From Bradyrhizobium manausense (GTDB taxonomy: Bacteria > Pseudomonadota > Alphaproteobacteria > Rhizobiales > Xanthobacteraceae): a stretch of DNA of 64,000 bases. This document shows positions 1 through 64,000 of the stretch, piece by piece. The stretch is taken from positions 372,001-436,000 of the forward strand of contig NZ_JAFCLG010000004.1 in NCBI RefSeq assembly GCF_018129685.1, written 5' to 3'. A program made the position numbers and the translations under genes. The notes beneath the pieces were generated by a model that worked only from the letters and a program-made list of their open reading frames with translations, did not search any database and was not told the origin of the DNA. Position 1 is the stretch's first letter, and every line of letters starts with the position of its first letter.

Positions 1-288
1 GTCCGTATTGTCCTTCCGGCCGCGCTTCCGGAGATCCTGACCGGGTGTCGAACCGGCCTGGTGCTCGCGCTCATCACGATGATCACCAGCGAGATGATTG
101 CTCGACAGTCTGGGGCGGGGAACATCCTGTTCAACGCGCTCGACATGGGGCAATACGACACCGTCTTTGCGATGATCATCATCGTGGGCGCGATGGGAAT
201 TTGCCTTGATGCGATCTTCGAGCGCGTGCGAGCCAGGCTAGTGCGCTGGTCCGAACCTCAGTTCGACATGCCGCTGAGTTTCTCATGA
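1..288 (+). CDS. ABC transporter permease, C-terminal fragment (NitT/TauT type)
   Basis: This is the 3' end of an inner-membrane permease; its start lies upstream of the window. The frame is open from base 1. The first residues carry the EAA-type coupling loop (VLPAALPEILTGCRTG), which contacts the ATPase in SsuC/TauC-type importers, and two hydrophobic segments follow. The next permease has almost the same loop, so the two probably form a heterodimeric channel. The stop overlaps the next start codon as ATGA, which indicates one operon. The ATPase and solute-binding protein must lie outside the window. The substrate is unknown, although the NicX-like gene downstream suggests an aromatic or pyridine carboxylate. 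Confidence 0.85.
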   Translation, partial: VRIVLPAALPEILTGCRTGLVLALITMITSEMIARQSGAGNILFNALDMGQYDTVFAMIIIVGAMGICLDAIFERVRARLVRWSEPQFDMPLSFS

Positions 289-1052
289 CATCGCGTCTCT
301 CCCCAAAGAATGTCGTCCTAGGGCTTGCGCCGATCGTGCTGGTAGTCGCGGTCTGGCAGGGCCTCGTATCGTCGGGCCTCACGCCGGTGGCTTTGCTACC
401 GCCGCCAGGGGTGGTCTTCAGCCGTCTGATCCAGCAGCTCGTAACATGGACATTTCAGCAGGAGGTCGCGGCGACTCTGGTCCGGTTGTTCGCCGGCTTC
501 GCGATTGCGGTCGTGCTTGGCGTCGGTGTCGGGATCGCGGCCGCTGCCCATCCAGCGGTCGATGCCGTCGTTCGGCCGATCGTGCGGGTGCTTGCGCCAC
601 TGCCGAAAGTCGCGCTGTATCCGGCGCTGCTACTGCTGCTCGGTTTCGGCCACGGGTCAAAAATCACCCTGGTGGCGGCGGATGCACTCTTCCCGATTCT
701 GCTATCCACCTATTACGGTGCATCGACCGTCGAGCAGAAGCTGATCTGGTCGGCCATGGCGGCGGGGACGCCGCGATATGAAATCCTGTTCAAGGTAGTC
801 TTGCCGGCGGCGATGCCGTCGATCCTGACCGGATGCCGGATCGGTCTTGTTATTTCCTGCATCGTGGTGTTTCTGGCCGAGATGATCACGTCGACCGATG
901 GACTGGGGCATGCGCTCATTACCGCGGCGCGTACCTTTCAGGCTGTTGACATGTTCGTGCCGCTAATCACGATCTCGCTGCTCGGGTTGATCCTGAATGC
1001 CTTATTAGGCGCCTTGCGATCCTACCTCTTACGGGGTTTTCCCGAAGCGTGA
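285..1052 (+). CDS. ABC transporter permease (NitT/TauT/SsuC family)
   Basis: A 255-residue inner-membrane permease, the usual length for SsuC/TauC proteins. It has an N-terminal membrane segment (about 10-30), several further hydrophobic helices, and the EAA loop near residues 170-190 (KVVLPAAMPSILTGCRIG). The ATG sits inside the stop of the preceding permease (4-base overlap), so the two are probably translationally coupled and work as a pair. The NicX-like gene begins 38 bases downstream with its own ribosome site. Family members import sulfonates, nitrate, thiamine precursors or aromatic acids; nothing in the protein itself fixes the substrate. Confidence 0.88.
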   Translation: MTSRLSPKNVVLGLAPIVLVVAVWQGLVSSGLTPVALLPPPGVVFSRLIQQLVTWTFQQEVAATLVRLFAGFAIAVVLGVGVGIAAAAHPAVDAVVRPIVRVLAPLPKVALYPALLLLLGFGHGSKITLVAADALFPILLSTYYGASTVEQKLIWSAMAAGTPRYEILFKVVLPAAMPSILTGCRIGLVISCIVVFLAEMITSTDGLGHALITAARTFQAVDMFVPLITISLLGLILNALLGALRSYLLRGFPEA

Positions 1053-1090
1053 CCTGACTGAACAAGAAACCGGAAGATCGGGAGTGAACC

Positions 1091-2137
1091 ATGCTGGCGG
1101 ATCGGATCGAGGCAAAATGGATCGACGCCTTTTGCGAGATCTTTGAGCGTTGTGCCGTCAAGGCCGGCGATACCGCAGCGATCCTGTCGGAGACCCAGTC
1201 GCGCGCGTTGAATGTGCATTTGGCGGAGCTGGCCCTGCTGCGCATGGGCGCGAAGCCTTTTCATGTCGTCATGCCGACGCCGCGCAACAGGAACATCGTT
1301 CCGGTCCGCTCGACGGGCGCAAGCGAGGCAATCCAGAAGCTTGGGCCGGTCATCACGGCGCTTCAGCAGGCAGGATTCGTGGTGGACTGCACCATCGAGG
1401 GCTTGATGCACGCGGTGGAGACGCCCGAGATCCTGAAAGCGGGCGCTCGCATCCTTGTCATCTCCAACGAGCACCCCGAGGCGCTGGAGCGGATGGTGCC
1501 GGATCCGGCACTCGAGAAGCGCGTTCGTACGGCAGCAAAGGTGCTCCGCGGGACTAAGCGGATGCGGGTTACCTCGAACGCCGGCACGGCTCTGGATGTG
1601 GACATGGTCGGCGCTTCAACGGTCGGGGTCTGGGGCTGGACCGACAAGCCCGGCACGCTGGCGCATTGGCCGGGCGGCATCGTCGTCAGCTTCCCCAAGA
1701 GTGGAACGATTAACGGCACGCTTGTGATGGCGCCCGGCGATGTCAATCTTACGTTCAAGCGCTACCTGACGTCGCCGGTGAAGATGACGTTGAAGGACGA
1801 CTATGTCGTCGAGCTTGAAGGTGAGGGCACGGACGCCGCCATGATGCGCGCCTATCTTGCCGCCTGGGGCGATCGCGAAGCCTATGCGGTCTCCCACGTG
1901 GGCTTCGGCATGAATCCAGGCGCGCGCTACGAAGCACTGTCGATGTATGACCAGCGGGACACCAATGGAACGGAGATCCGCGCCGTCTCCGGCAATTTCC
2001 TGTTTTCGACAGGCGCCAACGAATTTGCCGGCCGCTATACGGCCGGCCATTTCGACCTGCCGATGATGGGCACGACCATCGAGCTCGACGGCGTTGCGGT
2101 GGTCCGGGAAGGCGTGCTTCAGGACGTCTTCGGTTAG
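1091..2137 (+). CDS. NicX-like 2,5-dihydroxypyridine 5,6-dioxygenase / M29-like family protein
   Basis: 348 residues, the length of NicX-type Fe(II) dioxygenases, which open the pyridine ring of 2,5-dihydroxypyridine in the nicotinate maleamate pathway and share a fold with M29 aminopeptidases. His-269 and the motif His-320-x-Asp-322 match in kind and spacing the three iron ligands described for NicX (known for the family; residue matching is by eye). A GGGAG ribosome site precedes the ATG by about 6 bases. It follows two permease genes on the same strand, so the transporter may import its aromatic precursor. Its 3' end overlaps the convergent dehydrogenase gene by 4 bases. No nicotinate hydroxylase or maleamate genes are visible, so the real substrate may be another hydroxylated ring. 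Confidence 0.72.
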   Translation: MLADRIEAKWIDAFCEIFERCAVKAGDTAAILSETQSRALNVHLAELALLRMGAKPFHVVMPTPRNRNIVPVRSTGASEAIQKLGPVITALQQAGFVVDCTIEGLMHAVETPEILKAGARILVISNEHPEALERMVPDPALEKRVRTAAKVLRGTKRMRVTSNAGTALDVDMVGASTVGVWGWTDKPGTLAHWPGGIVVSFPKSGTINGTLVMAPGDVNLTFKRYLTSPVKMTLKDDYVVELEGEGTDAAMMRAYLAAWGDREAYAVSHVGFGMNPGARYEALSMYDQRDTNGTEIRAVSGNFLFSTGANEFAGRYTAGHFDLPMMGTTIELDGVAVVREGVLQDVFG

Positions 2138-3126
2138 CTGCGGTCGAGCACCGGCGGTCGAGCCAACTCGAAGTGCCGGAGCAGGTCAACCATGGCCTGC
2201 AGCCGCTTGACGCGATAGGCATCGATGTCGAGGCCTGAATAGTCGAGGAAGCCGGCGCCCGTGCGCAGGCCGATCCGGCCTTCATGCATATTCCTTGAAA
2301 TGACGTCCGGCGCGCGATAGCGGTCGCTGCCGAGCGCGCTTTCAAGATAGCGGCTGGCGTAGTATAGAATATCTCCGCCGCCCCAATCGATGAATTCGAG
2401 CAACCCCAATACGGCATAACGGAAGCCGAAACCGTAGCGGATCGCCTTGTCGATCTCTTCAGCGCTGGCGACGCCTTCCTCGACCATGCGCGCGGCTTCG
2501 TTCATGGCGAGCGCCTGGATGCGCGGGACTATGAATCCTGGCGTCGCCGCGCAAACCACCGGCACCTTGCCGATGCCCTCGAGCAGCGCCTTGACTTCGT
2601 CAATGATGGCGGGGTCTGTGGCTTTGCCGGGCGACACCTCGACCAATGGCACCAGATAGGCCGGGTTGAGCCAATGCACGTTAAGGAAGCGGCACGGGTT
2701 GACGATTGCGCCGGAGAGGTCGTCGACGAGGATGGTCGACGTCGTCGATGCGATGATCGTGTCTGGGCCGACCTGCTTTGAAGCCGCTCCCAGGACCTCT
2801 CGCTTGAGCGCTACGACTTCGGGAACGCCCTCGAACACCATCTCGGCTTCAGAGAGCGCTGCGCCGCTCTGGCTTGCGGAAACCACTGAGACGCGTGTGA
2901 CGAGCGGTCCGACATCTGCTTCAGTCAGAAGGCCCAGCTTGGACAGGGTGGCAAAGGTCTTGCGGACCTCGTCGAGCGCGTCGGCTTGTAACTTGGCAAA
3001 ATCCTCCGCCGAGCGGGTCTTGATATCGATCATCGTGACCACGTGTCCAGCATAGGCGAACGCGACGGCGATGCCGCGGCCCATGCGACCGGCGCCGAGA
3101 CAGGCGATGGTGGCGCGGCTGGTCAT
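2134..3126 (-). CDS. 3-hydroxyacyl-CoA dehydrogenase
   Basis: 330 residues with an N-terminal Rossmann fold (GAGRMGRGIA near residues 11-20) and the C-terminal HCDH domain. HWLNPAYLVPLVEV corresponds to the family signature that carries the catalytic His-Glu pair. It oxidises a 3-hydroxyacyl-CoA to the 3-ketoacyl-CoA with NAD. It is the last gene of a five-gene minus-strand operon (hydrolase, acyl-CoA dehydrogenase-like, CoA ligase, opine-type dehydrogenase, this gene) and starts 3 bases after the preceding stop, with a GAGGGA ribosome site. The likely role is beta-oxidation of the opened or reduced ring of the anthranilate pathway. Confidence 0.88.
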   Translation of the reverse strand: MTSRATIACLGAGRMGRGIAVAFAYAGHVVTMIDIKTRSAEDFAKLQADALDEVRKTFATLSKLGLLTEADVGPLVTRVSVVSASQSGAALSEAEMVFEGVPEVVALKREVLGAASKQVGPDTIIASTTSTILVDDLSGAIVNPCRFLNVHWLNPAYLVPLVEVSPGKATDPAIIDEVKALLEGIGKVPVVCAATPGFIVPRIQALAMNEAARMVEEGVASAEEIDKAIRYGFGFRYAVLGLLEFIDWGGGDILYYASRYLESALGSDRYRAPDVISRNMHEGRIGLRTGAGFLDYSGLDIDAYRVKRLQAMVDLLRHFELARPPVLDRS

Positions 3127-3129
3127 CGG

Positions 3130-4218
3130 TTAGAATCCCTCACGAAGCAGCGTCTGCAATTCGGTTTTGTGAAGCTTGCCGAGCCCCAAGGTCTCCAACG
3201 TTCGGCCGTTGTGCACAAAGTCTTCGCCGCAGATGGCGCCGCCAATAGCCAGAAAGCCCCTGGCCAGCGGCGTGGCCACACCGGCCAGCTCTCCGACGGA
3301 TACCAGCAGCGACAGCCCCATCCGCAAATCCTCGCGCATGTAGCGATGCTCCGTCAGCACGATCGGCTCGCGCCAGTCACCGGAATCAGTCAGTCGGTCA
3401 TGCGAGCCGCGACCATACATCCAGATCTCACCTTCCTTGGCATAGTGATGGGCGAGCGGGAAGTGCGGCGCGGCATATCCAAGCGCCTCGCGTACCGCGA
3501 TTCGCTCGGCGTCGAGTGCGTCGGTTACACGCCGGATCGATGCCTGCGTACCCTCCTTGTGAATATCCCACCGCTCGAAATGCTCGATCGGGCCCGCGTT
3601 CATCACGATCAGCGGCGGATGGATAATGCAGCCCGCGTTCATTAGTGCGCCGGACAATGCGTCACCGCATGGTTCGATCACATCCGGGAAGGCGCGTCCA
3701 ATCACCTCAAGCGCGTGGGTCGCCTGATCGAGCGGTAAGACGCCGACCGGCAGCCGCTTGGCTCGGATGGTGATCGCAACCTCGAATGGCCCGTGCTTGC
3801 GGGTGAGCCACGGCAATGTGCCGGTCTCGGCGAAGCTGGCCTTGGCCCGATTGCCCGCGTCCCGCATCGCCTGGGCGAAGATCATCGAGCCGAACGTCGC
3901 CGGCGGTAGAAACACGACTTGGTCATCCCGCAAATGCGGCGCGAGGAGCCGGGCGATATCCGGCTGAGCGAAAGCCGGGGCGGGGCACAGGATCAGCTCG
4001 ACGCTGTCGACGGCTTCGGCGATATTGGTGGTGACCAGCGCAAGCTTCACATCGTGCCGGCCATTGTGATCTTTCACGAGGATGCGTGAACCTGCCGCCC
4101 GGTGCGCCGCGACTTGCTCTGCATCACGCCGCCAGAGTCGGACCTCATGCCCCGATAGCGCAAAGTCGCCTGCGGCCGCGAAAGAGCCGTTTCCTCCACC
4201 CAGAACCGCAATCTTCAA
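3130..4218 (-). CDS. Opine (octopine/nopaline)-type NAD(P) dehydrogenase
   Basis: 362 residues: an N-terminal Rossmann domain (VLGGGNGSFAAAGDFALSGH) followed by a helical domain of the NAD/NADP octopine/nopaline dehydrogenase family, with a His in NAGCIIHPP where the family has its catalytic His. Such enzymes reversibly join or split C-N bonds between amino acids and keto acids; relatives reduce keto groups. The start is TTG, six bases after a strong GGAGAGG, and it overlaps the stop of the CoA ligase as TTGA. Upstream ATG starts in frame are absent, so the TTG is well supported. In an anthranilate operon it may deal with the nitrogen or a ring ketone of the intermediate (inference). Confidence 0.78.
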   Translation of the reverse strand: MKIAVLGGGNGSFAAAGDFALSGHEVRLWRRDAEQVAAHRAAGSRILVKDHNGRHDVKLALVTTNIAEAVDSVELILCPAPAFAQPDIARLLAPHLRDDQVVFLPPATFGSMIFAQAMRDAGNRAKASFAETGTLPWLTRKHGPFEVAITIRAKRLPVGVLPLDQATHALEVIGRAFPDVIEPCGDALSGALMNAGCIIHPPLIVMNAGPIEHFERWDIHKEGTQASIRRVTDALDAERIAVREALGYAAPHFPLAHHYAKEGEIWMYGRGSHDRLTDSGDWREPIVLTEHRYMREDLRMGLSLLVSVGELAGVATPLARGFLAIGGAICGEDFVHNGRTLETLGLGKLHKTELQTLLREGF

Positions 4219-5741
4219 GATGCCTCTCCTTGCGCGCGAGACTGCGCATCAAGCTGCTTCAGCAGGAAATGCTGGACCTTGCCCAAGGCCGTACGCGGCA
4301 TGTCGGCGACGAAAACGATGTCGCGCGGAACCTTGTAGCGGGCGAGTTGGGCCTGCACATGAGCTCTTAGCTCGTTCGCTTCGAGCCGGCAGCCGGATCG
4401 CCGGATCACATAAGCGATGGGGACCTCGTCCCAGCGTGGGTCCGGCCTTCCGATCACCGCGCATTCGCTGACATCGGGATGTTCGAGCAGGACGCGTTCG
4501 ACCTCGGCCGGATAGACATTCTCGCCGCCGGAGATGATCATGTTCTTCTTGCGGTCGCGGACCCAGAAATAGCCGTCAGCGTCGCACAGGCCAATATCGC
4601 CAGTGCGATACCAGCCGTCGTGCAGCGCGTCGCGTGTGGCCTCCGCATTACCCCAATACTCGAAGAACACGTTGGGTCCACGCACGGCGATCTCACCTGG
4701 CGTGCCTGCCGACACTTCGTTGCCAGCTTGATCGATCACCTTCGCTTCGCAGCACAGACCGGCAAGACCGGTCGAACCATTGCGGGAGAGATCGCCACCT
4801 AGGCGCGTATAGACTGCGATGGGGCAGGTTTCCGTTGAGCCGTAAACCTGGAGCACCGGTATGCCACGTGCCACGAAGCGCTCGATCAGGTGTGGCGGCA
4901 CGATGGTCGAGCCGGTCGCGACGGCTTTCAGCGACGAGAGATCGCTCGTGGCCCAATCCGGGTGCTCGCTGACGGCCTGGATGATCGCCGGCACCATGAC
5001 CGTCAGGGTCGGTCGTTCCCGTTCTATGGCCGCTAGCGTCGTGTCCGGCGTGAAGCGGGCATGGATCGTGACGGTCGCGCCAAGCTGGAGCGCTGCGGTC
5101 GTCTGAATGTTGAGCCCACCGACATGGAAGAACGGCAGCACCGTGAGCACATGATCGTCCGACGTCATGTTGTGCATGTGCTGGCTCATGACGCCGTTCC
5201 AGAACAGCGCCTCCTGGCGGAGCACTGCGCCTTTTGGCCGCCCAGTGGTTCCCGATGTGTAGACAATGAGGAGCGGGCAGGAGAGATCAGTGTGCGGGTT
5301 ACGTCCGCTGCCCTCGCGGCCGGACAGCAGGCTTTCGAAAGTCATGCCGCGCGGCGGCGCAAAATCGAAGCCGACGACGGCGGTCCCCGGCGCGATTTCT
5401 GGAAGAATGCCTTCAAATGCCTGCTCGAGCACCAGCATCTTGGCGCCGGCATCGGAGAGGATGAAGAGCTGCTCGGCAATTGCCAGCCGCCAGTTGAGCG
5501 GCACCAGCACAGCGCCGAGCCGCGCGCATGCGTAGAGTAGGACCAGATAGTCGGGCCGGTTCAGGCTGAGGATCGCGACGCGGTCACCGCGACCGACACT
5601 GAACTCTTGCTTAAGCGCTGTTGCGGTCCGTTCGATCCGATCGGCGAACGCCGCGTAGCTCAGCCGTTGACCCTCAAAGGCAATGGCCGTCTTGTTTGGC
5701 GAAAACGCCGCATTGCGATCGATCAGACTGCAGAGGTCCAC
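4215..5741 (-). CDS. AMP-forming acyl/aryl-CoA synthetase (class I adenylate-forming)
   Basis: 508 residues from a GTG at 5741, 2 bases after the stop of the acyl-CoA dehydrogenase-like gene. A longer frame exists upstream but would run into that gene, and homology begins at VDLCSLIDRNAAFSPNKTAI. It contains the ATP-binding loop YTSGTTGRPKGAV, the A5 motif YGSTETCP, the A7/A8 region YRTGDIGLCDADGYFWVRDRKKN and the A10 lysine in PRTALGKVQ. It activates a carboxylate to its CoA thioester. It is not the anthranilate ligase itself, which is at 16027; a ring-cleavage acid released by the hydrolase would be a reasonable substrate. The next gene starts by TTGA overlap. Confidence 0.85.
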   Translation of the reverse strand: MDLCSLIDRNAAFSPNKTAIAFEGQRLSYAAFADRIERTATALKQEFSVGRGDRVAILSLNRPDYLVLLYACARLGAVLVPLNWRLAIAEQLFILSDAGAKMLVLEQAFEGILPEIAPGTAVVGFDFAPPRGMTFESLLSGREGSGRNPHTDLSCPLLIVYTSGTTGRPKGAVLRQEALFWNGVMSQHMHNMTSDDHVLTVLPFFHVGGLNIQTTAALQLGATVTIHARFTPDTTLAAIERERPTLTVMVPAIIQAVSEHPDWATSDLSSLKAVATGSTIVPPHLIERFVARGIPVLQVYGSTETCPIAVYTRLGGDLSRNGSTGLAGLCCEAKVIDQAGNEVSAGTPGEIAVRGPNVFFEYWGNAEATRDALHDGWYRTGDIGLCDADGYFWVRDRKKNMIISGGENVYPAEVERVLLEHPDVSECAVIGRPDPRWDEVPIAYVIRRSGCRLEANELRAHVQAQLARYKVPRDIVFVADMPRTALGKVQHFLLKQLDAQSRAQGEAS

Positions 5742-5743
5742 CG

Positions 5744-7033
5744 TTAGTCGTCCGTTTCGCCGGCCTCGTACAGCGCCTCGCGGCCGATCCGGTCGAGGCA
5801 AAGCTCGGCCGTCCAGGGCAGCATCAGTGAGCCGCAGCGGCTGTCGCGATAGATTCGCTCAAGCGGCAGCGACCGGAGCATGGCCTGACCGCCGCAGGTG
5901 CGGATCGCGAGTGCGGCGAGCTCATTGGCGCCTTCCATCACCGAATATTGCGCGGCATAGGCGCGCAACACCTGCTCTTTGCTCGGATTTGCACACGCTT
6001 CGGTGACGGCCTGAAACCAGATCCCCTTGATTTGCTCCAGCTTGATCTGCATCTGCGCGACCGCGATCTGCTTGGTCGGATACATCCGGCGCTTGACCGG
6101 CGACATGCCCGGCACTTCGCCGCGCAAATAGCGCACGGTAAAATCATAAGCGGCCTGCGCGAGGCCCATATAGGTCGGCGACAGCGTCAAGAACATGTGC
6201 GGCCAGCGCATCGCCGCCTGGAAATAGACCCCGCGCGGCATCAGCGCCGAGTCGTTCGGCACGAAGACATCCTTGAACAGCAGCGTTCGAGAGACCGTGC
6301 CGCGCATGCCGAGCGGATCCCAATCGCCGACGACCGAGACGCCTTGCGACTTGGCTGATATCGCGAGATAGAGCGTATTGCGGCGCGAGGCCTTCTCGCC
6401 TTCCTCGATCTCCGTGCAGAGCACGCCGTAATAGTCGGCGTGGCCCGAGAGCGATGCAAAGATCTTCTTGCCGTTGACGATCCAGCCGCCTTCGACCGGC
6501 TTTGCTTCCGTGCCGAAGGCGGCGCCGCCGGCCGCCGCCGCCCCGCCCTCGGAGAACGGCTGCGAATAGATCGCCCCGTCCTCGACGATGCGCTTGGAAT
6601 GAACGGCCCGCCGCTTTTCGTGCTCCGCGCGGGTGTCCGCGTCCATGTCGAGATCATCAGCCAAGGGCCCCGACCATAGCGTCGAGCAGACATGCATGTT
6701 CCAGGTCAGCGCGGTCGCGCCGCAATAGCGGCCGATCTCTGCGGCGGCCAGGGCGTAGGTCTGGTAGTTCGCGCCAAGCCCGCCGTGCTTCTTGGGCACG
6801 GCGATGCCGAGCAGGCCGACGCGGTGCAGATCGCGGTAGTTCTCGGTCGGGAACACAGCCTCACGGTCGTATTTCGCGGCGCGGCCGGCGAATACGCTCT
6901 GGCCGATCTCCCGCGCTCGCGCGATGATGCCAGCTTGCTCGTCGTTTAGGCGGAACGCCACGGGATCGAAGATTGGTGCATCCAGCGCGACATTGCCGGT
7001 TGCGGTGATCGTCTTGTTGACTTGCATGGTCAT
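5744..7033 (-). CDS. Acyl-CoA dehydrogenase superfamily protein
   Basis: 429 residues from ATG 7033, chosen because a GGTGA ribosome site lies 8 bases upstream and the hydrolase stop lies 7 bases away. The order is an N-terminal helical domain, a beta domain around residues 135-245 (for example YSQPFSEGG and GWIVNGKKIFASLSG) and a C-terminal helical domain with the family sequence EGANELAALAIRTCGG. The usual catalytic Glu of the YEGT motif is not seen: the matching segment reads LPWTAEL. It may therefore use a Glu elsewhere, as isovaleryl-CoA dehydrogenase does, or act as a flavin oxygenase-like relative. It probably dehydrogenates a CoA intermediate in the anthranilate pathway. Confidence 0.82.
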   Translation of the reverse strand: MTMQVNKTITATGNVALDAPIFDPVAFRLNDEQAGIIARAREIGQSVFAGRAAKYDREAVFPTENYRDLHRVGLLGIAVPKKHGGLGANYQTYALAAAEIGRYCGATALTWNMHVCSTLWSGPLADDLDMDADTRAEHEKRRAVHSKRIVEDGAIYSQPFSEGGAAAAGGAAFGTEAKPVEGGWIVNGKKIFASLSGHADYYGVLCTEIEEGEKASRRNTLYLAISAKSQGVSVVGDWDPLGMRGTVSRTLLFKDVFVPNDSALMPRGVYFQAAMRWPHMFLTLSPTYMGLAQAAYDFTVRYLRGEVPGMSPVKRRMYPTKQIAVAQMQIKLEQIKGIWFQAVTEACANPSKEQVLRAYAAQYSVMEGANELAALAIRTCGGQAMLRSLPLERIYRDSRCGSLMLPWTAELCLDRIGREALYEAGETDD

Positions 7034-7040
7034 TGCGCAG

Positions 7041-7859
7041 TCACCCGTGTTTTGCAGCGAAACGATCGACGAAACTGGCAAGTGCCTTGTCGAAGGTATC
7101 GGGGCGTTCGAGGTTGGCGAGATGGCCGACGCCGGGGAGTTCGACATATTCGGCCGCAGGAATGTAGGTCGCGGTCTTTGCCATCATCGGCGCCGGCGCA
7201 TTGTTGTCCTTCGAGCCGGACAACAGCAGCGTCGGCACAGAGATATCCTTGAGCGTGCTGCGCTGATCAAAGCCGATCAACGCCAGCATCATAGCGCGAT
7301 AGCTCGCTTCCGGCACGCTGGCCATGCATTCGCGCGCAAGCTCCATGCCCTTCGGGTCGGGATCTTCGCCGACGAGCTCCTTCACCAGCGAGGGTGCCAG
7401 CGATTTCATCGTCTCGCCGCGGTCGAGCGGACCCAGACGCGCAGCGATGAATGATTTCTGCCAGTCGCCATCGGCCTTGCCGAAGGCCGGGCTTGTCTGC
7501 GCCAGAACGATCGCGCGCGCCAGCTTCGGCGATTGCGCTAGCCATTTCTGGACGATCATGCCGCCGATCGAGTGGCCGACAAGAATGGGTTTCGCGGCGC
7601 CAAGCTGCTCGATAAATTGCTGGAGCGCATCAGCCAAGGCAGCGATGCTGACGCTGGCGAGCGGCGCCGATCCGCCATAGCCGGGCATGTCCCACGCGAT
7701 CGTACGGAAGCGATTGCCGAACGTAGCAAGCTGCTGCCGCCAGGCCCGCGCCGCCCCGCCAATGCCGTGCAGGAAAATCAGCGGTGTCGCGCCCTGATCG
7801 CCCGCGACTTCGTAGGCGAAGCGTCCGTCCTTCGTTATCATTGGCGCAGGCTGCGACAC
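7041..7859 (-). CDS. Alpha/beta hydrolase
   Basis: 272 residues with the oxyanion motif LHGIGG (about 30-35), nucleophile elbow GHSIGG (near residue 95), a likely acid Asp in SGSKDNNAP and His in GVGHLANLE. This is the typical layout of 3-oxoadipate enol-lactonase-like or C-C bond hydrolases. The start is GTG with AAAGGA 7-8 bases upstream. It is the first gene of the five-gene minus operon, and two copies of the island palindrome lie upstream in the region shared with the divergent SDR. A thioesterase or ring-opening hydrolase role fits, but neither is shown. Confidence 0.82.
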   Translation of the reverse strand: MSQPAPMITKDGRFAYEVAGDQGATPLIFLHGIGGAARAWRQQLATFGNRFRTIAWDMPGYGGSAPLASVSIAALADALQQFIEQLGAAKPILVGHSIGGMIVQKWLAQSPKLARAIVLAQTSPAFGKADGDWQKSFIAARLGPLDRGETMKSLAPSLVKELVGEDPDPKGMELARECMASVPEASYRAMMLALIGFDQRSTLKDISVPTLLLSGSKDNNAPAPMMAKTATYIPAAEYVELPGVGHLANLERPDTFDKALASFVDRFAAKHG

Positions 7860-7920
7860 GTGACATCCTTTGGATTGGCCCAGCGATGCTAACAGGCCTG
7901 CAGACGATGGGAAGAGATAA

Positions 7921-7934
7921 TTTTATACTTAAAG
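7921..7934. promoter_or_regulatory. Island palindrome, site 1 (probable MarR operator)
   Basis: TTTTATACTTAAAG, a diverged copy of the TTTnAAGnnTnAAA palindrome; its right half CTTAAA matches the site at 9730. It lies 62 bases upstream of the hydrolase GTG, on the side of the minus operon in the divergent intergenic region. Confidence 0.55.
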
Positions 7935-8001
7935 CAATTTTTGGGCCGGTCCCTTTCGCCATGGCGTTCGCCACGTCGATCCGCCGCTTTCGTTGCAAAA
8001 A

Positions 8002-8015
8002 TTTGAAGGTTAAAA
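8002..8015. promoter_or_regulatory. Island palindrome, site 2 (probable MarR operator)
   Basis: TTTGAAGGTTAAAA, sharing the TTTGAAG half with the two sites at 15253 and 15322. It lies 41 bases upstream of the SDR start, so the divergent control region carries one site per promoter. Confidence 0.6.
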
Positions 8016-8055
8016 TATATCGGAGGAACGACCATCGGATCTCAGGAGCCCGCGC

Positions 8056-8817
8056 ATGTCCGGATTGCCGCATTCGCCGCACGCGTTGGTGACCGGTGGC
8101 GGTCGCGGCATCGGCCGCGCGATTGCAGCGTCCCTTGTCGGCGCTGGCGCAACTGTGACCGTGCTTGGCCGGAATGCTGCTACTCTCCAAGAAGCGATCA
8201 GCGCAGGGGCGGCTCATTTTGCGGCCGTGGCCGACGTCTCGGATGAAGCTGCGCTGAATGTGGCGATAATCCAGGCGCACGCGCGAAAGCCGATCGATAT
8301 CCTGATTGCCAACGCCGGCAGCGCCGAATCCGCGCCGTTTACGAAGTCCGACAGTGCTCTTTTTGCACGCATGATGGATGTCAATTTCATGGGCGTAGTG
8401 CACGCCGTCCACGCGGTACTGCCGGGGATGAAGGATCGGCCCTATGGCCGCATTGTTGCAATTGCATCGACAGCCGGACTCAAGGGCTATGCCTATGTGA
8501 GCGCATACGCGGCGGCAAAGCATGCTGTGGTAGGTCTCGTTCGTTCATTGGCACAGGAGATGGCCGGCAGCCATGTGACCGTAAATGCAGTCTGCCCCGG
8601 CTTCACGGACACCGATCTGGTTGCCGGCAGCATCGACAATATCATGAAAAAGACCGGGCGAACCCGCGAGCAGGCCATCGCGGAGCTCGCAAAACACAAT
8701 CCGCAGGGGCGTCTCATCACGCCCCAAGAAGTAGCCAATGCCGTGCTTTGGTTGTGCGGAGAGCACGCCAGTGCGATCACGGGACAGGCGATTGCTGTCG
8801 CCGGTGGCGAGATCTAG
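8056..8817 (+). CDS. SDR-family oxidoreductase
   Basis: 253 residues of the classical short-chain dehydrogenase family: TGGGRGIG cofactor motif (13-20), NAG (about 88-90), a catalytic Ser near ASTAG, and YAAAK (Tyr-Lys pair). The C-terminus ends in the usual beta strand with AVAGGEI. The start is supported by AGGAG eight bases upstream. The enoyl-CoA hydratase follows 26 bases later on the same strand. A 3-hydroxyacyl-CoA or ring-ketone dehydrogenase of the anthranilate route is the natural reading. The divergent promoter shared with the hydrolase operon holds two copies of the island palindrome. Confidence 0.87.
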
Positions 8818-8843
8818 CGGCCCGGATCAAGGAAGGAAATCTC

Positions 8844-9680
8844 ATGAGCAGACCAGCCAATCCCGTCACCGTGCCACTCGCTGACTATTCGCCGCAACAT
8901 TTCCTGCTCGCCGTGGTTGACGGCGTTGCAACGGTAACGCTCAATCGTCCCGAGCGGAAGAATCCGCTGACCTTTGAGAGCTACCGCGAGCTAACCGATC
9001 TCTTCCGCGCTTGTGCGTTCGATGACGCGGTCAAGTCGATCGTCGTTACCGGCGCCGGCGGGAATTTCTCGTCCGGCGGCGACGTGTTCGAAATCATCGG
9101 TCCGCTGGTGAAGATGGACACCAAGGGATTGACGGCGTTCACGCGGATGACCGGTGACCTCGTCAAGGCGATGCGGGCCTGCCCGCAGCCGATCGTGGCT
9201 GCGGTCGAGGGCATTTGCGCCGGCGCCGGCGCGATCATCGCCATGGCATCTGACATGCGGCTCGCGTCGAGCGGCGCCAAGGTAGCGTTCTTGTTCAACA
9301 AGGTCGGTCTTGGCGGCTGCGACATGGGCGCCTGCGCGATCCTGCCGCGGATTATCGGCCAGTCTCGCGCATCCGAGTTGCTCTACACGGGCCGGTTCAT
9401 GACCGCGGAAGAGGGCGAGCGCTGGGGCTTCTTCAGCCGGATCGTTACGCCAGAGCAGGTGCTGCTCCAGGCGCAACTGCTGGCCAAGCAGGTCGCGGAG
9501 GGGCCGACTTTCGGCAACACCATGACCAAGCGGATGCTGGCCATGGAATGGGCGATGTCGGTGGAGGAAGCGATCGAGGCGGAGGCGATTGCTCAAGCGC
9601 TGTGCATGACGACGGCGGATTTCGAGCGCGCTTTCCATGCCTTCGCCAATAAGGTCAAGCCGGTCTTTATGGGCGACTAA
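8844..9680 (+). CDS. Enoyl-CoA hydratase/isomerase family protein
   Basis: 278 residues from ATG 8844, which follows GGAAGGAAATCTC; a longer in-frame extension overlaps the SDR and is not needed. It has crotonase features: [10 protein letters not shown], the first oxyanion-hole segment GGNFSSGGD, the second [15 protein letters not shown], and a C-terminal trimerisation helix. The canonical Glu positions are less clear ([15 protein letters not shown]), so hydratase, hydrolase or ring-opening chemistry cannot be separated by eye. It probably forms an operon with the SDR and acts on a ring-derived CoA ester. Confidence 0.84.
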
Positions 9681-9727
9681 ACCGGTCGCCGTCGGGGACG
9701 GCCAGCCAACGGGGGCTTGCGCGAAAT

Positions 9728-9745
9728 TATTTTAGGCTTAAAATA
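9728..9745. promoter_or_regulatory. Island palindrome, site 3 (probable MarR operator)
   Basis: TATTTTAGGCTTAAAATA, 18 bases with arms matching at 8 of 9 pairs. Its 14-base core is the exact reverse complement of the site at 15962. It is centred 42 bases upstream of the start of the monooxygenase/reductase gene. Confidence 0.72.
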
Positions 9746-9778
9746 GTTTTCGTAGCGGGGTGAATTGGCGAGGCTCCC

Positions 9779-12130
9779 ATGAAAGTCGCGATCATCGGTG
9801 GTGGACCCGCGGGTCTCTACGCAGCGATCCTGCTCAAGAAGCAGCGCCCGAGCGCCGAGATCACCGTGTACGAGCGCAATCGCGCTGACGACACGTTCGG
9901 CTTCGGCGTGGTGTTCTCGGACGCCACCCTCGACAAGTTCGAAAAGCACGACCTTCCGAGCTATCGCCGTATCACCCAGGAATTCGCCTATTGGGACGAC
10001 ATCGCCGTGCATTTTCGCGGCACGGTGCACCGGGTTGGTGGCAACGGCTTTTGCGGCTGCTCGCGGCAGAAGCTGCTTCTGATCCTGCAGGAGCGGGCGC
10101 GCGAGCTTGGCGTCAGCCTGCATTTCGAAGTCGATATCGACGACGAATCTCGCTTTGCCGATGCAGATCTCATTTTGCTCGCAGATGGCGTCAATAGCCG
10201 CTTTAGGGAGAAGCACGTCGATCACTTCCAGCCCGAAGTTGACCTCCGCACCAACAAGTTTGCCTGGATGGGCTCAACCAGGCCCCTCGACGCCTTCACC
10301 TTCGTCTTTCAGGAGACCGAATGGGGGCCGTTCATCGCCCACGCCTATCAGTACGAGGCTGGGCACTCGACCTGGATTTTCGAGACCGATCCGGTGACGT
10401 TCGAGCGTGCGGGGCTGATTGGGCTGAACGAGACCCAATCGGCGGCGCGGATGGCCGAGATTTTTGGCTGGTTCCTCGGCGAGCACAAGCTGCTGACCAA
10501 CCGCTCGATGTGGCGCAATTTCCCGATGATCCGCAGCAAGCGCTGGGTCAAAGACAATATGGTGCTGCTTGGCGATGCCAAGGCGAGTGCACATTTCTCG
10601 ATCGGTTCGGGCACCAAGCTTGCGATGGAGGACGCGATCGCACTGGCCGAAGCGATGGCAAAGGCGCCCAGCGTCAGGGCTGCATTGGATCTTTACGAAC
10701 ACGGCCGTCGCGAGGAGGTCGAGAAGACTCAGCATGCTGCCGACGTCTCGCTGGTCTGGTTCGAACATGTCGACCGCTTCTGGGATTTCGATCCCGTGCA
10801 GTTTGCCTTTGGCGTGATGACACGCTCGAAGGCCATCACCTATGACAATCTAAAGCTGCGCGCGCCTGATTTTGTCGTCGAAGTCGAGAAGTCGTTCGCT
10901 AGGCAAGTGCGCAGCAATGGCTTCGACGTCAGTACCGACAAGCCGATGGTGCCGCTGTTCCAGCCGTTTCGTCTGCGCGAGATGGAGGTCGCCAACCGCG
11001 CCGCAATGTCGCCCATGTGTATGTACTCGGCGAAAGAGGGCGTCCCCGGCGACTTCCATCTCGTCCACTACGGTTCGCGCGCGATTGGTGGCGCCGGTCT
11101 GATATTCACGGAGATGACCTGTGTCAGCCGCGACGCGCGCATCACGCCAGGCTGCGCGGGTCTATGGAATGACGAACAGGAAACGTCCTGGCGGCGCATC
11201 GTCGATTTCGTGCACGGCAACTCGGCTGCAAAAATCTGCCTGCAACTCGGGCATGCCGGCCGCAAGGGCGCAACCAAGCTGATGTGGGATGGCATCGATC
11301 GGCCGCTGGAGGAAGGTGGTTGGGATGTCGTCTCCGCATCGCCGCTCCCCTATTTCCCGGACAGTCAGGTGCCGCGCGAGCTTGATCGCGCTGGAATGAA
11401 CGCGGTGAGGGATTCATTTGTCGCCTCAGCCAAGCGCGGCGAGCGCTGTGGCTTCGATATGCTCGAGCTGCATTGCGCCCACGGCTATCTCCTGGCCAGC
11501 TTCATCTCGCCGCTGACAAACACCCGCGTCGACGAGTATGGCGGATCGCTCGAAAACCGGTTGCGTTTCCCGCTCGAGGTTTTTGAGGCACTGCGCGCCG
11601 TGTGGCCGAAGCACAAGCCGATGTCGGTGCGCATTTCGGCGACGGATTGGGCCGAGGGCGGCATCGACGGCGACGATGCGGTGGCGATCGCGCGCGCCTT
11701 CGCCGCGGCTGGCGTCGATCTCGTCGATGTCTCGACGGGGCAGACGGTCCGTGATGCGCAGCCGGTCTACGGGCGCATGTTCCAGACTCCGTTCTCCGAC
11801 CAGATCCGCAACGAGGCGCGGGTGGCGACCATGTGCGTCGGCAACATCACGACCGCGGACCAGGCCAACACCATCCTGGCCGCCGGCCGGGCTGATCTTG
11901 TTGCGCTCGGGCGGCCGCACCTGGTCGATCCTTTCTTCACCATGAAGGCGGCGGCCTGGTACGGGGCGAACGACGCGTTCTGCCCGCCCCAATATCTGCC
12001 CGGAAAGGACCAGATTTTCCGCAATAGCGTGCGCGACCGGCAGGATCTCGAGGAGCTGAGAATTAAGGCTAAGCCAAAGACCCGGGCCGAGCTCAAGGCG
12101 GAGGCGACAAAGCCGCTTGCGGCGGAGTGA
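9779..12130 (+). CDS. 2-aminobenzoyl-CoA (anthraniloyl-CoA) monooxygenase/reductase, fused flavoprotein
   Basis: 783 residues with two flavin domains. Residues 1 to about 370 are a group A flavin monooxygenase: [13 protein letters not shown] motif, DGVNSR and [16 protein letters not shown], most like salicylyl-CoA 5-hydroxylases. From about residue 388 there is an Old Yellow Enzyme domain of the YqjM/XenA type: [18 protein letters not shown], the HCAH active-site pair and [10 protein letters not shown]. This fusion is the hallmark of the Azoarcus enzyme that hydroxylates 2-aminobenzoyl-CoA at C5 with O2 and NAD(P)H, then reduces the ring without forming an aromatic phenol. GAGG precedes the ATG. 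A strong island palindrome lies just upstream, and a second monooxygenase follows. Confidence 0.92.
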
Positions 12131-12181
12131 CAGCCCGTGCGACGTTAACCCATTGCCTGTGTATTCAGTGGAGTTAAGGCG

Positions 12182-13432
12182 ATGAAGGCAATTATCGTCG
12201 GTGGCGGTATTGGTGGTCTCACCACGGCGTTGATGCTGCGGGCCCGCGGTATCGGCTGTGAGATCTTTGAGCAAGCCGATACCATTCGCGAGCTCGGGGT
12301 CGGTATCAACACCCTGCCTCATGCTATGCGCGAACTTGCCGGCCTTGGCTTGCTGCAAAAGCTCGACGACGTCGCGATCCGTACCGATCAGCTCTACTAC
12401 CTCAACCGCCATGGCCAGGAGGTCTGGCGCGAGGCGCGGGGCGTGGACGCCGGCCACGATGTGCCGCAATTTTCCATCCACCGCGGCCGGCTCCAGGGTG
12501 TCATCCATCGGGCCGTCGAGGAGCGGCTTGGTACGGATGCAATCCGCACCGGTTGCCGGCTCAGCGCCTTCACCCAGGACGAGGGCGGCGTCACGGCCTA
12601 CTTCTTCGATCGTGCCGGTACACACATCCACACCGCGCGCGGCGATATCCTGATCGGCGCCGACGGGATCCATTCGCGTGTCCGTGACACGCTATTCCCG
12701 AATGAAGGGCCGCCGTGCTGGAACGGCCTGATGCTGTGGCGCGGTGCGCGTGACTGGCCGCTGTTCCTCACGGGCAAGTCGATGATCGTCGCGGGCGGCC
12801 TCAACGCCAAGGTGGTGATCTATCCGATCGCGGAGGGTTCGAGCCCGGCGAGCCGCCTCACCAATTGGGCCGTGCTGGTGAAGGTAGGCGAGGGCAATGC
12901 CCCTCCGCCGCGGAAGGAAGACTGGTCGCGGCCGGGCCGGCGCGAGGAACTGATGCCGCATGTCGCGCGCTTCTCGGTGCCATACATCGACGTCAAGAGC
13001 CTGATCTCGGCAACGCCCGAATTCTACGAATATCCGACCTGCGATCGCGATCCCTTGCCCTATTGGTCGTCGGGTCGCGTCACGCTGCTCGGCGATGCCG
13101 CGCATCCCATGTACCCGGTCGGCTCCAACGGTGCCTCGCAGGCGATCCTCGACGCGCGCTGTCTTGCGGACGCGCTGGTCCGCGCCGAGCATCCGCGCCA
13201 GGCATTGATGGAATATGAAAAGAAGCGCCTGCCGATGACGGCGGACATCGTCCGCTCCAATCGCCGCGGCGGGCCCGAGGGTGTCATCGATGCCGTTGAG
13301 CAGCTCGCGCCCGACGGCTTCGACAATGTTGACAACGTGCTGAGCTATTCCCAGCGCGAGGCGATCGTGCGTGGCTATGCCACCAAGGCCGGCTTTGCCG
13401 CGGTCCCGGGACTCGCGGCGGTGCGGGCCTGA
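12182..13432 (+). CDS. FAD-dependent monooxygenase (PhzS/salicylate hydroxylase-like)
   Basis: 416 residues with the complete group A monooxygenase set: GGGIGGLTTAL at the N-terminus, GADGIHSRVRDTLF in the middle, and LLGDAAHPMYPVGSNGASQA near residue 300. The closest family by these motifs is the PhzS-like flavin-dependent oxidoreductases. GGAG and AAGG precede the ATG. It follows the monooxygenase/reductase gene by 51 bases and is probably co-transcribed. It could hydroxylate free anthranilate, a side product or a downstream intermediate; the published CoA pathway does not require it, so its job is open. Confidence 0.85.
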   Translation: MKAIIVGGGIGGLTTALMLRARGIGCEIFEQADTIRELGVGINTLPHAMRELAGLGLLQKLDDVAIRTDQLYYLNRHGQEVWREARGVDAGHDVPQFSIHRGRLQGVIHRAVEERLGTDAIRTGCRLSAFTQDEGGVTAYFFDRAGTHIHTARGDILIGADGIHSRVRDTLFPNEGPPCWNGLMLWRGARDWPLFLTGKSMIVAGGLNAKVVIYPIAEGSSPASRLTNWAVLVKVGEGNAPPPRKEDWSRPGRREELMPHVARFSVPYIDVKSLISATPEFYEYPTCDRDPLPYWSSGRVTLLGDAAHPMYPVGSNGASQAILDARCLADALVRAEHPRQALMEYEKKRLPMTADIVRSNRRGGPEGVIDAVEQLAPDGFDNVDNVLSYSQREAIVRGYATKAGFAAVPGLAAVRA

Positions 13433-13441
13433 TGCGAGCCC

Positions 13442-13900
13442 CTAGCCGGCGCCTGGGGGCGGCGGCAGGAAGTGAATGTTGAACTCGGCGGCCATTGCCA
13501 CAACGTCCTCCGGTTTCTGTTCCTTCATGTTGTGAAGGCCCCAGAACAAGTCGAACAGCTTTTTGGTCGGTGAGACCCAGAACAGCACTTTTGCTGTCTG
13601 ATCCGACTTGTTGAAGATGCCGTGCGGCACGCCCATGCCGAGACGGATCAGATCACCGGGCGTTGCCTGCGCTTCCGAGTTGCCCAGCACGAAGTCGAGC
13701 TTGCCCTCCAGCATGTAGAGATATTCGTCCTGATCTGGATGAATATGCGGCGGCACGAACGTGCCCGGCGGCAAGGTAGCATGCCAGGAGAAGCTGTTCT
13801 CGGCGCAGCTCTTCGGCACATAGGTCTGGCCGAGGATGTTCCAGGAAATGCCCTGGATGCCCTCGTTGGCCCGCGTGATGCCGGTGATTTCGCTCTTCAC
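13442..13900 (-). CDS. Cupin-domain protein
   Basis: 152 residues from a GTG preceded by GGGAGGAC. Cupin motif 1 is clear: PGTFVPPHIHPDQDEYLYMLEG supplies two His and a Glu as metal ligands. Motif 2 (GDLIRLGMGVPHGIFN) supplies the third His. It is a single-domain cupin, so it could be a dioxygenase, an isomerase or a ligand-binding protein. It lies 31 bases downstream of the solute-binding protein gene on the same strand and converges with the monooxygenase gene, and is probably expressed from the promoter at about 15200. Confidence 0.82.
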   Translation of the reverse strand: MKSEITGITRANEGIQGISWNILGQTYVPKSCAENSFSWHATLPPGTFVPPHIHPDQDEYLYMLEGKLDFVLGNSEAQATPGDLIRLGMGVPHGIFNKSDQTAKVLFWVSPTKKLFDLFWGLHNMKEQKPEDVVAMAAEFNIHFLPPPPGAG

Positions 13901-13931
13901 TTGTAGTCCTCCCTAAACGCGACGCGCGGCC

Positions 13932-15107
13932 TTAGTTCGCCGCCTTGCAGTCCTTGGCATAGCGGTCGCCGTAATTGTCGAACACTTTCTGGACGATCTC
14001 GGTCTGGAACTTGCCGTCCGGACGCTTGGCGACTTTGGTCAGGTAGAAGTCCTGGATCGGATAGCCGTTGGTGTTGAATTTGAACGAGCCGCGCAGCGAT
14101 GTGAAGTCCGCCTTCCTCAAGGCTGCCCCGACGGCATCCTTGTTGGAGAGGTCACCCTTCACACTCTTGATTGCACTGTCGATCAGCATCGCTGCGTCAT
14201 ACGCCTGCATGGCATAGGTGCCCGGCACGCCGTTATAGGCTGCCTCATAGGCGGCGACGAACTTCTTGTTCTGCGGATTCTCGAGATTGGGCGCCCAGTT
14301 GGCGCCGCCGAACATGCCGACGGCCGCATCCTGCTGTGCCGGCAGGGTCGATTCATCAACCGTGAAAGCCGAAAGCACCGGAATGCTGTCGGTGAGACCG
14401 GCCTGCTTGTACTGCTTGACGAGGTTGACGCCGAGGCCGCCCGGCATGAACGTGAAGAGCGCATCGGGCTTCTGCGACGCAATCTTCGACAGCTCCGGCT
14501 GGAAGTCCAGCGTGTTGAGCGGCATGTAGGATTCTTCGACGATCTCGCCCTTATAGTCGAGCTTGAAGCCGGCGACCGAGTCCTTGCCGGCCTGATAGTT
14601 CGGAACCATCAAATACATCCGCTTGTAACCGCGATCCTGCGCCACCTTGCCGAGGATCTCGTGGACCTGGTCGTTCTGATACGACGTCACATAGAAGAAG
14701 GGATTGCAGTCCTTGCCGGCGAATGTCGACGGGCCGGCATTGGGGCTGATCAGGAAGGTCTTCGATTCCGTGACCGGCCGGTGAATCGCCTGGAGGATGT
14801 TGGAGAAGATCGGGCCGACCACGAAATCGACCTTGTCGCGTTCCAGAAGACCCTTGACCTTGGTCACCGCTGCGTCTGGTTTCAATTCGTCGTCGACCAC
14901 GACGACCTCGACGTCGCGCCCGCCCATCTTGCTGCCGAGATCCTTCACGGCGAGGGCAAAGCCGTCGCGAACCTGCTGGCCGAGTGCGGCGGCAGGCCCC
15001 GAGAGGGTCACGATCACGCCGAGCTTGATCTTCTCCTGCGCGAGGGCAGGGTTCATCGCGGTGCCAAGCAGCAAGGCTGCTGCAGCCAAGGTCAGTTGCG
15101 TCTTCAT
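13932..15107 (-). CDS. Periplasmic solute-binding protein, branched-chain amino acid (LivK) type
   Basis: 391 residues from ATG 15107, eight bases after GGGGGA. The N-terminus is a signal peptide (MKTQLTLAAAALLLGTAMNPALA, cleavage after ALA). The mature part starts EKIKLGVIVTLSGPAAALGQ, typical of type I periplasmic binding proteins used by Liv-like ABC importers of amino acids and aromatic acids. A longer frame upstream has no signal-peptide logic. No LivHMGF genes are adjacent, so it must share a transporter encoded elsewhere. A palindrome copy lies at its promoter. Binding of anthranilate or a related aromatic is the likely task. Confidence 0.87.
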   Translation of the reverse strand: MKTQLTLAAAALLLGTAMNPALAQEKIKLGVIVTLSGPAAALGQQVRDGFALAVKDLGSKMGGRDVEVVVVDDELKPDAAVTKVKGLLERDKVDFVVGPIFSNILQAIHRPVTESKTFLISPNAGPSTFAGKDCNPFFYVTSYQNDQVHEILGKVAQDRGYKRMYLMVPNYQAGKDSVAGFKLDYKGEIVEESYMPLNTLDFQPELSKIASQKPDALFTFMPGGLGVNLVKQYKQAGLTDSIPVLSAFTVDESTLPAQQDAAVGMFGGANWAPNLENPQNKKFVAAYEAAYNGVPGTYAMQAYDAAMLIDSAIKSVKGDLSNKDAVGAALRKADFTSLRGSFKFNTNGYPIQDFYLTKVAKRPDGKFQTEIVQKVFDNYGDRYAKDCKAAN

Positions 15108-15252
15108 GATTGATCCCCCGGTGACATCAAGGCTTGCGCTGCAAGCCGCGTACTCCGATCCAAGCTTAAGCCGATGACGGCGCTCGCGGCAAGCCAAGCT
15201 CGAGACGTCGCCACCGTGCCGGCAGCAGGGCATGCAAGCGGCGCGCCAATTA

Positions 15253-15266
15253 TTTGAAGCCTAAAG
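15253..15266. promoter_or_regulatory. Island palindrome, site 4 (probable MarR operator)
   Basis: TTTGAAGCCTAAAG, one mismatch-level variant of the core at 15962. It lies about 145 bases upstream of the solute-binding protein start, in the divergent region shared with the MarR gene. Confidence 0.6.
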
Positions 15267-15321
15267 AAATGGCCGTGCGGTCGGTTGTTGCAGCTTTGGA
15301 CTTGCGGCCGGCGCCGATTTA

Positions 15322-15335
15322 TTTGAAGCTCAAAA
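15322..15335. promoter_or_regulatory. Island palindrome, site 5 (probable MarR autoregulatory operator)
   Basis: TTTGAAGCTCAAAA, 26 bases upstream of the MarR start. The position would allow the regulator to block its own transcription. The centre of site 4 lies 69 bases away. Confidence 0.6.
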
Positions 15336-15360
15336 CGTTGGTAAATCCGAGCCGGCGCCA

Positions 15361-15879
15361 ATGCCGGCCGCGAGTGACTGCATCGAGATGCTCGATTCCG
15401 AGACCAAGGCTGTCGAAACGCCAGAGGACCATGCCGAAGAGCTCCGGCTGTGGTTGCGTCTGCTCACCTGCACGACACTGATCGAGGGCGAGGTCCGCGG
15501 CCGGTTGCGGCAGCGCTTCGACGTCACGCTGCCCCGTTTCGATCTGATGGCGCAGCTCGACAAGGCGCCCGATGGCATGACGCTGTCCGATGTCTCCAAG
15601 CGCATGATGGTGTCCAACGGCAACGTCACCGGCCTCGTCGAGCGGCTGGTGGAGTCCGGCCATCTCGACCGTCGCACATCGGAGACTGATCGCCGAGTAC
15701 AGGTGATCCGCCTCACAAAACTCGGTCGTGCCGAGTTTCGCAGGATGGCCGCGGAACACGAGACCTGGATCGCAGATCTCTTCTCTGATTTGACACCGAA
15801 AGATGTGCGCGAACTGATGCGGCTCCTCGCCAAGACCAAGGCATCGGCGCAGAAATCGGCCGCCCGCCGTCGGCCTTAA
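15361..15879 (+). CDS. MarR-family transcriptional regulator of the anthranilate island
   Basis: 172 residues with a winged helix-turn-helix: MTLSDVSKRMMVSNGNVTGLV is the recognition region (about residues 75-97) and the wing is DRRTSETDRRVQVIRLT. MarR proteins of CoA-dependent aromatic pathways often repress and sense the aryl-CoA (known for family members such as CouR and BadR). Two palindrome copies lie in its upstream region and one more lies upstream of the ligase gene directly after it, so it is the obvious candidate for binding all six. An alternative start is the ATG at 15388. The ligand 2-aminobenzoyl-CoA is an inference. Confidence 0.88.
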   Translation: MPAASDCIEMLDSETKAVETPEDHAEELRLWLRLLTCTTLIEGEVRGRLRQRFDVTLPRFDLMAQLDKAPDGMTLSDVSKRMMVSNGNVTGLVERLVESGHLDRRTSETDRRVQVIRLTKLGRAEFRRMAAEHETWIADLFSDLTPKDVRELMRLLAKTKASAQKSAARRRP

Positions 15880-15961
15880 GTCGGCCGGCCAGCAGGTCGC
15901 CGACCCCTTTTGCCACAGGAAAATGCATGGAATGCCCAAAATCCGCTATTGCGCCAAACTG

Positions 15962-15975
15962 TTTTAAGCCTAAAA
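15962..15975. promoter_or_regulatory. Island palindrome, site 6 (probable MarR operator)
   Basis: TTTTAAGCCTAAAA, identical to the reverse complement of the core of site 3. It is centred 58 bases upstream of the aryl-CoA ligase ATG. Confidence 0.72.
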
Positions 15976-16026
15976 TGTTTTCCAGTGAGTGCTGCCGGGT
16001 GCTTTCCATGCGCAAAGGAGCGTGCG

Positions 16027-17718
16027 ATGGCCAACGCCGCCAAGGTTCAAGTGTCGGGCTCGTATGACGGCAACGCCGCGACCGCCCATGTTGACACGTT
16101 CGCGCGGCAGCACTTGCCGCCGCCTGATCTCTGGCCGGAGTTCATCTTCACGCGCCCCGAGTTGCTCTATCCCGCGAGGTTGAACTGCGTCAGCTATTTC
16201 CTGGATCGCTGGGTCGAGCAGGGGCACGGTGATGCGCCTTGCGTCATCAGTCCCACAGTCAGCTACACTTATCGTGGCTTGCAGGCGCTCGTAAATCGCA
16301 TCGCCAATGTGCTGGTCGGCAAGCTTGGTCTTGTCGCCGGCGGGCGGGTGCTGCTGCGTTCGGCGAACAGCCCGATGATGGTTGCGACCTATCTCGCTGT
16401 AATCAAGGCCGGCGGCATTTGCGTGGCGACGATGCCGTTGTTGCGCGCCAAGGAGCTGTCCTACCCGATCCAGAAAGCGGAGATCACGCTCGCGCTTTGC
16501 GACGGAAAACTCTCCGACGAGATGGAAAAGGCGAAGCTGGCTGCGCCAGGTCTCAAACATGTGGTCTATTGGGGCAGCGACGCGCCCGACTCGCTCGAGG
16601 CGCTGATTGCCGATGCGAGCCCTGAGTTCAAGGCGGTCGACACGGCGTCGGATGACATCTGCCTGATCGCCTTCACTTCGGGGACGACAGGCGATCCCAA
16701 GGGCACCATGCATTTCCACCGGGACATGCTGGCTGTGTGCGATGGTTATGCTCGCAACATCTTGCGGGCCGAGCAGAAGGATCGTTTCGTCGGCTCGGCG
16801 CCGCTTGCTTTCACGTTTGGCTTTGGCGGTGTGCTGTTCCCGATGCATATCGGTGCCTCCTTTGTCGTGCTGGAGAAGACGACGCCGGACGACATCCTCT
16901 CCGCAATCGAGCAGTACAAGATCACGGTCTGCTTCACCGCGCCGACTGCATACCGCGCGATGATCGGCAAGCTTCCGGGCCGCGACATTTCCTCGCTGCG
17001 GAAGTGCGTCTCGGCCGGCGAGACGCTGCCCAAGCCGACATTTGATGCCTGGCTTAAGGCCACGGGCATCAAGCTAATGGACGGTATCGGCTCGACCGAG
17101 CTGCTGCACATCTTCATCAGTGCGACCGAGGACGAGATTCGTCCAGGCGCGACCGGCAAGCCCGTGCCGGGCTATGAAGCGAAGATCGTTGATGATGACG
17201 GCAACGATGTGCCGGCTGGCACGATGGGGAGGCTCGCGGTGCGTGGGCCCACTGGCTGTCGCTATCTCGCCGACGAGCGGCAGCGGAAATACGTCCAGAA
17301 CGGCTGGAACCTCACCGGCGACACCTACCTGATGGATAACGACGGCTACTTTTGGTACCAGTCGCGCTCCGACGACATGATCGTGTCATCCGGGTACAAC
17401 ATCGCGGGCACAGATGTGGAAGCAGCGCTGCTCACGCATCCGTCGGTCGCCGAGTGCGGCGTCGTCGGCGCGCCGGACGAGGCACGCGGGATGATCGTGA
17501 AGGCCTACGTCATCGCCGCGCCCGGTGTGATCCCGGATGCCACGCTCGCGGCGGAGTTGCAGGAGCATGTCAAACGGGAGATCGCGCCATACAAATATCC
17601 GCGCGCGATCGAGTTTGTGACACAATTGCCGAAGACCGAGACCGGCAAATTGAAGCGCTTCGCCTTGCGGCAATTGGCGCAGGCGTCCGCCACGTCCTCG
17701 GGCGTCGCGGCACAATGA
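16027..17718 (+). CDS. Benzoate/2-aminobenzoate-CoA ligase
   Basis: 563 residues from ATG 16027 with AAAGGAG six bases upstream; about 560 residues is typical of anthranilate-CoA ligases. Motifs: FTSGTTGDPKGTMHF (ATP loop), GIGSTELLHIFISA, TGDTYLMDNDGYFWYQSRSDDMI, and the C-terminal catalytic Lys in TGKLKRFALR. It would convert anthranilate, ATP and CoA to 2-aminobenzoyl-CoA, AMP and PPi, feeding the fused monooxygenase/reductase. The gene has its own palindrome-bearing promoter and is followed 15 bases later by a RidA-like gene. A benzoate-CoA ligase side activity is possible, but the neighbours favour anthranilate. Confidence 0.86.
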   Translation: MANAAKVQVSGSYDGNAATAHVDTFARQHLPPPDLWPEFIFTRPELLYPARLNCVSYFLDRWVEQGHGDAPCVISPTVSYTYRGLQALVNRIANVLVGKLGLVAGGRVLLRSANSPMMVATYLAVIKAGGICVATMPLLRAKELSYPIQKAEITLALCDGKLSDEMEKAKLAAPGLKHVVYWGSDAPDSLEALIADASPEFKAVDTASDDICLIAFTSGTTGDPKGTMHFHRDMLAVCDGYARNILRAEQKDRFVGSAPLAFTFGFGGVLFPMHIGASFVVLEKTTPDDILSAIEQYKITVCFTAPTAYRAMIGKLPGRDISSLRKCVSAGETLPKPTFDAWLKATGIKLMDGIGSTELLHIFISATEDEIRPGATGKPVPGYEAKIVDDDGNDVPAGTMGRLAVRGPTGCRYLADERQRKYVQNGWNLTGDTYLMDNDGYFWYQSRSDDMIVSSGYNIAGTDVEAALLTHPSVAECGVVGAPDEARGMIVKAYVIAAPGVIPDATLAAELQEHVKREIAPYKYPRAIEFVTQLPKTETGKLKRFALRQLAQASATSSGVAAQ

Positions 17719-17733
17719 GATGAGGATCAGGAA

Positions 17734-18195
17734 TTGTCCGTGACGACGCCGAAAGGCCCCCAGCTTGCGGTGCTGCCGACCGACGATGACGAGACCCGCG
17801 CGCGGGCGCAGGTGCTTCAGCCCTCCGGCTGGCCGACGCCGAAGGGCTATGCCAACGGCATGGCCGCCGAGGGGCGCATTGTCGTCACGGGCGGCGTGAT
17901 CGGCTGGGATGCCGACGAGCGCCTTGCAGACGGCTTCGTGGCACAGGTTCGCCAAACCCTGAGCAACATCGCTGAAATTCTTGGCGAGGCCGGTGCCCGG
18001 CCCGAGCATCTGGTGCGCCTGACCTGGTATGTCGTCGATATGGAAGAATACCTGACGAACCTGAAGGAGCTCGGCAAGATCTACCGTGCGGTCTTTGGCG
18101 CGCATTATCCCGCGATGGCACTGGTTCAGGTGGTGCGCCTCGTCGAGAAGGCCGCGCGCGTCGAGATCGAGGCCACTGCGGTCATTCCAAGCTGA
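17734..18195 (+). CDS. RidA (YjgF/YER057c/UK114) family protein lacking the canonical Arg
   Basis: 153 residues from a TTG at 17734; a GTG at 17740 with AGGAA in front is an equally good start. The Rid fold is recognisable from VVTGGVIGWD through QVRQTLSNIAEIL and WYVVDMEEY to the C-terminal VEIEATAVIP. Rid proteins hydrolyse reactive enamines or imines to ketones and ammonia. The Arg that holds the substrate carboxylate in RidA (the PAR segment before the last strands) is replaced here by Met-128 (HYPAMALVQV), as in Rid subfamilies without the standard deaminase activity. It sits 15 bases after the anthranilate-CoA ligase and may act on an amino-ring CoA ester. Confidence 0.84.
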   Translation: MSVTTPKGPQLAVLPTDDDETRARAQVLQPSGWPTPKGYANGMAAEGRIVVTGGVIGWDADERLADGFVAQVRQTLSNIAEILGEAGARPEHLVRLTWYVVDMEEYLTNLKELGKIYRAVFGAHYPAMALVQVVRLVEKAARVEIEATAVIPS

Positions 18196-18202
18196 ATCGT
18201 GC

Positions 18203-18931
18203 TCAGCTCGCCTTGGAGAGACTTTCGTCCTCGGGCGAGTTCAGATAGACGCCCGACATGGTGTCGACCCAGCACAGATGATCGTGCACCTTCTTGACGC
18301 CCTCGACGTTCTCGGCGGCAACGATCGCCGCCTGCCGCGCCCGCTCCTCGGTGATGACACCGCTCAAGTGAACGATACCGTCGCGAACGATGACGTTCAG
18401 CCCGAACGGGCACCATTCGTTCTTCTCGATGGCATCGATGATGCGGCCGCGGATGTGATCGTCATCGGCGGTCGGATCCGGCACCTCGCGGGCGAGGCCG
18501 GCTACGGCCTGCAGCAGGTTGGCGCGCGACACGATACCGACGACCTTGTCGCCGCGGACGACCGGCAGGCGCTTCACGTTGTTCCGCTCCATCAGGTCAA
18601 CGATCTCGGCGAGGGCGGTGTCCTCGGTGATGGTGACCGGCGATGCGCTCATGACCTCGGAAACCTTGCGGCCATGCTCGTGGACGAAGTCGCTGGCCGA
18701 TTTGCCGGGGCCGAGGATGAACCGCAGCCAGCGCCCGCGCTTGCGCCCCGTACCGATTTCGCTGCGTCGGATGAAGTCACCTTCCGAGACCACGCCGATC
18801 AGCTTGCCGCTGTCGTCGACCACGGTGAGGCCGCTGACATGACGCTTCAGCATGATATTCGCGGCTTCGATGATGCTGGTGTCGGGGGTCACCGAGATGA
18901 CCGATCGGGTCATGATCTGATGGGCGCGCAT
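18203..18931 (-). CDS. CBS-pair and BON domain protein
   Basis: 242 residues: CBS 1 (about 5-60), CBS 2 (about 92-145, SEVMSASPVTITEDTALAEI and RLPVVRGDKVVGIVSR), then a BON domain (about 155-225, VRDGIVHLSGVITEERARQAA). CBS pairs bind adenosine nucleotides and BON domains associate with membranes or lipids. No catalytic domain is present, so it is probably a sensor or adaptor. It is transcribed divergently from the PHA synthase, and an FNR-type box at 19000 sits 69 bases upstream of its start. The RidA gene ends 8 bases from its 3' end in the convergent direction. Confidence 0.86.
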   Translation of the reverse strand: MRAHQIMTRSVISVTPDTSIIEAANIMLKRHVSGLTVVDDSGKLIGVVSEGDFIRRSEIGTGRKRGRWLRFILGPGKSASDFVHEHGRKVSEVMSASPVTITEDTALAEIVDLMERNNVKRLPVVRGDKVVGIVSRANLLQAVAGLAREVPDPTADDDHIRGRIIDAIEKNEWCPFGLNVIVRDGIVHLSGVITEERARQAAIVAAENVEGVKKVHDHLCWVDTMSGVYLNSPEDESLSKAS

Positions 18932-18999
18932 GGGCTGCTCCGCTGGCTTGTCGAATTTCTTTAGTTAGGGAGTTTCTAAACCAGGTCTCGCGGCGCGGT

Positions 19000-19013
19000 T
19001 TGACGCAGGTCAA
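19000..19013. promoter_or_regulatory. FNR/FixK-type box (CBS-BON / phaC divergent region)
   Basis: TTGACGCAGGTCAA, i.e. TTGA-N6-TCAA. It lies 69 bases from the CBS-BON start and 128 bases from the PHA synthase start. Confidence 0.65.
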
Positions 19014-19140
19014 GCCGATGAGGCTGGCCTTCTTGGTGCGGCGGATGTCATCGGCCTCTGGAATTGATGCAGCTCAACGTCCTTGAAGCGGCCGGCCCTA
19101 TCCTGCCGCTTGCAGACCAGATGCGAGCAGGAATCCTTCC

Positions 19141-20985
19141 ATGAGCGTGGTGCAGATCCTTCCTCGGACCGAAGAGCCGGCGTTGCCGGCGCCCCGCGGC
19201 GAACTGGTCGCGGGCGTCGTTCCCGCTCCGGCGCATAACGAACCGATCGCCGAGAAGCCATCCGCCAGGCCGGTGCCGGAACCTTATCCCTTCGACCGCT
19301 CTTTCCACGCGATGTTAGCGCGGTTCACGAATGGGGTCTCGCCGGCGGCCCTGCTGCTGGCTTGGCTCGATTGGAGCTTTCACCTTGCCGCGGCACCACA
19401 GCGTCGCATGGAGATCACAAACGATATCCTTCGCGACACTGGCCGCTTCGTGGAGGCTGCTGCGCACGCGATGTCACCGGGCCAAAAGCCATGGTCCGTG
19501 ATCCGGCCGGTGGGACGGGACCGCCGTTTCAGGGAACCGCAATGGGAGGCCGCGCCATTCAACGTTCTGGCGCAGGCGTTTCTGCTCGGCGAGCGCTGGT
19601 GGCACGACGCGACGACCGGGGTGCGTGGCGTCTCGCGGGCGAACGAAGCCATTGTGGAATTTTCGGTACGTCAGATGCTGGACATGCTTGCGCCGTCGAA
19701 TTTCGCGATGACCAACCCGGAAGTGCTGGAGAAAGCATTTCAGAGCGGCGGCGAGAATTTCGTCTTCGGCTGGCAGAATTGGTGTGGCGACCTGATGCGA
19801 ATGCTCTCGGTCGAAAAGCCCGCCGGCAATGATCAATTTGTCGTCGGCCGGACGGTTGCGGTGTCGCCCGGAAAGGTCGTCTACCGCAACGAGTTGATGG
19901 AGTTGATCCAGTATTCTCCGACGACCGCAAAAGTGCGGCCCGAGCCGATCCTGATCGTGCCGGCCTGGATCATGAAATACTATATCCTCGATCTGTCGCC
20001 CGATAATTCGCTGGTCAAATATCTCACGGACCAGGGCTTCACCGTATTCGCGATGTCGTGGCGCAATCCGGACGCCGGGGACCGGGATGTCGCCTTCGAC
20101 GACTACCGCAAGCTGGGTGTCATGGCCGCACTGGATGCGATCGACCGGATTGTGCCGGGTCGGAAGACCCATGCGCTCGGCTATTGTCTGGGTGGCACTT
20201 TGCTGTCGATCGCCGCTGCCACGATGGCCCGCGATGGCGACGACCGTCTCGGTACCATCACTCTGCTCGCCGCGCAGACCGACTTCACCGAGGCCGGCGA
20301 GCTGACGCTCTTCATCAATGAAAGCCAGGTTGCCTTCCTCGAAGACATGATGTGGCAGCGAGGCTATCTCGATACGGCACAGATGGCCGGTGCGTTCGCG
20401 CTGCTGCGCTCGAACGATCTGATCTGGTCGCGGGTGTCGCGCGACTACCTGATGGGCGAGGCGGCGCCGCAGAACGATCTTATGGCCTGGAACGCCGATG
20501 CGACACGGCTGCCATATCGCATGCATTCGGAGTATCTGCGCAAACTATTCCTCAACAATGATCTCGCCGAGGGACGTTACATTGTCGAGGGCAGGAGCAT
20601 CTCGCTGTCCGACATTCATACACCGATGTTCGTGGTCGGTACGCTCGCCGACCACGTGGCGCCGTGGCGATCCGTGCACAAGCTCCATTACCAGGTCGAT
20701 GCCGACGTGACGTTCCTGTTGACGAGCGGCGGCCACAATGCCGGTGTCGTTGCGCCGCCCGACGAGCCCGGACACAGCTACCAGGTGATGACCAAGCCCG
20801 CGGATGCGCCCCACGTCGGCCCGGATGAATGGCTGAAGCTGGCGCCGCACGCAGAGGGTTCGTGGTGGCCCGAATGGACCCGCTGGCTCGCCGCGAAATC
20901 CGGAGAGGTCGGCAAGCCGCCGTCGATCGGATTTGGAGACGTTGACAGCCTGCCTGATGCACCCGGCGATTACGTCCGTACCTAA
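19141..20985 (+). CDS. phaC: Poly(3-hydroxyalkanoate) synthase, class I type
   Basis: 614 residues, close to class I PhaC length (about 590). The N-terminal PhaC_N domain is followed by an alpha/beta hydrolase core with the lipase-like box GYCLGG. The triad can be placed: Cys-349, Asp-504 (GTLADHVAPW) and His-532 (SGGHNAG). It polymerises 3-hydroxybutyryl-CoA into PHB granules. No phaA, phaB or phasin is adjacent; the neighbours are stress and polyphosphate-type genes and the promoter shares an FNR-type box, so this may be a paralogue dedicated to low-oxygen storage. It converges with the CHAD gene across a perfect hairpin. Confidence 0.9.
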   Translation: MSVVQILPRTEEPALPAPRGELVAGVVPAPAHNEPIAEKPSARPVPEPYPFDRSFHAMLARFTNGVSPAALLLAWLDWSFHLAAAPQRRMEITNDILRDTGRFVEAAAHAMSPGQKPWSVIRPVGRDRRFREPQWEAAPFNVLAQAFLLGERWWHDATTGVRGVSRANEAIVEFSVRQMLDMLAPSNFAMTNPEVLEKAFQSGGENFVFGWQNWCGDLMRMLSVEKPAGNDQFVVGRTVAVSPGKVVYRNELMELIQYSPTTAKVRPEPILIVPAWIMKYYILDLSPDNSLVKYLTDQGFTVFAMSWRNPDAGDRDVAFDDYRKLGVMAALDAIDRIVPGRKTHALGYCLGGTLLSIAAATMARDGDDRLGTITLLAAQTDFTEAGELTLFINESQVAFLEDMMWQRGYLDTAQMAGAFALLRSNDLIWSRVSRDYLMGEAAPQNDLMAWNADATRLPYRMHSEYLRKLFLNNDLAEGRYIVEGRSISLSDIHTPMFVVGTLADHVAPWRSVHKLHYQVDADVTFLLTSGGHNAGVVAPPDEPGHSYQVMTKPADAPHVGPDEWLKLAPHAEGSWWPEWTRWLAAKSGEVGKPPSIGFGDVDSLPDAPGDYVRT

Positions 20986-21018
20986 AGCGCGATGGAGTCA
21001 GGTTCGATCGGCGTCCGG

Positions 21019-21047
21019 GATCACCTCTCCCTGCGGGAGAGGTGATC
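21019..21047. repeat. Perfect 13-bp hairpin between convergent genes
   Basis: GATCACCTCTCCC and its complement flank a TGC loop. It lies between the ends of phaC and the CHAD gene and may stop transcription from both sides, but there is no T-run on either side. The CTCTCCC...GGGAGAGG core resembles a dispersed intergenic repeat; a related unit is at 57290. Confidence 0.7.
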
Positions 21048-21090
21048 TGAGCTCTCGGTTCGCATTGATTCAACCAAAACACATCATGCT

Positions 21091-22080
21091 TTAGTCCTCC
21101 GGCTCCGCGTCCGGTGTCAAATCGGAGGAGCGGAATGGCTTGACCTTGTCCAGCTTGCGATAGGCCGTCCACGCGGTTCGCAGAAGCTTCTTCTCCCGCT
21201 TGCGGTCGAGAAAGCGAATGCCAGCCGCGGCGACGGAATTGTTCAAGGACGCAGCCAGGGCCTGCCCTCGCGCATCGTCGTTCAACTGTCCGAGCGACTT
21301 CTGGGCCCTGCGCAATTGCTTGAGGATCGCCTTCTGCTTGGTCAGTGACCTGTCGGCGAACAGGTCTTCCAGCGACTCGATCGAATAGGTCAGTCGCTTG
21401 TTGAGAATCCGCAGCTTGTGCCGCTTCTCGACGTCAAGCTTGCGCAGCTTCTTGGCCTTCCTGAGCAGGGTCCTTTCCCATCCGGTCAGCTGGGCCGTTG
21501 CGTGGTCGGCGAGCGGGCAGCGGCGCAGCCTGTTGGCGACTTTGCTACGGCGCGTCGACCAGGGGCCGCTCTCGATCCAGCTCGAGGTCAGTTCGACCAG
21601 CCGGCGATATCGTGCCGATTGCAGTGCGCGAGCCAGCAGGCGATGGCTCTCGGCGCGCTTCTCGTCCCAGTGTTGCAGTTCGGCGATCACCGAGAGCTCG
21701 TCGCCGGTCTCGGCCAAGATGCGTTCAATGGCGACGTCGAGGTCACGCACCATGCCGAGCTGGCTGTTCAGCCACTTCAACTCGGCCCAGACTTTGGGAC
21801 GCAGCGCATCGTCAACCATGGGTGAGAAGAAGCGAATCGCGGTCCGCAAATGGGTCAGGGCGATTCGAATCTCGTGCAGCGCATCCGGATCGCCACGGCA
21901 GGTGCCGTCGTGCTGGGCGAGGACCGCCGCGAGGTGACGGCGTGCGATGATTCGGAAAGCTGTGTCGCAGGCCATGCCGGGGCTGAGGCGGCCGGGCAGC
22001 GTGTTGCGGCTCGCCGCCGGCTTGGGACGGGCGGTCGCGGTCGAATTCGTGGTGGGTCGCGCCATCCTAGCCCGCGCCAA
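21091..22080 (-). CDS. CHAD-domain protein
   Basis: 329 residues from a TTG directly after the kinase stop (AAGG eight bases upstream); the ATG at 22065 is the alternative. The CHAD domain spans most of the protein and shows conserved positively charged and His positions: DALHEIRIALTHLRTAIRFF, MVRDLDVAIERI and KRHKLRILNKRLTYSIE. CHAD domains bind polyphosphate and locate to polyphosphate granules (known for the family). It is the second gene of a minus operon with the APH-AAA kinase and converges with phaC, so two storage-granule proteins meet here. Confidence 0.84.
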   Translation of the reverse strand: MARARMARPTTNSTATARPKPAASRNTLPGRLSPGMACDTAFRIIARRHLAAVLAQHDGTCRGDPDALHEIRIALTHLRTAIRFFSPMVDDALRPKVWAELKWLNSQLGMVRDLDVAIERILAETGDELSVIAELQHWDEKRAESHRLLARALQSARYRRLVELTSSWIESGPWSTRRSKVANRLRRCPLADHATAQLTGWERTLLRKAKKLRKLDVEKRHKLRILNKRLTYSIESLEDLFADRSLTKQKAILKQLRRAQKSLGQLNDDARGQALAASLNNSVAAAGIRFLDRKREKKLLRTAWTAYRKLDKVKPFRSSDLTPDAEPED

Positions 22081-23625
22081 TCAGATTGCCTTGTTGCCCT
22101 CAGTGACCGCGTCCCGGCAGCCCTGGAGCGTCTGCGCTTGAGTTCCGGATGCATCGATCATGGTCCAACCGATATGGCCGATATTATAGTGCTCTTGCGA
22201 CGCGGCAACCTCTTGGGTGGCATCGGACGCATCGCCGCGGCGACCGCCGATTCGGGCCTGCCGGGTCGCCAAGTCTGCGGTCAGGAACAGGCCGATGAAG
22301 GGCACGTTACAGTCCCGGGCGAGACTGGCGAAGGCGTCGCGCTCGACATCGCGAGCGAACACGCCGTCGACGATTGCCGAATGGCCTTGGGCCAGCACGC
22401 GGTGGGCTCGCTCGGCCAATTTCGCGTAAACGCGCTCCGCAAGCTCCGGCGTATAAGCGGATGGCGGAAGACGTTCCGTCTCGGTGACCCCGAACATCTG
22501 CTTGCGAATGACGTCGCTGCGTAGCACCACGGCGCCCGGTTGTGGTACGATGGTTGGCGCGAGCGCGCGCGCCACAACCGTCTTGCCGGTGCCGGACAAT
22601 CCGCCCACGGCAATCAGACGCGGAGCGGGGGGCGTGATCAGCGTTCGGGCCAGGTCAAAATAACTGCGCGCTTCGTCCAGAACGCCGGCTTCGTCGGAAT
22701 GAGACGGCTTCAGCCGCGCCAACGCCACCTGGGCCCGGATCGCGGCGCGGATCGACATGAACAGCGGCAGTGCCCCGAGCGCGTCGAGATTTTCGACAGG
22801 CGTCGCGGCAAGATATCCGTTCAGGAGGGCGTTGGCTGCCAGCGGTTGACCGTGGCGTAACAGATCCATCAGGGTGAAGGCGAGGTCGTAGAGCACGTCG
22901 ACGGTCGCCATCTGCGCGTCGAACTCGATCGCGTCGAACAGCACGGGCTGCTGCTCGATCATAACGATGTTTGCAAGATGCAGGTCGCCGTGGCAGCGGC
23001 GTACGAAACCTGTTCGGGCGCGCTCTTCGAGCAAGGGGCGGGCGCGAAGGAATGCGGCGCGCGAGGATTGCGCGAGCTGCTCGATCTCTGCGACGGGAAA
23101 ATGATTGCCGGTGTGCAAGCCATTGCCGTTGCCGTCGATCAGGGCAGGAATGGAGGACACCCACGCCGTGCCATCAGCGGGCGCCGCTGCGGCATGCGAA
23201 GCCGCGATCGCGTCGGCGATGGCTGTCGCAAGGTCCGCATCGAACGATGCGGTCTTCGCCAGATGGTCCAGTGTCCGGCTCTCGTCGAAACGCGACATGT
23301 CGACGGCATATTCGATGGGCCGGCCGCGGCCATCGATCGCTATTGATCCATCCGGTTCCTCCGTGATGGCCACGATACGATGATAGATCTGGGGCGCGTG
23401 CGGCCGGTTGATCCGGATTTCCTCTTCGCAGGCGGCCTTGCGCTTCTGCAGTGTCGAATAGTCAAGAAACGGAAACTTGACCGCCCGCTTGATTTTCAGG
23501 GCGCGCGTCCCGTCAAGGAAAACCGAGGCTGCGTGCGTGTCGATCCGCTTCACGCCGGGATGAATGCTCAATGCCGCAAAGATCCGTTCCTGGGTCGCAG
23601 AAGTGTCTGTCATCCCTGCCGGCAT
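22081..23625 (-). CDS. Bifunctional aminoglycoside-phosphotransferase-like / AAA ATP-binding protein
   Basis: 514 residues. The N-terminal half is an APH-like kinase with the catalytic loop RCHGDLHLANIV (about residue 205) and a downstream Asp (FDAIEFD). The C-terminal third is a P-loop kinase-like domain with Walker A GGLSGTGKT (about 340). This arrangement is a recognised family often found beside universal stress proteins; its substrate is not known to me. ATG 23625 has no clear ribosome site and ATG 23613 is an alternative. It precedes the CHAD gene with no gap, and an FNR-type box lies 68 bases upstream in the region shared with the universal stress gene. Confidence 0.83.
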   Translation of the reverse strand: MPAGMTDTSATQERIFAALSIHPGVKRIDTHAASVFLDGTRALKIKRAVKFPFLDYSTLQKRKAACEEEIRINRPHAPQIYHRIVAITEEPDGSIAIDGRGRPIEYAVDMSRFDESRTLDHLAKTASFDADLATAIADAIAASHAAAAPADGTAWVSSIPALIDGNGNGLHTGNHFPVAEIEQLAQSSRAAFLRARPLLEERARTGFVRRCHGDLHLANIVMIEQQPVLFDAIEFDAQMATVDVLYDLAFTLMDLLRHGQPLAANALLNGYLAATPVENLDALGALPLFMSIRAAIRAQVALARLKPSHSDEAGVLDEARSYFDLARTLITPPAPRLIAVGGLSGTGKTVVARALAPTIVPQPGAVVLRSDVIRKQMFGVTETERLPPSAYTPELAERVYAKLAERAHRVLAQGHSAIVDGVFARDVERDAFASLARDCNVPFIGLFLTADLATRQARIGGRRGDASDATQEVAASQEHYNIGHIGWTMIDASGTQAQTLQGCRDAVTEGNKAI

Positions 23626-23692
23626 GTTGCAGATGAAGGCGCCAAAACGGTCTCAAACAGGGTAATCCTTAAGCCGGGATCACGACCAGTCC

Positions 23693-23706
23693 TTGACTTC
23701 CGTCAA
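23693..23706. promoter_or_regulatory. FNR/FixK-type box (kinase / universal stress divergent region)
   Basis: TTGACTTCCGTCAA, extended by CC and GG to an 18-base partial palindrome. It lies 68 bases from the kinase start and 98 bases from the universal stress protein start. Confidence 0.68.
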
Positions 23707-23803
23707 GGCCCGTCGTCGGCTGGAGAAGCGGAGTTTTCCCGGCTTGAGGAGGATCAAGCGGCCGGAGCAGAGGCGGCCTATTTTGGCCAGCAAGGAGAGT
23801 CCG

Positions 23804-24643
23804 ATGCCCATCAAGGATGTCTTTCTGCCACTTTTTGGCGCGCCGCGTGCCCCTACGCTGGCCGCGATCGAGAACTGCGTGGCCGTTGCTGCCGACCTCG
23901 GCGCCAGGATCACCGGGCTTGCGCTTGAGGACGATGTCTTTGTGCGGCCGAAGCCGGTGTTTCCCGACGATCCGGAGCCTGCCGAACTCGGGATTGCGGG
24001 TGAAGTGGGCGACATGCAGCAGCTCTTGAACGCATTCACCAATGCGGCCTCGCGCTTCGGCATTCGTGCGCAGAGCCGATCGGGCAGGGTCCCGGCTGAT
24101 GAGATCGCATTGACCCTGGCCGAACATGCGCGCTTTTGCGACCTCACCCTGATCCCCGTGAAGCCGCACGACAGCAAGACCGAAAACATCGTTGAAACGT
24201 TCCTGTTCCAATCTGGCCGGCCGCTGCTGCTCTGCCCGGAGCAGCACGTTGAGGCGTTGCGGCCGGAGTTCGAGAATATCGTGATTGCCTGGGACCATTC
24301 GGCGCGCGCTGCGCGGGCGGTCGGTGATGCATTGCCGATCTTGCAAGCTGCTGCCGTGGTGCGCGTCGTCACGGTGGCGGACGACAAGGATGAAGCGGTC
24401 ACGCAATCCGGCACAAGCCTCGTCCATCATCTCAGGGAGCACGGGATCTATGCATCATTTGAAACCGTGAACGGCAATGGCAGTTCGATCGGCAAGGTGC
24501 TGGGAAGCTTCGCGCAGTCCCATGCCGTCGATGCCATTGTCATGGGCGCCTACCATCATTCGCGCCTGAACGAGACCGTCTGGGGCGGTGTGACCAAGAC
24601 TGTCATCGGCCAGCCACCTTGCTGGGTGATGATGTCGCACTAG
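23804..24643 (+). CDS. Tandem universal stress protein (UspA superfamily)
   Basis: 279 residues from ATG 23804, with AAGGAGAG upstream. It contains two Usp-like halves: residues 1-140 (KDVFLPLFGAPRAPTLAAIE) and 155-279 (IVIAWDHSARAARAV), the second ending with the ATP-loop-like MGAYHHSRLNETVWGGVTKTV. Tandem Usp proteins act in oxygen, redox and nutrient stress. The Pat-like gene follows 67 bases later, and an FNR-type box lies upstream. Usp plus protein acetyltransferase plus APH-AAA kinase is a grouping seen in hypoxia regulons of other bacteria. Confidence 0.88.
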   Translation: MPIKDVFLPLFGAPRAPTLAAIENCVAVAADLGARITGLALEDDVFVRPKPVFPDDPEPAELGIAGEVGDMQQLLNAFTNAASRFGIRAQSRSGRVPADEIALTLAEHARFCDLTLIPVKPHDSKTENIVETFLFQSGRPLLLCPEQHVEALRPEFENIVIAWDHSARAARAVGDALPILQAAAVVRVVTVADDKDEAVTQSGTSLVHHLREHGIYASFETVNGNGSSIGKVLGSFAQSHAVDAIVMGAYHHSRLNETVWGGVTKTVIGQPPCWVMMSH

Positions 24644-24710
24644 GGACGCGTTTCACCCACATCCGGGTTAGCTTCTGTCGGACCTGTTGCCCGAACGGAC
24701 GAATACAGTC

Positions 24711-27404
24711 ATGTCGATTTACCGCCTGAAGAACTTGCTATCGCCCCGATCAGTCGCGCTTGTCGGCGCAAGCTCTCGCCCGGTCTCTGTCGGGCGCGCG
24801 GTCCTGGAGAACATTCGCAAGGCTGGATTCAAGGGGCAGTTTGGCCTGGTGAACCCGCGTCATGCCGAGATCGGCGGCATGGCTGCGGTGAGGAGCCTGG
24901 CGCAATTGCCCTTCGTGCCCGAGCTCGTTGTCGTCACCGCGCCAGCGCATGAGATCCCTGATATCATCGACCAGGCCGGCCGTCGCGGCTCGGCCGGTGC
25001 CTTGATTGTCTCGGCCGGACTTGGCAATGGCCCGGGATCCTTGCAGGAGGCGGCCATCGCGGCCGCCCGCAACCATGGAATGCGGCTGATTGGTCCCAAT
25101 TGCCTTGGCATCATGATGCCCGGCGCAAATCTCAATGCGAGCTTTGCCGCGCGCATGCCGTCGTCCGGAAGCCTCGCTCTGATCTCGCAATCGGGTGCGA
25201 TCGCGGCCGGCATGGTGGATTGGGCCGCGCAGCGCGGCGTCGGCTTCTCAGGCATCGTCACGATTGGCGATCAGATCGACGTCGATATCGCCGACCTGCT
25301 CGACCATTTCGCGATGGACCACAAGACTCGCGCGATCCTGCTTTATATAGAGGCCATCAAGAACGCGCCGAAGTTCATGTCGGCTGCGCGCGCGGCTGCG
25401 CGCGTCAAACCCGTCGTCGTGGTGAAGTCCGGGCGGATGGCGCAGGGAGCGAAGGCGGCCGCGACGCATACAGGCGCGCTTGCCGGCGCGGACGCCGTCT
25501 ATGATGCGGCCTTCCGCCGTGCTGGCGTCCTTCGGGTGTCGGACCTGCGCGAGCTGTTCGATTGTGCGGAAACGCTCGGCCGGGTCGGATCACCACCTGC
25601 GGGAAAGCGCCTCGCCATTCTGACCAATGGCGGCGGGATAGGCGTTCTGGCCGTCGACCGGCTGGCCGACCTCGGGGGAATTCCCGCGCCCATGATGCCG
25701 GATACGCGTGAGAAGCTGGACGCAGTGCTGCCGCCGACCTGGTCAGGTGCCAATCCCGTCGACATCGTCGGCGACGCCGATGCATCACGTTATGCCGCGG
25801 CGCTGAGCGTGCTGCTCGACGATCCCGGCAATGATGCGGTGCTGGTCCTCAACGTGCAGACCGCGATTGCATCGGCCGCAGCGATCGCAACGACCGTGAC
25901 GGAGCTCGTCGTCAAATATCGCGACAAGCACCGGAGTTGGGCCAAGCCCGTGCTGGCGGCCTGGGTCGGGGCTGATCAGGAGATCATTGCGACGCTGTCG
26001 ACTGCCGGTATTCCGAATTATCCGACTGAAGACGACGCGGTGCGCGGTTTCATGCATATGGTCCGGCATCGCGAGGTCGTCGACGAGCTGAGCCAGGTTC
26101 CCCCTGCGATGCCGGATACGTTCGTGCCTGATATGGCCGCTGCAAAGCAGATCGTCGCGACGGCCATCGCCGACGGACGCAAATGGCTCGAGCCGGTCGA
26201 GATCAAGCATCTGCTTGGTTGCTATGACATCGCGATGGTGCCGACCTATGCGGCCGCAGATGTCGAGCAGGCGGTCGCCTGCGCGGATGAGATATTTGCG
26301 CAAGGCGCCACCGTCGTGCTGAAGATCATGTCGCGCGACATCGTGCATAAGTCAGATGTCGGCGGTGTCGTGCTCAATCTGACCACGTCGTCTGCGGTGC
26401 GCGCGGCCGCGGCGGATATTCTCGCGCGGGCGAGGAAGTTGCGGCCCGAAGCACGCATTGACGGCATCATCGTGCAAGCGATGATCGTCAAGGCGAAGGC
26501 GCGTGAGCTCATTCTAGGTCTCGCTGACGATCCGACGTTCGGTACCGTCGTGGTGTTCGGCCGCGGCGGTACGGCCGTGGAGATCATCAACGACAAGGCC
26601 CTGGCGTTGCCGCCGCTCGATTTGCAGCTTGCCCGAGATCTGATCGAACGCACGCGGGTGTCGCGGCTGCTGCGCGCCTATCGAGATGTGCCGGCCGTCA
26701 AGGAGGACGCTGTCGCCCTGGTGTTGGTCAAGCTGGCGCAGATGGCGGCGGACATTCCCGAGATCCGCGAGCTCGATCTCAACCCGCTGCTCGCGGACGA
26801 AACCGGCGTGACGGCCGTCGATGGGCGCGTCGCTGTCGGATCGCCGCAGCGGAAGTTTGCCGGCTCCGGCCCCACCAATTTCGCTGTTCGTGCCTATCCG
26901 TCGCAATGGGAACGCCGTCTGACGGTCAAGGACGGCTGGCGCATCTCGGTGCGTCCCCTGCGCCCCGAGGACGAGCCGACCATCCACGAATTCCTGCGTC
27001 ACGTCACGGCCCACGATCTTCGGCTGCGATTCTTCGCGCCGATGAAGGAGTTTACCCACGAGTTCATCGCGAGGCTGACCCAGCTCGACTATGCGCGGGC
27101 CATGGCGTTCATCGCGTTCGACGAGGGGAACGAGATGGTCGGCGTGGTGCGGTTGCACTCGGATTCGATCTACGAGAGCGGTGAATACGCGATCCTGCTG
27201 CGGTCCGACCTCAAGGGCAGGGGGCTTGGCTGGGCCCTGATGCAGCTGATCATCGACTATGCGAAGTCGGAAGGGCTCAAGACGATCTCGGGCGACGTGC
27301 TCAAGGAGAACGTCGTGATGCTCGAGATGTGCCGGCAGCTCGGCTTCGAAATCAAGCCCGATGCGGCTGAGCCTGATATCTGCGATGTGCGACTGAAGCT
27401 CTGA
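24711..27404 (+). CDS. Pat-like protein: NDP-forming acyl-CoA synthetase fused to GNAT acetyltransferase
   Basis: 897 residues from ATG 24711, the length and order of Pat/PatZ (YfiQ) protein lysine acetyltransferases: CoA-binding domain (about 8-100, VALVGASSRPVSVGRAV), succinyl-CoA-ligase-like domain (about 150-300), ATP-grasp domain (about 490-700) and C-terminal GNAT domain (about 735-895, RPLRPEDEPTIHEFL). Pat controls acetyl-CoA synthetase by acetylation. In Pat proteins the catalytic His of the synthetase half is lost; here His-253 is present in ATHTGALAG, so synthetase activity may be retained. It follows a universal stress gene and probably shares its promoter. Confidence 0.87.
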   Translation: MSIYRLKNLLSPRSVALVGASSRPVSVGRAVLENIRKAGFKGQFGLVNPRHAEIGGMAAVRSLAQLPFVPELVVVTAPAHEIPDIIDQAGRRGSAGALIVSAGLGNGPGSLQEAAIAAARNHGMRLIGPNCLGIMMPGANLNASFAARMPSSGSLALISQSGAIAAGMVDWAAQRGVGFSGIVTIGDQIDVDIADLLDHFAMDHKTRAILLYIEAIKNAPKFMSAARAAARVKPVVVVKSGRMAQGAKAAATHTGALAGADAVYDAAFRRAGVLRVSDLRELFDCAETLGRVGSPPAGKRLAILTNGGGIGVLAVDRLADLGGIPAPMMPDTREKLDAVLPPTWSGANPVDIVGDADASRYAAALSVLLDDPGNDAVLVLNVQTAIASAAAIATTVTELVVKYRDKHRSWAKPVLAAWVGADQEIIATLSTAGIPNYPTEDDAVRGFMHMVRHREVVDELSQVPPAMPDTFVPDMAAAKQIVATAIADGRKWLEPVEIKHLLGCYDIAMVPTYAAADVEQAVACADEIFAQGATVVLKIMSRDIVHKSDVGGVVLNLTTSSAVRAAAADILARARKLRPEARIDGIIVQAMIVKAKARELILGLADDPTFGTVVVFGRGGTAVEIINDKALALPPLDLQLARDLIERTRVSRLLRAYRDVPAVKEDAVALVLVKLAQMAADIPEIRELDLNPLLADETGVTAVDGRVAVGSPQRKFAGSGPTNFAVRAYPSQWERRLTVKDGWRISVRPLRPEDEPTIHEFLRHVTAHDLRLRFFAPMKEFTHEFIARLTQLDYARAMAFIAFDEGNEMVGVVRLHSDSIYESGEYAILLRSDLKGRGLGWALMQLIIDYAKSEGLKTISGDVLKENVVMLEMCRQLGFEIKPDAAEPDICDVRLKL

Positions 27405-27410
27405 CGCGCG

Positions 27411-27899
27411 CTATGCGCGGACTTCGGGCGATGCTTCCGCGGCGGGCTCCCTGGCCGTCTTCCGCATGTTCTTGACAATGATCGCGATCAGCGGCACCAG
27501 GACCGGCACGATCGTGCTGAGCGGGTGATGGACTGCGCCAGTCAATTGAGCCTGAAACGCCCGGGCCTCGACCTGCAGGGCCTCGATCGACGTGTCGTGG
27601 ATTTCATTGGCCAACTCGACGTCGCGGCCCGAAGGCGAGCGTCCTGCAACGACGAACAGAATTGCGGCGATGGCGAAATTGATCGCTCCGAGGATGGCGG
27701 CCGCGGCAATCGCGCTACAGATCTGGACCAGCGCGAAATAGGCTGACAGCTCCAGCATCAGGAGCCCGAATGCAGCGATCAGTGCCGCGAAGGCCCGCAG
27801 GCCAAGCCCGACCAGCAAATGACGCAGCCGGATATCCGCGATGATCCTGTCCGTGCGCCACAGGGCGCGCAGATGCTTGACCACATTCTCCGTATTCAC
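27411..27899 (-). CDS. Phage-holin-superfamily (YqjE-like) membrane protein
   Basis: 162 residues with two adjacent hydrophobic hairpin segments (about 30-60 and 65-88) and a third near 125-142 (VPVLVPLIAIIV). The start is GTG with AGGAGG immediately in front, directly abutting the stop of the YqjD-like gene. The E. coli yqjD-yqjE pair has the same order and the same families (DUF883 then holin-like), so this is a conserved two-gene unit. The molecular role is unknown. The holin label is a family name only; no lysis genes are nearby. Confidence 0.75.
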   Translation of the reverse strand: MNTENVVKHLRALWRTDRIIADIRLRHLLVGLGLRAFAALIAAFGLLMLELSAYFALVQICSAIAAAAILGAINFAIAAILFVVAGRSPSGRDVELANEIHDTSIEALQVEARAFQAQLTGAVHHPLSTIVPVLVPLIAIIVKNMRKTAREPAAEASPEVRA

Positions 27900-28175
27900 C
27901 TAATGCCTCCTCAGCATGAAGCCGACAACCACGCCCAGCGCGAAGGCCGACGCCAGCGAGGCCACGGGGCGTTCCGTCATGAGACCGTGGAGCTGTTCCT
28001 GCTCCTCGCTGACGGTCTCGTTAAGCTCGGCCAGCGCGGCCTTGATCTGATCGGCGAGTGCGTCGGCGCGGTCCTTGGACGTCTCGAACATTTGCTCGCC
28101 GGCGGTGCTCAGCAGACGCGTGACGTCGATCTTCAGTGCTTTGAGCTCGTCGCTCATCCTGCCGGTGTCGAACAT
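27900..28175 (-). CDS. DUF883 (YqjD/ElaB-like) membrane-anchored protein
   Basis: 91 residues: a charged helical N-terminal part (about 10-65, rich in Glu and Lys, possible coiled coil) and one C-terminal membrane segment (ASLASAFALGVVVGFMLRRH) ending in the RRH tail usual for the family. YqjD and ElaB bind ribosomes at the membrane in stationary phase in E. coli (known). GGAG lies eight bases before the ATG. An FNR-type box is centred 58 bases upstream, which suits activation. Confidence 0.82.
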   Translation of the reverse strand: MFDTGRMSDELKALKIDVTRLLSTAGEQMFETSKDRADALADQIKAALAELNETVSEEQEQLHGLMTERPVASLASAFALGVVVGFMLRRH

Positions 28176-28226
28176 TGGCGGTCTCCATCGAACGGAGACA
28201 GCCTATGCGGACAGGCCCGAAGGCCA

Positions 28227-28240
28227 TTGATTTGCGTCAA
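28227..28240. promoter_or_regulatory. FNR/FixK-type box (YqjD / MlaE divergent region)
   Basis: TTGATTTGCGTCAA, close to the FixK2-type consensus. It is centred 58 bases upstream of the YqjD-like start and 100 bases upstream of the Mla permease start. Confidence 0.72.
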
Positions 28241-28333
28241 TGAGGGGAACAGACCTGTGTTTGAGGCAAGTCAATCGAGCCGCGCCATGCCGGCCTAGAA
28301 GACAGTTATTGGGGCCGATCGTCCCATGAGGAC

Positions 28334-29476
28334 ATGCGCGTGAATTTGGAACCTCTGCTGCTGGCAACCCCGTCTGGGGATGGGCTCAAATTGAGACCCG
28401 AAGGGCCTTGGGTCGCGGCCAATGTTTCGGCTCTCGAAACGCTGTGCCGATCGGTCGGTGCGGATCTTGACCGCTCGCGAAGCGTAACGCTGGATATGTC
28501 GGGGATCAGCGCGCTCGACACGCTCGGGGCCTGGATCCTGGAGAAACTGTCGCGCAAGGTTTCATCTTCCGGCAGATCGGCACAGGTGGTCGGTGTGCCC
28601 GATCATTTCAGCGGCCTGCTGGAGGAGGTGCGCCAGGTCAATCGCCACACGCCGGCGCCGACGGCGGCGCCCAATCCGGTCCTTCTCAGGCTGAACGATC
28701 TCGGCAAGGCCACGATCGACGCCCGCGAAGAGGTCGCGACTTTTCTGCAAATGCTGGGTGCCTTGTTCATGGCCGTGATCGGCGTCGTGCGCCGGCCACG
28801 CTCGCTGCGGCTGACGTCGCTGGTCTATCAGCTCAACCGGATCGGACTGCAGGCGATTCCGATTGTTGCGCTGATCACCTTTCTGATCGGCGCCATCATC
28901 GCCCAGCAGGGGTTCTTCCATTTCCGCCGGTTCGGCGCGGAATCCTACACGGTCGACATGGTCGGAATCCTCGTCTTGCGCGAGCTCGGCGTCCTGATTG
29001 TCGCCATCATGGTCGCAGGCCGTTCGGGAAGCGCTTACACCGCCGAACTCGGCTCGATGAAAATGCGCGAGGAGATCGATGCGCTTTCGACCATGGGGCT
29101 CGACCCGATCGACGTGCTGATCCTGCCGCGCGTGGCCGCGCTCGTCATTGCGCTGCCGATTCTCGCCTTCATCGGATCAATTTCCGCGCTCTATGGCGGC
29201 GGTCTGGTCGCGCAGTTCTATGGAGACATGGGGCCGGCGATCTACATCGCCCGGCTGCATGAGGCCATCTCCGTCACCCATTTTGAGGTCGGCATCCTGA
29301 AGGCGCCGTTCATGGCGCTGGTGATCGGGATCGTCGCCTGCAGCGAGGGGCTGCGCGTGAAGGGGAGCGCGGAGTCGCTCGGTCGGCAGACGACGACGTC
29401 GGTGGTGAAGTCGATCTTCCTGGTGATCGTGCTCGACGGCCTGTTCGCCGTGTTCTTTGCTTCGATCGGAATGTGA
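28334..29476 (+). CDS. mlaE: STAS-MlaE fused ABC lipid-transport permease
   Basis: 380 residues. Residues 1-100 form a STAS-like domain (SVTLDMSGISALDTLGAWIL), the role filled by separate MlaB in E. coli. Residues about 125-380 are the MlaE permease, with ALITFLIGAIIAQQ, ILVLRELGVLIVAIMVAGRSG and AYTAELGSMKMREEIDAL (family signatures) and about five membrane segments. It is part of an inner-membrane phospholipid transporter with the next two genes. ATG 28334 has a close GAGG; GTG 28340 is an alternative. The stop overlaps a possible GTG start of the ATPase. Confidence 0.86.
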   Translation: MRVNLEPLLLATPSGDGLKLRPEGPWVAANVSALETLCRSVGADLDRSRSVTLDMSGISALDTLGAWILEKLSRKVSSSGRSAQVVGVPDHFSGLLEEVRQVNRHTPAPTAAPNPVLLRLNDLGKATIDAREEVATFLQMLGALFMAVIGVVRRPRSLRLTSLVYQLNRIGLQAIPIVALITFLIGAIIAQQGFFHFRRFGAESYTVDMVGILVLRELGVLIVAIMVAGRSGSAYTAELGSMKMREEIDALSTMGLDPIDVLILPRVAALVIALPILAFIGSISALYGGGLVAQFYGDMGPAIYIARLHEAISVTHFEVGILKAPFMALVIGIVACSEGLRVKGSAESLGRQTTTSVVKSIFLVIVLDGLFAVFFASIGM

Positions 29477-29478
29477 TC

Positions 29479-30249
29479 ATGTCCGAAGCGAAGGACGAGT
29501 TCGCGATCCGCGTCCGTGACCTCGTGGTCGGTTTTGGCCGCCAGACCGTGCTCGACCATCTGTCGCTCGATGTCCGCCGTGGCGAGATCCTTGGGCTCGT
29601 GGGCGCGTCCGGCGGAGGCAAGTCGGTGTTGATGCGTACCATCATCGGCCTCATCCCGCGCCGAGGGGGGACGATCGACGTCATGGGACAGCCGGTCGAT
29701 GGAGCGCATGATCGCAGCACGGCTGCGACATGGGGTATCCTCTTCCAGCAGGGTGCGCTGTTCTCCTCGCTGACGGTCCGGCAGAACGTACAGTTTCCGC
29801 TCCGCGAGAATCTCGTGCTGTCACAGGAGTTGATGGACGAAATCGCGGTCGCCAAGCTCGAAATGGTCGGGCTGCGCCCGCAGGACGGCGACAAGTATCC
29901 ATCGGAACTATCCGGCGGCATGACCAAGCGCGTGGCGCTCGCCCGCGCGCTCGCACTCGATCCGCCGATCCTGTTCCTGGACGAGCCGACATCCGGCCTC
30001 GATCCGATCGCAGCCGGCGATTTCGACGCGCTGATCAGGACGCTGCAAAAGACGCTGGGGCTCACCGTGTTCATGGTCACCCATGACCTCGCGAGCCTCA
30101 ACACGGTCTGCGACCGCGTCGCCGCGCTCGCCGACGGCAAGATCGTGGCGATCGGCCCGATGCGCGAATTGCTGCAATCCGACCATCCCTGGGTGCGGGC
30201 CTACTTCCACGGCAAGCGCTCGCAGATGCTGCAACCACAGATGAGATGA
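29479..30249 (+). CDS. mlaF: ABC lipid-transport ATPase (MlaF-like)
   Basis: 256 residues from ATG 29479 (a GTG at 29473 overlapping the permease stop is possible). Walker A GASGGGKS (about 42-49), Q-loop FQQGALF, signature LSGGM with following KRVALARAL, Walker B ILFLDEPTSGLDP, and H-loop VTHD. This is the MlaF/TtgA-type ATPase that powers the MlaE permease. It is sandwiched between the permease and the MCE-domain gene with 2-4 base gaps, so the three are one operon. Confidence 0.9.
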   Translation: MSEAKDEFAIRVRDLVVGFGRQTVLDHLSLDVRRGEILGLVGASGGGKSVLMRTIIGLIPRRGGTIDVMGQPVDGAHDRSTAATWGILFQQGALFSSLTVRQNVQFPLRENLVLSQELMDEIAVAKLEMVGLRPQDGDKYPSELSGGMTKRVALARALALDPPILFLDEPTSGLDPIAAGDFDALIRTLQKTLGLTVFMVTHDLASLNTVCDRVAALADGKIVAIGPMRELLQSDHPWVRAYFHGKRSQMLQPQMR

Positions 30250-30252
30250 GAC

Positions 30253-31356
30253 ATGGAAACCCGCGCCCCCTATGTGCTGATCGGCAGCTTCGTGCTGGCC
30301 GCGATCCTCGCGGTATTCGGCTTTGTCTTTTGGCTGAACAACAGCGGCGGCGTCGGGCCGCGCGCGAATTACCACGTGCAGTTCCAGGGGCCGGTGCCGG
30401 GGTTGCTGGTTGGAGCGGGCGTGCTGTTCAACGGCATCCGGGTCGGTGAGGTGACAGAGCTTGGCCTTGTGCCCGATAATCCGCGCTTCGTTACCGCAAC
30501 CATCTCGGTGGCTTCGGCAACGCCGGTGCGCACCGACACCAAGGTCGGGCTCGATTTCCAGGGGCTGACAGGCGTGCCGGTGGTGACGCTGGAGGGCGGC
30601 ATGATCGTCGCCAAATCCACCGAGCCCCTGGCCTTGATCGCCGAGCCCGGCGCGGGCCAGAGCATGACGCAGGCGGCGCGCGATGCCTTGCGGCGCGTCG
30701 ACACTGTGCTTGAGGACAATTCCGGCCCGCTCAAGGACACCATCGCCAATCTCAGGACGTTCTCAGATGGCCTTGCGCGCAACACGGGTAAGATCGACGG
30801 CATTCTGGCGGGCCTCGAGAAGATGACCGGCGGCGGCGCGCCTGCGCAGAAGGTGACCTATGATCTCCGCTCGCCGCAGAAGCCTGCCCCCGTCGGCAAG
30901 ACGCTCTCCGCGTCGCTTGCCATTCCCGAGCCGACCGCAGTCGCGATGCTCCAGACGCAGCGCATGCTGTTCGCGCCGGTTGGCGACGTCACGGGGTTTG
31001 CCGACTTCCTGTGGGCCGACAGCATTCCAAAGCTGGTGCAGGCGCGGCTGATCGACAGTTTTGAGAATTACGATATCGCCCACGCCCCGCTGCGGACGAC
31101 TGACCTGGGGCAGGCAGACTACCAGCTTCTCATCGACATCAGGCGCTTTCGCATCTCCACCCTGGGCGAGACCCGGGTCGAGATCGAATTGTCGGCTCGG
31201 ATCGTCGACAAGGCCGGCAAGGTGATCGCATCACGTCTCGTTGAGGCCGGCGAGAAGCTTGACAGGCTCGAGCCGGCCGCCGCAGTCGCGGCCTTCGACG
31301 CCGCCTTCGCGCGCATAGCCAGTGAGCTGATCGGCTGGACGGTGGAGGCGGTCTGA
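30253..31356 (+). CDS. mlaD: MlaD (MCE) protein fused to an ABC auxiliary lipoprotein-like domain
   Basis: 367 residues. An N-terminal membrane anchor (about 8-28) is followed by an MCE domain (about 38-125, VLFNGIRVGEVTELGLVPDNP and LTGVPVVTLEGG), a helical linker (about 135-190), and then a C-terminal domain (about 205-367) that reads like the ABC-type transport auxiliary component (PqiC family): MLFAPVGDVTGFADFLWADSIPKLV and YQLLIDIRRFRI. The auxiliary part is usually a separate lipoprotein in PqiABC-like or Mla-like systems. Here it has no lipobox of its own and would be held in the periplasm by the MlaD anchor. It binds or passes lipids across the envelope with the upstream permease and ATPase. 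Confidence 0.82.
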   Translation: METRAPYVLIGSFVLAAILAVFGFVFWLNNSGGVGPRANYHVQFQGPVPGLLVGAGVLFNGIRVGEVTELGLVPDNPRFVTATISVASATPVRTDTKVGLDFQGLTGVPVVTLEGGMIVAKSTEPLALIAEPGAGQSMTQAARDALRRVDTVLEDNSGPLKDTIANLRTFSDGLARNTGKIDGILAGLEKMTGGGAPAQKVTYDLRSPQKPAPVGKTLSASLAIPEPTAVAMLQTQRMLFAPVGDVTGFADFLWADSIPKLVQARLIDSFENYDIAHAPLRTTDLGQADYQLLIDIRRFRISTLGETRVEIELSARIVDKAGKVIASRLVEAGEKLDRLEPAAAVAAFDAAFARIASELIGWTVEAV

Positions 31357-31363
31357 CGCCCGT

Positions 31364-31681
31364 TTATTCCAGCGTCTTCAGATAGGACAGGAGGTCGTGG
31401 ATCTGCTCCGGCTCGAGCTCGAAGGCGGGCATGTCGGCGTGACCGGTATAGATACCCTCGGCGAGTGCTTCCTCGAGGGAATCGATTGGATAACGCTGGT
31501 GCAGAGTCCTGAACGGCGGCGCGATCTTGAGCGGGCTATCAGAGCGACGGTCGATCGCATGGCAGCGCGCGCAATTGGCTCGCGCGTAGGCCTTTCCGCG
31601 TTGCTCGGCGGTCGGGGCAGCAAGCGCCGGAGCGATCAGAAACAGCCCGATCAAGCCGTGGCATAGCGCGTTTCGCAGCAT
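31364..31681 (-). CDS. Small class I cytochrome c
   Basis: 105 residues from ATG 31681, with AAGGGA upstream. A signal peptide (LRNALCHGLIGLFLIAPALA) is followed by a haem-binding CARCH near residue 35 and a likely Met ligand in HADMPAFELEP near residue 80. It is a periplasmic single-haem electron carrier. An FNR-type box is centred 63 bases upstream, a good activating distance. It converges with the MlaD-fusion gene (7 bases between stops) and diverges from the FNR gene. Confidence 0.86.
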   Translation of the reverse strand: MLRNALCHGLIGLFLIAPALAAPTAEQRGKAYARANCARCHAIDRRSDSPLKIAPPFRTLHQRYPIDSLEEALAEGIYTGHADMPAFELEPEQIHDLLSYLKTLE

Positions 31682-31737
31682 GGACGTCGGTCCCTTCGAG
31701 CTTCCGGCGCAGAATAGGGCGGGGACAGGTACCAAAT

Positions 31738-31751
31738 TTGATCTGGGTCAA
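31738..31751. promoter_or_regulatory. FNR/FixK-type box (cytochrome c / FNR gene divergent region)
   Basis: TTGATCTGGGTCAA. Centred 63 bases from the cytochrome c start and 91 bases from the FNR start, so the FNR protein may control its own gene. Confidence 0.7.
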
Positions 31752-31835
31752 TCGGCTTTGGCAGGTTGCAGTAAAATGCAGTCGGCGCGGTGGACTTTGC
31801 CGGGTCCGGAGATTTGCAGACGCCTGGGGCGATGG

Positions 31836-32549
31836 ATGAAGGCTTCCGTGACGATGATTGAGCCGAACGGCCATTTTTGCAGCGACTGTGCGGTTCGCGG
31901 CTTCGCCGTGTGTGCGTCGCTCGAGCCGGCCGAGCTCCGCGAGTTTGAACATCTCGGGCGACGCGTTCATTTCGGGTCGGGCGAGACGGTGTTCTCCGAG
32001 GAGGATATCACGACGTCGTTCTATAACCTCCTCGAAGGTGTGTTGCGGCTCTACAAGCTGCTGCCCGATGGCCGCCGGCAGATCGTGGGCTTTGCCTTGC
32101 CCGGCGATTTCCTGGGGATGAATTTGTCCGGCCGCCACAATTTCTCGGCTGATGCAATTGGCGAAGTGACCGTGTGTCAGTTCGCCAAGGCGCCGTTTGG
32201 GCGTTTCATGGAGGAGCGGCCGCACCTGCTACGACGGATCAATGAGCTGGCCGTTCGCGAACTGAGCCAGGCACGCGACCACATGGTCCTGCTGGGTCGA
32301 CGCGCGGCGGAGGAGAAGCTTGCAAGCTTTCTGCTCGCTTGGCGCCAGCGACTGCAGCCGCTCGGTGGCGCATCGGATATGGTTCCACTCCCGATGAGCC
32401 GGCAGGACATTGCGGACTATCTCGGCCTGACCATCGAAACCGTCAGCCGCACCTTCACCAAGCTGGAACGGCGCGGGGCGATCCAGATCGTCCATGGCGG
32501 CATCTGCCTGCGCGATCGCGCGCGCGTCGAGGCCTTGGCGGCAGCCTAG
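31836..32549 (+). CDS. fnrN: FNR/FnrN-type oxygen-sensing transcriptional regulator
   Basis: 237 residues from ATG 31836; the reading frame is open further upstream but lacks family sequence. Four Cys suit a 4Fe-4S cluster: Cys-15, Cys-18, Cys-26 (C-x2-C-x7-C, the spacing of FnrN/FnrL) and Cys-114 in VTVCQFAK. A cyclic-nucleotide-type beta-roll is followed by a C-terminal helix-turn-helix, MSRQDIADYLGLTIETVSRTF, whose E-T-V-S-R recognition helix matches FNR and predicts binding to TTGAT-N4-ATCAA. Boxes of that type lie both upstream and directly downstream. It probably activates this whole block when oxygen is low. Confidence 0.9.
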   Translation: MKASVTMIEPNGHFCSDCAVRGFAVCASLEPAELREFEHLGRRVHFGSGETVFSEEDITTSFYNLLEGVLRLYKLLPDGRRQIVGFALPGDFLGMNLSGRHNFSADAIGEVTVCQFAKAPFGRFMEERPHLLRRINELAVRELSQARDHMVLLGRRAAEEKLASFLLAWRQRLQPLGGASDMVPLPMSRQDIADYLGLTIETVSRTFTKLERRGAIQIVHGGICLRDRARVEALAAA

Positions 32550-32581
32550 GTCCCGGCCTTTGCGGGGGCCGTCCCTGATTT

Positions 32582-32595
32582 TTGATCCGGATCAA
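32582..32595. promoter_or_regulatory. Perfect FNR palindrome upstream of the 41-residue membrane protein
   Basis: TTGATCCGGATCAA, perfectly symmetric. Centred 62 bases upstream of the ATG at 32651 and 33 bases after the FNR stop. Confidence 0.8.
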
Positions 32596-32650
32596 TGACG
32601 AGGAGCGCGCATCGCCAATAATCCCCGGAAACAAGTTCGGGAGGGGGAAA

Positions 32651-32776
32651 ATGCCGATTGACGCGTTGCTGGTCACCGTTGCCGTCGTGGCCATGTTTGT
32701 CACATTCGCCGTTGCGTTGGCATGGGCGGATCGGCAGACCAGCGCGGGCCGGCGCGATTCACAAGCAAAACACTGA
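32651..32776 (+). CDS. 41-residue single-pass membrane protein, unknown function
   Basis: 41 residues beginning MPIDALLVTVAVVAMFVTFA, with one membrane helix (about 5-26) and a short basic tail (RQTSAGRRDSQAKH). GGAGGGGG precedes the ATG, and a perfect FNR palindrome lies 62 bases upstream at the spacing of a class II site. These two signals are the main evidence that this is a real gene. Small single-pass proteins of this kind can be subunits or assembly factors of terminal oxidases (CydX, CcoQ-like), but no oxidase gene is adjacent and no family match was recognised. Confidence 0.68.
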   Translation: MPIDALLVTVAVVAMFVTFAVALAWADRQTSAGRRDSQAKH

Positions 32777-33041
32777 GTTCCCAAGGCCGCTGTCTCATTT
32801 TGACGCGATAGCAGCCTCGAACCCGCGATTCGGCCGCCCGCGTTATTCCGGCCCAGGGGTGAACTGTCGCCTTTGCAACTCTGCATGGCCGGAATTGCAT
32901 TGACGCACGCTGCGGATGCGACTTCGTGGCGCAATCGCGTTTTGGCGGCTTGCTTCGAGCCGTGCCGGCGCTTTCCGGTTGAAAAGCCCGGCAACACTGA
33001 CTACGCAGGGACTCCAGTGCCTCGCAGTCAGGAGTCCCGGC

Positions 33042-33770
33042 GTGCCTCAGGACAAGACCGGCGACCCCCGGCAATCGCCGGGTAACAAATTGTCGGTCCT
33101 GCGCAAGCATCCGATCTTCGCAGACTTGGATGCGGAAGCGCTCGATCAGCTCTGCCGCTACGCCAAGCACACCACGGTCAAGCGTGGCGCAACCATCGCC
33201 GCCAAGGGCGATCCCGGTAACAACCTGTTCGCGGTCATCACGGGAACGGTCAAAATATCCTCTTCCTCGCCCGACGGCCGGAACGCCATTCTCAATCTGA
33301 TCGGTCCCGGAGAAATCTTCGGTGAGATCGCCGTGCTTGATGGTGCACCGCGGTCGGCCGACGCGACCGCCAACACCAACTGCGAGCTTTACATCATCGA
33401 TCGCCGCGACTTCCTTCCGTTCGTGAAGAGTCAGCCGGCGCTGGCGATGAAATTCATCGAGCTGCTCTGCGCTCGGTTGCGCTGGACCAGCCAGCAGGTC
33501 GAGCAGGTGATCCTGCAGAATCTGCCGGGTCGGCTCGCGAGCGCGTTGCTCGGGCTGACCGAGGAGCGCAACTTCGACTCCGGCAGCGGCACCCTCGCGA
33601 TCACCCAGCAGGAGATCAGCGAGATGGTGGGGATGACGCGCGAGAGCATCAACAAGCAGTTGCGCGCCTGGGCCGGCCGCAACTGGGTGCGCCTCGAGCA
33701 TGGCGCCATCGTCGTGCTCGATATCGATGCGCTGCGCGAGCTCGCCGAGAGCGGCCTCGACGGCGAGTGA
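33042..33770 (+). CDS. Crp/Fnr-family transcriptional regulator without an Fe-S cluster
   Basis: 242 residues from GTG 33042, seven bases after AGGAG; a longer frame upstream is low-complexity. Cyclic-nucleotide-binding-like beta-roll (about 20-140, GDPGNNLFAVITGTVKI and GEIFGEIAVLDGAPRSADATA, matching the PBC region of CRP) and a C-terminal helix-turn-helix with ITQQEISEMVGMTRESINKQL. No N-terminal Cys cluster. The recognition helix (TRESINK) differs from FNR (E-x2-SR), so it reads a different site. It follows the small membrane protein by 265 bases. Ligand unknown; cAMP is possible. Confidence 0.86.
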   Translation: MPQDKTGDPRQSPGNKLSVLRKHPIFADLDAEALDQLCRYAKHTTVKRGATIAAKGDPGNNLFAVITGTVKISSSSPDGRNAILNLIGPGEIFGEIAVLDGAPRSADATANTNCELYIIDRRDFLPFVKSQPALAMKFIELLCARLRWTSQQVEQVILQNLPGRLASALLGLTEERNFDSGSGTLAITQQEISEMVGMTRESINKQLRAWAGRNWVRLEHGAIVVLDIDALRELAESGLDGE

Positions 33771-34351
33771 TCTCGTCGGTGTAGCCGTCGATGGATCGCG
33801 ACCGCGGGTCCAGGCCGCGGAGGTGCGTCCGATCCTCACCGGAAAGCATAATATTCGGAAAATCGACATTCTGCGCCGATTTGCCCTGGACACCCCTGTG
33901 GGCGATCAATGCAAGTCCAGCATCGATCAATGCCGCATTTGGCTTGGACTCAGAATGTCGCCCGCCCTAGGGACGACATTGGCGATATCGCGCCGGTCGG
34001 CGCGTTAATCGCGCCCGGACTGCAAGCCGCAACCAATAGCGGTCGAGCACAAACCAGAGGAACGTCCATGGATACGATGAGCATCGTTACCGCGCATCCG
34101 GCATTGGCCGATGGCGCGGCCCGATTGCCGGGGAGCCGGCACCTGCCACACTCCCGCAGCAGTGGGCGCGATGAGCATCGCACTGCCACGGGCAGCGATC
34201 GCCAACCAGCCAAATTCGCTCGACACCGCCGCGCTATCCTACGAAGGTGGTGCAGTTGCAACGCTTGACTTCACGCCAGAAGTGGAGCGACCCAAGGTGG
34301 TCCACAGCACCAGCCCAACGACGACATAATCAACTCAGGAGGAAACCCCAG
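33771..34351. other. 581-base intergenic stretch before the TRAP operon
   Basis: No convincing gene is seen. Short frames here have compositions unlike the neighbours and no recognisable domain. One frame at 34069 has a fair AGAGGA site, but its product is arginine- and histidine-rich and overlaps another equally weak frame. The left half holds two direct repeats (separate entry) inside a long-range inverted repeat: CGACATTCTG at 33864-33873 and its complement at 33951-33960. The region probably holds the promoter of the TRAP operon. Confidence 0.5.
33903..33933. repeat. Two direct repeats of CGATCAATGC
   Basis: The 10-mer is at 33903-33912 and 33924-33933, exactly 21 bases apart (two helical turns). 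Such an arrangement suits a regulator that binds one DNA face upstream of the TRAP operon. Confidence 0.45.
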
Positions 34352-35323
34352 ATGAAGACACTGATCGGTATCATCGCAGCCGCCGCACTGACGGTCTCGG
34401 CGCCATTCGCGACGGCGCGCGACTTCCGCTCGGCGGACGTCCATCCGGCCGACTATCCGACTGTCGAAGCCGTCAAGTTCATGGGCAAGCAGCTCGCCAC
34501 CGCGAGCGGCGGCAAGCTTGGTGTGAAGGTGTTTCCGAACGGCGCGTTGGGCTCGGAGAAGGACACCATCGAGCAGCTCAAGATCGGCGCGCTCGACATG
34601 ATGCGGATCAACGCCTCGCCGTTGAACAACTTCGTGCCGGAAACCGTCGCCTTGTGCCTGCCCTTCGTCTTCCGCGACACTCAGCATATGCGCACCGTTC
34701 TCGACGGGCCGATCGGCGATGAGATCCTTGCGGCCATGGAGCCTGCGGGCTTGGTCGGCCTCGCTTACTATGACAGCGGCGCCCGTTCGATCTATACCGT
34801 CAAGGCGCCGATCAAGTCGCTCGCGGACGTCAAGGGGCTCAAGATCCGCGTCCAGCAGTCGGACCTCTGGGTCGGCATGATCCAGAGCCTCGGCGCCAAT
34901 CCGACGCCGATGCCCTATGGCGAGGTCTACACCGCGCTCAAGACCGGCCTTGTTGACGCCGCCGAGAACAACTGGCCCTCCTACGAGTCCTCGCGCCACT
35001 TCGAGGCCGCCAAGTTCTATAACGTCACCGAGCACTCGCTGGCGCCCGAAGTCCTCGTGATGTCCAAGAAAGTCTGGGACACGCTGAGCAAGGAAGATCA
35101 GGCGATGATCCGCAAGGCGGCGAAGGAATCGGTGCCGGTCATGCGCAAGCTCTGGGACGAGCGTGAGGAGGCTTCCCGCAAGACCGTCGAGGCGGCCGGC
35201 GTTCAGGTCGTCACGATCGCGAACAAGCAGGAATTCGTCGACGCGATGAAGCCGGTGTACCAGAAGTTCGCCGGTGACGAAAAGCTCTCGAGCCTCGTCA
35301 AGCGCATCCAGGACACCAAGTAA
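34352..35323 (+). CDS. dctP: TRAP transporter solute-binding protein (DctP)
   Basis: 323 residues from ATG 34352 with CAGGAGGAAA upstream. A signal peptide (KTLIGIIAAAALTVSAPFATA) precedes a DctP-type mature domain. Typical features are GALDMMRINASPLNNFVPE, the carboxylate-binding Arg region GLKIRVQQSD, and AENNWPSYESSRHFE. It captures an organic acid (often a C4-dicarboxylate or sugar acid) in the periplasm for the DctQM carrier encoded next. The SDR gene after dctM suggests a hydroxy or sugar acid substrate (inference). Confidence 0.92.
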   Translation: MKTLIGIIAAAALTVSAPFATARDFRSADVHPADYPTVEAVKFMGKQLATASGGKLGVKVFPNGALGSEKDTIEQLKIGALDMMRINASPLNNFVPETVALCLPFVFRDTQHMRTVLDGPIGDEILAAMEPAGLVGLAYYDSGARSIYTVKAPIKSLADVKGLKIRVQQSDLWVGMIQSLGANPTPMPYGEVYTALKTGLVDAAENNWPSYESSRHFEAAKFYNVTEHSLAPEVLVMSKKVWDTLSKEDQAMIRKAAKESVPVMRKLWDEREEASRKTVEAAGVQVVTIANKQEFVDAMKPVYQKFAGDEKLSSLVKRIQDTK

Positions 35324-35337
35324 AACACAGCGGGACC

Positions 35338-35371
35338 GGGTCCGGCGTCGCCGCGAGGCAACGCCGGACCC
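35338..35371 (+). terminator. Intercistronic hairpin between dctP and dctQ
   Basis: GGGTCCGGCGT and its complement form an 11-bp stem with a 12-base loop, 14 bases after the dctP stop. There is no T-run, so it more likely attenuates read-through or protects the dctP message than terminates fully. Solute-binding proteins are needed in excess over the membrane subunits. Confidence 0.6.
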
Positions 35372-35388
35372 TCACAAGGAGGGGCGGG

Positions 35389-35934
35389 ATGACAGACCCA
35401 CACGTCGCAGACAACGAGCAGGAGGCGGGACCTCCGTCCACCGGTCTGCTGTCGCGGATCAATGCGCCCATCGCCAAGGCGGGCATGTATCTGTCGGTGA
35501 CAGGACTGCTCATCATCGTCACCATCGTGTTCTACCAGGTGTTCGGACGTTACGTGCTCAACTCCAGTCCGACCTGGACCGAGAACCTTGCGCTGGTTCT
35601 GATTCTCTATGTCACGTTGATCGGCGCCGCCGTCGGCGTTCGCGATGCCGGACACATCGGAATGGACAGTCTGCTGGTGATGCTTCCAGATCACCTGCGC
35701 GAGAAGGTCGAGCTCGTGATCCATGTCCTCGTGGCCGTGTTCGGCGTTGCCATGGCCTACAACGGATGGATCCTCGGTGCGTCGGTGGGAACGGTGAAGA
35801 TCCCCAATCTCGGCTTCCCCGAGGTCGTTCGCTATGTGCCGCTGATTGCCTCCGGCGTTCTGATCGTCTCCTTTTCAATCGAGCACATCATTGCTCTCCT
35901 GCGCGGCGAAGAGGTCGTCCCCTCATGGAACTGA
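35389..35934 (+). CDS. dctQ: TRAP transporter small membrane subunit (DctQ)
   Basis: 181 residues with four membrane segments (about 32-55, 65-85, 107-128, 145-165). The FGRYVLNSSPTWTENLALVLILY region is the family signature of DctQ. AAGGAGGGG precedes the ATG. Its stop lies inside the dctM gene (10-base overlap), so translation of the two is coupled. It pairs with DctM in the inner membrane. Confidence 0.92.
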   Translation: MTDPHVADNEQEAGPPSTGLLSRINAPIAKAGMYLSVTGLLIIVTIVFYQVFGRYVLNSSPTWTENLALVLILYVTLIGAAVGVRDAGHIGMDSLLVMLPDHLREKVELVIHVLVAVFGVAMAYNGWILGASVGTVKIPNLGFPEVVRYVPLIASGVLIVSFSIEHIIALLRGEEVVPSWN

Positions 35935-37217
35935 TTATTCTCGGCGCCACGTTTTTCGGCTTCCTGATCCTCGGCGTACCGGTCGCCTTCGCGATCGGCC
36001 TGTCGGCGATTTGCACCATTCTTTACGAAGGCCTGCCGGTCGCTGTCATCTTCCAGCAGATGATGTCGGGGATGAACATTTTCTCGTTTCTCGCCATTCC
36101 GTTCTTCGTCTTCAGCGGTGAGCTGATGCTGCATGGCGGCGTTGCCGACAAGATTGTGCAACTCGCCAAGAATCTCGTCGGCCACATCCGCGGCGGCCTC
36201 GGCATGTCGAACGTGGTCGCCTGTACGCTGTTCGGCGGCGTGTCCGGCTCGCCCGTGGCCGACGTGTCGGCGATGGGCGCGGTGATGATCCCGATGATGA
36301 AAAAGGAGGGGTTCGACACCGATTACGCCGTCAACGTCACCACCCACGCCTCGTTGGTGGGCGCGCTTATGCCGACCAGCCACAACATGATCATCTATGC
36401 GCTCGCCGCCGGCGGCAAGGTCTCGATCGGCGCGCTGATTGCGGCCGGCCTGTTGCCGGCGCTTGTCCTGATGATTTGCATGCTGGTCGCCGCATACGCG
36501 GTCGCAGTGAAGCGCGGCTATCCCGCCGGGAAATTCCCGGGCTGGGCTGAGGTTTTCCGCTCGTTTGCGGCAGCTCTGCCGGGCCTTTTGATCGTCGGCA
36601 TCATTCTGACCGGCATCCTGTCCGGCGTTTTTACCGCTACGGAGTCCGCCGCAGTCGCCGTCACTTATACGATCGTGCTGACGTTCTTCATCTACCGGAC
36701 GATGACCTGGAACAACTTTCTGCACGCCGCTGCCAAGGCGGTGAAAACGACAGGCGTGGTCCTGCTGCTGATCGGCGTCTCCACCATGTTCCAGTATCTG
36801 ATGGGCCTCTATGAGGTCGCCGACTTCGCCGGCGATCTGATGAGCAAGGTGTCGACGCAGCCCTGGATGATCTTCCTGCTGATCAACGTCATCCTGTTCC
36901 TGCTCGGCACGTTCATGGACATGGCGGCGACCATCCTGATCTGCACCCCGATCTTCCTGCCGATCGCGATGAAGGCGGGCATGGATCCCGTGCAGTTCGG
37001 CATGCTGATGCTGATCAACTGCGCGCTGGGGCTGAACACTCCCCCAGTCGGAACCACGCAGTTCGTCGGCTGCGCCATCGGCGGCATCTCGGTGGGCGCG
37101 GTGATGCGGACAATCCTGCCGTTCTACACCGCCCTGATCGCTGCTCTGATGTTCGTGACTTATGTCCCGGCCTTCTCGCTGTGGCTGCCCCGCCTGCTGA
37201 TGGGATACAAGGGGTAA
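35925..37217 (+). CDS. dctM: TRAP transporter large permease subunit (DctM)
   Basis: 430 residues from ATG 35925, the usual DctM length, with 11 to 12 hydrophobic helices. It has the family sequences GMNIFSFLAIPFFVFSGELM, MSNVVACTLFGGVSGSPVADVSAMG and NCALGLNTPPVGTTQFVGCAIG. It carries solute across the inner membrane using a sodium or proton gradient, receiving it from DctP. An in-frame extension upstream crosses dctQ and is not coding in that frame. An SDR gene follows 49 bases later. Confidence 0.92.
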   Translation: MELIILGATFFGFLILGVPVAFAIGLSAICTILYEGLPVAVIFQQMMSGMNIFSFLAIPFFVFSGELMLHGGVADKIVQLAKNLVGHIRGGLGMSNVVACTLFGGVSGSPVADVSAMGAVMIPMMKKEGFDTDYAVNVTTHASLVGALMPTSHNMIIYALAAGGKVSIGALIAAGLLPALVLMICMLVAAYAVAVKRGYPAGKFPGWAEVFRSFAAALPGLLIVGIILTGILSGVFTATESAAVAVTYTIVLTFFIYRTMTWNNFLHAAAKAVKTTGVVLLLIGVSTMFQYLMGLYEVADFAGDLMSKVSTQPWMIFLLINVILFLLGTFMDMAATILICTPIFLPIAMKAGMDPVQFGMLMLINCALGLNTPPVGTTQFVGCAIGGISVGAVMRTILPFYTALIAALMFVTYVPAFSLWLPRLLMGYKG

Positions 37218-37266
37218 TGCGTTCGCCGGCATTGGCTGGCGAACCGCGCCAGGGAGAATTCTGTCC

Positions 37267-38073
37267 GTGACGGACTATCGCAAGCTCTTCGATCTCACCG
37301 GCAAGACGGCCGTGGTGCTCGGCGCAGCATCGGGCATCGGCAAATCGTCGGCCGAGGCGCTGGCCGGGCTCGGCGCCCGCGTCGTCTGCGCCGATCGGGC
37401 GCTTGAGGCGGCCGAGGCGACCGCCGAGGGCATTCGCGACAAGGGCGGCTGGGCCGAAGGGGCTGCATGCGATGCCGCGAGCGCTGCGGACGTCAATGCA
37501 CTGGCCAAGATCGTGATGCAGAAATTCTCCCGGCTCGACATTGCCGTCACCACGCCGGGGCTCAACATCCGCAAGACCATTCTCGACTACACCGAGGAGG
37601 ATCTCGACCGCGTCCTGACCCTCAACGTCAAGGGCACGGTCTGGTTCTTCCAGGCGTTTGGCCGCATCATGGTCGAACAGAGGGGCGGCAGCATCATTGC
37701 CTGCTCCTCGGTGCGCGCGGTGACCATCGAGCCGGGCCTCGGAGTCTATGGCTCGACCAAGGCGGCGATCGGTCTCCTCGTAAAGGGCTTTGCCTCCGAA
37801 GTCGGCCATGCCGGCGTGCGCGTCAACGCGATCGCGCCGAGCATCGTCGAGACTGCGCTGACCAGCCCGTTCAAGCAACGTCCTGACATCTTCAATCTCT
37901 ACGCCGGGCACACCGTGTTCAATCGCTGGAGCAGCGCCGACGAGGTCGCCACGGCCGTTGCCTATCTCGCCTCGGATGCCGCGAGTTATGTCAGCGGCAG
38001 CACGCTGTTCGTCGATGGCGGCTGGACGGGGGTCGACGGTCCGCCGACCGGTCTCACCCAGCTGCACAAGTAA
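37267..38073 (+). CDS. SDR-family oxidoreductase, TRAP-linked
   Basis: 268 residues starting at GTG 37267 (AGGGAG upstream). Rossmann motif GAASGIGKSSAEALAGLG, an altered NAG position (TTPGLN), and the catalytic sequence SSVRA then YGSTK. The C-terminal FVDGGWTG strand is typical. It most likely oxidises the compound imported by the adjacent TRAP system, for example a hydroxy acid or sugar alcohol, to a ketone. It converges with the ModA-like gene (8 bases between stops). Confidence 0.85.
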   Translation: MTDYRKLFDLTGKTAVVLGAASGIGKSSAEALAGLGARVVCADRALEAAEATAEGIRDKGGWAEGAACDAASAADVNALAKIVMQKFSRLDIAVTTPGLNIRKTILDYTEEDLDRVLTLNVKGTVWFFQAFGRIMVEQRGGSIIACSSVRAVTIEPGLGVYGSTKAAIGLLVKGFASEVGHAGVRVNAIAPSIVETALTSPFKQRPDIFNLYAGHTVFNRWSSADEVATAVAYLASDAASYVSGSTLFVDGGWTGVDGPPTGLTQLHK

Positions 38074-38081
38074 GGTTCGCA

Positions 38082-38780
38082 TCAGCTGGCAAAGCCCACG
38101 CGCCGGCGCAGGTCCCCGTGCTCCGCGCCAGTCAGCAGTGCGATCAGTGCTGCCGCCTCCTTCGGATGCGCCGCCTGCATGGCGACGCCTGCCGTGTACA
38201 TCGTCACCAGCTCGGATCCTGGCGGCAGCGGGCCTGAGAGCACGATGCCGTCGGTGGCGATGATTTCGGTCGCCTGCGTGCATCCGATCGGCCTTGTCGC
38301 GGTGGACGCCGCCAGTTCGCGCATCGCCGTTGCACCATTCGGAAATATCTTCAGGCGTGACGTGACTTCATAGGCGATGCCAAGATGGTCCAGTACTTTT
38401 GCGACGTGCTGGCCCGCGGTCGAGGCCTTGGTATCAGGAACGTAGATCGCATCCGCGGACCGCAGGACATCGCGCAGATCGGCGTCTGTTTTCGCGTTCA
38501 CCCTGGGATCGCGGCTGCGGACGGCGAGGGCAGTCTCCACGCGGCCGACGTCTGCGATCGAGGAAGGACTGACCAGCTTCTCTGCGGCGAGCCTGGCAAC
38601 GAAGGTCTGGGTCAGGATCACAAGGTCGGCCGGCGTGTTTGCGCGCAGCTTGTCCGCCATCACGCCGACCGCGCCGAATTCACCGTCAATGCCGAATCCG
38701 GTCTGAGCCTTGAAGGCCTCGGCGAGGCCGCGCACCAGACCTTGCGCCGCGCCGCCGCTCAAAATGTTCACGGTCGTCAC
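38082..38780 (-). CDS. ModA-like substrate-binding domain protein without a signal peptide
   Basis: 232 residues from GTG 38780, eight bases after GGAG, overlapping the IorB-like stop as GTGA. The sequence (TTVNILSGGAAQGLVRGLAEAF, then VGVMADKLRANTPADLVILT and VPDTKASTAGQHVAKVL) is that of the molybdate/sulfate-type periplasmic binding fold, but there is no signal peptide or lipobox and the fold starts straight after the GTG. A longer frame upstream encodes only the reverse of the molybdoenzyme. Such cytoplasmic ModA relatives are found next to molybdenum hydroxylases. It may store or hand over molybdate or the cofactor, or bind an organic anion. Confidence 0.78.
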   Translation of the reverse strand: MTTVNILSGGAAQGLVRGLAEAFKAQTGFGIDGEFGAVGVMADKLRANTPADLVILTQTFVARLAAEKLVSPSSIADVGRVETALAVRSRDPRVNAKTDADLRDVLRSADAIYVPDTKASTAGQHVAKVLDHLGIAYEVTSRLKIFPNGATAMRELAASTATRPIGCTQATEIIATDGIVLSGPLPPGSELVTMYTAGVAMQAAHPKEAAALIALLTGAEHGDLRRRVGFAS

Positions 38781-40912
38781 GATGTAAGCTCCATGGCTGC
38801 GATGATCCTGTCTCGCGTCATCGGAAGGTCGCGCACGCGCACGCCGAGACAGTCGAAGACGGCATTCGCGATCGCTGCTGTCACCGGGCCGTGTGCGGCC
38901 TCGCCGGCGCCGACAGGCTCGACCTCCGGCCGCTGGATAATCTCGACATCCACCGCCGGGACCTCGCTGAAAGTCAGGATCGGATAGTCCGTCCACGACG
39001 TCGATGTGATGCGCTCCAGGTCGAAGCGAACGCGCTCCTTCAGCACCCAGCTCGTCGCCTGGATCGCGCCGCCTTCGATCTGGTTGATGACGCCATCAGG
39101 GTTGATGGCCTCGCCGACGTCGACGGCGAGCGTCAGGCGCCTCACGCGGATGTCATCACCAGTTCCTTCTATCTCTGCAATGGCGGCGCAATAAGCGCCG
39201 GTGTTCTTGTAGCGGGCGAAGCCGACTCCATGGCCGATGCCGGATTGCTTTTGCGGCCTCCATCCTGCGCGCCGCGCAGCGGTCCGGAGGACATCCTTCG
39301 CCCGCTCGTCGCGGAGGTGGCGCAAGCGGAATGCGATCGGGTCTTCGCCGCGCAGGGCAGCGATCTCGTCGAGCAGGGATTCGATGGCGAACACGTTGCC
39401 TTGTGCGCCGAGGGTCCGCAGCGCCGAGGTGCGTACCGGCATGGTCAGCAAGCGATGGCTCGTGATCGTCCACGCCGGGAAATCATAGAGCGGAACCGAG
39501 TTGCGGTCTCCACCGCCACCATTGGCGGCTGGCGGATTCGTCGAGATCATACGCGGATAGGGATTTGCGATCTCGCTGGCCGCCAGCAGTGCGGGTTGTG
39601 TTGCGCGCCCCGGCCGCGCTGCATGGCCGTTGCTCCAGATCGCGTGATGCCAGCCGACGATCTCGTTATCGGCATCAAGGTCGGCCGCGATCTCGATCGC
39701 CATCGCTGCACCGAACGGCGCGTGGCACATCTCGTCGTGACGCGTCCATTGCACCCGCACCGGGAGGCCGCCGGCAGCTCTCGCGAGCAGCACGGCATCG
39801 AGTGCCACGTCATCGGCGGCGTTATGCCCGTAGCAGCCCGCGCCCTCCATGTGCTCGACGACGATGTTTTCAACCGGCAGCTTGAGGACGATCGAAAGAT
39901 CGGCGCGCAGCAGGTAGACGCCCTGGCTGTGCGTCCAGACATGGACACGGTCGCTGTTCCATTGCGCCATCGCGCAGGACGGCGCGATCGAGGCATGCGC
40001 GATGTAGGGGCGGGTGTATTGCCGGCGGAGACTATGCGTAGCTTGCGCCGGCGCCGCTGCTATCCTGGTGTCGACGACCGTGGTTTCGACCGGCTGGCTC
40101 CTCAGGAAGCCGGCCAGATCGCCTTCATTTGGCAGCGGCTGGCCGGCTGACCATGTCGCTCCCTTGCGCAAGGCTTTCAGCGCGGCCTCGGCTGCGACCT
40201 CGCTCTCGGCGACGACGCCAGCAAAGCCGCCATCGCGGACGACCGCGATCAGCCCGGAAACAGCGCGCGCGGCACCTTCGTCAAGCGCAATCAGCCTCGC
40301 GCCCGAGACGTCCGGCCGCAGCACGCGTCCGTGCAGCAATCCCGATAGCGCGTGATCATGGATGAAGCGCGGCCGCGCGAACACTTTGTCTGGAATATCG
40401 ACGCGTTGGATCGATTGTCCGGCCATGCTGCGTGCGATGGCCGACTTCGCCACCGTGCCCGCAACGGCATCGTGGTCGAGCGAGACATCACCCGACAGCT
40501 CCCAATAGCTGGTCCTGACATTGCCAGGACCCGAAATCGTGCCGTCGGCGACATCGAGCAATCCCGCGTCGATGCCGAGACGTTCGGACGCTGCGTGGAG
40601 GAAACGCTGGCGTACATCGGCGCAGACGTGGCGCAGCGCGCGGCCGGAGTGCTGTATCGACAGACTGCCTGATGTGACACCCTCGTTCGGGCTTGTCGCG
40701 GTCGAGGCGCGGATCATGTCGATGCGGCCGATCTCGATGTCGAGCTCGTCCGCTGCGATCTGCGCCAGCGCCGTGACGATGCCCTGGCCGATTTCGACCT
40801 TGCCGGGTGAAATGGCCACGCGGCCCTCAACAGTGAACTTCACCCAGGACGACAGTCTTGGATTGGCGGCCAGGCTGACCGGGAGATTCGGGGCAGGGGG
40901 CGCCATACTCAT
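38777..40912 (-). CDS. Molybdenum hydroxylase large subunit (xanthine dehydrogenase / IorB-like)
   Basis: 711 residues from ATG 40912, overlapping the small-subunit stop as ATGA. It has the isoquinoline 1-oxidoreductase beta-type arrangement, shorter than full xanthine dehydrogenase. Motifs: GVTSGSLSIQHSGRALRH, GAGCYGHNAADDVALDAVLLAR, RTLGAQGNVFAIESLLDEIA, and the C-terminal GEAAHGPVTAAIANAV carrying the catalytic Glu. It would bind the molybdopterin cytosine dinucleotide cofactor and hydroxylate an N-heterocycle or oxidise an aldehyde. A twin-arginine signal was not seen. The large frame to 41248 is rejected since it runs through the small subunit on another frame. Confidence 0.87.
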   Translation of the reverse strand: MSMAPPAPNLPVSLAANPRLSSWVKFTVEGRVAISPGKVEIGQGIVTALAQIAADELDIEIGRIDMIRASTATSPNEGVTSGSLSIQHSGRALRHVCADVRQRFLHAASERLGIDAGLLDVADGTISGPGNVRTSYWELSGDVSLDHDAVAGTVAKSAIARSMAGQSIQRVDIPDKVFARPRFIHDHALSGLLHGRVLRPDVSGARLIALDEGAARAVSGLIAVVRDGGFAGVVAESEVAAEAALKALRKGATWSAGQPLPNEGDLAGFLRSQPVETTVVDTRIAAAPAQATHSLRRQYTRPYIAHASIAPSCAMAQWNSDRVHVWTHSQGVYLLRADLSIVLKLPVENIVVEHMEGAGCYGHNAADDVALDAVLLARAAGGLPVRVQWTRHDEMCHAPFGAAMAIEIAADLDADNEIVGWHHAIWSNGHAARPGRATQPALLAASEIANPYPRMISTNPPAANGGGGDRNSVPLYDFPAWTITSHRLLTMPVRTSALRTLGAQGNVFAIESLLDEIAALRGEDPIAFRLRHLRDERAKDVLRTAARRAGWRPQKQSGIGHGVGFARYKNTGAYCAAIAEIEGTGDDIRVRRLTLAVDVGEAINPDGVINQIEGGAIQATSWVLKERVRFDLERITSTSWTDYPILTFSEVPAVDVEIIQRPEVEPVGAGEAAHGPVTAAIANAVFDCLGVRVRDLPMTRDRIIAAMELTS

Positions 40913-41379
40913 GATGACGACATCTCCGATGCCGCTCGCAGCACGGCGCGGACCATGCGATTGTGCGACCCGCAGCGGCACAGATTGCGATCGAGCGCAG
41001 CTCTGACCTCGGCTTCCGTCGGCGACGGATTGCGCTTCAGCAGCGCCGCGGCGCTGGCCAGGATCCCGGAGACGCAATAGCCGCATTGCATCGCCTGCTC
41101 GGAGATGAAGGCGCGTTGCAGCGGATGCGGCTGCTCGGCGGTCCCAAGGCCCTCCACGGTCACGACGGTCTTGTCGGCCACGGACCACATCGGCATATCG
41201 CAGGACGCCATCGCGTGGTCGTCGACCACCACACGGCAGGCGCCGCATTCACCGGCTCCGCAGCCAAAATGCGGACTGGTGATGCCGAGCCGGCTGCGCA
41301 GCACGTCGAGCAGCGTCTGATCGGGATCGGTATCCACGGCGACCGTCGCGCCGTTGAGCTGGAATTGGATGACGGGCAT
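40909..41379 (-). CDS. (2Fe-2S)-binding small subunit of the molybdenum hydroxylase (IorA-like)
   Basis: 156 residues from ATG 41379. Plant-type ferredoxin cluster near residues 40-50 (CGAGECGACRV, plus one Cys at about 60) and a second, C-terminal cluster fold with CGYCVSGILASAAALL and CRCGSHNRMVRA. This passes electrons from the molybdenum centre of the large subunit to an acceptor; there is no FAD subunit gene here, so a cytochrome or other acceptor is likely. First gene of the three-gene minus unit small subunit, large subunit, ModA-like. Confidence 0.9.
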   Translation of the reverse strand: MPVIQFQLNGATVAVDTDPDQTLLDVLRSRLGITSPHFGCGAGECGACRVVVDDHAMASCDMPMWSVADKTVVTVEGLGTAEQPHPLQRAFISEQAMQCGYCVSGILASAAALLKRNPSPTEAEVRAALDRNLCRCGSHNRMVRAVLRAASEMSSS

Positions 41380-41392
41380 GACCGTTACGCCT

Positions 41393-42367
41393 TCAGGACT
41401 TGCCGAGCTTCTTGACCATGTCGGCCCATTTCGCGATGTCGCCGCGCAGGAATTTTTCAAATTCCTCCGGCGACATCGACATGGGCACGGCACCTTGCCC
41501 GGTCCAGAGCTTGACGATGTCGGGTCGCTTCACCATCGCGCTCACGGCTGCATTGAGCTTCTCGATGACGGGCCGGGGCGTGCCCGTCGGGGCCATCAGG
41601 CCGAGCCAGATCGTCGCCTCATAGCCGGGAACGCCAGCCTCGCCGGCCGTCGGCACATCGGGCAGTACGGCGGAGCGCTGCTGGCCGGTGGTCGCAAGCG
41701 CGCGGACCTGGTTTTCGCCGATGTTCGGCGCCATCGCCGGCACGGCGTCGATCATCATCTGCACCTGTCCGCCGATCACGCCGCTGCGCGCCTCGCCACT
41801 GTTGCGGTAGGGGACATGGACGACGTCGATGCCGGCCATGGCTTTGAACAGCTCGCCGGCCATGTGGTACGGCGTGCCCTGGCCGGAGGAAGCGTAGTTC
41901 AACTTGCCGGGCTGAGTCCTGGCGAGCGCGATGAACTCCTGCAACGTCTTCGCCGGGACTTGCGGGTTCACCACGATGACGAGGTCGGAATAGTTCACCG
42001 GCGCGATCGGCGCAAGGTCACGCATCAGATCGTATTTGCGCTGCTCCGGCGTCAGCAGAGATTCATTGGCCGTCTGCGTGTTGGACATCATCAGCAGCGT
42101 GTAGCCGTCGGCCGGTGACTTGGCCGCCTCGACGGTGCCGATGACGCCGCCCGCGCCGGTGCGGTTCTCGACCACGAAGGGCTGGCCGAAGCGCTCCTGG
42201 AGTGCTTGACCGATCAGCCGGGCCGCGACGTCGGCAGGTCCGCCCGCGCCGAACGGCACGACGATGCGGACTGCGTGGGCCGGATAATCCTGCGCCGGGG
42301 ATGGGCTTGCCGAGAATATGGCGAGCATGCCGGCGCCCAGCGCCAGCATGATTTGTCGGGCCATCAT
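41393..42367 (-). CDS. Bug-family tripartite tricarboxylate-type solute-binding protein
   Basis: 324 residues from ATG 42367 with GGGAGG upstream. A signal peptide (ARQIMLALGAGMLAIFSASPSPA) is followed by the Bug-family start YPAHAVRIVVPFGAGGPADVAARL and RTGAGGVIG, and the mid-part GSMAGE-like YHMAGELFKAMAGIDVVHVPYR. It is the extracytoplasmic binding protein of a tripartite transport system or a sensor. No TctA or TctB gene is next to it; it lies 13 bases upstream of the molybdenum hydroxylase operon and may bind its substrate. Confidence 0.9.
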   Translation of the reverse strand: MMARQIMLALGAGMLAIFSASPSPAQDYPAHAVRIVVPFGAGGPADVAARLIGQALQERFGQPFVVENRTGAGGVIGTVEAAKSPADGYTLLMMSNTQTANESLLTPEQRKYDLMRDLAPIAPVNYSDLVIVVNPQVPAKTLQEFIALARTQPGKLNYASSGQGTPYHMAGELFKAMAGIDVVHVPYRNSGEARSGVIGGQVQMMIDAVPAMAPNIGENQVRALATTGQQRSAVLPDVPTAGEAGVPGYEATIWLGLMAPTGTPRPVIEKLNAAVSAMVKRPDIVKLWTGQGAVPMSMSPEEFEKFLRGDIAKWADMVKKLGKS

Positions 42368-42600
42368 ACCCACCTCCCTGAGCTCGTTTTTGTTGGCCGG
42401 CACTCTAGCGGCGGGGGAGGCAGACTGTCGACGCCTTATAAAGTCCGTTCTGGCGGGAATATCGGACCGTCTTCGGGATGGCCGCGGGCCTTTCGCGGTC
42501 GCGGGAGGAACATGCCCCGCGCATGGTTTGAGCATTTTGCATGGGCATTGCCGGATAAATGCCCTCGGCTGCCCCTTGTTTTGGTGTTACGAAATTGGCC

Positions 42601-44691
42601 ATGAACCAGCACGCCAAGATCGAGATCCGCCACTCCACCTGTCCGCACGATTGCCCGTCGGCTTGCGCGCTCGATGTCGAGGTGGTGGAAGGCCGCAGCA
42701 TAGGCCGCGTCCGGGGTTCGAAAAAGCAGACCTACACGGCCGGCGTGGTCTGCGCCAAGGTCGCTCGCTATGCCGAGCGCATCCATCATCCCGAGCGGCT
42801 GATCTATCCGATGCGCCGCACGGGCGCGAAGGGATCCGGTCAGTTCGCGCGGATTTCGTGGGACGAGGCGCTGGACGAGATCGCCGATCGTTTCAATCAG
42901 GCGGAGCGCGACTTCGGCGCGGAATCGATCTGGCCGTACTACTACGCCGGCACGATGGGGCTGGTGATGCGCGACGGTCTCAACCGTCTCACGCATGTGA
43001 AGAAGTACTCGCGCTTCTATCAGACCATCTGCGCCAATGTCGCCCGCATCGGCTTTGCGATCGGCACCGGCAAGATTGCCGGCGTTGATCCGCGCGAGAT
43101 GGCGCTGTCCGACCTCGTCGTGATCTGGGGCACCAACCCGGTCAACACGCAAGTCAACGTGATGACGCATGCCGCGCGGGCCCGCAAGGAGCGCGGCGCC
43201 AGAATCGCGGCGGTCGACATCTACGACAACGAGACCATGAAGCAGGCGGATATCAAGATCCTGCTGCGGCCCGGGACCGACGGCGCGTTTGCCTGCGGCG
43301 TGATGCACGTGCTGTTTCGCGACGGCTACGCCGACCGCGCCTACATGGACAAGTACACCGACTGCCCGGCCGAGCTCGAGGCGCATCTGAAGTCGCGCAC
43401 GCCCGAATGGGCATCCGCGATCTCGGGCGTGCCGGTGGCGGAGATCGAGGCCTTTGCCAAGGCGGTCGGCGAGACCCCGCGTACCTTCTTCCGCCTCGGC
43501 TACGGCTTCACGCGCTCGCGCAACGGCGCGGCGCAGATGCATGCGGCGCTCTGCATTCCCGCGGTGACCGGCGCCTGGCAATACGAAGGCGGCGGCGCTT
43601 TCTTCAACAATTACGCGCTGTGGCATTTCAACGAAGCCGTGATCGAAGGCCATGACGCGCTCGACAAGTCGACGCGCGCGCTCGACCAGTCGCAGATCGG
43701 CCGTATCCTCACCGGCGATGCCGAGGCCCTGCTCGGCAAGGGGCCGGTGAAGGCGATGCTGATCCAGAACACCAATCCGATGACGGTGGCACCGGAGCAG
43801 GCACTGGTTCGCCAGGGCTTTGCGCGCGAGGACCTGTTCGTCGCGGTGCACGAGCAGTTCATGACCGAGACGGCTGAGATGGCCGACATCGTGCTGCCCG
43901 CCACCATGTTCATGGAGCATGACGACCTCTATTACGGCGGCGGCCACCAGCACATCTCGGTCGGCCCCAAGCTGATCGATCCGCCCGGGGAATGCCGCTC
44001 AAATCACGAGGTGCTGCAGGCGCTGGCGCCGCGGCTTGGCGCGAGGCATCCGGGCTTCGAGATGACGCCGCGCGAGTTGATCGACACGACGCTGAAGCTC
44101 AGCGACCACGGCGACATCGCCGGCCTCGAGGCCGACCTCTGGCGCGACCTGCAGCCGGACTTCCGCACCTCGCATTATCTCGACGGCTTCGCGCATGCCG
44201 ACAAGAAGTTTCATTTCAAGGCCGACTGGTCCCACCCGCCGTTCGGCCAGACCATGGGCGATTTCGACAAGATGCCCGACTTGCCGGACCATTGGGCCGT
44301 GATCGAGCACACTGATCAGGCGCATCCGTTCCGGCTCGCGACCAGCCCGTCGCGCAGTTTCCTCAACACCACTTTCAACGAGACCCCGTCCTCGCAGGCG
44401 CGCGAGGGCAAGGCGAGCGTGATGATCCATCCGCTGGATGCCGCCGCGCTCGACATCGCGGATGGGGATGCGGTGACGCTCGGCAACATCAGAGGCGAGA
44501 CCACCCTGATCGCCGCGCTGTTCGATGGCGTGCGTCGCGGCGTGCTGATCGCGGAGTCCGTGCATCCGAACAAGAATCACATCGGCGGCCGCGGCATCAA
44601 CATGCTGACTGGCGCCGATACGGTCGCCCCGATCGGCGGCGCGGCGTTCCACGACAACAAGGTCTGGATCCGGAAGGCGACCGCGGCCTGA
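42601..44691 (+). CDS. Molybdopterin oxidoreductase, DMSO-reductase family
   Basis: 696 residues from ATG 42601; no good ribosome site is visible and the start is less certain than the identity. An N-terminal 4Fe-4S motif (Cys-14, Cys-18, Cys-22 and a later Cys in GVVCAK) is followed by the catalytic and cofactor domains, with RISWDEALDEIADRF, WGTNPVNTQVN, QNTNPMTVAPEQ and a C-terminal dinucleotide-binding domain (LNTTFNETPSSQAREGKASV). A Cys in QTICANVAR may ligate molybdenum. It is single-subunit with no adjacent membrane or haem partner. The closest annotated relatives are uncharacterised, so the substrate is unknown. The crotonase downstream is 133 bases away. Confidence 0.82.
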   Translation: MNQHAKIEIRHSTCPHDCPSACALDVEVVEGRSIGRVRGSKKQTYTAGVVCAKVARYAERIHHPERLIYPMRRTGAKGSGQFARISWDEALDEIADRFNQAERDFGAESIWPYYYAGTMGLVMRDGLNRLTHVKKYSRFYQTICANVARIGFAIGTGKIAGVDPREMALSDLVVIWGTNPVNTQVNVMTHAARARKERGARIAAVDIYDNETMKQADIKILLRPGTDGAFACGVMHVLFRDGYADRAYMDKYTDCPAELEAHLKSRTPEWASAISGVPVAEIEAFAKAVGETPRTFFRLGYGFTRSRNGAAQMHAALCIPAVTGAWQYEGGGAFFNNYALWHFNEAVIEGHDALDKSTRALDQSQIGRILTGDAEALLGKGPVKAMLIQNTNPMTVAPEQALVRQGFAREDLFVAVHEQFMTETAEMADIVLPATMFMEHDDLYYGGGHQHISVGPKLIDPPGECRSNHEVLQALAPRLGARHPGFEMTPRELIDTTLKLSDHGDIAGLEADLWRDLQPDFRTSHYLDGFAHADKKFHFKADWSHPPFGQTMGDFDKMPDLPDHWAVIEHTDQAHPFRLATSPSRSFLNTTFNETPSSQAREGKASVMIHPLDAAALDIADGDAVTLGNIRGETTLIAALFDGVRRGVLIAESVHPNKNHIGGRGINMLTGADTVAPIGGAAFHDNKVWIRKATAA

Positions 44692-44824
44692 GCCGCGCTT
44701 CTCCCATGATCGCGCGCAAATTTGTGTCGAGGCGCTAAAGCGGCGCCGCCTTAGGAAATTGCGCTTGCGCCTTGCGCCCGAGCTGCCGCAAATGGCTGCA
44801 AACCGGGAGCAAGGAAACTGCGTC

Positions 44825-45607
44825 ATGACCGACACCACAGGCGTCATCACCGAGAAGCGCGGGCAGGCGTTCTGGATCACCATCAACCGCCCCGAGAAGC
44901 GCAACGCGCTGAACGGCGACGTCATCGCCGGCATCACGCGTGGCTATCGCGAGGCGCATGACGACAAGGATGTCCGCGTCATCGTGCTGACGGGGGCCGG
45001 CGACAAGGCGTTCTGCGCCGGCGCGGACTTGCAGAATTCCGGCGCCGCGTTCGCGATGGACCATTCCAGGCCGAATGTCGACTATGCCGATCTCCTGCGC
45101 CTGTCGCAGAATGCGACCAAGCCCGCGATCGCGCGCCTCAGCGGCGTCTGCATGGCCGGCGGCATGGGCCTGTTGTGCATGACCGACATGGCTGTCGCCG
45201 CCGATCACGTCATCTTCGGCCTGCCGGAGGTGAAGGTCGGCGTGTTTCCGATGCAGGTGCTGAGCCTGCTGCAGGAGATCGCGCCGCGGCGCCTCGTCAA
45301 TGAATGGGCGCTGACCGGCGAGCCCTTCGACGCGAAGGCTGCCAAGGACGCCGGCCTGCTCAACTACGTCGTGCCCCCGGCCGAGCTCGATGCCAAGGTC
45401 GACTGGCTGATCGGCCGGATCGTCGACAAATCGCCGACCGCCATCCGCCGTGGCAAATATGCGATGCGCGCCATTGCCTCGATGTCGTTCGACGAGAGCA
45501 TCGCCTATACCGAAAGCCAGATCGCTCTGCTGGCGATGACCGAGGACGCCAAGGAGGGGCTGAAGGCGTTCGGTGAGAAGAGGAAGCCGGTCTGGACGGG
45601 GAGGTAG
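44825..45607 (+). CDS. Enoyl-CoA hydratase/isomerase family protein
   Basis: 260 residues from ATG 44825 (AAGGAAA upstream). Crotonase features: NRPEKRNALNGDVIAG, GAGDKAFCAGADLQ, GVCMAGGMGLLCMTDMAVAA and GLPEVKVGVFPM. One Glu suits catalysis (PEVKVG). It could be a hydratase, isomerase or hydrolase acting on a CoA ester. It is on the same strand as the molybdoenzyme but 133 bases away; two hairpins lie downstream. Confidence 0.86.
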   Translation: MTDTTGVITEKRGQAFWITINRPEKRNALNGDVIAGITRGYREAHDDKDVRVIVLTGAGDKAFCAGADLQNSGAAFAMDHSRPNVDYADLLRLSQNATKPAIARLSGVCMAGGMGLLCMTDMAVAADHVIFGLPEVKVGVFPMQVLSLLQEIAPRRLVNEWALTGEPFDAKAAKDAGLLNYVVPPAELDAKVDWLIGRIVDKSPTAIRRGKYAMRAIASMSFDESIAYTESQIALLAMTEDAKEGLKAFGEKRKPVWTGR

Positions 45608-45625
45608 AGGGAGCAAGAGCGAAAA

Positions 45626-45687
45626 CAACCCCATGCACAGTAGGGATGGGGTTGAAACGCCTGGAGAATTTTCGGTCTTACCGAAAA
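45626..45687. repeat. Two adjacent hairpins, repeat-like
   Basis: CAACCCCAT at 45626-45634 pairs with 45646-45654 (9 bp, 11-base loop). TTTTCGGT at 45669-45676 pairs with 45680-45687 (8 bp, 3-base loop). They lie between the convergent crotonase and GlcG-like genes and may act as a bidirectional terminator. The block also looks like a dispersed intergenic repeat. Confidence 0.6.
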
Positions 45688-45816
45688 GCCCTTGCTCCGT
45701 CGGGCAAAACAGCTGTATAAGGGCAGAATAGGGTTTCGCGCCCGACGTCATCGTCGGCGCGCGGCGGGTGGCGCACGCATGTCGCGCGCCTCATCTGGCG
45801 CGCCGCAAACGACTGA

Positions 45817-46245
45817 TTACCCCGCGTTGGCCTTCAGGCCCGCCGCCTGGATGCCGGCGACCGCGCAGGCCTCGTCATTGTCCGAGGTGTCGCCGGAGAC
45901 GCCGACGGCGCCGAGCAGGGTCGTGCCGTCCATGATCAGCACGCCGCCGGGGACCGGCACCAGCGCGCCCTTCGCAATGGTGTTCACGGCATCGATGAAA
46001 TAGGCCTGCTCCTGCGCCCGCTGATACAGCGCGCGCGAGCCCATGCCCATCGCGAGGGCGCCATAGGCCTTGCCGTGCGCGATCTCGGCGCGCATCAGGC
46101 TGGTGCCGTCCTGCGCGGCGGCGATCTTGAGCACGCCGCGCGCGTCGAGGATGGTGACGACCAAAGGCTTCAGCTTCAGCTCGGTGGACTTTGCGAAGGC
46201 GGCGTCGAGGATCTTTCGGGCGGTGTCGAGCGTGAGGTCAGCCAT
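45817..46245 (-). CDS. GlcG/HbpS family (haem-binding-like) protein
   Basis: 142 residues with the full GlcG/HbpS domain: LKLKPLVVTILDARGVLKIAAAQDG, AEIAHGKAYGALAMGMGSRAL and VPGGVLIMDGTTLLGAVGVSGDTSDNDEACA. No signal peptide, so it is cytoplasmic. It begins inside the last codons of the upstream oxidase gene (8-base overlap), so the two are co-translated. The glc operon has the same pairing of a GlcD-type flavoprotein with GlcG. Its biochemical role is unsettled; haem or cobalamin binding is known for some members. Confidence 0.85.
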   Translation of the reverse strand: MADLTLDTARKILDAAFAKSTELKLKPLVVTILDARGVLKIAAAQDGTSLMRAEIAHGKAYGALAMGMGSRALYQRAQEQAYFIDAVNTIAKGALVPVPGGVLIMDGTTLLGAVGVSGDTSDNDEACAVAGIQAAGLKANAG

Positions 46246-49213
46246 GGCTTGTTTCCTTTGCAGAAGTTGACGTGGAATGGGTCTCGGTGCGGTCCAGGCT
46301 CATCGCCAGCACGCGCGCGACGTGAAGTGCCTCGCGCTGGGCGCCATCGTGGATCTGGTGGCGGCAGGAGGTGCCGTCTGCGACGATCAGCGTGGTCTGG
46401 TCCGCGCGGCGCACGGCCGGCAGCAGCGACAGCTCGGCCATCTCGATCGAGGCGTCATAAGTGTCCGCGCCATAGCCGAAGGCGCCGGCCATGCCGCAGC
46501 AGCTCGTTTCGATCGTCTCGACCTCGAGGCCGGGAACGAGCCGAAGGACCTGCTCGACCGGTTTGAACGCGCCGAAGGATTTTTGATGACAATGGCCATG
46601 CGCGACGGCCTTCCCGGCGACGGGGCCGAGCGGAAGTTGCAGGCGGCCGGCTTCGGCCTCGCGCACCAGAAACTCCTCGAAGGTGAGGGCATGGGCGCCG
46701 ACGGCCTTGGCGTCGTTGTCCTTGCGCAGCGAGGCGAGCTCGTCGCGCAGCGTCAAGAGGCAGCTCGGCTCGAGGCCGACGATCGCCACGCCGCGGGCGG
46801 CGAACGGCGCGAAGGCGGCGACAACACGGTCGAGCTCGTATCTCGCTTCATCGACCAGACCGGCCGACAGGAATGTGCGGCCGCAGCAGAGCGGACGGCT
46901 GCCGCTCGTGGGTTTCGGCAGATGCACGCGATAACCGCCGGCTGTCAGCACGCGCAGCGCGGCGTCGAGGTTCTCCCGCTCGTAGATGCGATTGAAGGTG
47001 TCGGCGAACAGCACGACGTCGCGGCCGGTCTCGGGACCAGCCACCTCAGCCGGCGGCACGAACACGTCGCTGCGGAAGGCGGGCAGGGCGCGGCGCGCGC
47101 TGATGCCGGCAAAGCGCTCGAACAGCTTGCGCAGGAGCGCGCTGTGGTTGCGCAAATTCGCGATCGGGGCGAAGCGCGAGGCGAGGCCGGCATAGCGCGG
47201 CAGGTACCCGACCAGGCGATCGCGCAACGTCAAACCATGGGAGCTTGCCCGTGCCGCGAGCACTTCGATCTTCATCTTGGCCATGTCCACGCCCGTGGGG
47301 CATTCGTGGCGGCAGGCCTTGCAGGAGACGCAGAGTTTCAACGTCTCTATCATCTCGTCGGAGGACAACGCGTCGGGGCCGAGCTGGCCTGAAATCGCGA
47401 GCCGCAGCGTGTTGGCGCGTCCTCGGGTGACGTCCTTCTCGTTGCGGGTGGCGCGATAGGACGGGCACATCACGCCGCCCTCGAGCTTGCGGCAGGCACC
47501 GTTGTTGTTGCACATCTCGACCGCGCCCTGGAAACCGCCGCCGGCGCCGGGCCAGGCGGACCAGTCGAGCTTCGTCTTGAGGTCGGCGACGCGATAGTCG
47601 GGTTTGAAGCGGAACAGCGAGCGGTCGTCCATCCTGGGCGCGTCGACGATCTTGCCGGGATTGAGCACGCCGGCGGGATCGAAGCGATGCTTCACCTCGC
47701 GGAAGTCGGCAACGAGGCGGTTCCCGAACATGGCCTCGTGGAATTCGGAGCGCACCAGGCCGTCGCCATGCTCGCCGGAATGCGAGCCCTTGTATTCGCG
47801 GACCAGCGCGAAGGCTTCCTCGGCGATGGCGCGCATCGCCTTGACGTCCTTCTCGAGCTTCAAGTTCAGCACCGGCCGCACATGCAGACAGCCCTCGGAG
47901 GCGTGCGCATACATCGTGCCGCTGGTGCCGTGTTTCGCGAACACCTCGTTCAGGCGCTGAGTGTAGTCGGCGAGATGCGGCAGCGGCACGGCGCAGTCTT
48001 CGACGAACGAGACCGGCTTGCCCTCCTGCTTCATCGACATCATGACGTTGAGGCCGGCGGCGCGGAAATCGGCGATGCCGCTCTGCAACGCCGGCTCGGT
48101 GATCTCGACCACGCCGCCCCACTTGCTGATATCGTTGTTCCAGCCGAAGCCGAGATCGCCCATCAGCTCGGAGAGCTGCCTCAGGCGCAACAGATTGTCG
48201 GCCTGATCCTCCTCGGCGAACTCGACCACCAGCACGGCATCCGGATCGCCCTTGATCGCCGCGTTGATGATCGGCTTGAACATCGCGATATCGCGGCCGA
48301 GCGCGATCATGGTGCGGTCGACCAGCTCGACCGCGATCGGCTTCAGCTTGACCAGATGCTGGGTGGCATCCATTGCCTCGTAGAAGCTGCCGAAATGGCA
48401 GACGCCGAGCGCCTTGTTGCGGATGACGGGCCACAGCTTCAGCTCGACCTTGGTGGTGAAGGCGAGGGTGCCTTCCGATCCCACCAGCAGGTGCGCCATG
48501 TTGTTGCGGGCATTGCGCGGGGTCAGCGCATCGAGATTGTAGCCGCCGACGCGGCGCTGCACCTTCGGGAAGCGCGCGGCGATCTCGTCGGCCTCGCGGG
48601 CACCGAGATCGAGCATGTCGCGGAATAATGCGCGCATGCCGTCGCTGGCGCTAAAGTCGGACAGGTCGCGCGACACCTCGCCAAAACGGCTCAAGGTGCC
48701 GTCGGCGAGAGAGGCCTCCATCGACAGGGTATTGTCGCGCATCGTCCCGTAGCGGAGCGAGCGGCCGCCGCAGGAATTGTTGCCGGCCATGCCGCCGATC
48801 GTGGCGCGCGACGCCGTGGAGACATCGACCGGAAACCACAGGCCGTGCTTTTTCAGCTGGCGGTTGAGGTCGTCGAGCACGATGCCGGGCTCGACCACGC
48901 AGGTCCGGCCCTCGACATCGAGCGACAGGATCCTGTTGAGGTGTTTCGAGAGATCGACCACGAGGCCGTCATTGACGGTCTGGCCGCATTGCGAGGTGCC
49001 TCCGCCGCGCGGGGTGACCTTCACGCCCTCGTCGCGCGCGATCGCCAGCGCCGCCAGGGCCTCGTCCATGGTCTTGGGAACGACCACCCCTGAGGGCACG
49101 ATCTGGTAGAACGAGGCATCGGTGGCGTAGCGGCCGCGGCTGAAGCCGTCGAACAGGACGTCGCCGGTCATGGCCGCGCGCAGGCGCCGTTCGAGCGAGG
49201 AGGCGTTTGTCAT
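46238..49213 (-). CDS. FAD/4Fe-4S D-2-hydroxyacid dehydrogenase (YdiJ-like)
   Basis: 991 residues, as in YdiJ-type D-2-hydroxyglutarate dehydrogenases. Order: N-terminal FAD-binding PCMH domain (about 40-270, VVVPKTMDEALAAL, TPRGGGTSQCGQTV and GMAGNNSCGGRS), a C-terminal FAD oxidase cap (about 280-550), a ferredoxin-type segment (CVSCKACRHECPTGVDMAK), and a CCG-type domain with CCGRTFLSAGL and a second CCG (SCCGMAG). It oxidises a D-2-hydroxy acid, passing electrons to quinone or another carrier. The GlcG-like gene overlaps its end. D-2-hydroxyglutarate, D-lactate or a similar acid is possible. Confidence 0.88.
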   Translation of the reverse strand: MTNASSLERRLRAAMTGDVLFDGFSRGRYATDASFYQIVPSGVVVPKTMDEALAALAIARDEGVKVTPRGGGTSQCGQTVNDGLVVDLSKHLNRILSLDVEGRTCVVEPGIVLDDLNRQLKKHGLWFPVDVSTASRATIGGMAGNNSCGGRSLRYGTMRDNTLSMEASLADGTLSRFGEVSRDLSDFSASDGMRALFRDMLDLGAREADEIAARFPKVQRRVGGYNLDALTPRNARNNMAHLLVGSEGTLAFTTKVELKLWPVIRNKALGVCHFGSFYEAMDATQHLVKLKPIAVELVDRTMIALGRDIAMFKPIINAAIKGDPDAVLVVEFAEEDQADNLLRLRQLSELMGDLGFGWNNDISKWGGVVEITEPALQSGIADFRAAGLNVMMSMKQEGKPVSFVEDCAVPLPHLADYTQRLNEVFAKHGTSGTMYAHASEGCLHVRPVLNLKLEKDVKAMRAIAEEAFALVREYKGSHSGEHGDGLVRSEFHEAMFGNRLVADFREVKHRFDPAGVLNPGKIVDAPRMDDRSLFRFKPDYRVADLKTKLDWSAWPGAGGGFQGAVEMCNNNGACRKLEGGVMCPSYRATRNEKDVTRGRANTLRLAISGQLGPDALSSDEMIETLKLCVSCKACRHECPTGVDMAKMKIEVLAARASSHGLTLRDRLVGYLPRYAGLASRFAPIANLRNHSALLRKLFERFAGISARRALPAFRSDVFVPPAEVAGPETGRDVVLFADTFNRIYERENLDAALRVLTAGGYRVHLPKPTSGSRPLCCGRTFLSAGLVDEARYELDRVVAAFAPFAARGVAIVGLEPSCLLTLRDELASLRKDNDAKAVGAHALTFEEFLVREAEAGRLQLPLGPVAGKAVAHGHCHQKSFGAFKPVEQVLRLVPGLEVETIETSCCGMAGAFGYGADTYDASIEMAELSLLPAVRRADQTTLIVADGTSCRHQIHDGAQREALHVARVLAMSLDRTETHSTSTSAKETSHG

Positions 49214-49320
49214 CCCTGGTCCCGGATTGCTCCAGCGCGGCCCTTGGACCTCGTTGGAGTATTCATTCTAGTTTCTGACCGATTATATTATGAATTCAAA
49301 ATGAGCAAGCCGGTGGCCCA

Positions 49321-50064
49321 TCAAGGTGCCGCTGGCGTGTCCTCTGGAGGCTCGGCGAGGTGTTCGAGCGCCGCCGCCCGCTTGTTGCGCAGGTGCTGGA
49401 ACAGGATGTCGCTGAGCTCGCTGGCCGCACGGCGGCGCAGGGCGTCCAGGATCGCCTCGTGCTCGCGCATCGCCTCGGCCCAGCGCCGCCGCTTGCGGGC
49501 GAAGTTTGCGGAGTAGCGGACGCGGCGAATGCGGCCGGCAAAGCTGGCGTAAGCCGTCTTGAGCGTCTCGTTGCGCGCGGCTGCGACGATGCTCTCGTGG
49601 ATGCGCTGGTTGGCCTGGAAATAACCGGGCATGTCGCGGTGCAAATAATAACCGTACATGTCGTAATGCAGCTGCTCGATCGCGGCGATTTCATCGTCTG
49701 TAATAGCCTCGCAGGCAAGGCGCCCGGCGAGGCTTTCAAGGCCGGCCATCACGTCGAACAGCTCTTCCAGGTCGCGCTGGCTGAGCTGGCGGATTCGGGC
49801 GCCGCGGTTGGGCAGGAGCTCGATCAGCCCCTCGGCGGCGAGCACCTTCAGGGCCTCGCGCAGGGGCGTGCGGGAAATGCCGAACATCTCGCAGAGCTGG
49901 CGCTCAGGAACCCGCGCGCCATCGGGAATGTTGCCTTCCACGACATAGTCGCGCAGCCGCAACAGGATCTCGCCATGGAGCGAGGCCTCGTGACGGTTGT
50001 CCTGGCGTTCGCCGCCATTGGATGGGCCGATCGGGACCCCGGTGTCGGGAATCGTGGATTTCAT
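49321..50064 (-). CDS. GntR-family regulator (FadR/FCD subgroup)
   Basis: 247 residues from ATG 50064. An N-terminal winged helix-turn-helix (about 30-95, LHGEILLRLRDYVVEGNIPDG and VPERQLCEMFGISRTPLREALKVLAAEGLIELL) is followed by a helical FCD effector domain (about 105-230) with family-type His and Asp positions (HYDMYGYYLHRDMPGYFQANQRIHESI). It is divergent from the aminotransferase gene, and the shared region holds an 8-bp inverted repeat. It probably senses a hydroxy or amino acid and controls both the aminotransferase operon and the oxidase unit to its left. Confidence 0.88.
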   Translation of the reverse strand: MKSTIPDTGVPIGPSNGGERQDNRHEASLHGEILLRLRDYVVEGNIPDGARVPERQLCEMFGISRTPLREALKVLAAEGLIELLPNRGARIRQLSQRDLEELFDVMAGLESLAGRLACEAITDDEIAAIEQLHYDMYGYYLHRDMPGYFQANQRIHESIVAAARNETLKTAYASFAGRIRRVRYSANFARKRRRWAEAMREHEAILDALRRRAASELSDILFQHLRNKRAAALEHLAEPPEDTPAAP

Positions 50065-50106
50065 TTGCAGCACAGTAGTTTGCTCGCGATATCGCGTCGA
50101 CGTCCA

Positions 50107-50130
50107 CAATCGAATACCAAATTTCGATTG
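50107..50130. promoter_or_regulatory. Inverted repeat, candidate GntR operator
   Basis: CAATCGAA and TTCGATTG, separated by eight bases, form a perfect 8-bp inverted repeat within an AT-rich stretch. It lies 43 bases upstream of the GntR start and 66 bases upstream of the aminotransferase start. Confidence 0.55.
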
Positions 50131-50196
50131 AAATGACAAAAAATGAATGCAAAATGACGTCCGAGCCGGCCAGAGTCCGTTGCCAGGGAGGTTTTC

Positions 50197-51399
50197 ATGC
50201 ATCAGGGACGCCATTTCCTTCAGATTCCGGGCCCGAGCCCGGTCCCCGAGCGCGTCCTGCGCGCCATGGACATGCCCGTCATCGACCACCGGAGCGCCGA
50301 ATTCGGCGAGCTTGGCCGCACCGTGCTGGAAGGCAGCCAGAAGATCTTTCAGACCACGGGGCCCGTCATCATCTTCCCGTCGTCGGGGACCGGGGCCTGG
50401 GAGGCTGCGATCGTCAACACGCTGTCGCCCGGCGACAAGGTGCTGATGGTCGAGACCGGCCATTTCGCCACGCTGTGGCGCCAGATGGCGGGCCGCTTCG
50501 GTATCGAGGTTGACTTCGTGCCGGGCGACTGGCGTCGCGGCGCCGACCCTGACGTGATCGAGGCCAGGCTCACCGAGGACAAGGCCCGTGCCATCAAGGC
50601 GGTGATGGTCGTGCACAACGAGACCTCGACCGGCGCGACCAGCCGCATCGCCGAGATCCGGGCCGCGATCGATCGCACCTCGCATCCGGCGCTGCTGATG
50701 GTCGACACCATCTCCTCGCTCGGCTCGGTCGACTATCGCCACGACGCGTGGAAGGTCGATGTCAGCGTCAGCTGCTCACAAAAGGGTTTCATGCTGCCGC
50801 CCGGCCTCGGCTTCAACGCGATCTCGGAGAAGGCGCGTGCGGCGGCGAAGACCAACAAGATGCCGCGCTCCTATTTCGACTGGGAGGAGATGCTCAAGCC
50901 CAACGCCCACGGTTTCTTCCCATACACGCCGGCGACCAACCTGCTTTACGGCCTGCGCGAGGCGATCGCGATGCTGCTGGAGGAGGGGCTCGACAACGTG
51001 TTCGCCCGGCATCAGCGGCTCGCTGCCGCAACGCGTGCCGCCGTCAGTCATTGGGGGCTCGAAGTGCTTTGCCAAGAGCCGTCGGAATTCTCGCCGGTGC
51101 TCACCGCCGTGCTGATGCCGCCCGGACATGACGCCGATCAGTTCCGCAAGATCGTGCTCGAAAACTACAACATGTCGCTCGGCTCGGGCCTGTCGAAGGT
51201 CGCCGGAAAGGTCTTCCGCATCGGCCATCTCGGCGAATGCAATGCGCTGACGCTGCTGGGCGCGCTCACGGGCGTCGAGATGGGCCTGTCGGTCGCCGGC
51301 GTGCCGCACCGCTCCGGCGGCGTCGACGCCGCGATGAAGCTGCTGGAGCAGCGCGCGCAGGGCAATGCATCGCCCCATCTCAAAGTGGTCGGCACTTAA
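50197..51399 (+). CDS. Class V aminotransferase (serine-glyoxylate/alanine-glyoxylate type), copy 1
   Basis: 400 residues. It reads as a class V PLP enzyme of the serine-glyoxylate aminotransferase group: FPSSGTGAWEAAIVNT (cofactor phosphate site), VVHNETSTGA, MVDTISSLGS and SCSQKGFMLPPGL, in which the Lys forms the Schiff base. It transfers an amino group between serine, alanine or a related amino acid and a 2-oxo acid such as glyoxylate. It starts a plus operon (aminotransferase 1, MFS, aminotransferase 2, crotonase). Copy 2 at 52844 is clearly paralogous. Confidence 0.87.
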   Translation: MHQGRHFLQIPGPSPVPERVLRAMDMPVIDHRSAEFGELGRTVLEGSQKIFQTTGPVIIFPSSGTGAWEAAIVNTLSPGDKVLMVETGHFATLWRQMAGRFGIEVDFVPGDWRRGADPDVIEARLTEDKARAIKAVMVVHNETSTGATSRIAEIRAAIDRTSHPALLMVDTISSLGSVDYRHDAWKVDVSVSCSQKGFMLPPGLGFNAISEKARAAAKTNKMPRSYFDWEEMLKPNAHGFFPYTPATNLLYGLREAIAMLLEEGLDNVFARHQRLAAATRAAVSHWGLEVLCQEPSEFSPVLTAVLMPPGHDADQFRKIVLENYNMSLGSGLSKVAGKVFRIGHLGECNALTLLGALTGVEMGLSVAGVPHRSGGVDAAMKLLEQRAQGNASPHLKVVGT

Positions 51400-51453
51400 G
51401 GCCCGCGCGAGACACGCGGGCGGCAATCATAAGAAACGATCAGGAGGGTGGAG

Positions 51454-52737
51454 ATGGGTATCAGGTTCAAGGCCACGCATGTCGTGCTGGCGATGCTTTG
51501 CGCAATGTATTTCATCACCTATGTCGATCGGGTGAACATCGGCACGGCCGCGAGCGAGATCCAGAAGGAGCTCGTTCTCTCGAACACGCAGCTCGGCCTC
51601 GTCTTCTCCGCCTTCGCCTATCCGTATCTGCTGTTTCAGGTGATCGGCGGCTGGGTCGGCGATCGCTTCGGGCCGCGCAAGACGCTGTTCTGGTGCGGCA
51701 TGATCTGGGCGGTCGCCACCATCTCGACCGGCTTCGTCAACGGTCTTGCCGCTCTGTTCGTGGCGCGCTTCGCGCTCGGCTTCGGCGAGGGCGCGACGTT
51801 CCCGACCGCGACGCGCGCGATGCAGTACTGGACGCCGGCCAATCGCCGTGGCTTCGCGCAGGGCCTGACCCATTCCTTCGCCCGGCTCGGCAATGCCGTC
51901 ACGCCGCCGGTGGTGGCGCTCCTGATCCTGTGGCTGACCTGGCGCGGCGCATTCGTCGTGCTCGGCTTCGTCAGCTTGATCTGGGGCGTGATCTGGGTCT
52001 GGTACTTCCGCAACGAGCCGAAAGACCACGCCTCCATCACGCAGGCCGAGCTTGCCGCGCTGCCGCCGCGCCCGGCCGGCGAGCGGCCGCGTGTGCCCTG
52101 GGGGCCGCTGCTGGGGCGGATGTGGCCGGTGACGCTGACCTATTTCTGCTACGGCTGGTGCCTTTGGCTTTATCTCAACTGGCTGCCGCTGTTCTTCAAG
52201 AACAACTACAATCTCGACATCAAGAACTCGGCGCTGTTCGCCTCCGGCGTCTTCTTCGCCGGCGTGATCGGCGACAGTGTCGGGGGCGTGATCTCGGACA
52301 AGATCCTCGATCGCACCGGCAATGTCCGCCTGGCGCGGCTCAGCGTCACCGTAACGGGATTTGCGGGAGCGCTGCTCTCGCTGTTCCCGATCCTGTTCGT
52401 CCACGACATCACCATCGTCGCGCTGTGTCTGTCGGCCGGCTTCTTCTGTGCCGAGCTCGTGATCGGTCCGATGTGGTCGATCCCGATGGACATTGCCCCG
52501 AAATATTCGGGGACCGCGTCGGGGCTGATGAACACCGGCTCGGCCTTCGCCGCGATCGTCTCGCCGCTGGTCGCTGGTTTCGTGATCGACGCGACCGGCA
52601 ACTGGTACCTGCCGTTCCTGATGTCGATGGGGCTGCTCCTGCTGGGTGGCGTTTCTGCCTTCCTGATGCACCCGGAGCGCCCGTTTACGGACGCCGAGGC
52701 GACGGCGTCGTCCGGGAGGGTGGTGGCGGCCGAGTAG
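51454..52737 (+). CDS. MFS transporter, anion:cation symporter type
   Basis: 427 residues from ATG 51454, six bases after AGGAGG. It has 12 membrane segments. Family features are YVDRVNIGTAASEIQKEL near the N-terminus, GWVGDRFGPRKTL (loop 2-3 motif), and ARFALGFGEGATFPTATRAMQYW. The group (glucarate, phthalate, tartrate and 4-hydroxybenzoate-type symporters) takes up carboxylates. It lies between two aminotransferase paralogues, so a hydroxy or amino acid is a natural substrate (inference). Confidence 0.88.
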   Translation: MGIRFKATHVVLAMLCAMYFITYVDRVNIGTAASEIQKELVLSNTQLGLVFSAFAYPYLLFQVIGGWVGDRFGPRKTLFWCGMIWAVATISTGFVNGLAALFVARFALGFGEGATFPTATRAMQYWTPANRRGFAQGLTHSFARLGNAVTPPVVALLILWLTWRGAFVVLGFVSLIWGVIWVWYFRNEPKDHASITQAELAALPPRPAGERPRVPWGPLLGRMWPVTLTYFCYGWCLWLYLNWLPLFFKNNYNLDIKNSALFASGVFFAGVIGDSVGGVISDKILDRTGNVRLARLSVTVTGFAGALLSLFPILFVHDITIVALCLSAGFFCAELVIGPMWSIPMDIAPKYSGTASGLMNTGSAFAAIVSPLVAGFVIDATGNWYLPFLMSMGLLLLGGVSAFLMHPERPFTDAEATASSGRVVAAE

Positions 52738-52843
52738 GGCCGCCTGATGTGCATGGGAGGCACCTTCAGGAGAGGGGACAAGCCGGTCAAATGGTGCTAT
52801 TCGGCGGGCCATCAAAATCAAGGCCAGACCGGGAAGGACGCCG

Positions 52844-54043
52844 ATGACTCTGCACACTGGAAGGCATTTCCTACAGATTCCAGGACCGACCAACGTGCCC
52901 GACCGGGTGCTGCGGGCGATGGACATGCCGACGCTGGACCATCGCGGTGCGGAGTTCGCCGAGCTCGGTTTTGCCGCCCTTGCCGCGATGCAGCGGGTGT
53001 TCCGCACCAAGCAGCCGGTGATCATCTTCCCCTCGTCCGGCACCGGCGCCTGGGAAGCGGCGATGGTCAACGTGCTCAAGCCCGGTGACAAGGTGTTGAT
53101 GTGCGAGACCGGGCAGTTCGCCGTGCTGTGGCGCGGCATCGCCGACAAGTTCAAGCTCGATGTCGACTTCATCCCCGGCGACTGGCGCCATGGTGCGGAC
53201 CTTGCCGAGATCGAGAAGCGTTTGAGCGCCGACAAGCAGCACGCGATCAAGGCGGTCTGCGTCGTCCACAACGAGACCTCGACCGGCTGCGTCACGCCGC
53301 CGCTCGATGTGCGCAAGCTGCTCGATCGCGTCAAGCACCCGGCGCTGCTGATGGTCGACACCATCTCCGGCCTCGGCTCGATGGAATACGAGCACGACGC
53401 CTGGGGCATCGACGTCTCGGTCGCCGGTTCCCAGAAGGGCCTGATGCTGCCGCCAGGCCTGGGCTTCAACGCCGTATCGGAGAAGGCGCTCAGTGTCGCC
53501 AAAGCCAACGAGGGCATGCGCTCCTATTGGGACTGGCAGGAGGTCATCTCCTTCAACAAGCTCGGCACGTTCCCCTATACGCCTGCCACCAATCTGCTGA
53601 TGGGCCTGCGTGAGGCCGTCAAGATGCTGGAGGAGGAAGGCCTCGAGAACGTCTGGTCGCGCCATAAGCGTCACAGCGCCGCGACGCGCGCCGCGGCCAA
53701 GGTCTGGGGCCTGGAGACGCAGTGCGTCGATCCCGCCGCGCACTCGCCGGCGCTGACCGGCGTGCGCGTGCCTGATGGCCACGACGCCGACGCCTTCCGC
53801 AAGGTGGTGCTCGACAATTTCGACATGTCGCTCGGCACCGGCCTGAACAAGGTCAAAGGCAAGGTGTTCCGCATCGGCCATATCGGCCACTTCAACGATC
53901 TGATGCTGATGGGCACGCTCGCCGGCGTCGAGATGGGCCTGGATCTTGCAAAGATTCCGCATCGGAGCGGCGGCGTGCTGGCAGCCATGGACGTCCTGAA
54001 GGGACGCGACGTGGTGCCGATGACCAAGGCCCAGGTGGCCTGA
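52844..54043 (+). CDS. Class V aminotransferase (serine-glyoxylate type), copy 2
   Basis: 399 residues, clearly similar along the whole length to the copy at 50197, for example GRHFLQIPGP, FPSSGTGAWEAAMVN, VVHNETSTG, MVDTISGLGS and AGSQKGLMLPPGLGF (PLP Lys). Side chains differ around the active site: copy 1 has SCSQKGFM and copy 2 has AGSQKGLM, and the two differ in the segments after PRSYFDWEEM or MRSYWDWQEV. They may act on different amino acids or work in opposite directions. The crotonase gene follows 23 bases later. Confidence 0.87.
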   Translation: MTLHTGRHFLQIPGPTNVPDRVLRAMDMPTLDHRGAEFAELGFAALAAMQRVFRTKQPVIIFPSSGTGAWEAAMVNVLKPGDKVLMCETGQFAVLWRGIADKFKLDVDFIPGDWRHGADLAEIEKRLSADKQHAIKAVCVVHNETSTGCVTPPLDVRKLLDRVKHPALLMVDTISGLGSMEYEHDAWGIDVSVAGSQKGLMLPPGLGFNAVSEKALSVAKANEGMRSYWDWQEVISFNKLGTFPYTPATNLLMGLREAVKMLEEEGLENVWSRHKRHSAATRAAAKVWGLETQCVDPAAHSPALTGVRVPDGHDADAFRKVVLDNFDMSLGTGLNKVKGKVFRIGHIGHFNDLMLMGTLAGVEMGLDLAKIPHRSGGVLAAMDVLKGRDVVPMTKAQVA

Positions 54044-54066
54044 ACGAACTGGAAAGTGAAAGCGCG

Positions 54067-54864
54067 ATGAACGCACCTGCAACTGCCGACGAAGACCTGC
54101 TCTACTCCGTCACGGACGGCATCGCGCGGATCACCTTCAACCGCCCGCAGGCGCGCAACGCCATGACCTTCGCCATGTATGACCGCATGGCGGAGATCTG
54201 CACCGAGATCAACGCCGATCGCTCCATCAAGGTGTTGATCCTGACCGGCGCCGGCGACAAGGCTTTCGCGTCCGGCACCGACATCTCCCAGTTCCGCGCC
54301 TTCGAGACGGCGCAGGATGCGCTCGACTACGAGTCGCGGATCGACCGCGTGCTCGGCACGCTCGAGCAGTGCCGCGTCCCCGTGATTGCGGCCATCGCGG
54401 GCGCCTGCACCGGCGGCGGCGCCGGCATCGCCGCCTGCTGCGACCTGCGGATCGGCACCGCGACGACGCGCATGGGTTTTCCGATCGCGCGCACGCTCGG
54501 CAATTGCCTGTCGATGTCGAACATCAGCCGTGTCGTTGCGCTGGTCGGTCCGGCCCGCACCAAGGACCTGATCTTCACGGCACGTCTGATCGAGGCGCCG
54601 GAGGCGCTGGCTCTCGGCCTGCTCAACGAGATCGTGCCCGATGTCGAGACCCTGCAGCGGCGCGCGGACGAGACCGCAAGGCTGGTCGCAAGCCACGCGC
54701 CCCTCACGATGGAGACGGCCAAGGAAGCCGTGCGGCGAATCCGTCCCACGCTGTCGCGCGAGCAGGGCCAGGACCTGATCCTCAAGGCCTATATGAGCGA
54801 AGATTTCCGCGAGGGCATGGACGCCTTCCTCAACAAGCGGACGCCTGTGTGGAAGGGAAAATAG
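54067..54864 (+). CDS. Enoyl-CoA hydratase/isomerase family protein
   Basis: 265 residues; GAAAGTGAAAG precedes the ATG only weakly. Crotonase features: NRPQARNAMTFAMYDRM, GAGDKAFASGTDISQF, GACTGGGAGIAACCDLRIG and FPIARTLGNCLSMSN. The second catalytic Glu of hydratases is not obvious (FPIARTLG), so a hydrolase or isomerase is possible. It is the last gene of the aminotransferase operon, 23 bases after copy 2, and converges with the outer-membrane protein gene. Confidence 0.84.
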   Translation: MNAPATADEDLLYSVTDGIARITFNRPQARNAMTFAMYDRMAEICTEINADRSIKVLILTGAGDKAFASGTDISQFRAFETAQDALDYESRIDRVLGTLEQCRVPVIAAIAGACTGGGAGIAACCDLRIGTATTRMGFPIARTLGNCLSMSNISRVVALVGPARTKDLIFTARLIEAPEALALGLLNEIVPDVETLQRRADETARLVASHAPLTMETAKEAVRRIRPTLSREQGQDLILKAYMSEDFREGMDAFLNKRTPVWKGK

Positions 54865-54909
54865 CCGCCACTTGATGAGTCCAGCCGTTGGCCCAGGGCG
54901 GGCCCCCGG

Positions 54910-55896
54910 TTATTCCTCCTCGGACACGCACTTTCCGCCGATCAGGGTATCCGGCGGGTTGCAGAAGACGCTCGACGTGCTCGAGCTGGATCCTGTCTGC
55001 GAATTGACGATGCTGAACAACGTGTCTGTGCTCCAGATGTTCGGATCATCCTGACGATGCCGCGCGATCAGCGGCTTGTCCTTCTGGCCGAAGTAGAACT
55101 TCAGGCCACCCCAGATTCCGCGAGTGTCTCCTTCTCCGACGCGCGCTTCGAAGAAGGCGGAGGCCTTGATCTGGTGGCCGAGCGGGAAGGCATATTCGCT
55201 GCCGAGCGCCATCGCGTTCTTGCCCCCGAGATAGCGATGGCCGACATATCCCATCCAGTCGTCGGTCAGATAGTATTTGAGGTTGATCTGGTCGAAGAAC
55301 CGGGTGCGAACGTCGAACGCCGAGGTGCTGGTCGTGGCCGTGATCACCCCGGGGGCGCCGGGAACGAAGAAGAGGTGGGCCGCCGGAGCGACGATGCTGG
55401 TCGAGGAGGTCGTCAGGGAAGCCTGGTTGCCGAATTCGACACCAGCGATTCCCTGGATCGTAAAACGGCCAAAATAATACTCGCCTTCGCCGGCCACTTG
55501 GCTGACGCGCGCTCCGCCGTAGCGATCCCAGGCGGTGTGGCTCGCATAGACGCCGAACAGGGCCTGACCCGGATTTCGCCAGAAGAAGTGGCCGGCGATA
55601 TTGCCGAAGCGACTACCGTCGAAGCTGCCGAAAGCTCCGTCCAACTGTGCGCCGATACTTTGGCCCAAGGGCATCGTGACTGCGCCCTGCGCGCCGCCCA
55701 GGGACCGATTGGCGAGCGAGCCGCCGAACGCCTCGGCCTTGCCGTTGAAGCCATCGACCGCCGGTCCATTGCCGGGGGCCGGCGCGGAGGTAAATAGCAG
55801 CGGATCGGCCAACGCTGCCCCCGAGAACAAGGCTGCGCCGACAATGCCCTGCAAAAAGGCGATCATCAGCTCATTGATTCGCTTCCGAAAGCCCAT
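54910..55896 (-). CDS. Predicted outer-membrane beta-barrel protein, unknown
   Basis: 328 residues with a signal peptide (ending GAALFSGAALA), then alternating hydrophobic strands rich in Gly and aromatic residues (GQALFGVYASHTAWDRYGG, GEYYFGRFTIQGIAGVEFG, FFDQINLKYYLTDDWMGYVGHRYL), which suggests a barrel of about 10 strands. The C-terminal part (about 305-328) is a short tail with two Cys (VFCNPPDTLIGGKCVSEEE), perhaps a disulfide hairpin outside the barrel. No known family was recognised. The ribosome site (AGAGGAA) lies inside a small hairpin (see findings). Confidence 0.65.
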   Translation of the reverse strand: MGFRKRINELMIAFLQGIVGAALFSGAALADPLLFTSAPAPGNGPAVDGFNGKAEAFGGSLANRSLGGAQGAVTMPLGQSIGAQLDGAFGSFDGSRFGNIAGHFFWRNPGQALFGVYASHTAWDRYGGARVSQVAGEGEYYFGRFTIQGIAGVEFGNQASLTTSSTSIVAPAAHLFFVPGAPGVITATTSTSAFDVRTRFFDQINLKYYLTDDWMGYVGHRYLGGKNAMALGSEYAFPLGHQIKASAFFEARVGEGDTRGIWGGLKFYFGQKDKPLIARHRQDDPNIWSTDTLFSIVNSQTGSSSSTSSVFCNPPDTLIGGKCVSEEE

Positions 55897-56191
55897 TCGC
55901 AGGTTCCTCTTCAGGAACGGGTAACGATATCTTACGACCGAGGCAATTGGCAGAATCGCGATTCTATCGGAATGGTTCGCAGTGTTGCCTGGCGGCCACC
56001 GCGGGAGCAGCCCTCGTCTGTGGCTTGCGACCTGGGGCCGGCTCCGGCCTAACGAGGTTCTCGCATCCCGCCGAAAGTCATAGGTGGAGAGTGCCGCCGG
56101 CTTGAACTTGCCGGGGATATCCCCACAATGCTACCACAAGATTGGCATTCCGAATGCCAGAAATGCCCAGGGGAAACGCGTGGGACATGGA

Positions 56192-57166
56192 ATGAAGGCC
56201 GCAGTGGCGCTGACGGCCGCGCTTTGGGCTGCACCGGCACTGGCCGGCTGGGAGCCGACCAAACCCGTCGAGATCGTCGTGGCGGCGGGCGCCGGCGGCG
56301 CCTCCGACCAGATGGCGCGGATGATGCAGGCCGCGATCCAGAAGAACAGTCTGATGAAGCAGCCGATCGTCGTCTCGCTCAAGGGTGGGGCGTCCGGTGC
56401 CGAAGCGCTGATGTACATGAAATCCAGCGAGGGTGATCCGAACAAGGTGCTGATCGCCTATTCGCTGATCTACATGCTGCCGCTGTCGGCGAAAATCCCG
56501 TTCAACTGGCGCGAGCTCACGCCGGTCGCGGTGATCGGGCTCGACCAGTTCGTGCTGTGGGACAACAGCGCCGGCCCCAAATCGGTGAAGGAATTCGTCG
56601 AGGCCGCGAAGGCGGCATCCGCGCCGTTCAAGATGGGCGGCACCGGCTCCAAACGCGAGGATCACGTGCTGACGGTCTTCCTCGAGCAGAAGACCGGTGC
56701 GAAGTTCTCCTATCTGCCCTACAAGTCCGGCGGCGAGGCCGCGACCCAGCTGGTCGGCAACCACACCGAATCCAACGTCAACAACCCGTCCGAAAATCTC
56801 GAAGTCTGGCGCGCCGGCCAGGTACGTCCGCTCTGCGTGTTCGACAAGGAGCGTATCACCTACACCAGCAAGGTGACGGACACGCAGTCCTGGGCCGACA
56901 TCCCGACCTGCAAGGAGGAGGGCGTCGACGTGCAGTATTTGATGCTGCGCGCGATGTTCCTGCCGGGCAAGGTCACGGGTGAGCAGCAGGCATTCTATGT
57001 CGAGCTGTTCCACAAGGTCACGCAGACCGCCGAATACAAGGACTACATGGAAAAACAGGCGCTGAAACCGATCTTCCTGACCGGCAAGGACATGGTGCAG
57101 TTCCTCGAGGAGGACGATGCCCTGAACAAGTCGTTGATGACGGAAGCAGGGTTCGTCGCGAAGTAG
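56192..57166 (+). CDS. tctC: Tripartite tricarboxylate transporter solute-binding protein (TctC)
   Basis: 324 residues from ATG 56192; GTG 56180 after AGGGGA is equally possible and gives a slightly longer signal peptide. The signal sequence KAAVALTAALWAAPALA is followed by TKPVEIVVAAGAGGASDQMARMM, the Bug/TctC start with its binding loop. With TctB and TctA downstream it forms a complete uptake system for a carboxylate. The mature part lacks the usual RAGAGG loop and has VVSLKGGASGAEALMYMK instead, so it is a distinct subgroup. A 177-base gap with repeats separates it from tctB. Confidence 0.86.
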   Translation: MKAAVALTAALWAAPALAGWEPTKPVEIVVAAGAGGASDQMARMMQAAIQKNSLMKQPIVVSLKGGASGAEALMYMKSSEGDPNKVLIAYSLIYMLPLSAKIPFNWRELTPVAVIGLDQFVLWDNSAGPKSVKEFVEAAKAASAPFKMGGTGSKREDHVLTVFLEQKTGAKFSYLPYKSGGEAATQLVGNHTESNVNNPSENLEVWRAGQVRPLCVFDKERITYTSKVTDTQSWADIPTCKEEGVDVQYLMLRAMFLPGKVTGEQQAFYVELFHKVTQTAEYKDYMEKQALKPIFLTGKDMVQFLEEDDALNKSLMTEAGFVAK

Positions 57167-57171
57167 GCGCT

Positions 57172-57316
57172 CTCTCTTCTCCCTCTCCCCGTACTTACGG
57201 GCAGAGGGTCGGGTTGAGGGGCTCTCTCCCCGAAGACAGTGGCAGACGGACTCGTGGAGAGTCCCCCTCACCCGGTGCTTCGCGCCGACCTCTCCCCGCA
57301 AGCGGGGCGAGGTGAC
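57172..57316. repeat. Intergenic palindromic repeat block between tctC and tctB
   Basis: A GC-rich, mixed repeat block. It contains CCCCGC-AA-GCGGGG at 57294-57307 inside CTCTCCCCGCAAGCGGGGCG, and CCCTCTCCCC and CCCCTCACCC elements that look like the dispersed palindromic repeats of Bradyrhizobium-type genomes. It splits an operon whose parts are normally adjacent, so it may be inserted or may process the tct message. Confidence 0.7.
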
Positions 57317-57343
57317 ATCACTCCCAGCTTGTGCAAGCGGCTC

Positions 57344-57886
57344 ATGTCCCAAACCGATCTAGAAATCGTCGTCGACGATCCGACCGCGCCTGACGACAAC
57401 TCGCCCTCCGTCACGCGCACCGGCACGGTCGAAATCATCGCCTGCCTGCTGCTGCTCGCGCTCGCTGCCATCCTGGGCTACGACAATTGGCGCAGCGGCG
57501 CGTCCTGGGATTCGACCGGGCCCGAGCCCGGCTATTTCCCGTTCTATCTGTCCATCGTGCTGGGCGGCGCCAGCCTCTACGGCCTGAGCGCCGCGCTTCT
57601 TGCGCGCCGCACACGATCCGAAACTTTCGTCACGCGCGCGCAGGCCCGCCGCGTGATGGCCGTGTTCGTGCCGACGCTGCTGTTCTGCCTGGTGACGCAG
57701 TTCCTCGGCCTCTACGTCGCGAGCTTCCTGCTGATCGCGGGCTTCATGCGGGCGATCGGCAAGATCGCGCTGTGGAAATCGCTGCTGACCGCCTTCCTGT
57801 TCACGGCGATCATGTTCGTCACCTTCGACATCGCCTTCGACGTCATCATGCCGAAAGGGCCGCTCGAAGCGGCCTTCGGCCACTAG
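57344..57886 (+). CDS. tctB: Tripartite tricarboxylate transporter small subunit (TctB)
   Basis: 180 residues from ATG 57344; the longer in-frame start upstream lies in the repeat block. Four hydrophobic segments (about 26-45, 62-85, 100-122, 135-160) and the family pattern GPEPGYFPFYLSIVLGGASLY mark a TctB protein. It is the small membrane subunit beside TctA. No clear ribosome site is seen, so the start is a best guess. Confidence 0.82.
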   Translation: MSQTDLEIVVDDPTAPDDNSPSVTRTGTVEIIACLLLLALAAILGYDNWRSGASWDSTGPEPGYFPFYLSIVLGGASLYGLSAALLARRTRSETFVTRAQARRVMAVFVPTLLFCLVTQFLGLYVASFLLIAGFMRAIGKIALWKSLLTAFLFTAIMFVTFDIAFDVIMPKGPLEAAFGH

Positions 57887-57896
57887 GGCGAATGCG

Positions 57897-59414
57897 ATGG
57901 AAGCTTTCGGTCTCCTGCTCCACGGCTTCGCCGTCCTGCTGACGTGGAAGACGCTCGCGCTGATGATGGTCGGGCTCGTGCTCGGCATCTTCGTCGGCGT
58001 CCTTCCGGGCCTCGGCGGTCCCAACGGGGTCGCGATCCTGCTGCCGCTCACGTTCACGATGGATCCGACCTCGGCGATCGTGATGCTGTCGTGCATCTAC
58101 TGGGGCGCGCTGTTCGGCGGTGCGATCACCTCGATCCTGTTCAACATCCCCGGTGAGGCCTGGTCGGTCGCGACCACCTTCGACGGCTATCCGATGGCGC
58201 AGCAGGGCAGGGCGGCCGAGGCGCTGACGGCAGCGTTCACGTCCTCTTTCATCGGCTCGCTCGTTGCGGTGCTGCTGATCACGTTTCTCGCCCCGATGAT
58301 CTCGTCCTTTGCGCTGAAGTTCGGTCCGCCCGAGTTCTTCGCGGTTTACCTCCTGACCTTCTGCTCCTTCGTCGGATTGGGGCGCGAGGCCAGGCACAAG
58401 ACGGTCATCTCGATGTCGCTTGGCCTGCTGCTGGCCGGCGTCGGCATGGACACGGTGTCGGGCCAGCTGCGCATGACCTTCGGCTCGTCCGAGCTCTTGC
58501 GCGGTATCAATTTCCTCGTCGCCGTGATCGGCCTGTTCGGCATCAGCGAGATCCTGCTGACGATGGAGGAGCGCCTCGCACTGCGCGGGCACGCGGCGAG
58601 CATTTCGCTGCGTGTCGTGCTGGGCGTGTGGAAGGACTTGCCGAAATATTGGGTGACGCTGTTGCGTTCGTCCTTCATCGGCTGCTGGCTCGGCATCACG
58701 CCGGGCGGCGCGATCGCGGCGTCCTTCATGGGCTATAACCTCGCCAAACGCTTCGCCAAAGATCCCGAGACCTTCGGCAAGGGCCGCATCGAAGGCGTGT
58801 TCGCGCCGGAAACGGCGGCGCATGCCTCCGGCACCGCGGCGCTGCTGCCGATGCTGGCGCTCGGCATTCCCGGCTCCGGCACCGCCGCGATCCTGCTCGG
58901 CGGGCTGATGGTGTGGGGTCTCAATCCCGGCCCGCTGCTGTTCGTCGAGCACAAGGATTTCGTCTGGGGCCTGATCGCCTCGATGTATCTCGGCAATGTC
59001 GTCGGCCTCGTCCTGGTGCTGACGACTGTGCCGATCTTCGCCTCGATCCTGCGCGTGCCGTTCGCAGCGGTCGCGCCGATGATCGTGGTGTCCTGCGCGA
59101 TCGGCGCCTATGCGATCCAGAATGCGATGTTCGACATCTGGCTGATGCTCGGCTTCGGTGTCGTCGGTTACGTCTTCAAGAAGATCGGCATTCCGCTCGC
59201 GCCGTTTACGCTCGCGCTCGTGCTTGGCAATCGCGCCGAGGACGCCTTCCGCCTGTCGATGATCGGCTCGGGCGGCGACCTCAAGGTGTTCTGGTCGAAC
59301 GGCCTGGTCGGCTCGATCACGACGCTGGCGATCGTGCTGCTGTTCTGGCCGGCGATTGACGGGCTGCTCGGGCGCCTCGGCTGGACGCAACGGACTGGGG
59401 CGACAGCGCGGTAG
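57897..59414 (+). CDS. tctA: Tripartite tricarboxylate transporter large subunit (TctA)
   Basis: 505 residues, the typical TctA length, with about 12 membrane helices. It shows the family signatures GVLPGLGGPNGVAILLPLTF, YWGALFGGAITSILFNIPGE, GCWLGITPGGAIAASFMGYN and GIPGSGTAAILLGGLMVWGL. It imports a di- or tricarboxylate delivered by TctC, probably driven by a cation gradient. It begins 10 bases after tctB. Confidence 0.93.
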   Translation: MEAFGLLLHGFAVLLTWKTLALMMVGLVLGIFVGVLPGLGGPNGVAILLPLTFTMDPTSAIVMLSCIYWGALFGGAITSILFNIPGEAWSVATTFDGYPMAQQGRAAEALTAAFTSSFIGSLVAVLLITFLAPMISSFALKFGPPEFFAVYLLTFCSFVGLGREARHKTVISMSLGLLLAGVGMDTVSGQLRMTFGSSELLRGINFLVAVIGLFGISEILLTMEERLALRGHAASISLRVVLGVWKDLPKYWVTLLRSSFIGCWLGITPGGAIAASFMGYNLAKRFAKDPETFGKGRIEGVFAPETAAHASGTAALLPMLALGIPGSGTAAILLGGLMVWGLNPGPLLFVEHKDFVWGLIASMYLGNVVGLVLVLTTVPIFASILRVPFAAVAPMIVVSCAIGAYAIQNAMFDIWLMLGFGVVGYVFKKIGIPLAPFTLALVLGNRAEDAFRLSMIGSGGDLKVFWSNGLVGSITTLAIVLLFWPAIDGLLGRLGWTQRTGATAR

Positions 59415-59577
59415 GCCGCAAGAAAATATCGTTTGATATCAATGGCCTGACGAATCGGCTGTGTTCCGTTCCGCAACACCCCTCGGTTCGATTGTTTCCG
59501 GTTGTTGCCGTAGCGGCACAGCATTTGGGCAGGCGGCGGCGTATATCTTGATCACGAGATTGTGCGGAGGGGATTCC

Positions 59578-60450
59578 ATGAAGCGGATCGTGATGGGAAT
59601 GGCAGCGGCGATGTCGCTGTTCGCATCGGGCGCACTGGCTGCAGACCTGGCGGCAAAGCCCTACGTCAAGGCACCGGTCATGGTCGATCCGGTCTGGAGC
59701 TGGACCGGTTTCTATATCGGCGCCAATGGCGGTTATAGCTGGGGTCGCTCGCGCAGCGACGTCACCTACACCAACACCGCAACGGGCGCGATCATCGTGC
59801 CGCCCGCCGGCTCTATCACCAGCGCTTCATTCGACATGAACGGCGCCGTTGCCGGCGGCCAGGCCGGTTACAACTGGCAGAGCGCGAACTGGGTGTTCGG
59901 CGTCGAGGGTGACCTGAACTGGTCGGACGAGAAGGGCCGCGCCATCTTCAGCTGCGCCGGCGTCGCGCCGGCCGGCGGTCCGTGTCTTCCCGGCCTGACC
60001 TTCCTGCCGGCCGGCGGCCTCGCCGGTACCACGCTGACGATCGACCAGAAGCTGCAATGGTTCGGCACGCTCCGTGGCCGCGTCGGCATTCTGGCGACCC
60101 CCAAGGTGCTGTTCTACGGCACCGGCGGCCTGGCCTTTGGCGAGATCAAGACCACCGGCACCATGACCGGCTTCAACCCCGGCGGCGTCGCGCTCGCCTC
60201 GGTTGGCTCGACCTCGACGACGCGCGCCGGCTGGACCGTGGGCGTGGGTATCGAAGGCAAGATCACGCAGAACTGGAGCGCCAAGCTCGAATATCTCTAC
60301 ATGGATCTCGGACGCTTCGACTCCGGTCCGTTCACGCTTGCGCCGGCGGGGTCGACCATTGCCACCAACGTGTCGTCGCGCTTCACCGACAACATCCTGC
60401 GCGCCGGCATCAACTATGAGTTCGGCGGCCCGGTGGTCGCGAAATACTGA
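59578..60450 (+). CDS. Omp25/RopB-like outer-membrane beta-barrel protein
   Basis: 290 residues from ATG 59578 with GGAGGGG upstream. A signal peptide (AAAMSLFASGALA) precedes a typical alphaproteobacterial porin-like start: ADLAAKPYVKAP, WTGFYIGANGGYSWGRS. The barrel ends YLYMDLGRFD and ends in aromatic YEFGGPVVAKY, which suits BAM insertion. It is a small eight-stranded-barrel type outer-membrane protein. A strong terminator follows. Confidence 0.88.
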   Translation: MKRIVMGMAAAMSLFASGALAADLAAKPYVKAPVMVDPVWSWTGFYIGANGGYSWGRSRSDVTYTNTATGAIIVPPAGSITSASFDMNGAVAGGQAGYNWQSANWVFGVEGDLNWSDEKGRAIFSCAGVAPAGGPCLPGLTFLPAGGLAGTTLTIDQKLQWFGTLRGRVGILATPKVLFYGTGGLAFGEIKTTGTMTGFNPGGVALASVGSTSTTRAGWTVGVGIEGKITQNWSAKLEYLYMDLGRFDSGPFTLAPAGSTIATNVSSRFTDNILRAGINYEFGGPVVAKY

Positions 60451-60477
60451 CATCAACACAGGCGTTCCACGAGAAGC

Positions 60478-60501
60478 AAAGCCCGGCTCGCGCCGGGCTT
60501 T
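60478..60501 (+). terminator. Rho-independent-type terminator of the Omp25-like gene
   Basis: AAAGCCCGGC, TCGC loop and GCCGGGCTTT: a 10-bp GC-rich stem ending in T residues, 27 bases after the stop. Confidence 0.85.
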
Positions 60502-60527
60502 GTCGTGAGTAGCTTCGCGCTTACCGC

Positions 60528-61721
60528 CTACACCACCTTGGCGTCCCTGAGCCTTGCGATCTCGTCGGCGGCGAAGCCGAACTCCTTCAACACCTCGTCG
60601 GTCTGCTCGCCGAACTCAGGCGGGCGCGCCACCATCCTGCTCGGCGTGCGCGACAGCGTCACGGGCTGGCCGACCAGGCGGATATGGCGGCCCTCGTCGT
60701 TGGGCACATCCTGCGCGATGCCGAGGTGCTTGACCTGGTGGTCGTCGAACATCTGGTCGATGGCGTAGATCGGACCGCACGGCACGCCGGCCTCGTTGAG
60801 CTCGCGCACCCAGGTCTCCGTCGACTTCGTGACGGTGCGCTTCTCGATCTCGGCGTTGAGCGCGTCGCGGTTCTTCGAGCGGGCCGGGGCCGTCGCATAA
60901 TCGGGATGATCGTAGAGCTCCGGCGCGCCGATGGCCTGCGCGCAGCGCTCCCAGATTCGTCCGCCCGTCGTGGCGATGTTGATGTAGCCGTCGGAGGTCC
61001 TGAACACGCCGGTCGGGATGCTGGTCGGATGGTTGTTGCCGGCCTGCTTGGCGACCTCTTTCTCCATCAGCCAGCGCGCGGCCTGGAAGTCGAGCATGAA
61101 GATCTGGGCTTGCAGCAGCGACGTCTGCACCCACTGGCCCTTGCCCGAAACCTCGCGCTCGAGCAGCGCGGTGAGGATGCCCATGGCGCAGAACAGGCCG
61201 GCGGTGAGGTCGGCGACGGGAATGCCGACCCGCATCGGCCCTCCGCCAGGCGCACCCGTGATCGACATCAACCCGCCCATGCCCTGCGCGATCTGATCGA
61301 AGCCGGGCCGCTTGTGATAGGGGCCGTCCTGACCGAAGCCGGAGATGCTGCCATAGACGATGCGCGGGTTGATCGCGGCGAGGCTCTCATAGTCGATGCC
61401 GAGCTTCTTCTTCACGTCGGGGCGGAAATTCTCGACCACGACGTCGGCCTTGGCGGCGAGGCGCTTGAACACGGCGAGCCCGCGCTCGTCTTTCAGGTTC
61501 AGCGTCATTGCCCGCTTGTTGCGGTGCAAATTCTGGAAGTCGGAGCCTCGACGCGGCCCGCCCGGCTGCTCGCCGCCGGAATCCTCGGTCAGCGCATCGA
61601 TCTTGATCACCGTGGCGCCCCAGTCCGCGAGTTGCCGCACGCAGGTGGGCCCGGACCGGACGCGGGTCAGATCGAGCACAGTGAAGCGCGACAGGGCTTC
61701 CGAGGCGTGCGGAAAGGGCAT
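60528..61721 (-). CDS. CaiB/BaiF (class III) CoA-transferase
   Basis: 397 residues with the class III CoA-transferase layout: LDLTRVRSGPTCVRQLADWGATVIKI (about 16-41), RNKRAMTLNLKDERG, GFGQDGPYHKRPGFDQIAQGMGG, and Asp-171 in GIPVADLTAG as the expected catalytic residue that forms the acyl anhydride. It moves CoA between an acyl-CoA and a free acid. The formyl-CoA:oxalate and itaconate/2-hydroxyacyl-CoA transferase subgroups are all possible. It converges with the Omp25-like gene, and its donor and acceptor cannot be fixed from the window. Confidence 0.87.
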   Translation of the reverse strand: MPFPHASEALSRFTVLDLTRVRSGPTCVRQLADWGATVIKIDALTEDSGGEQPGGPRRGSDFQNLHRNKRAMTLNLKDERGLAVFKRLAAKADVVVENFRPDVKKKLGIDYESLAAINPRIVYGSISGFGQDGPYHKRPGFDQIAQGMGGLMSITGAPGGGPMRVGIPVADLTAGLFCAMGILTALLEREVSGKGQWVQTSLLQAQIFMLDFQAARWLMEKEVAKQAGNNHPTSIPTGVFRTSDGYINIATTGGRIWERCAQAIGAPELYDHPDYATAPARSKNRDALNAEIEKRTVTKSTETWVRELNEAGVPCGPIYAIDQMFDDHQVKHLGIAQDVPNDEGRHIRLVGQPVTLSRTPSRMVARPPEFGEQTDEVLKEFGFAADEIARLRDAKVV

Positions 61722-61856
61722 CTTTGATGGCTCCGGGAACAGATTGCGGACCTACCATAGTGCCGAAAGATCATGCGGCAAGCGTCGACCGGCGCAGCAG
61801 CCATGCGCCGATCCCGCCAGCCGTAGCTCGTACGCAGGGCGACGGTTGCCGGCAGC

Positions 61857-64000
61857 TCACCAGCTGTACTTGAACACGCCCTTGCCGGAATAGCTGGTGA
61901 CGTTGCCGGAGAACTCGCCGTCGAAGGTGCCGGCGACCGAGAAGCCGTTCAGCCATTTCATCTCGGCGCTGGCGCTGACAAGCGCGGAATCCGCGTCGAC
62001 CCTGGCGCCGTTCACGACGAAGCTGGTGCCGGGCAAGGTCTGGAATAGCGCGGTGACGGCGCGGCTCGGATCATAGTCGTGCGCCCAGGCGGCGCGGCCG
62101 CGCAAGGTCAGCACGCCGTTCTGCATCGCGTAGGACTTGTCGGTGCGCAGACCGAGCTCGGAGCGGGTGTCGGTCAGCGAGCGCGCGGCATAGTTCAGCG
62201 CGAACAGGCCGCCGCTGATGAGGCTGACTTCGGAATAGTTCGGCAGGTTGAAGTTCGTCACCTGTGCGGCCGCATAGGGCGTGATGCCGATCAGCGGTGT
62301 CGTGAAGCGATAACCGCCCTCGAAGCGGGCCGAGAAGGTGTCGGCCTTGAAGCGGCCCTGCAGCTGGTCGAAGCCGCCAGCCGCCACGGTGCGGTTGGTG
62401 GTGACATCGTGCCAGCCATAGGCGAGCGCCGCGGCGATGTAGGCGGGACCGAAATTGTGCCGGCCGTAGACGCCGGCCTGGAACATGTCCGCGGAGCCCG
62501 CGCCAATCCCGTTGGCAAGCGAGTAATTCAGCCCGCCGCCGCCGAGCGAGAAGCCGACCAGCGTATCCATCGACATCCTGTAGTCGGCGCCGGCAGCGCC
62601 GCCCCAGACCCGTGCCGTCAGGTCTTGCGAGCCGACGACAGCATTGCCGCCGACCTGCGCCGAGCCGCCATAGCCGGCTGTCCAGACGCTCCAGCGATTG
62701 ATCGGCTGCGACGACAGCAGCGGCGCCTTGGTGGCCATTGCAAAGGCCTCGCGCTCGCGCGGGGTGGCCAGGCGCATCGACGCATAAGCATCCGTGTCAT
62801 CACTGTCGGCGAATTGCGCGATGCTGCCCGCCTTGGTGAAACCGCTCGAGCGGCCGGCGATGGTCGGATCGAGCATCAAATTGAGGAACTGGCCGTCGGC
62901 ATTGATGGCGGACTGGATGATGCCGGTGCCGAGCTCGCCCGAGGCCGCGGTCAGCCCCGCGGGCGTCAGCCCGGCAAAGGCCGCGGGAATGCCGCCGGTG
63001 GTGTTGAAGAAATTGGTCAGCGTGCTCGCGACGTTCTGCTGGTTGACGTTGAGGCCGCCACCGCTCGGCGTGAAGTTGACGCCGATATTGAGGAAGACGT
63101 TGTTGGCGGCGTCATAGCTCAGCGTCGCATTGATCGTCGGCATGTTGGAGACGACGGCGGGGTTGAAGGTGGTGCCGCCGAGGCCGCCGGTCGCGTGCAG
63201 GATCTTGTACTGTTTCTGGACCGTCCCTGAGATGAAGTTCGCGTGCACCGTCGCACTGCCGAGGTTGGCAGCGCCGGTGACGTTGGCGAGGCTCGCAGCG
63301 CTCGAGGAGATCTGGACGAGATAGGTCGAGGCGGCGGTGAAGCTCAGGGCCCCGTTGATCGCCAGCGTGCCGACCGCGCCCGGATTGCCCGGTGCGAGCG
63401 TGCCGCCGGTGACCGCGACACTGCCGACGGCGCCCGTGCCGGCGAGCGTGCCGCCGGCATTGACGGTGGAGGCACTGACGATCGAGCCGTTCACGACCAG
63501 CGTGCCGCCGTTCACGGTGGTGGCGCCGGTATAGGTGTTGGCGCCGGTCAGGGTTTCCGTCCCGCCGGCCATCGTGAGGCCGCCGCCGGCGCCGCCATCC
63601 TGGATGACGCCGGCGAAGGTGCCGTTGCCGCGCGTGATGGTCAGCGTGTTGGCGCCGAGATTGACATTGCCTGCACCCGACAGGGATTTGATCGAGGTGC
63701 CGGCGGCGAGGACCGAGATGTCGAAGAGGCCGTTGGTGATGACATTGCTCGAGGTCGCAATGCTGCCGTCACTGCCGCCATTGGTGAGGTCCAGCTCGCC
63801 ACCGGCCGCGATGGTCGTGGTGCCGGTATAGGTGTTCACGCCGTAGAGCTGTTGCGTGGCGCCGTTGGCGATGACGAGGTTGCCACCAACGCCACCGGCA
63901 ATGCCGCCATCCTGGATCACGCCGCCGTACAAGCTGCCGCTTGTGATCGTCAGCGTCTTGGACCCCAGCGAAACGAAGCTGCCGCCAGTGGCGGAGACCA
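61857..64000 (-). CDS. Autotransporter, C-terminal part (cut by the window end)
   Basis: The frame is open to the right end, so the N-terminus and signal peptide are missing. The visible part (about 715 residues) has passenger-associated repeats (GGAGGGLTMAGGTETLTGANTY, TYTGTTTIAAGGELDLTNGG and similar units of about 30-45 residues, rich in Gly/Thr/Asn) forming a beta-helix, followed from about residue 420 before the end by an autotransporter barrel and a C-terminal aromatic end (GVFKYSW). It is secreted to the cell surface, where the passenger probably adheres or acts as an enzyme. No catalytic motif was seen in the visible part. Confidence 0.86.
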   Translation of the reverse strand, partial: VSATGGSFVSLGSKTLTITSGSLYGGVIQDGGIAGGVGGNLVIANGATQQLYGVNTYTGTTTIAAGGELDLTNGGSDGSIATSSNVITNGLFDISVLAAGTSIKSLSGAGNVNLGANTLTITRGNGTFAGVIQDGGAGGGLTMAGGTETLTGANTYTGATTVNGGTLVVNGSIVSASTVNAGGTLAGTGAVGSVAVTGGTLAPGNPGAVGTLAINGALSFTAASTYLVQISSSAASLANVTGAANLGSATVHANFISGTVQKQYKILHATGGLGGTTFNPAVVSNMPTINATLSYDAANNVFLNIGVNFTPSGGGLNVNQQNVASTLTNFFNTTGGIPAAFAGLTPAGLTAASGELGTGIIQSAINADGQFLNLMLDPTIAGRSSGFTKAGSIAQFADSDDTDAYASMRLATPREREAFAMATKAPLLSSQPINRWSVWTAGYGGSAQVGGNAVVGSQDLTARVWGGAAGADYRMSMDTLVGFSLGGGGLNYSLANGIGAGSADMFQAGVYGRHNFGPAYIAAALAYGWHDVTTNRTVAAGGFDQLQGRFKADTFSARFEGGYRFTTPLIGITPYAAAQVTNFNLPNYSEVSLISGGLFALNYAARSLTDTRSELGLRTDKSYAMQNGVLTLRGRAAWAHDYDPSRAVTALFQTLPGTSFVVNGARVDADSALVSASAEMKWLNGFSVAGTFDGEFSGNVTSYSGKGVFKYSW

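Follow-up and report, generated by a model that had tools for sequence, protein, structure and literature searches.

The six near-palindromic sequences at 7921, 8002, 9730, 15253, 15322 and 15962 of the window (the whole 64-kb stretch of Bradyrhizobium manausense DNA analysed here) are best explained as operators of the MarR-family regulator encoded at 15361, which would repress an anthranilate-type gene island until a compound of the pathway releases it; we give this reading a probability of roughly 0.85. What was computed directly is where the sites are, how well they are conserved, that they co-occur with the MarR gene and that the genome has two more outside the island. The predicted operators (without strand) and the regulator gene are as follows:

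7921..7934: operator S1 (predicted), TTTTATACTTAAAG; centre about 68 bp upstream of a minus-strand gene run starting with an alpha/beta hydrolase (7859)
8002..8015: operator S2 (predicted), TTTGAAGGTTAAAA; centre about 48 bp upstream of the short-chain dehydrogenase/reductase (SDR) start (8056)
9730..9743: operator S3 (predicted), TTTTAGGCTTAAAA; centre about 43 bp upstream of the monooxygenase/reductase start (9779)
15253..15266: operator S4 (predicted), TTTGAAGCCTAAAG; in the divergent region between the ABC substrate-binding gene (start 15107, minus strand; about 153 bp from the centre) and the MarR gene
15322..15335: operator S5 (predicted), TTTGAAGCTCAAAA; centre about 33 bp upstream of the MarR start (15361), for which autoregulation is predicted
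15962..15975: operator S6 (predicted), TTTTAAGCCTAAAA; centre about 58 bp upstream of the CoA-ligase start (16027)
15361..15879, plus strand: MarR-family regulator, 172 amino acids, candidate binder of S1 to S6; above the Pfam cut-offs for MarR_2 (PF12802, 46.8 bits, cut-off 27) and MarR (PF01047, 39.1 bits, cut-off 24.6)

All six near-palindromes put forward by the sequence-only reading were found in the sequence and by pattern search, as was the 14-mer that it had noticed to be common to 9730 (minus strand) and 15962 (plus strand). The pattern it had given fits exactly at 8002, 9730 (minus strand) and 15962, and with one mismatch at 7921, 15253 and 15322. With its flanks the motif is a 24-bp palindrome of consensus AATTATTTTAAGCTTAAAATAATT, and S3 is symmetric at 20 of 24 positions, flanks included. 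The sites are confined to four intergenic control regions, and neither a two-mismatch search nor the leave-one-out matrix gave a seventh in the window, as had been claimed by eye; the only other places within two mismatches, 38702 and 47603, carry two each. At this level the window holds 15 strand-matches where shuffling predicts 7.9; 15 were also reached in 5 of 100 shuffles, and the loose pattern by itself is therefore weak. The signal is the clustering of sites rather than the loose pattern: up to one mismatch, the 7.48-Mb genome has 62 strand-matches at 53 places, six of which lie in the 8 kb of the island where 0.05 would be expected from the rest of the genome (Poisson P ~2e-11). Scored with a matrix built from the other five, each site reaches 22.7 to 39.9 bits, and non-site positions in the window score at most 11.0. 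A sigma-70-type scan of the four control regions found no promoter, and any overlap of sites with promoters is therefore conjectural.

Among close relatives, the sites are 96-99% conserved, compared with 77-83% for the surrounding intergenic bases: 99.3% for S1 (73 loci), 95.8% for S2 (74), 98.2% for S3 (65), 97.9% for S4 (79), 98.8% for S5 (80) and 98.2% for S6 (76). To follow the operator further, we used 74 loci of other genera with a MarR homologue, three congener loci (L227-L229) having been removed from 77; these are mostly from the top of the match lists with several per genus, and hence not independent. The six-site matrix reaches at least 20 bits in 59 of the 74 (44 of 54 genera), whereas the reversed matrix does so in none and 50 half-column-permuted palindromic matrices do so in 2.8 on average (maximum 19). 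In 56 of the 74 loci a match of this strength is found no more than 300 bp ahead of a cluster gene (permuted matrices: mean 1.6, maximum 18). The top match falls inside the upstream zones in 69 loci, against 3.6 expected by area; placement alone is inflated as evidence because the gaps are AT-rich, and permuted matrices (mean 32, maximum 58) and the reversed matrix (25) also score there. The remaining 15 loci have no match of 20 bits, L152 and L167 having nothing above 6 bits and L212 nothing above 9.

In many proteobacteria the site recurs next to a relative of the MarR gene, even though the cluster has been rearranged many times. Where the monooxygenase/reductase gene lies 36 kb or more away from the MarR gene or on another contig, a site of 19-36 bits is found directly upstream of it in six of eight loci (L243-L248), and none was found there in the other two (L242, L257). 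In Bradyrhizobium G479, a diverged second copy of the monooxygenase/reductase has its own MarR gene, with a 41-bit site between them. Two loci from genomes without a MarR match (L240, L241) show no site at the monooxygenase/reductase among the top matches listed, and nothing above 9 bits was matched near MarR relatives with about 30% identity (L251-L254). Of 70 sampled genomes in which the monooxygenase/reductase is full-length, 67 also have a MarR match (E <= 1e-15). This co-occurrence, with the recurrence in 59 of 74 loci, bears out the earlier proposal that the palindromes are a single set of operators belonging with the MarR gene and the island. MarR-family proteins bind inverted repeats as dimers, and binding of the six sites by the protein at 15361 is strongly supported by these sequence comparisons; conservation of its recognition helix lends weak support (residues 83-95 have 0.74 identity to the window protein; the wider stretch 73-98 has 0.57, compared with 0.51 for the rest).

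The genes around the sites are the following:

2134..7859, minus strand: genes for alpha/beta hydrolase, acyl-CoA dehydrogenase, AMP-ligase, octopine-dehydrogenase-like and 3-hydroxyacyl-CoA dehydrogenase proteins in a run downstream of S1, presumably a single transcript
8056..8817, plus strand: SDR; family matches below their cut-offs
8844..9680, plus strand: enoyl-CoA hydratase family protein; NF006107, 462.8 bits (cut-off 330)
9779..12130, plus strand: two-domain flavin monooxygenase/old-yellow-enzyme-type reductase of the 2-aminobenzoyl-CoA monooxygenase/reductase type, 783 amino acids; PF01494 and PF00724 domains; NF006101, 1124 bits (cut-off 1078)
12182..13432, plus strand: FAD-dependent monooxygenase-like protein; NF005720 above cut-off, PF01494
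13442..13900, minus strand: small cupin protein; PF07883, sharing 48% identity with the cupin of the eighth genomic site
13932..15107, minus strand: ABC transporter periplasmic substrate-binding protein, likely for uptake; PF13458, 262 bits
16027..17718, plus strand: benzoate-CoA ligase family protein, probably an anthranilate-CoA ligase; TIGR02262, 387.7 bits (cut-off 375.25)
17734..18195, plus strand: Rid-family protein (enamine/imine deaminase-like); PF01042 above and TIGR00004 below cut-off

A 2-aminobenzoyl-CoA pathway with a two-domain monooxygenase/reductase is known from Azoarcus evansii and Arthrobacter Rue61a, and the island has the two-domain enzyme together with an aryl-CoA ligase that marks such a cluster. 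The likeness, a flavoenzyme plus a CoA ligase for anthranilate, is described in the available part of PMC3534580, in whose main text the term MarR is absent. We infer the substrate of the 9779 enzyme from the neighbouring genes. NCBIfam names a salicylyl-CoA pathway for this family (NF006101), which is less likely here, given that kynureninase and tryptophan dioxygenase genes have the cluster or the operator in common with the island. In six genomes both are found with the cluster, inside it in L178, L234, L270, L271 and L272 and adjacent in L274, and anthranilate is thereby favoured as the substrate. L162 and L176 have clusters that include homologues of the hydrolase, acyl-CoA dehydrogenase and AMP-ligase of the run at 2134..7859.

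The sequence-only reading had the regulon restricted to the island, and this part is probably too narrow. In a genome profile search, 150 of 295 first-look candidates were scored, and eight places came out: the six island sites and two more. The motif is not common at random positions in the genome. One extra site precedes hydrolase, tryptophan dioxygenase and kynureninase genes that form a run unlinked to the island; the other, the eighth, adjoins a cupin/flavin-monooxygenase pair. Both are functionally fitting, and the regulon is therefore probably wider than the island, joining kynurenine and anthraniloyl-CoA catabolism. Of 28 one-mismatch loci fetched, three are island sites, and only C1:852780 among the other 25 exceeds 13 bits; C23:276845 was scored from its own stretch, and the remaining one-mismatch places were covered by the profile search only. 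Among 16 kynureninase loci examined, seven have no site of at least 18 bits.

From this evidence we infer binding by the MarR protein, repression rather than activation, and the nature of the signal. A MarR dimer would bind the 24-bp palindrome with its core TTTNAAGCTTNAAA. For five start codons the centre of the site lies 33-68 bp upstream, and for a sixth about 153 bp; the bound protein would thereby keep the island genes and its own gene from being transcribed. A pathway compound would free the protein from the DNA. Anthranilate would then be taken up, activated with CoA and passed through the monooxygenase/reductase route, and the unlinked hydrolase, tryptophan dioxygenase and kynureninase run, which makes anthranilate in the same genome, would be switched on as well.

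CoA-thioester-sensing MarR regulators (CouR, FerR, FerC, HcaR, BadR) are released by the CoA thioester of their pathway, not by the free acid, and by analogy with them 2-aminobenzoyl-CoA is tentatively proposed as the likeliest single signal, at somewhat less than even odds. CouR of Rhodococcus jostii RHA1, which responds to p-coumaroyl-CoA, likewise belongs to the MarR family and a CoA-dependent aromatic pathway, and its regulon, like the island, has several operators, one in a divergent region beside its own gene; the match to the 15361 protein is weak (E 0.0035). The core found here is not CouR-like when set against the CouR box, cATTGA-N5-TCAATg (available part of PMC4737184), the only box compared, which is a feature of CouR and not known to define the CoA-sensing group.

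The same operator and regulator may instead answer to a signal ahead of the CoA ester, free anthranilate or kynurenine, which we hold to be a serious possibility short of probable. The site is present at the kynureninase genes of the same genome. In G022, tryptophan dioxygenase and kynureninase stand in one run with a MarR homologue (39% identical), and searches of that genome matched neither the monooxygenase/reductase at E <= 1e-80 nor the ligase at E <= 1e-60; the missing ligase match argues mildly against 2-aminobenzoyl-CoA. G022 is, however, one diverged case with variant sites. A precedent is IadR, a repressor released by its ligand that binds free IAA (indole-3-acetate), and which, with IadR2, is a MarR protein of auxin-degrading loci in Variovorax and Bradyrhizobium whose route ends in anthranilate; the available part of PMC9613470, from which this is taken, gives no DNA site or ligand for IadR2. 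IadR (7kfo) is a distant match to the 15361 protein (30 bits). IadR2 is the second MarR inside the iad locus, whereas the island is not so placed: the two PF00848 (ring-hydroxylating alpha-subunit) matches of its own genome are on contig C12 and the island on C34. The evidence tips neither for nor against identity of the 15361 protein with IadR2. The MarR of a G479 locus (L228) that we read from its genes as iad-like is only 37% identical to the 15361 protein, and PDB 3boq, a MarR-family regulator and the closest solved sequence to the 15361 protein (77.8 bits), seems by eye closer to the L228-type relative. Against a signal ahead of the CoA ester, one of the sites, S6, belongs to the ligase gene, which occurs in most fetched clusters, as expected if its product is the signal.

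That the MarR protein is an activator or dual regulator is unlikely. FerR and BadR are given as repressor/activator in a review table (PMC10458429, available in part), and the distance of S4 from the substrate-binding gene would suit such a role, but the other five sites lie so near their start codons that a promoter or transcription start is expected to be covered. Still less likely is a different regulator at the palindromes with the MarR gene as a passenger: binding by MarR is predicted from comparison, and an AraC-type gene (best NCBIfam match AndR, 150.7 bits, below the cut-off of 350) is present at the eighth site, but the site stays with the MarR gene through rearrangements and is absent beside the relatives of about 30% identity. 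A symmetric palindrome is also more in keeping with a MarR dimer than with an AraC-type protein. The idea that the palindromes are AT-rich chance occurrences in a GC-rich genome, as might be suspected from a two-mismatch pattern only about twice as frequent as in shuffles and a reversed pattern commoner genome-wide (101 against 62 strand-matches), was rejected on clustering, conservation, leave-one-out scores and cross-genus recurrence, and has a negligible probability.

Our literature search found no regulator paper for the aerobic anthranilate route among the matches listed. With the MarR protein as the repressor at these sites, the route gains a concrete candidate regulator with a sharp operator, its regulon is predicted to span several loci, and the predictions come down to eight sites, one protein and three candidate signals. 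At about even odds, one orthologous MarR protein and an ancient operator rule the whole tryptophan-kynurenine-anthraniloyl-CoA route in Alpha- and other Proteobacteria, operons joining or leaving by gain or loss of the 24-bp site, with auxin-derived anthranilate also included in some bradyrhizobia. Anthranilate in bradyrhizobia also arises from auxin degradation (available part of PMC9613470). The sites, the MarR gene and the tryptophan-breakdown genes look like one coherent regulatory circuit, which in the bradyrhizobia would link tryptophan breakdown to the use of anthraniloyl-CoA.

The six near-palindromes listed below, putative operators of the MarR-type regulator encoded in the window, are present in the window sequence and recovered by a pattern search, and they are confined to four intergenic gaps, both as the sequence-only reading had claimed.

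Palindromic sites in the window, by intergenic gap
7921 and 8002 (S1, S2): gap between the hydrolase and SDR genes
9730 (S3): gap between the hydratase and monooxygenase genes
15253 and 15322 (S4, S5): gap between the substrate-binding and MarR genes
15962 (S6): gap between the MarR and ligase genes

That reading's pattern is loose: At two mismatches it occurs about twofold over shuffled sequence, and the reversed pattern is commoner than the pattern itself across the 7.48-Mb genome. The improbable feature is the clustering of six sites in 8 kb, where 6 of the 53 one-mismatch places of the genome lie versus 0.05 expected. Scored by a matrix built from the other five (leave-one-out), each site reaches 22.7–39.9 bits; the best nonsite in the 64 kb reaches at most 11.0 bits with these matrices, which bears out the claim that no copy lies elsewhere in the window. 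The consensus with flanks is a perfect palindrome, AATTATTTTAAGCTTAAAATAATT; it combines the window sites with 11 further strong sites, which the window matrix picked out in ten other loci and which are thus biased towards it. Across the loci of the 80 top-ranking MarR relatives retained from genomes with names, identity to the window is 95.8–99.3% in the sites and 77–83% in the remaining gap bases, with 65 to 80 of the 80 loci usable per site. Of these relatives, 78 are titled Bradyrhizobium, one Bradyrhizobiaceae, and one Frankia, and identity among the closest is at least 98%, which places the source genome in Bradyrhizobium or very close to it.

The motif recurs across genera. We collected 80 loci with a MarR homologue, largely from the upper part of two match lists with some entries skipped, and removal of six congener loci (L139, L227, L228, L229, L233, and L234) left 74 loci from 54 genera. 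The six-site matrix matches with at least 20 bits in 59 of these loci and 44 of the genera; the reversed matrix does so in none of the 74, and permuted palindromic matrices in a mean of 2.8 and a maximum of 19. In 56 of the 74 loci, the top match reaches 20 bits and also lies no more than 300 bp upstream of a gene of the cluster (permuted matrices: mean 1.6, maximum 18). Fifteen loci have no match of 20 bits to the six-site matrix, and in L144, L231, and L236 a strong top match lies outside the upstream zones. Without a score limit, 69 of the 74 top matches fall in these zones versus 3.6 expected by area; control matrices often land there too (permuted mean 32, maximum 58; reversed 25), because the gaps are AT-rich, so that placement by itself counts for far less than the comparison by area would imply.

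Homologues of the SDR, hydratase, monooxygenase/reductase, ligase, and Rid genes lie beside MarR in most fetched loci, in varying order. Of 398 genomes sampled from the phylum, 76 match MarR at E ≤ 1e-15. A full-length monooxygenase/reductase, counted as a single alignment with E below 1e-200, occurs in 70 genomes, and 67 of these are among the 76; G399, whose match is in two pieces within one open frame, was left out of the 70. In G425, one of the three genomes lacking a MarR match, a 20-bit site precedes the monooxygenase/reductase on a contig that ends just past the gene; the other two, G651 and G670, have none there among the top matches listed. In eight loci, this gene is on a different contig from MarR or separated from it by 36 kb or more; six of them (L243–L248) carry a 19–36-bit site directly upstream and two (L242 and L257) do not. 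No site lies near MarR relatives of about 30% identity (L251–L254). Identity to the window's MarR is 0.74 at residues 83–95, 0.57 at 73–98, and 0.51 in the rest; this somewhat better conservation of the recognition-helix region lends weak support to the link. Contig C54 of G479 (L227 and L228) carries a second monooxygenase/reductase, accompanied by a separate MarR gene and a 41-bit site; ~35 kb away, a Rieske-dioxygenase locus that we interpret as iad-like (auxin degradation) includes a MarR with 37% identity.

A whole-genome profile search recovered the six island sites and added two places outside the island.

Further sites in the source genome (G000)
C1:852777-852797 (L259:9781): seventh site, far from the island, located 72 bp upstream of genes for an alpha/beta hydrolase, tryptophan 2,3-dioxygenase, and kynureninase that form a minus-strand run
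C23:276841-276863 (L262:8846): eighth site, flanked by an AraC-type gene on one side and a cupin/flavin-monooxygenase-like pair on the other

All 15 strand-matches at E ≤ 10 fall at the six island sites or at these two places, eight in total; 12 of the 23 profile rows are the six sites in both orientations, which therefore match by construction. The search scored 150 of 295 first-look candidates, and the individual matches have modest E-values (0.003 to 3). The C1 hydrolase, named hormone-sensitive lipase by NCBIfam, occupies the position of a kynurenine formamidase, and two other bradyrhizobia (L264 and L266) have a similar site ahead of the same three genes. At C23, the AraC-type gene best matches AndR, the regulator of anthranilate dioxygenase, in NCBIfam, with a score far short of the cut-off, and the cupin is 48% identical to that of the island.

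Among 16 fetched kynureninase loci, nine (L259, L264, L266, L268, L270–L273, and L275) have a site of at least 20 bits in the stretch, not immediately ahead of kynureninase in L272, L273, and L275; the other seven have none anywhere in it. Kynureninase and dioxygenase genes lie within the anthranilate cluster in L178, L234, L270, L271, and L272, and adjoin it in L274. In L249:6305-8911, a MarR homologue, tryptophan dioxygenase, and kynureninase form one run with two adjoining variant palindromes upstream, in a genome that lacks an anthranilate-CoA ligase match at E ≤ 1e-60. The NCBIfam name of the two-domain enzyme at 9779-12130, salicylyl-CoA 5-hydroxylase, may be misleading, since the genes beside it in other loci favour anthranilate. 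From the 1091-7859 stretch, the 1091-2137 protein (no Pfam match), hydrolase, acyl-CoA dehydrogenase, and AMP-ligase have counterparts in the L176 anthranilate cluster, which suggests that the island extends further left.

No regulator or operator of this pathway was found among the papers listed by searches of an open-access library. In the most likely mechanism, a MarR dimer bound to each palindrome, close to where transcription begins, would block transcription until released by a pathway compound. The site positions, with S5 before MarR and S6 before the ligase, are consistent with such repression and release; a consensus scan found no promoter in the four gaps. The signal could be the free acid rather than its CoA ester, for which it is a small point that G022 encodes a MarR homologue, dioxygenase, and kynureninase, yet has no ligase match at E ≤ 1e-60; the ligand of IadR is given as a free acid (PMC9613470). 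2-Aminobenzoyl-CoA is a plausible signal, because CouR-type relatives sense CoA compounds, CouR itself being described as a CoA-sensing MarR relative (PMC4737184).
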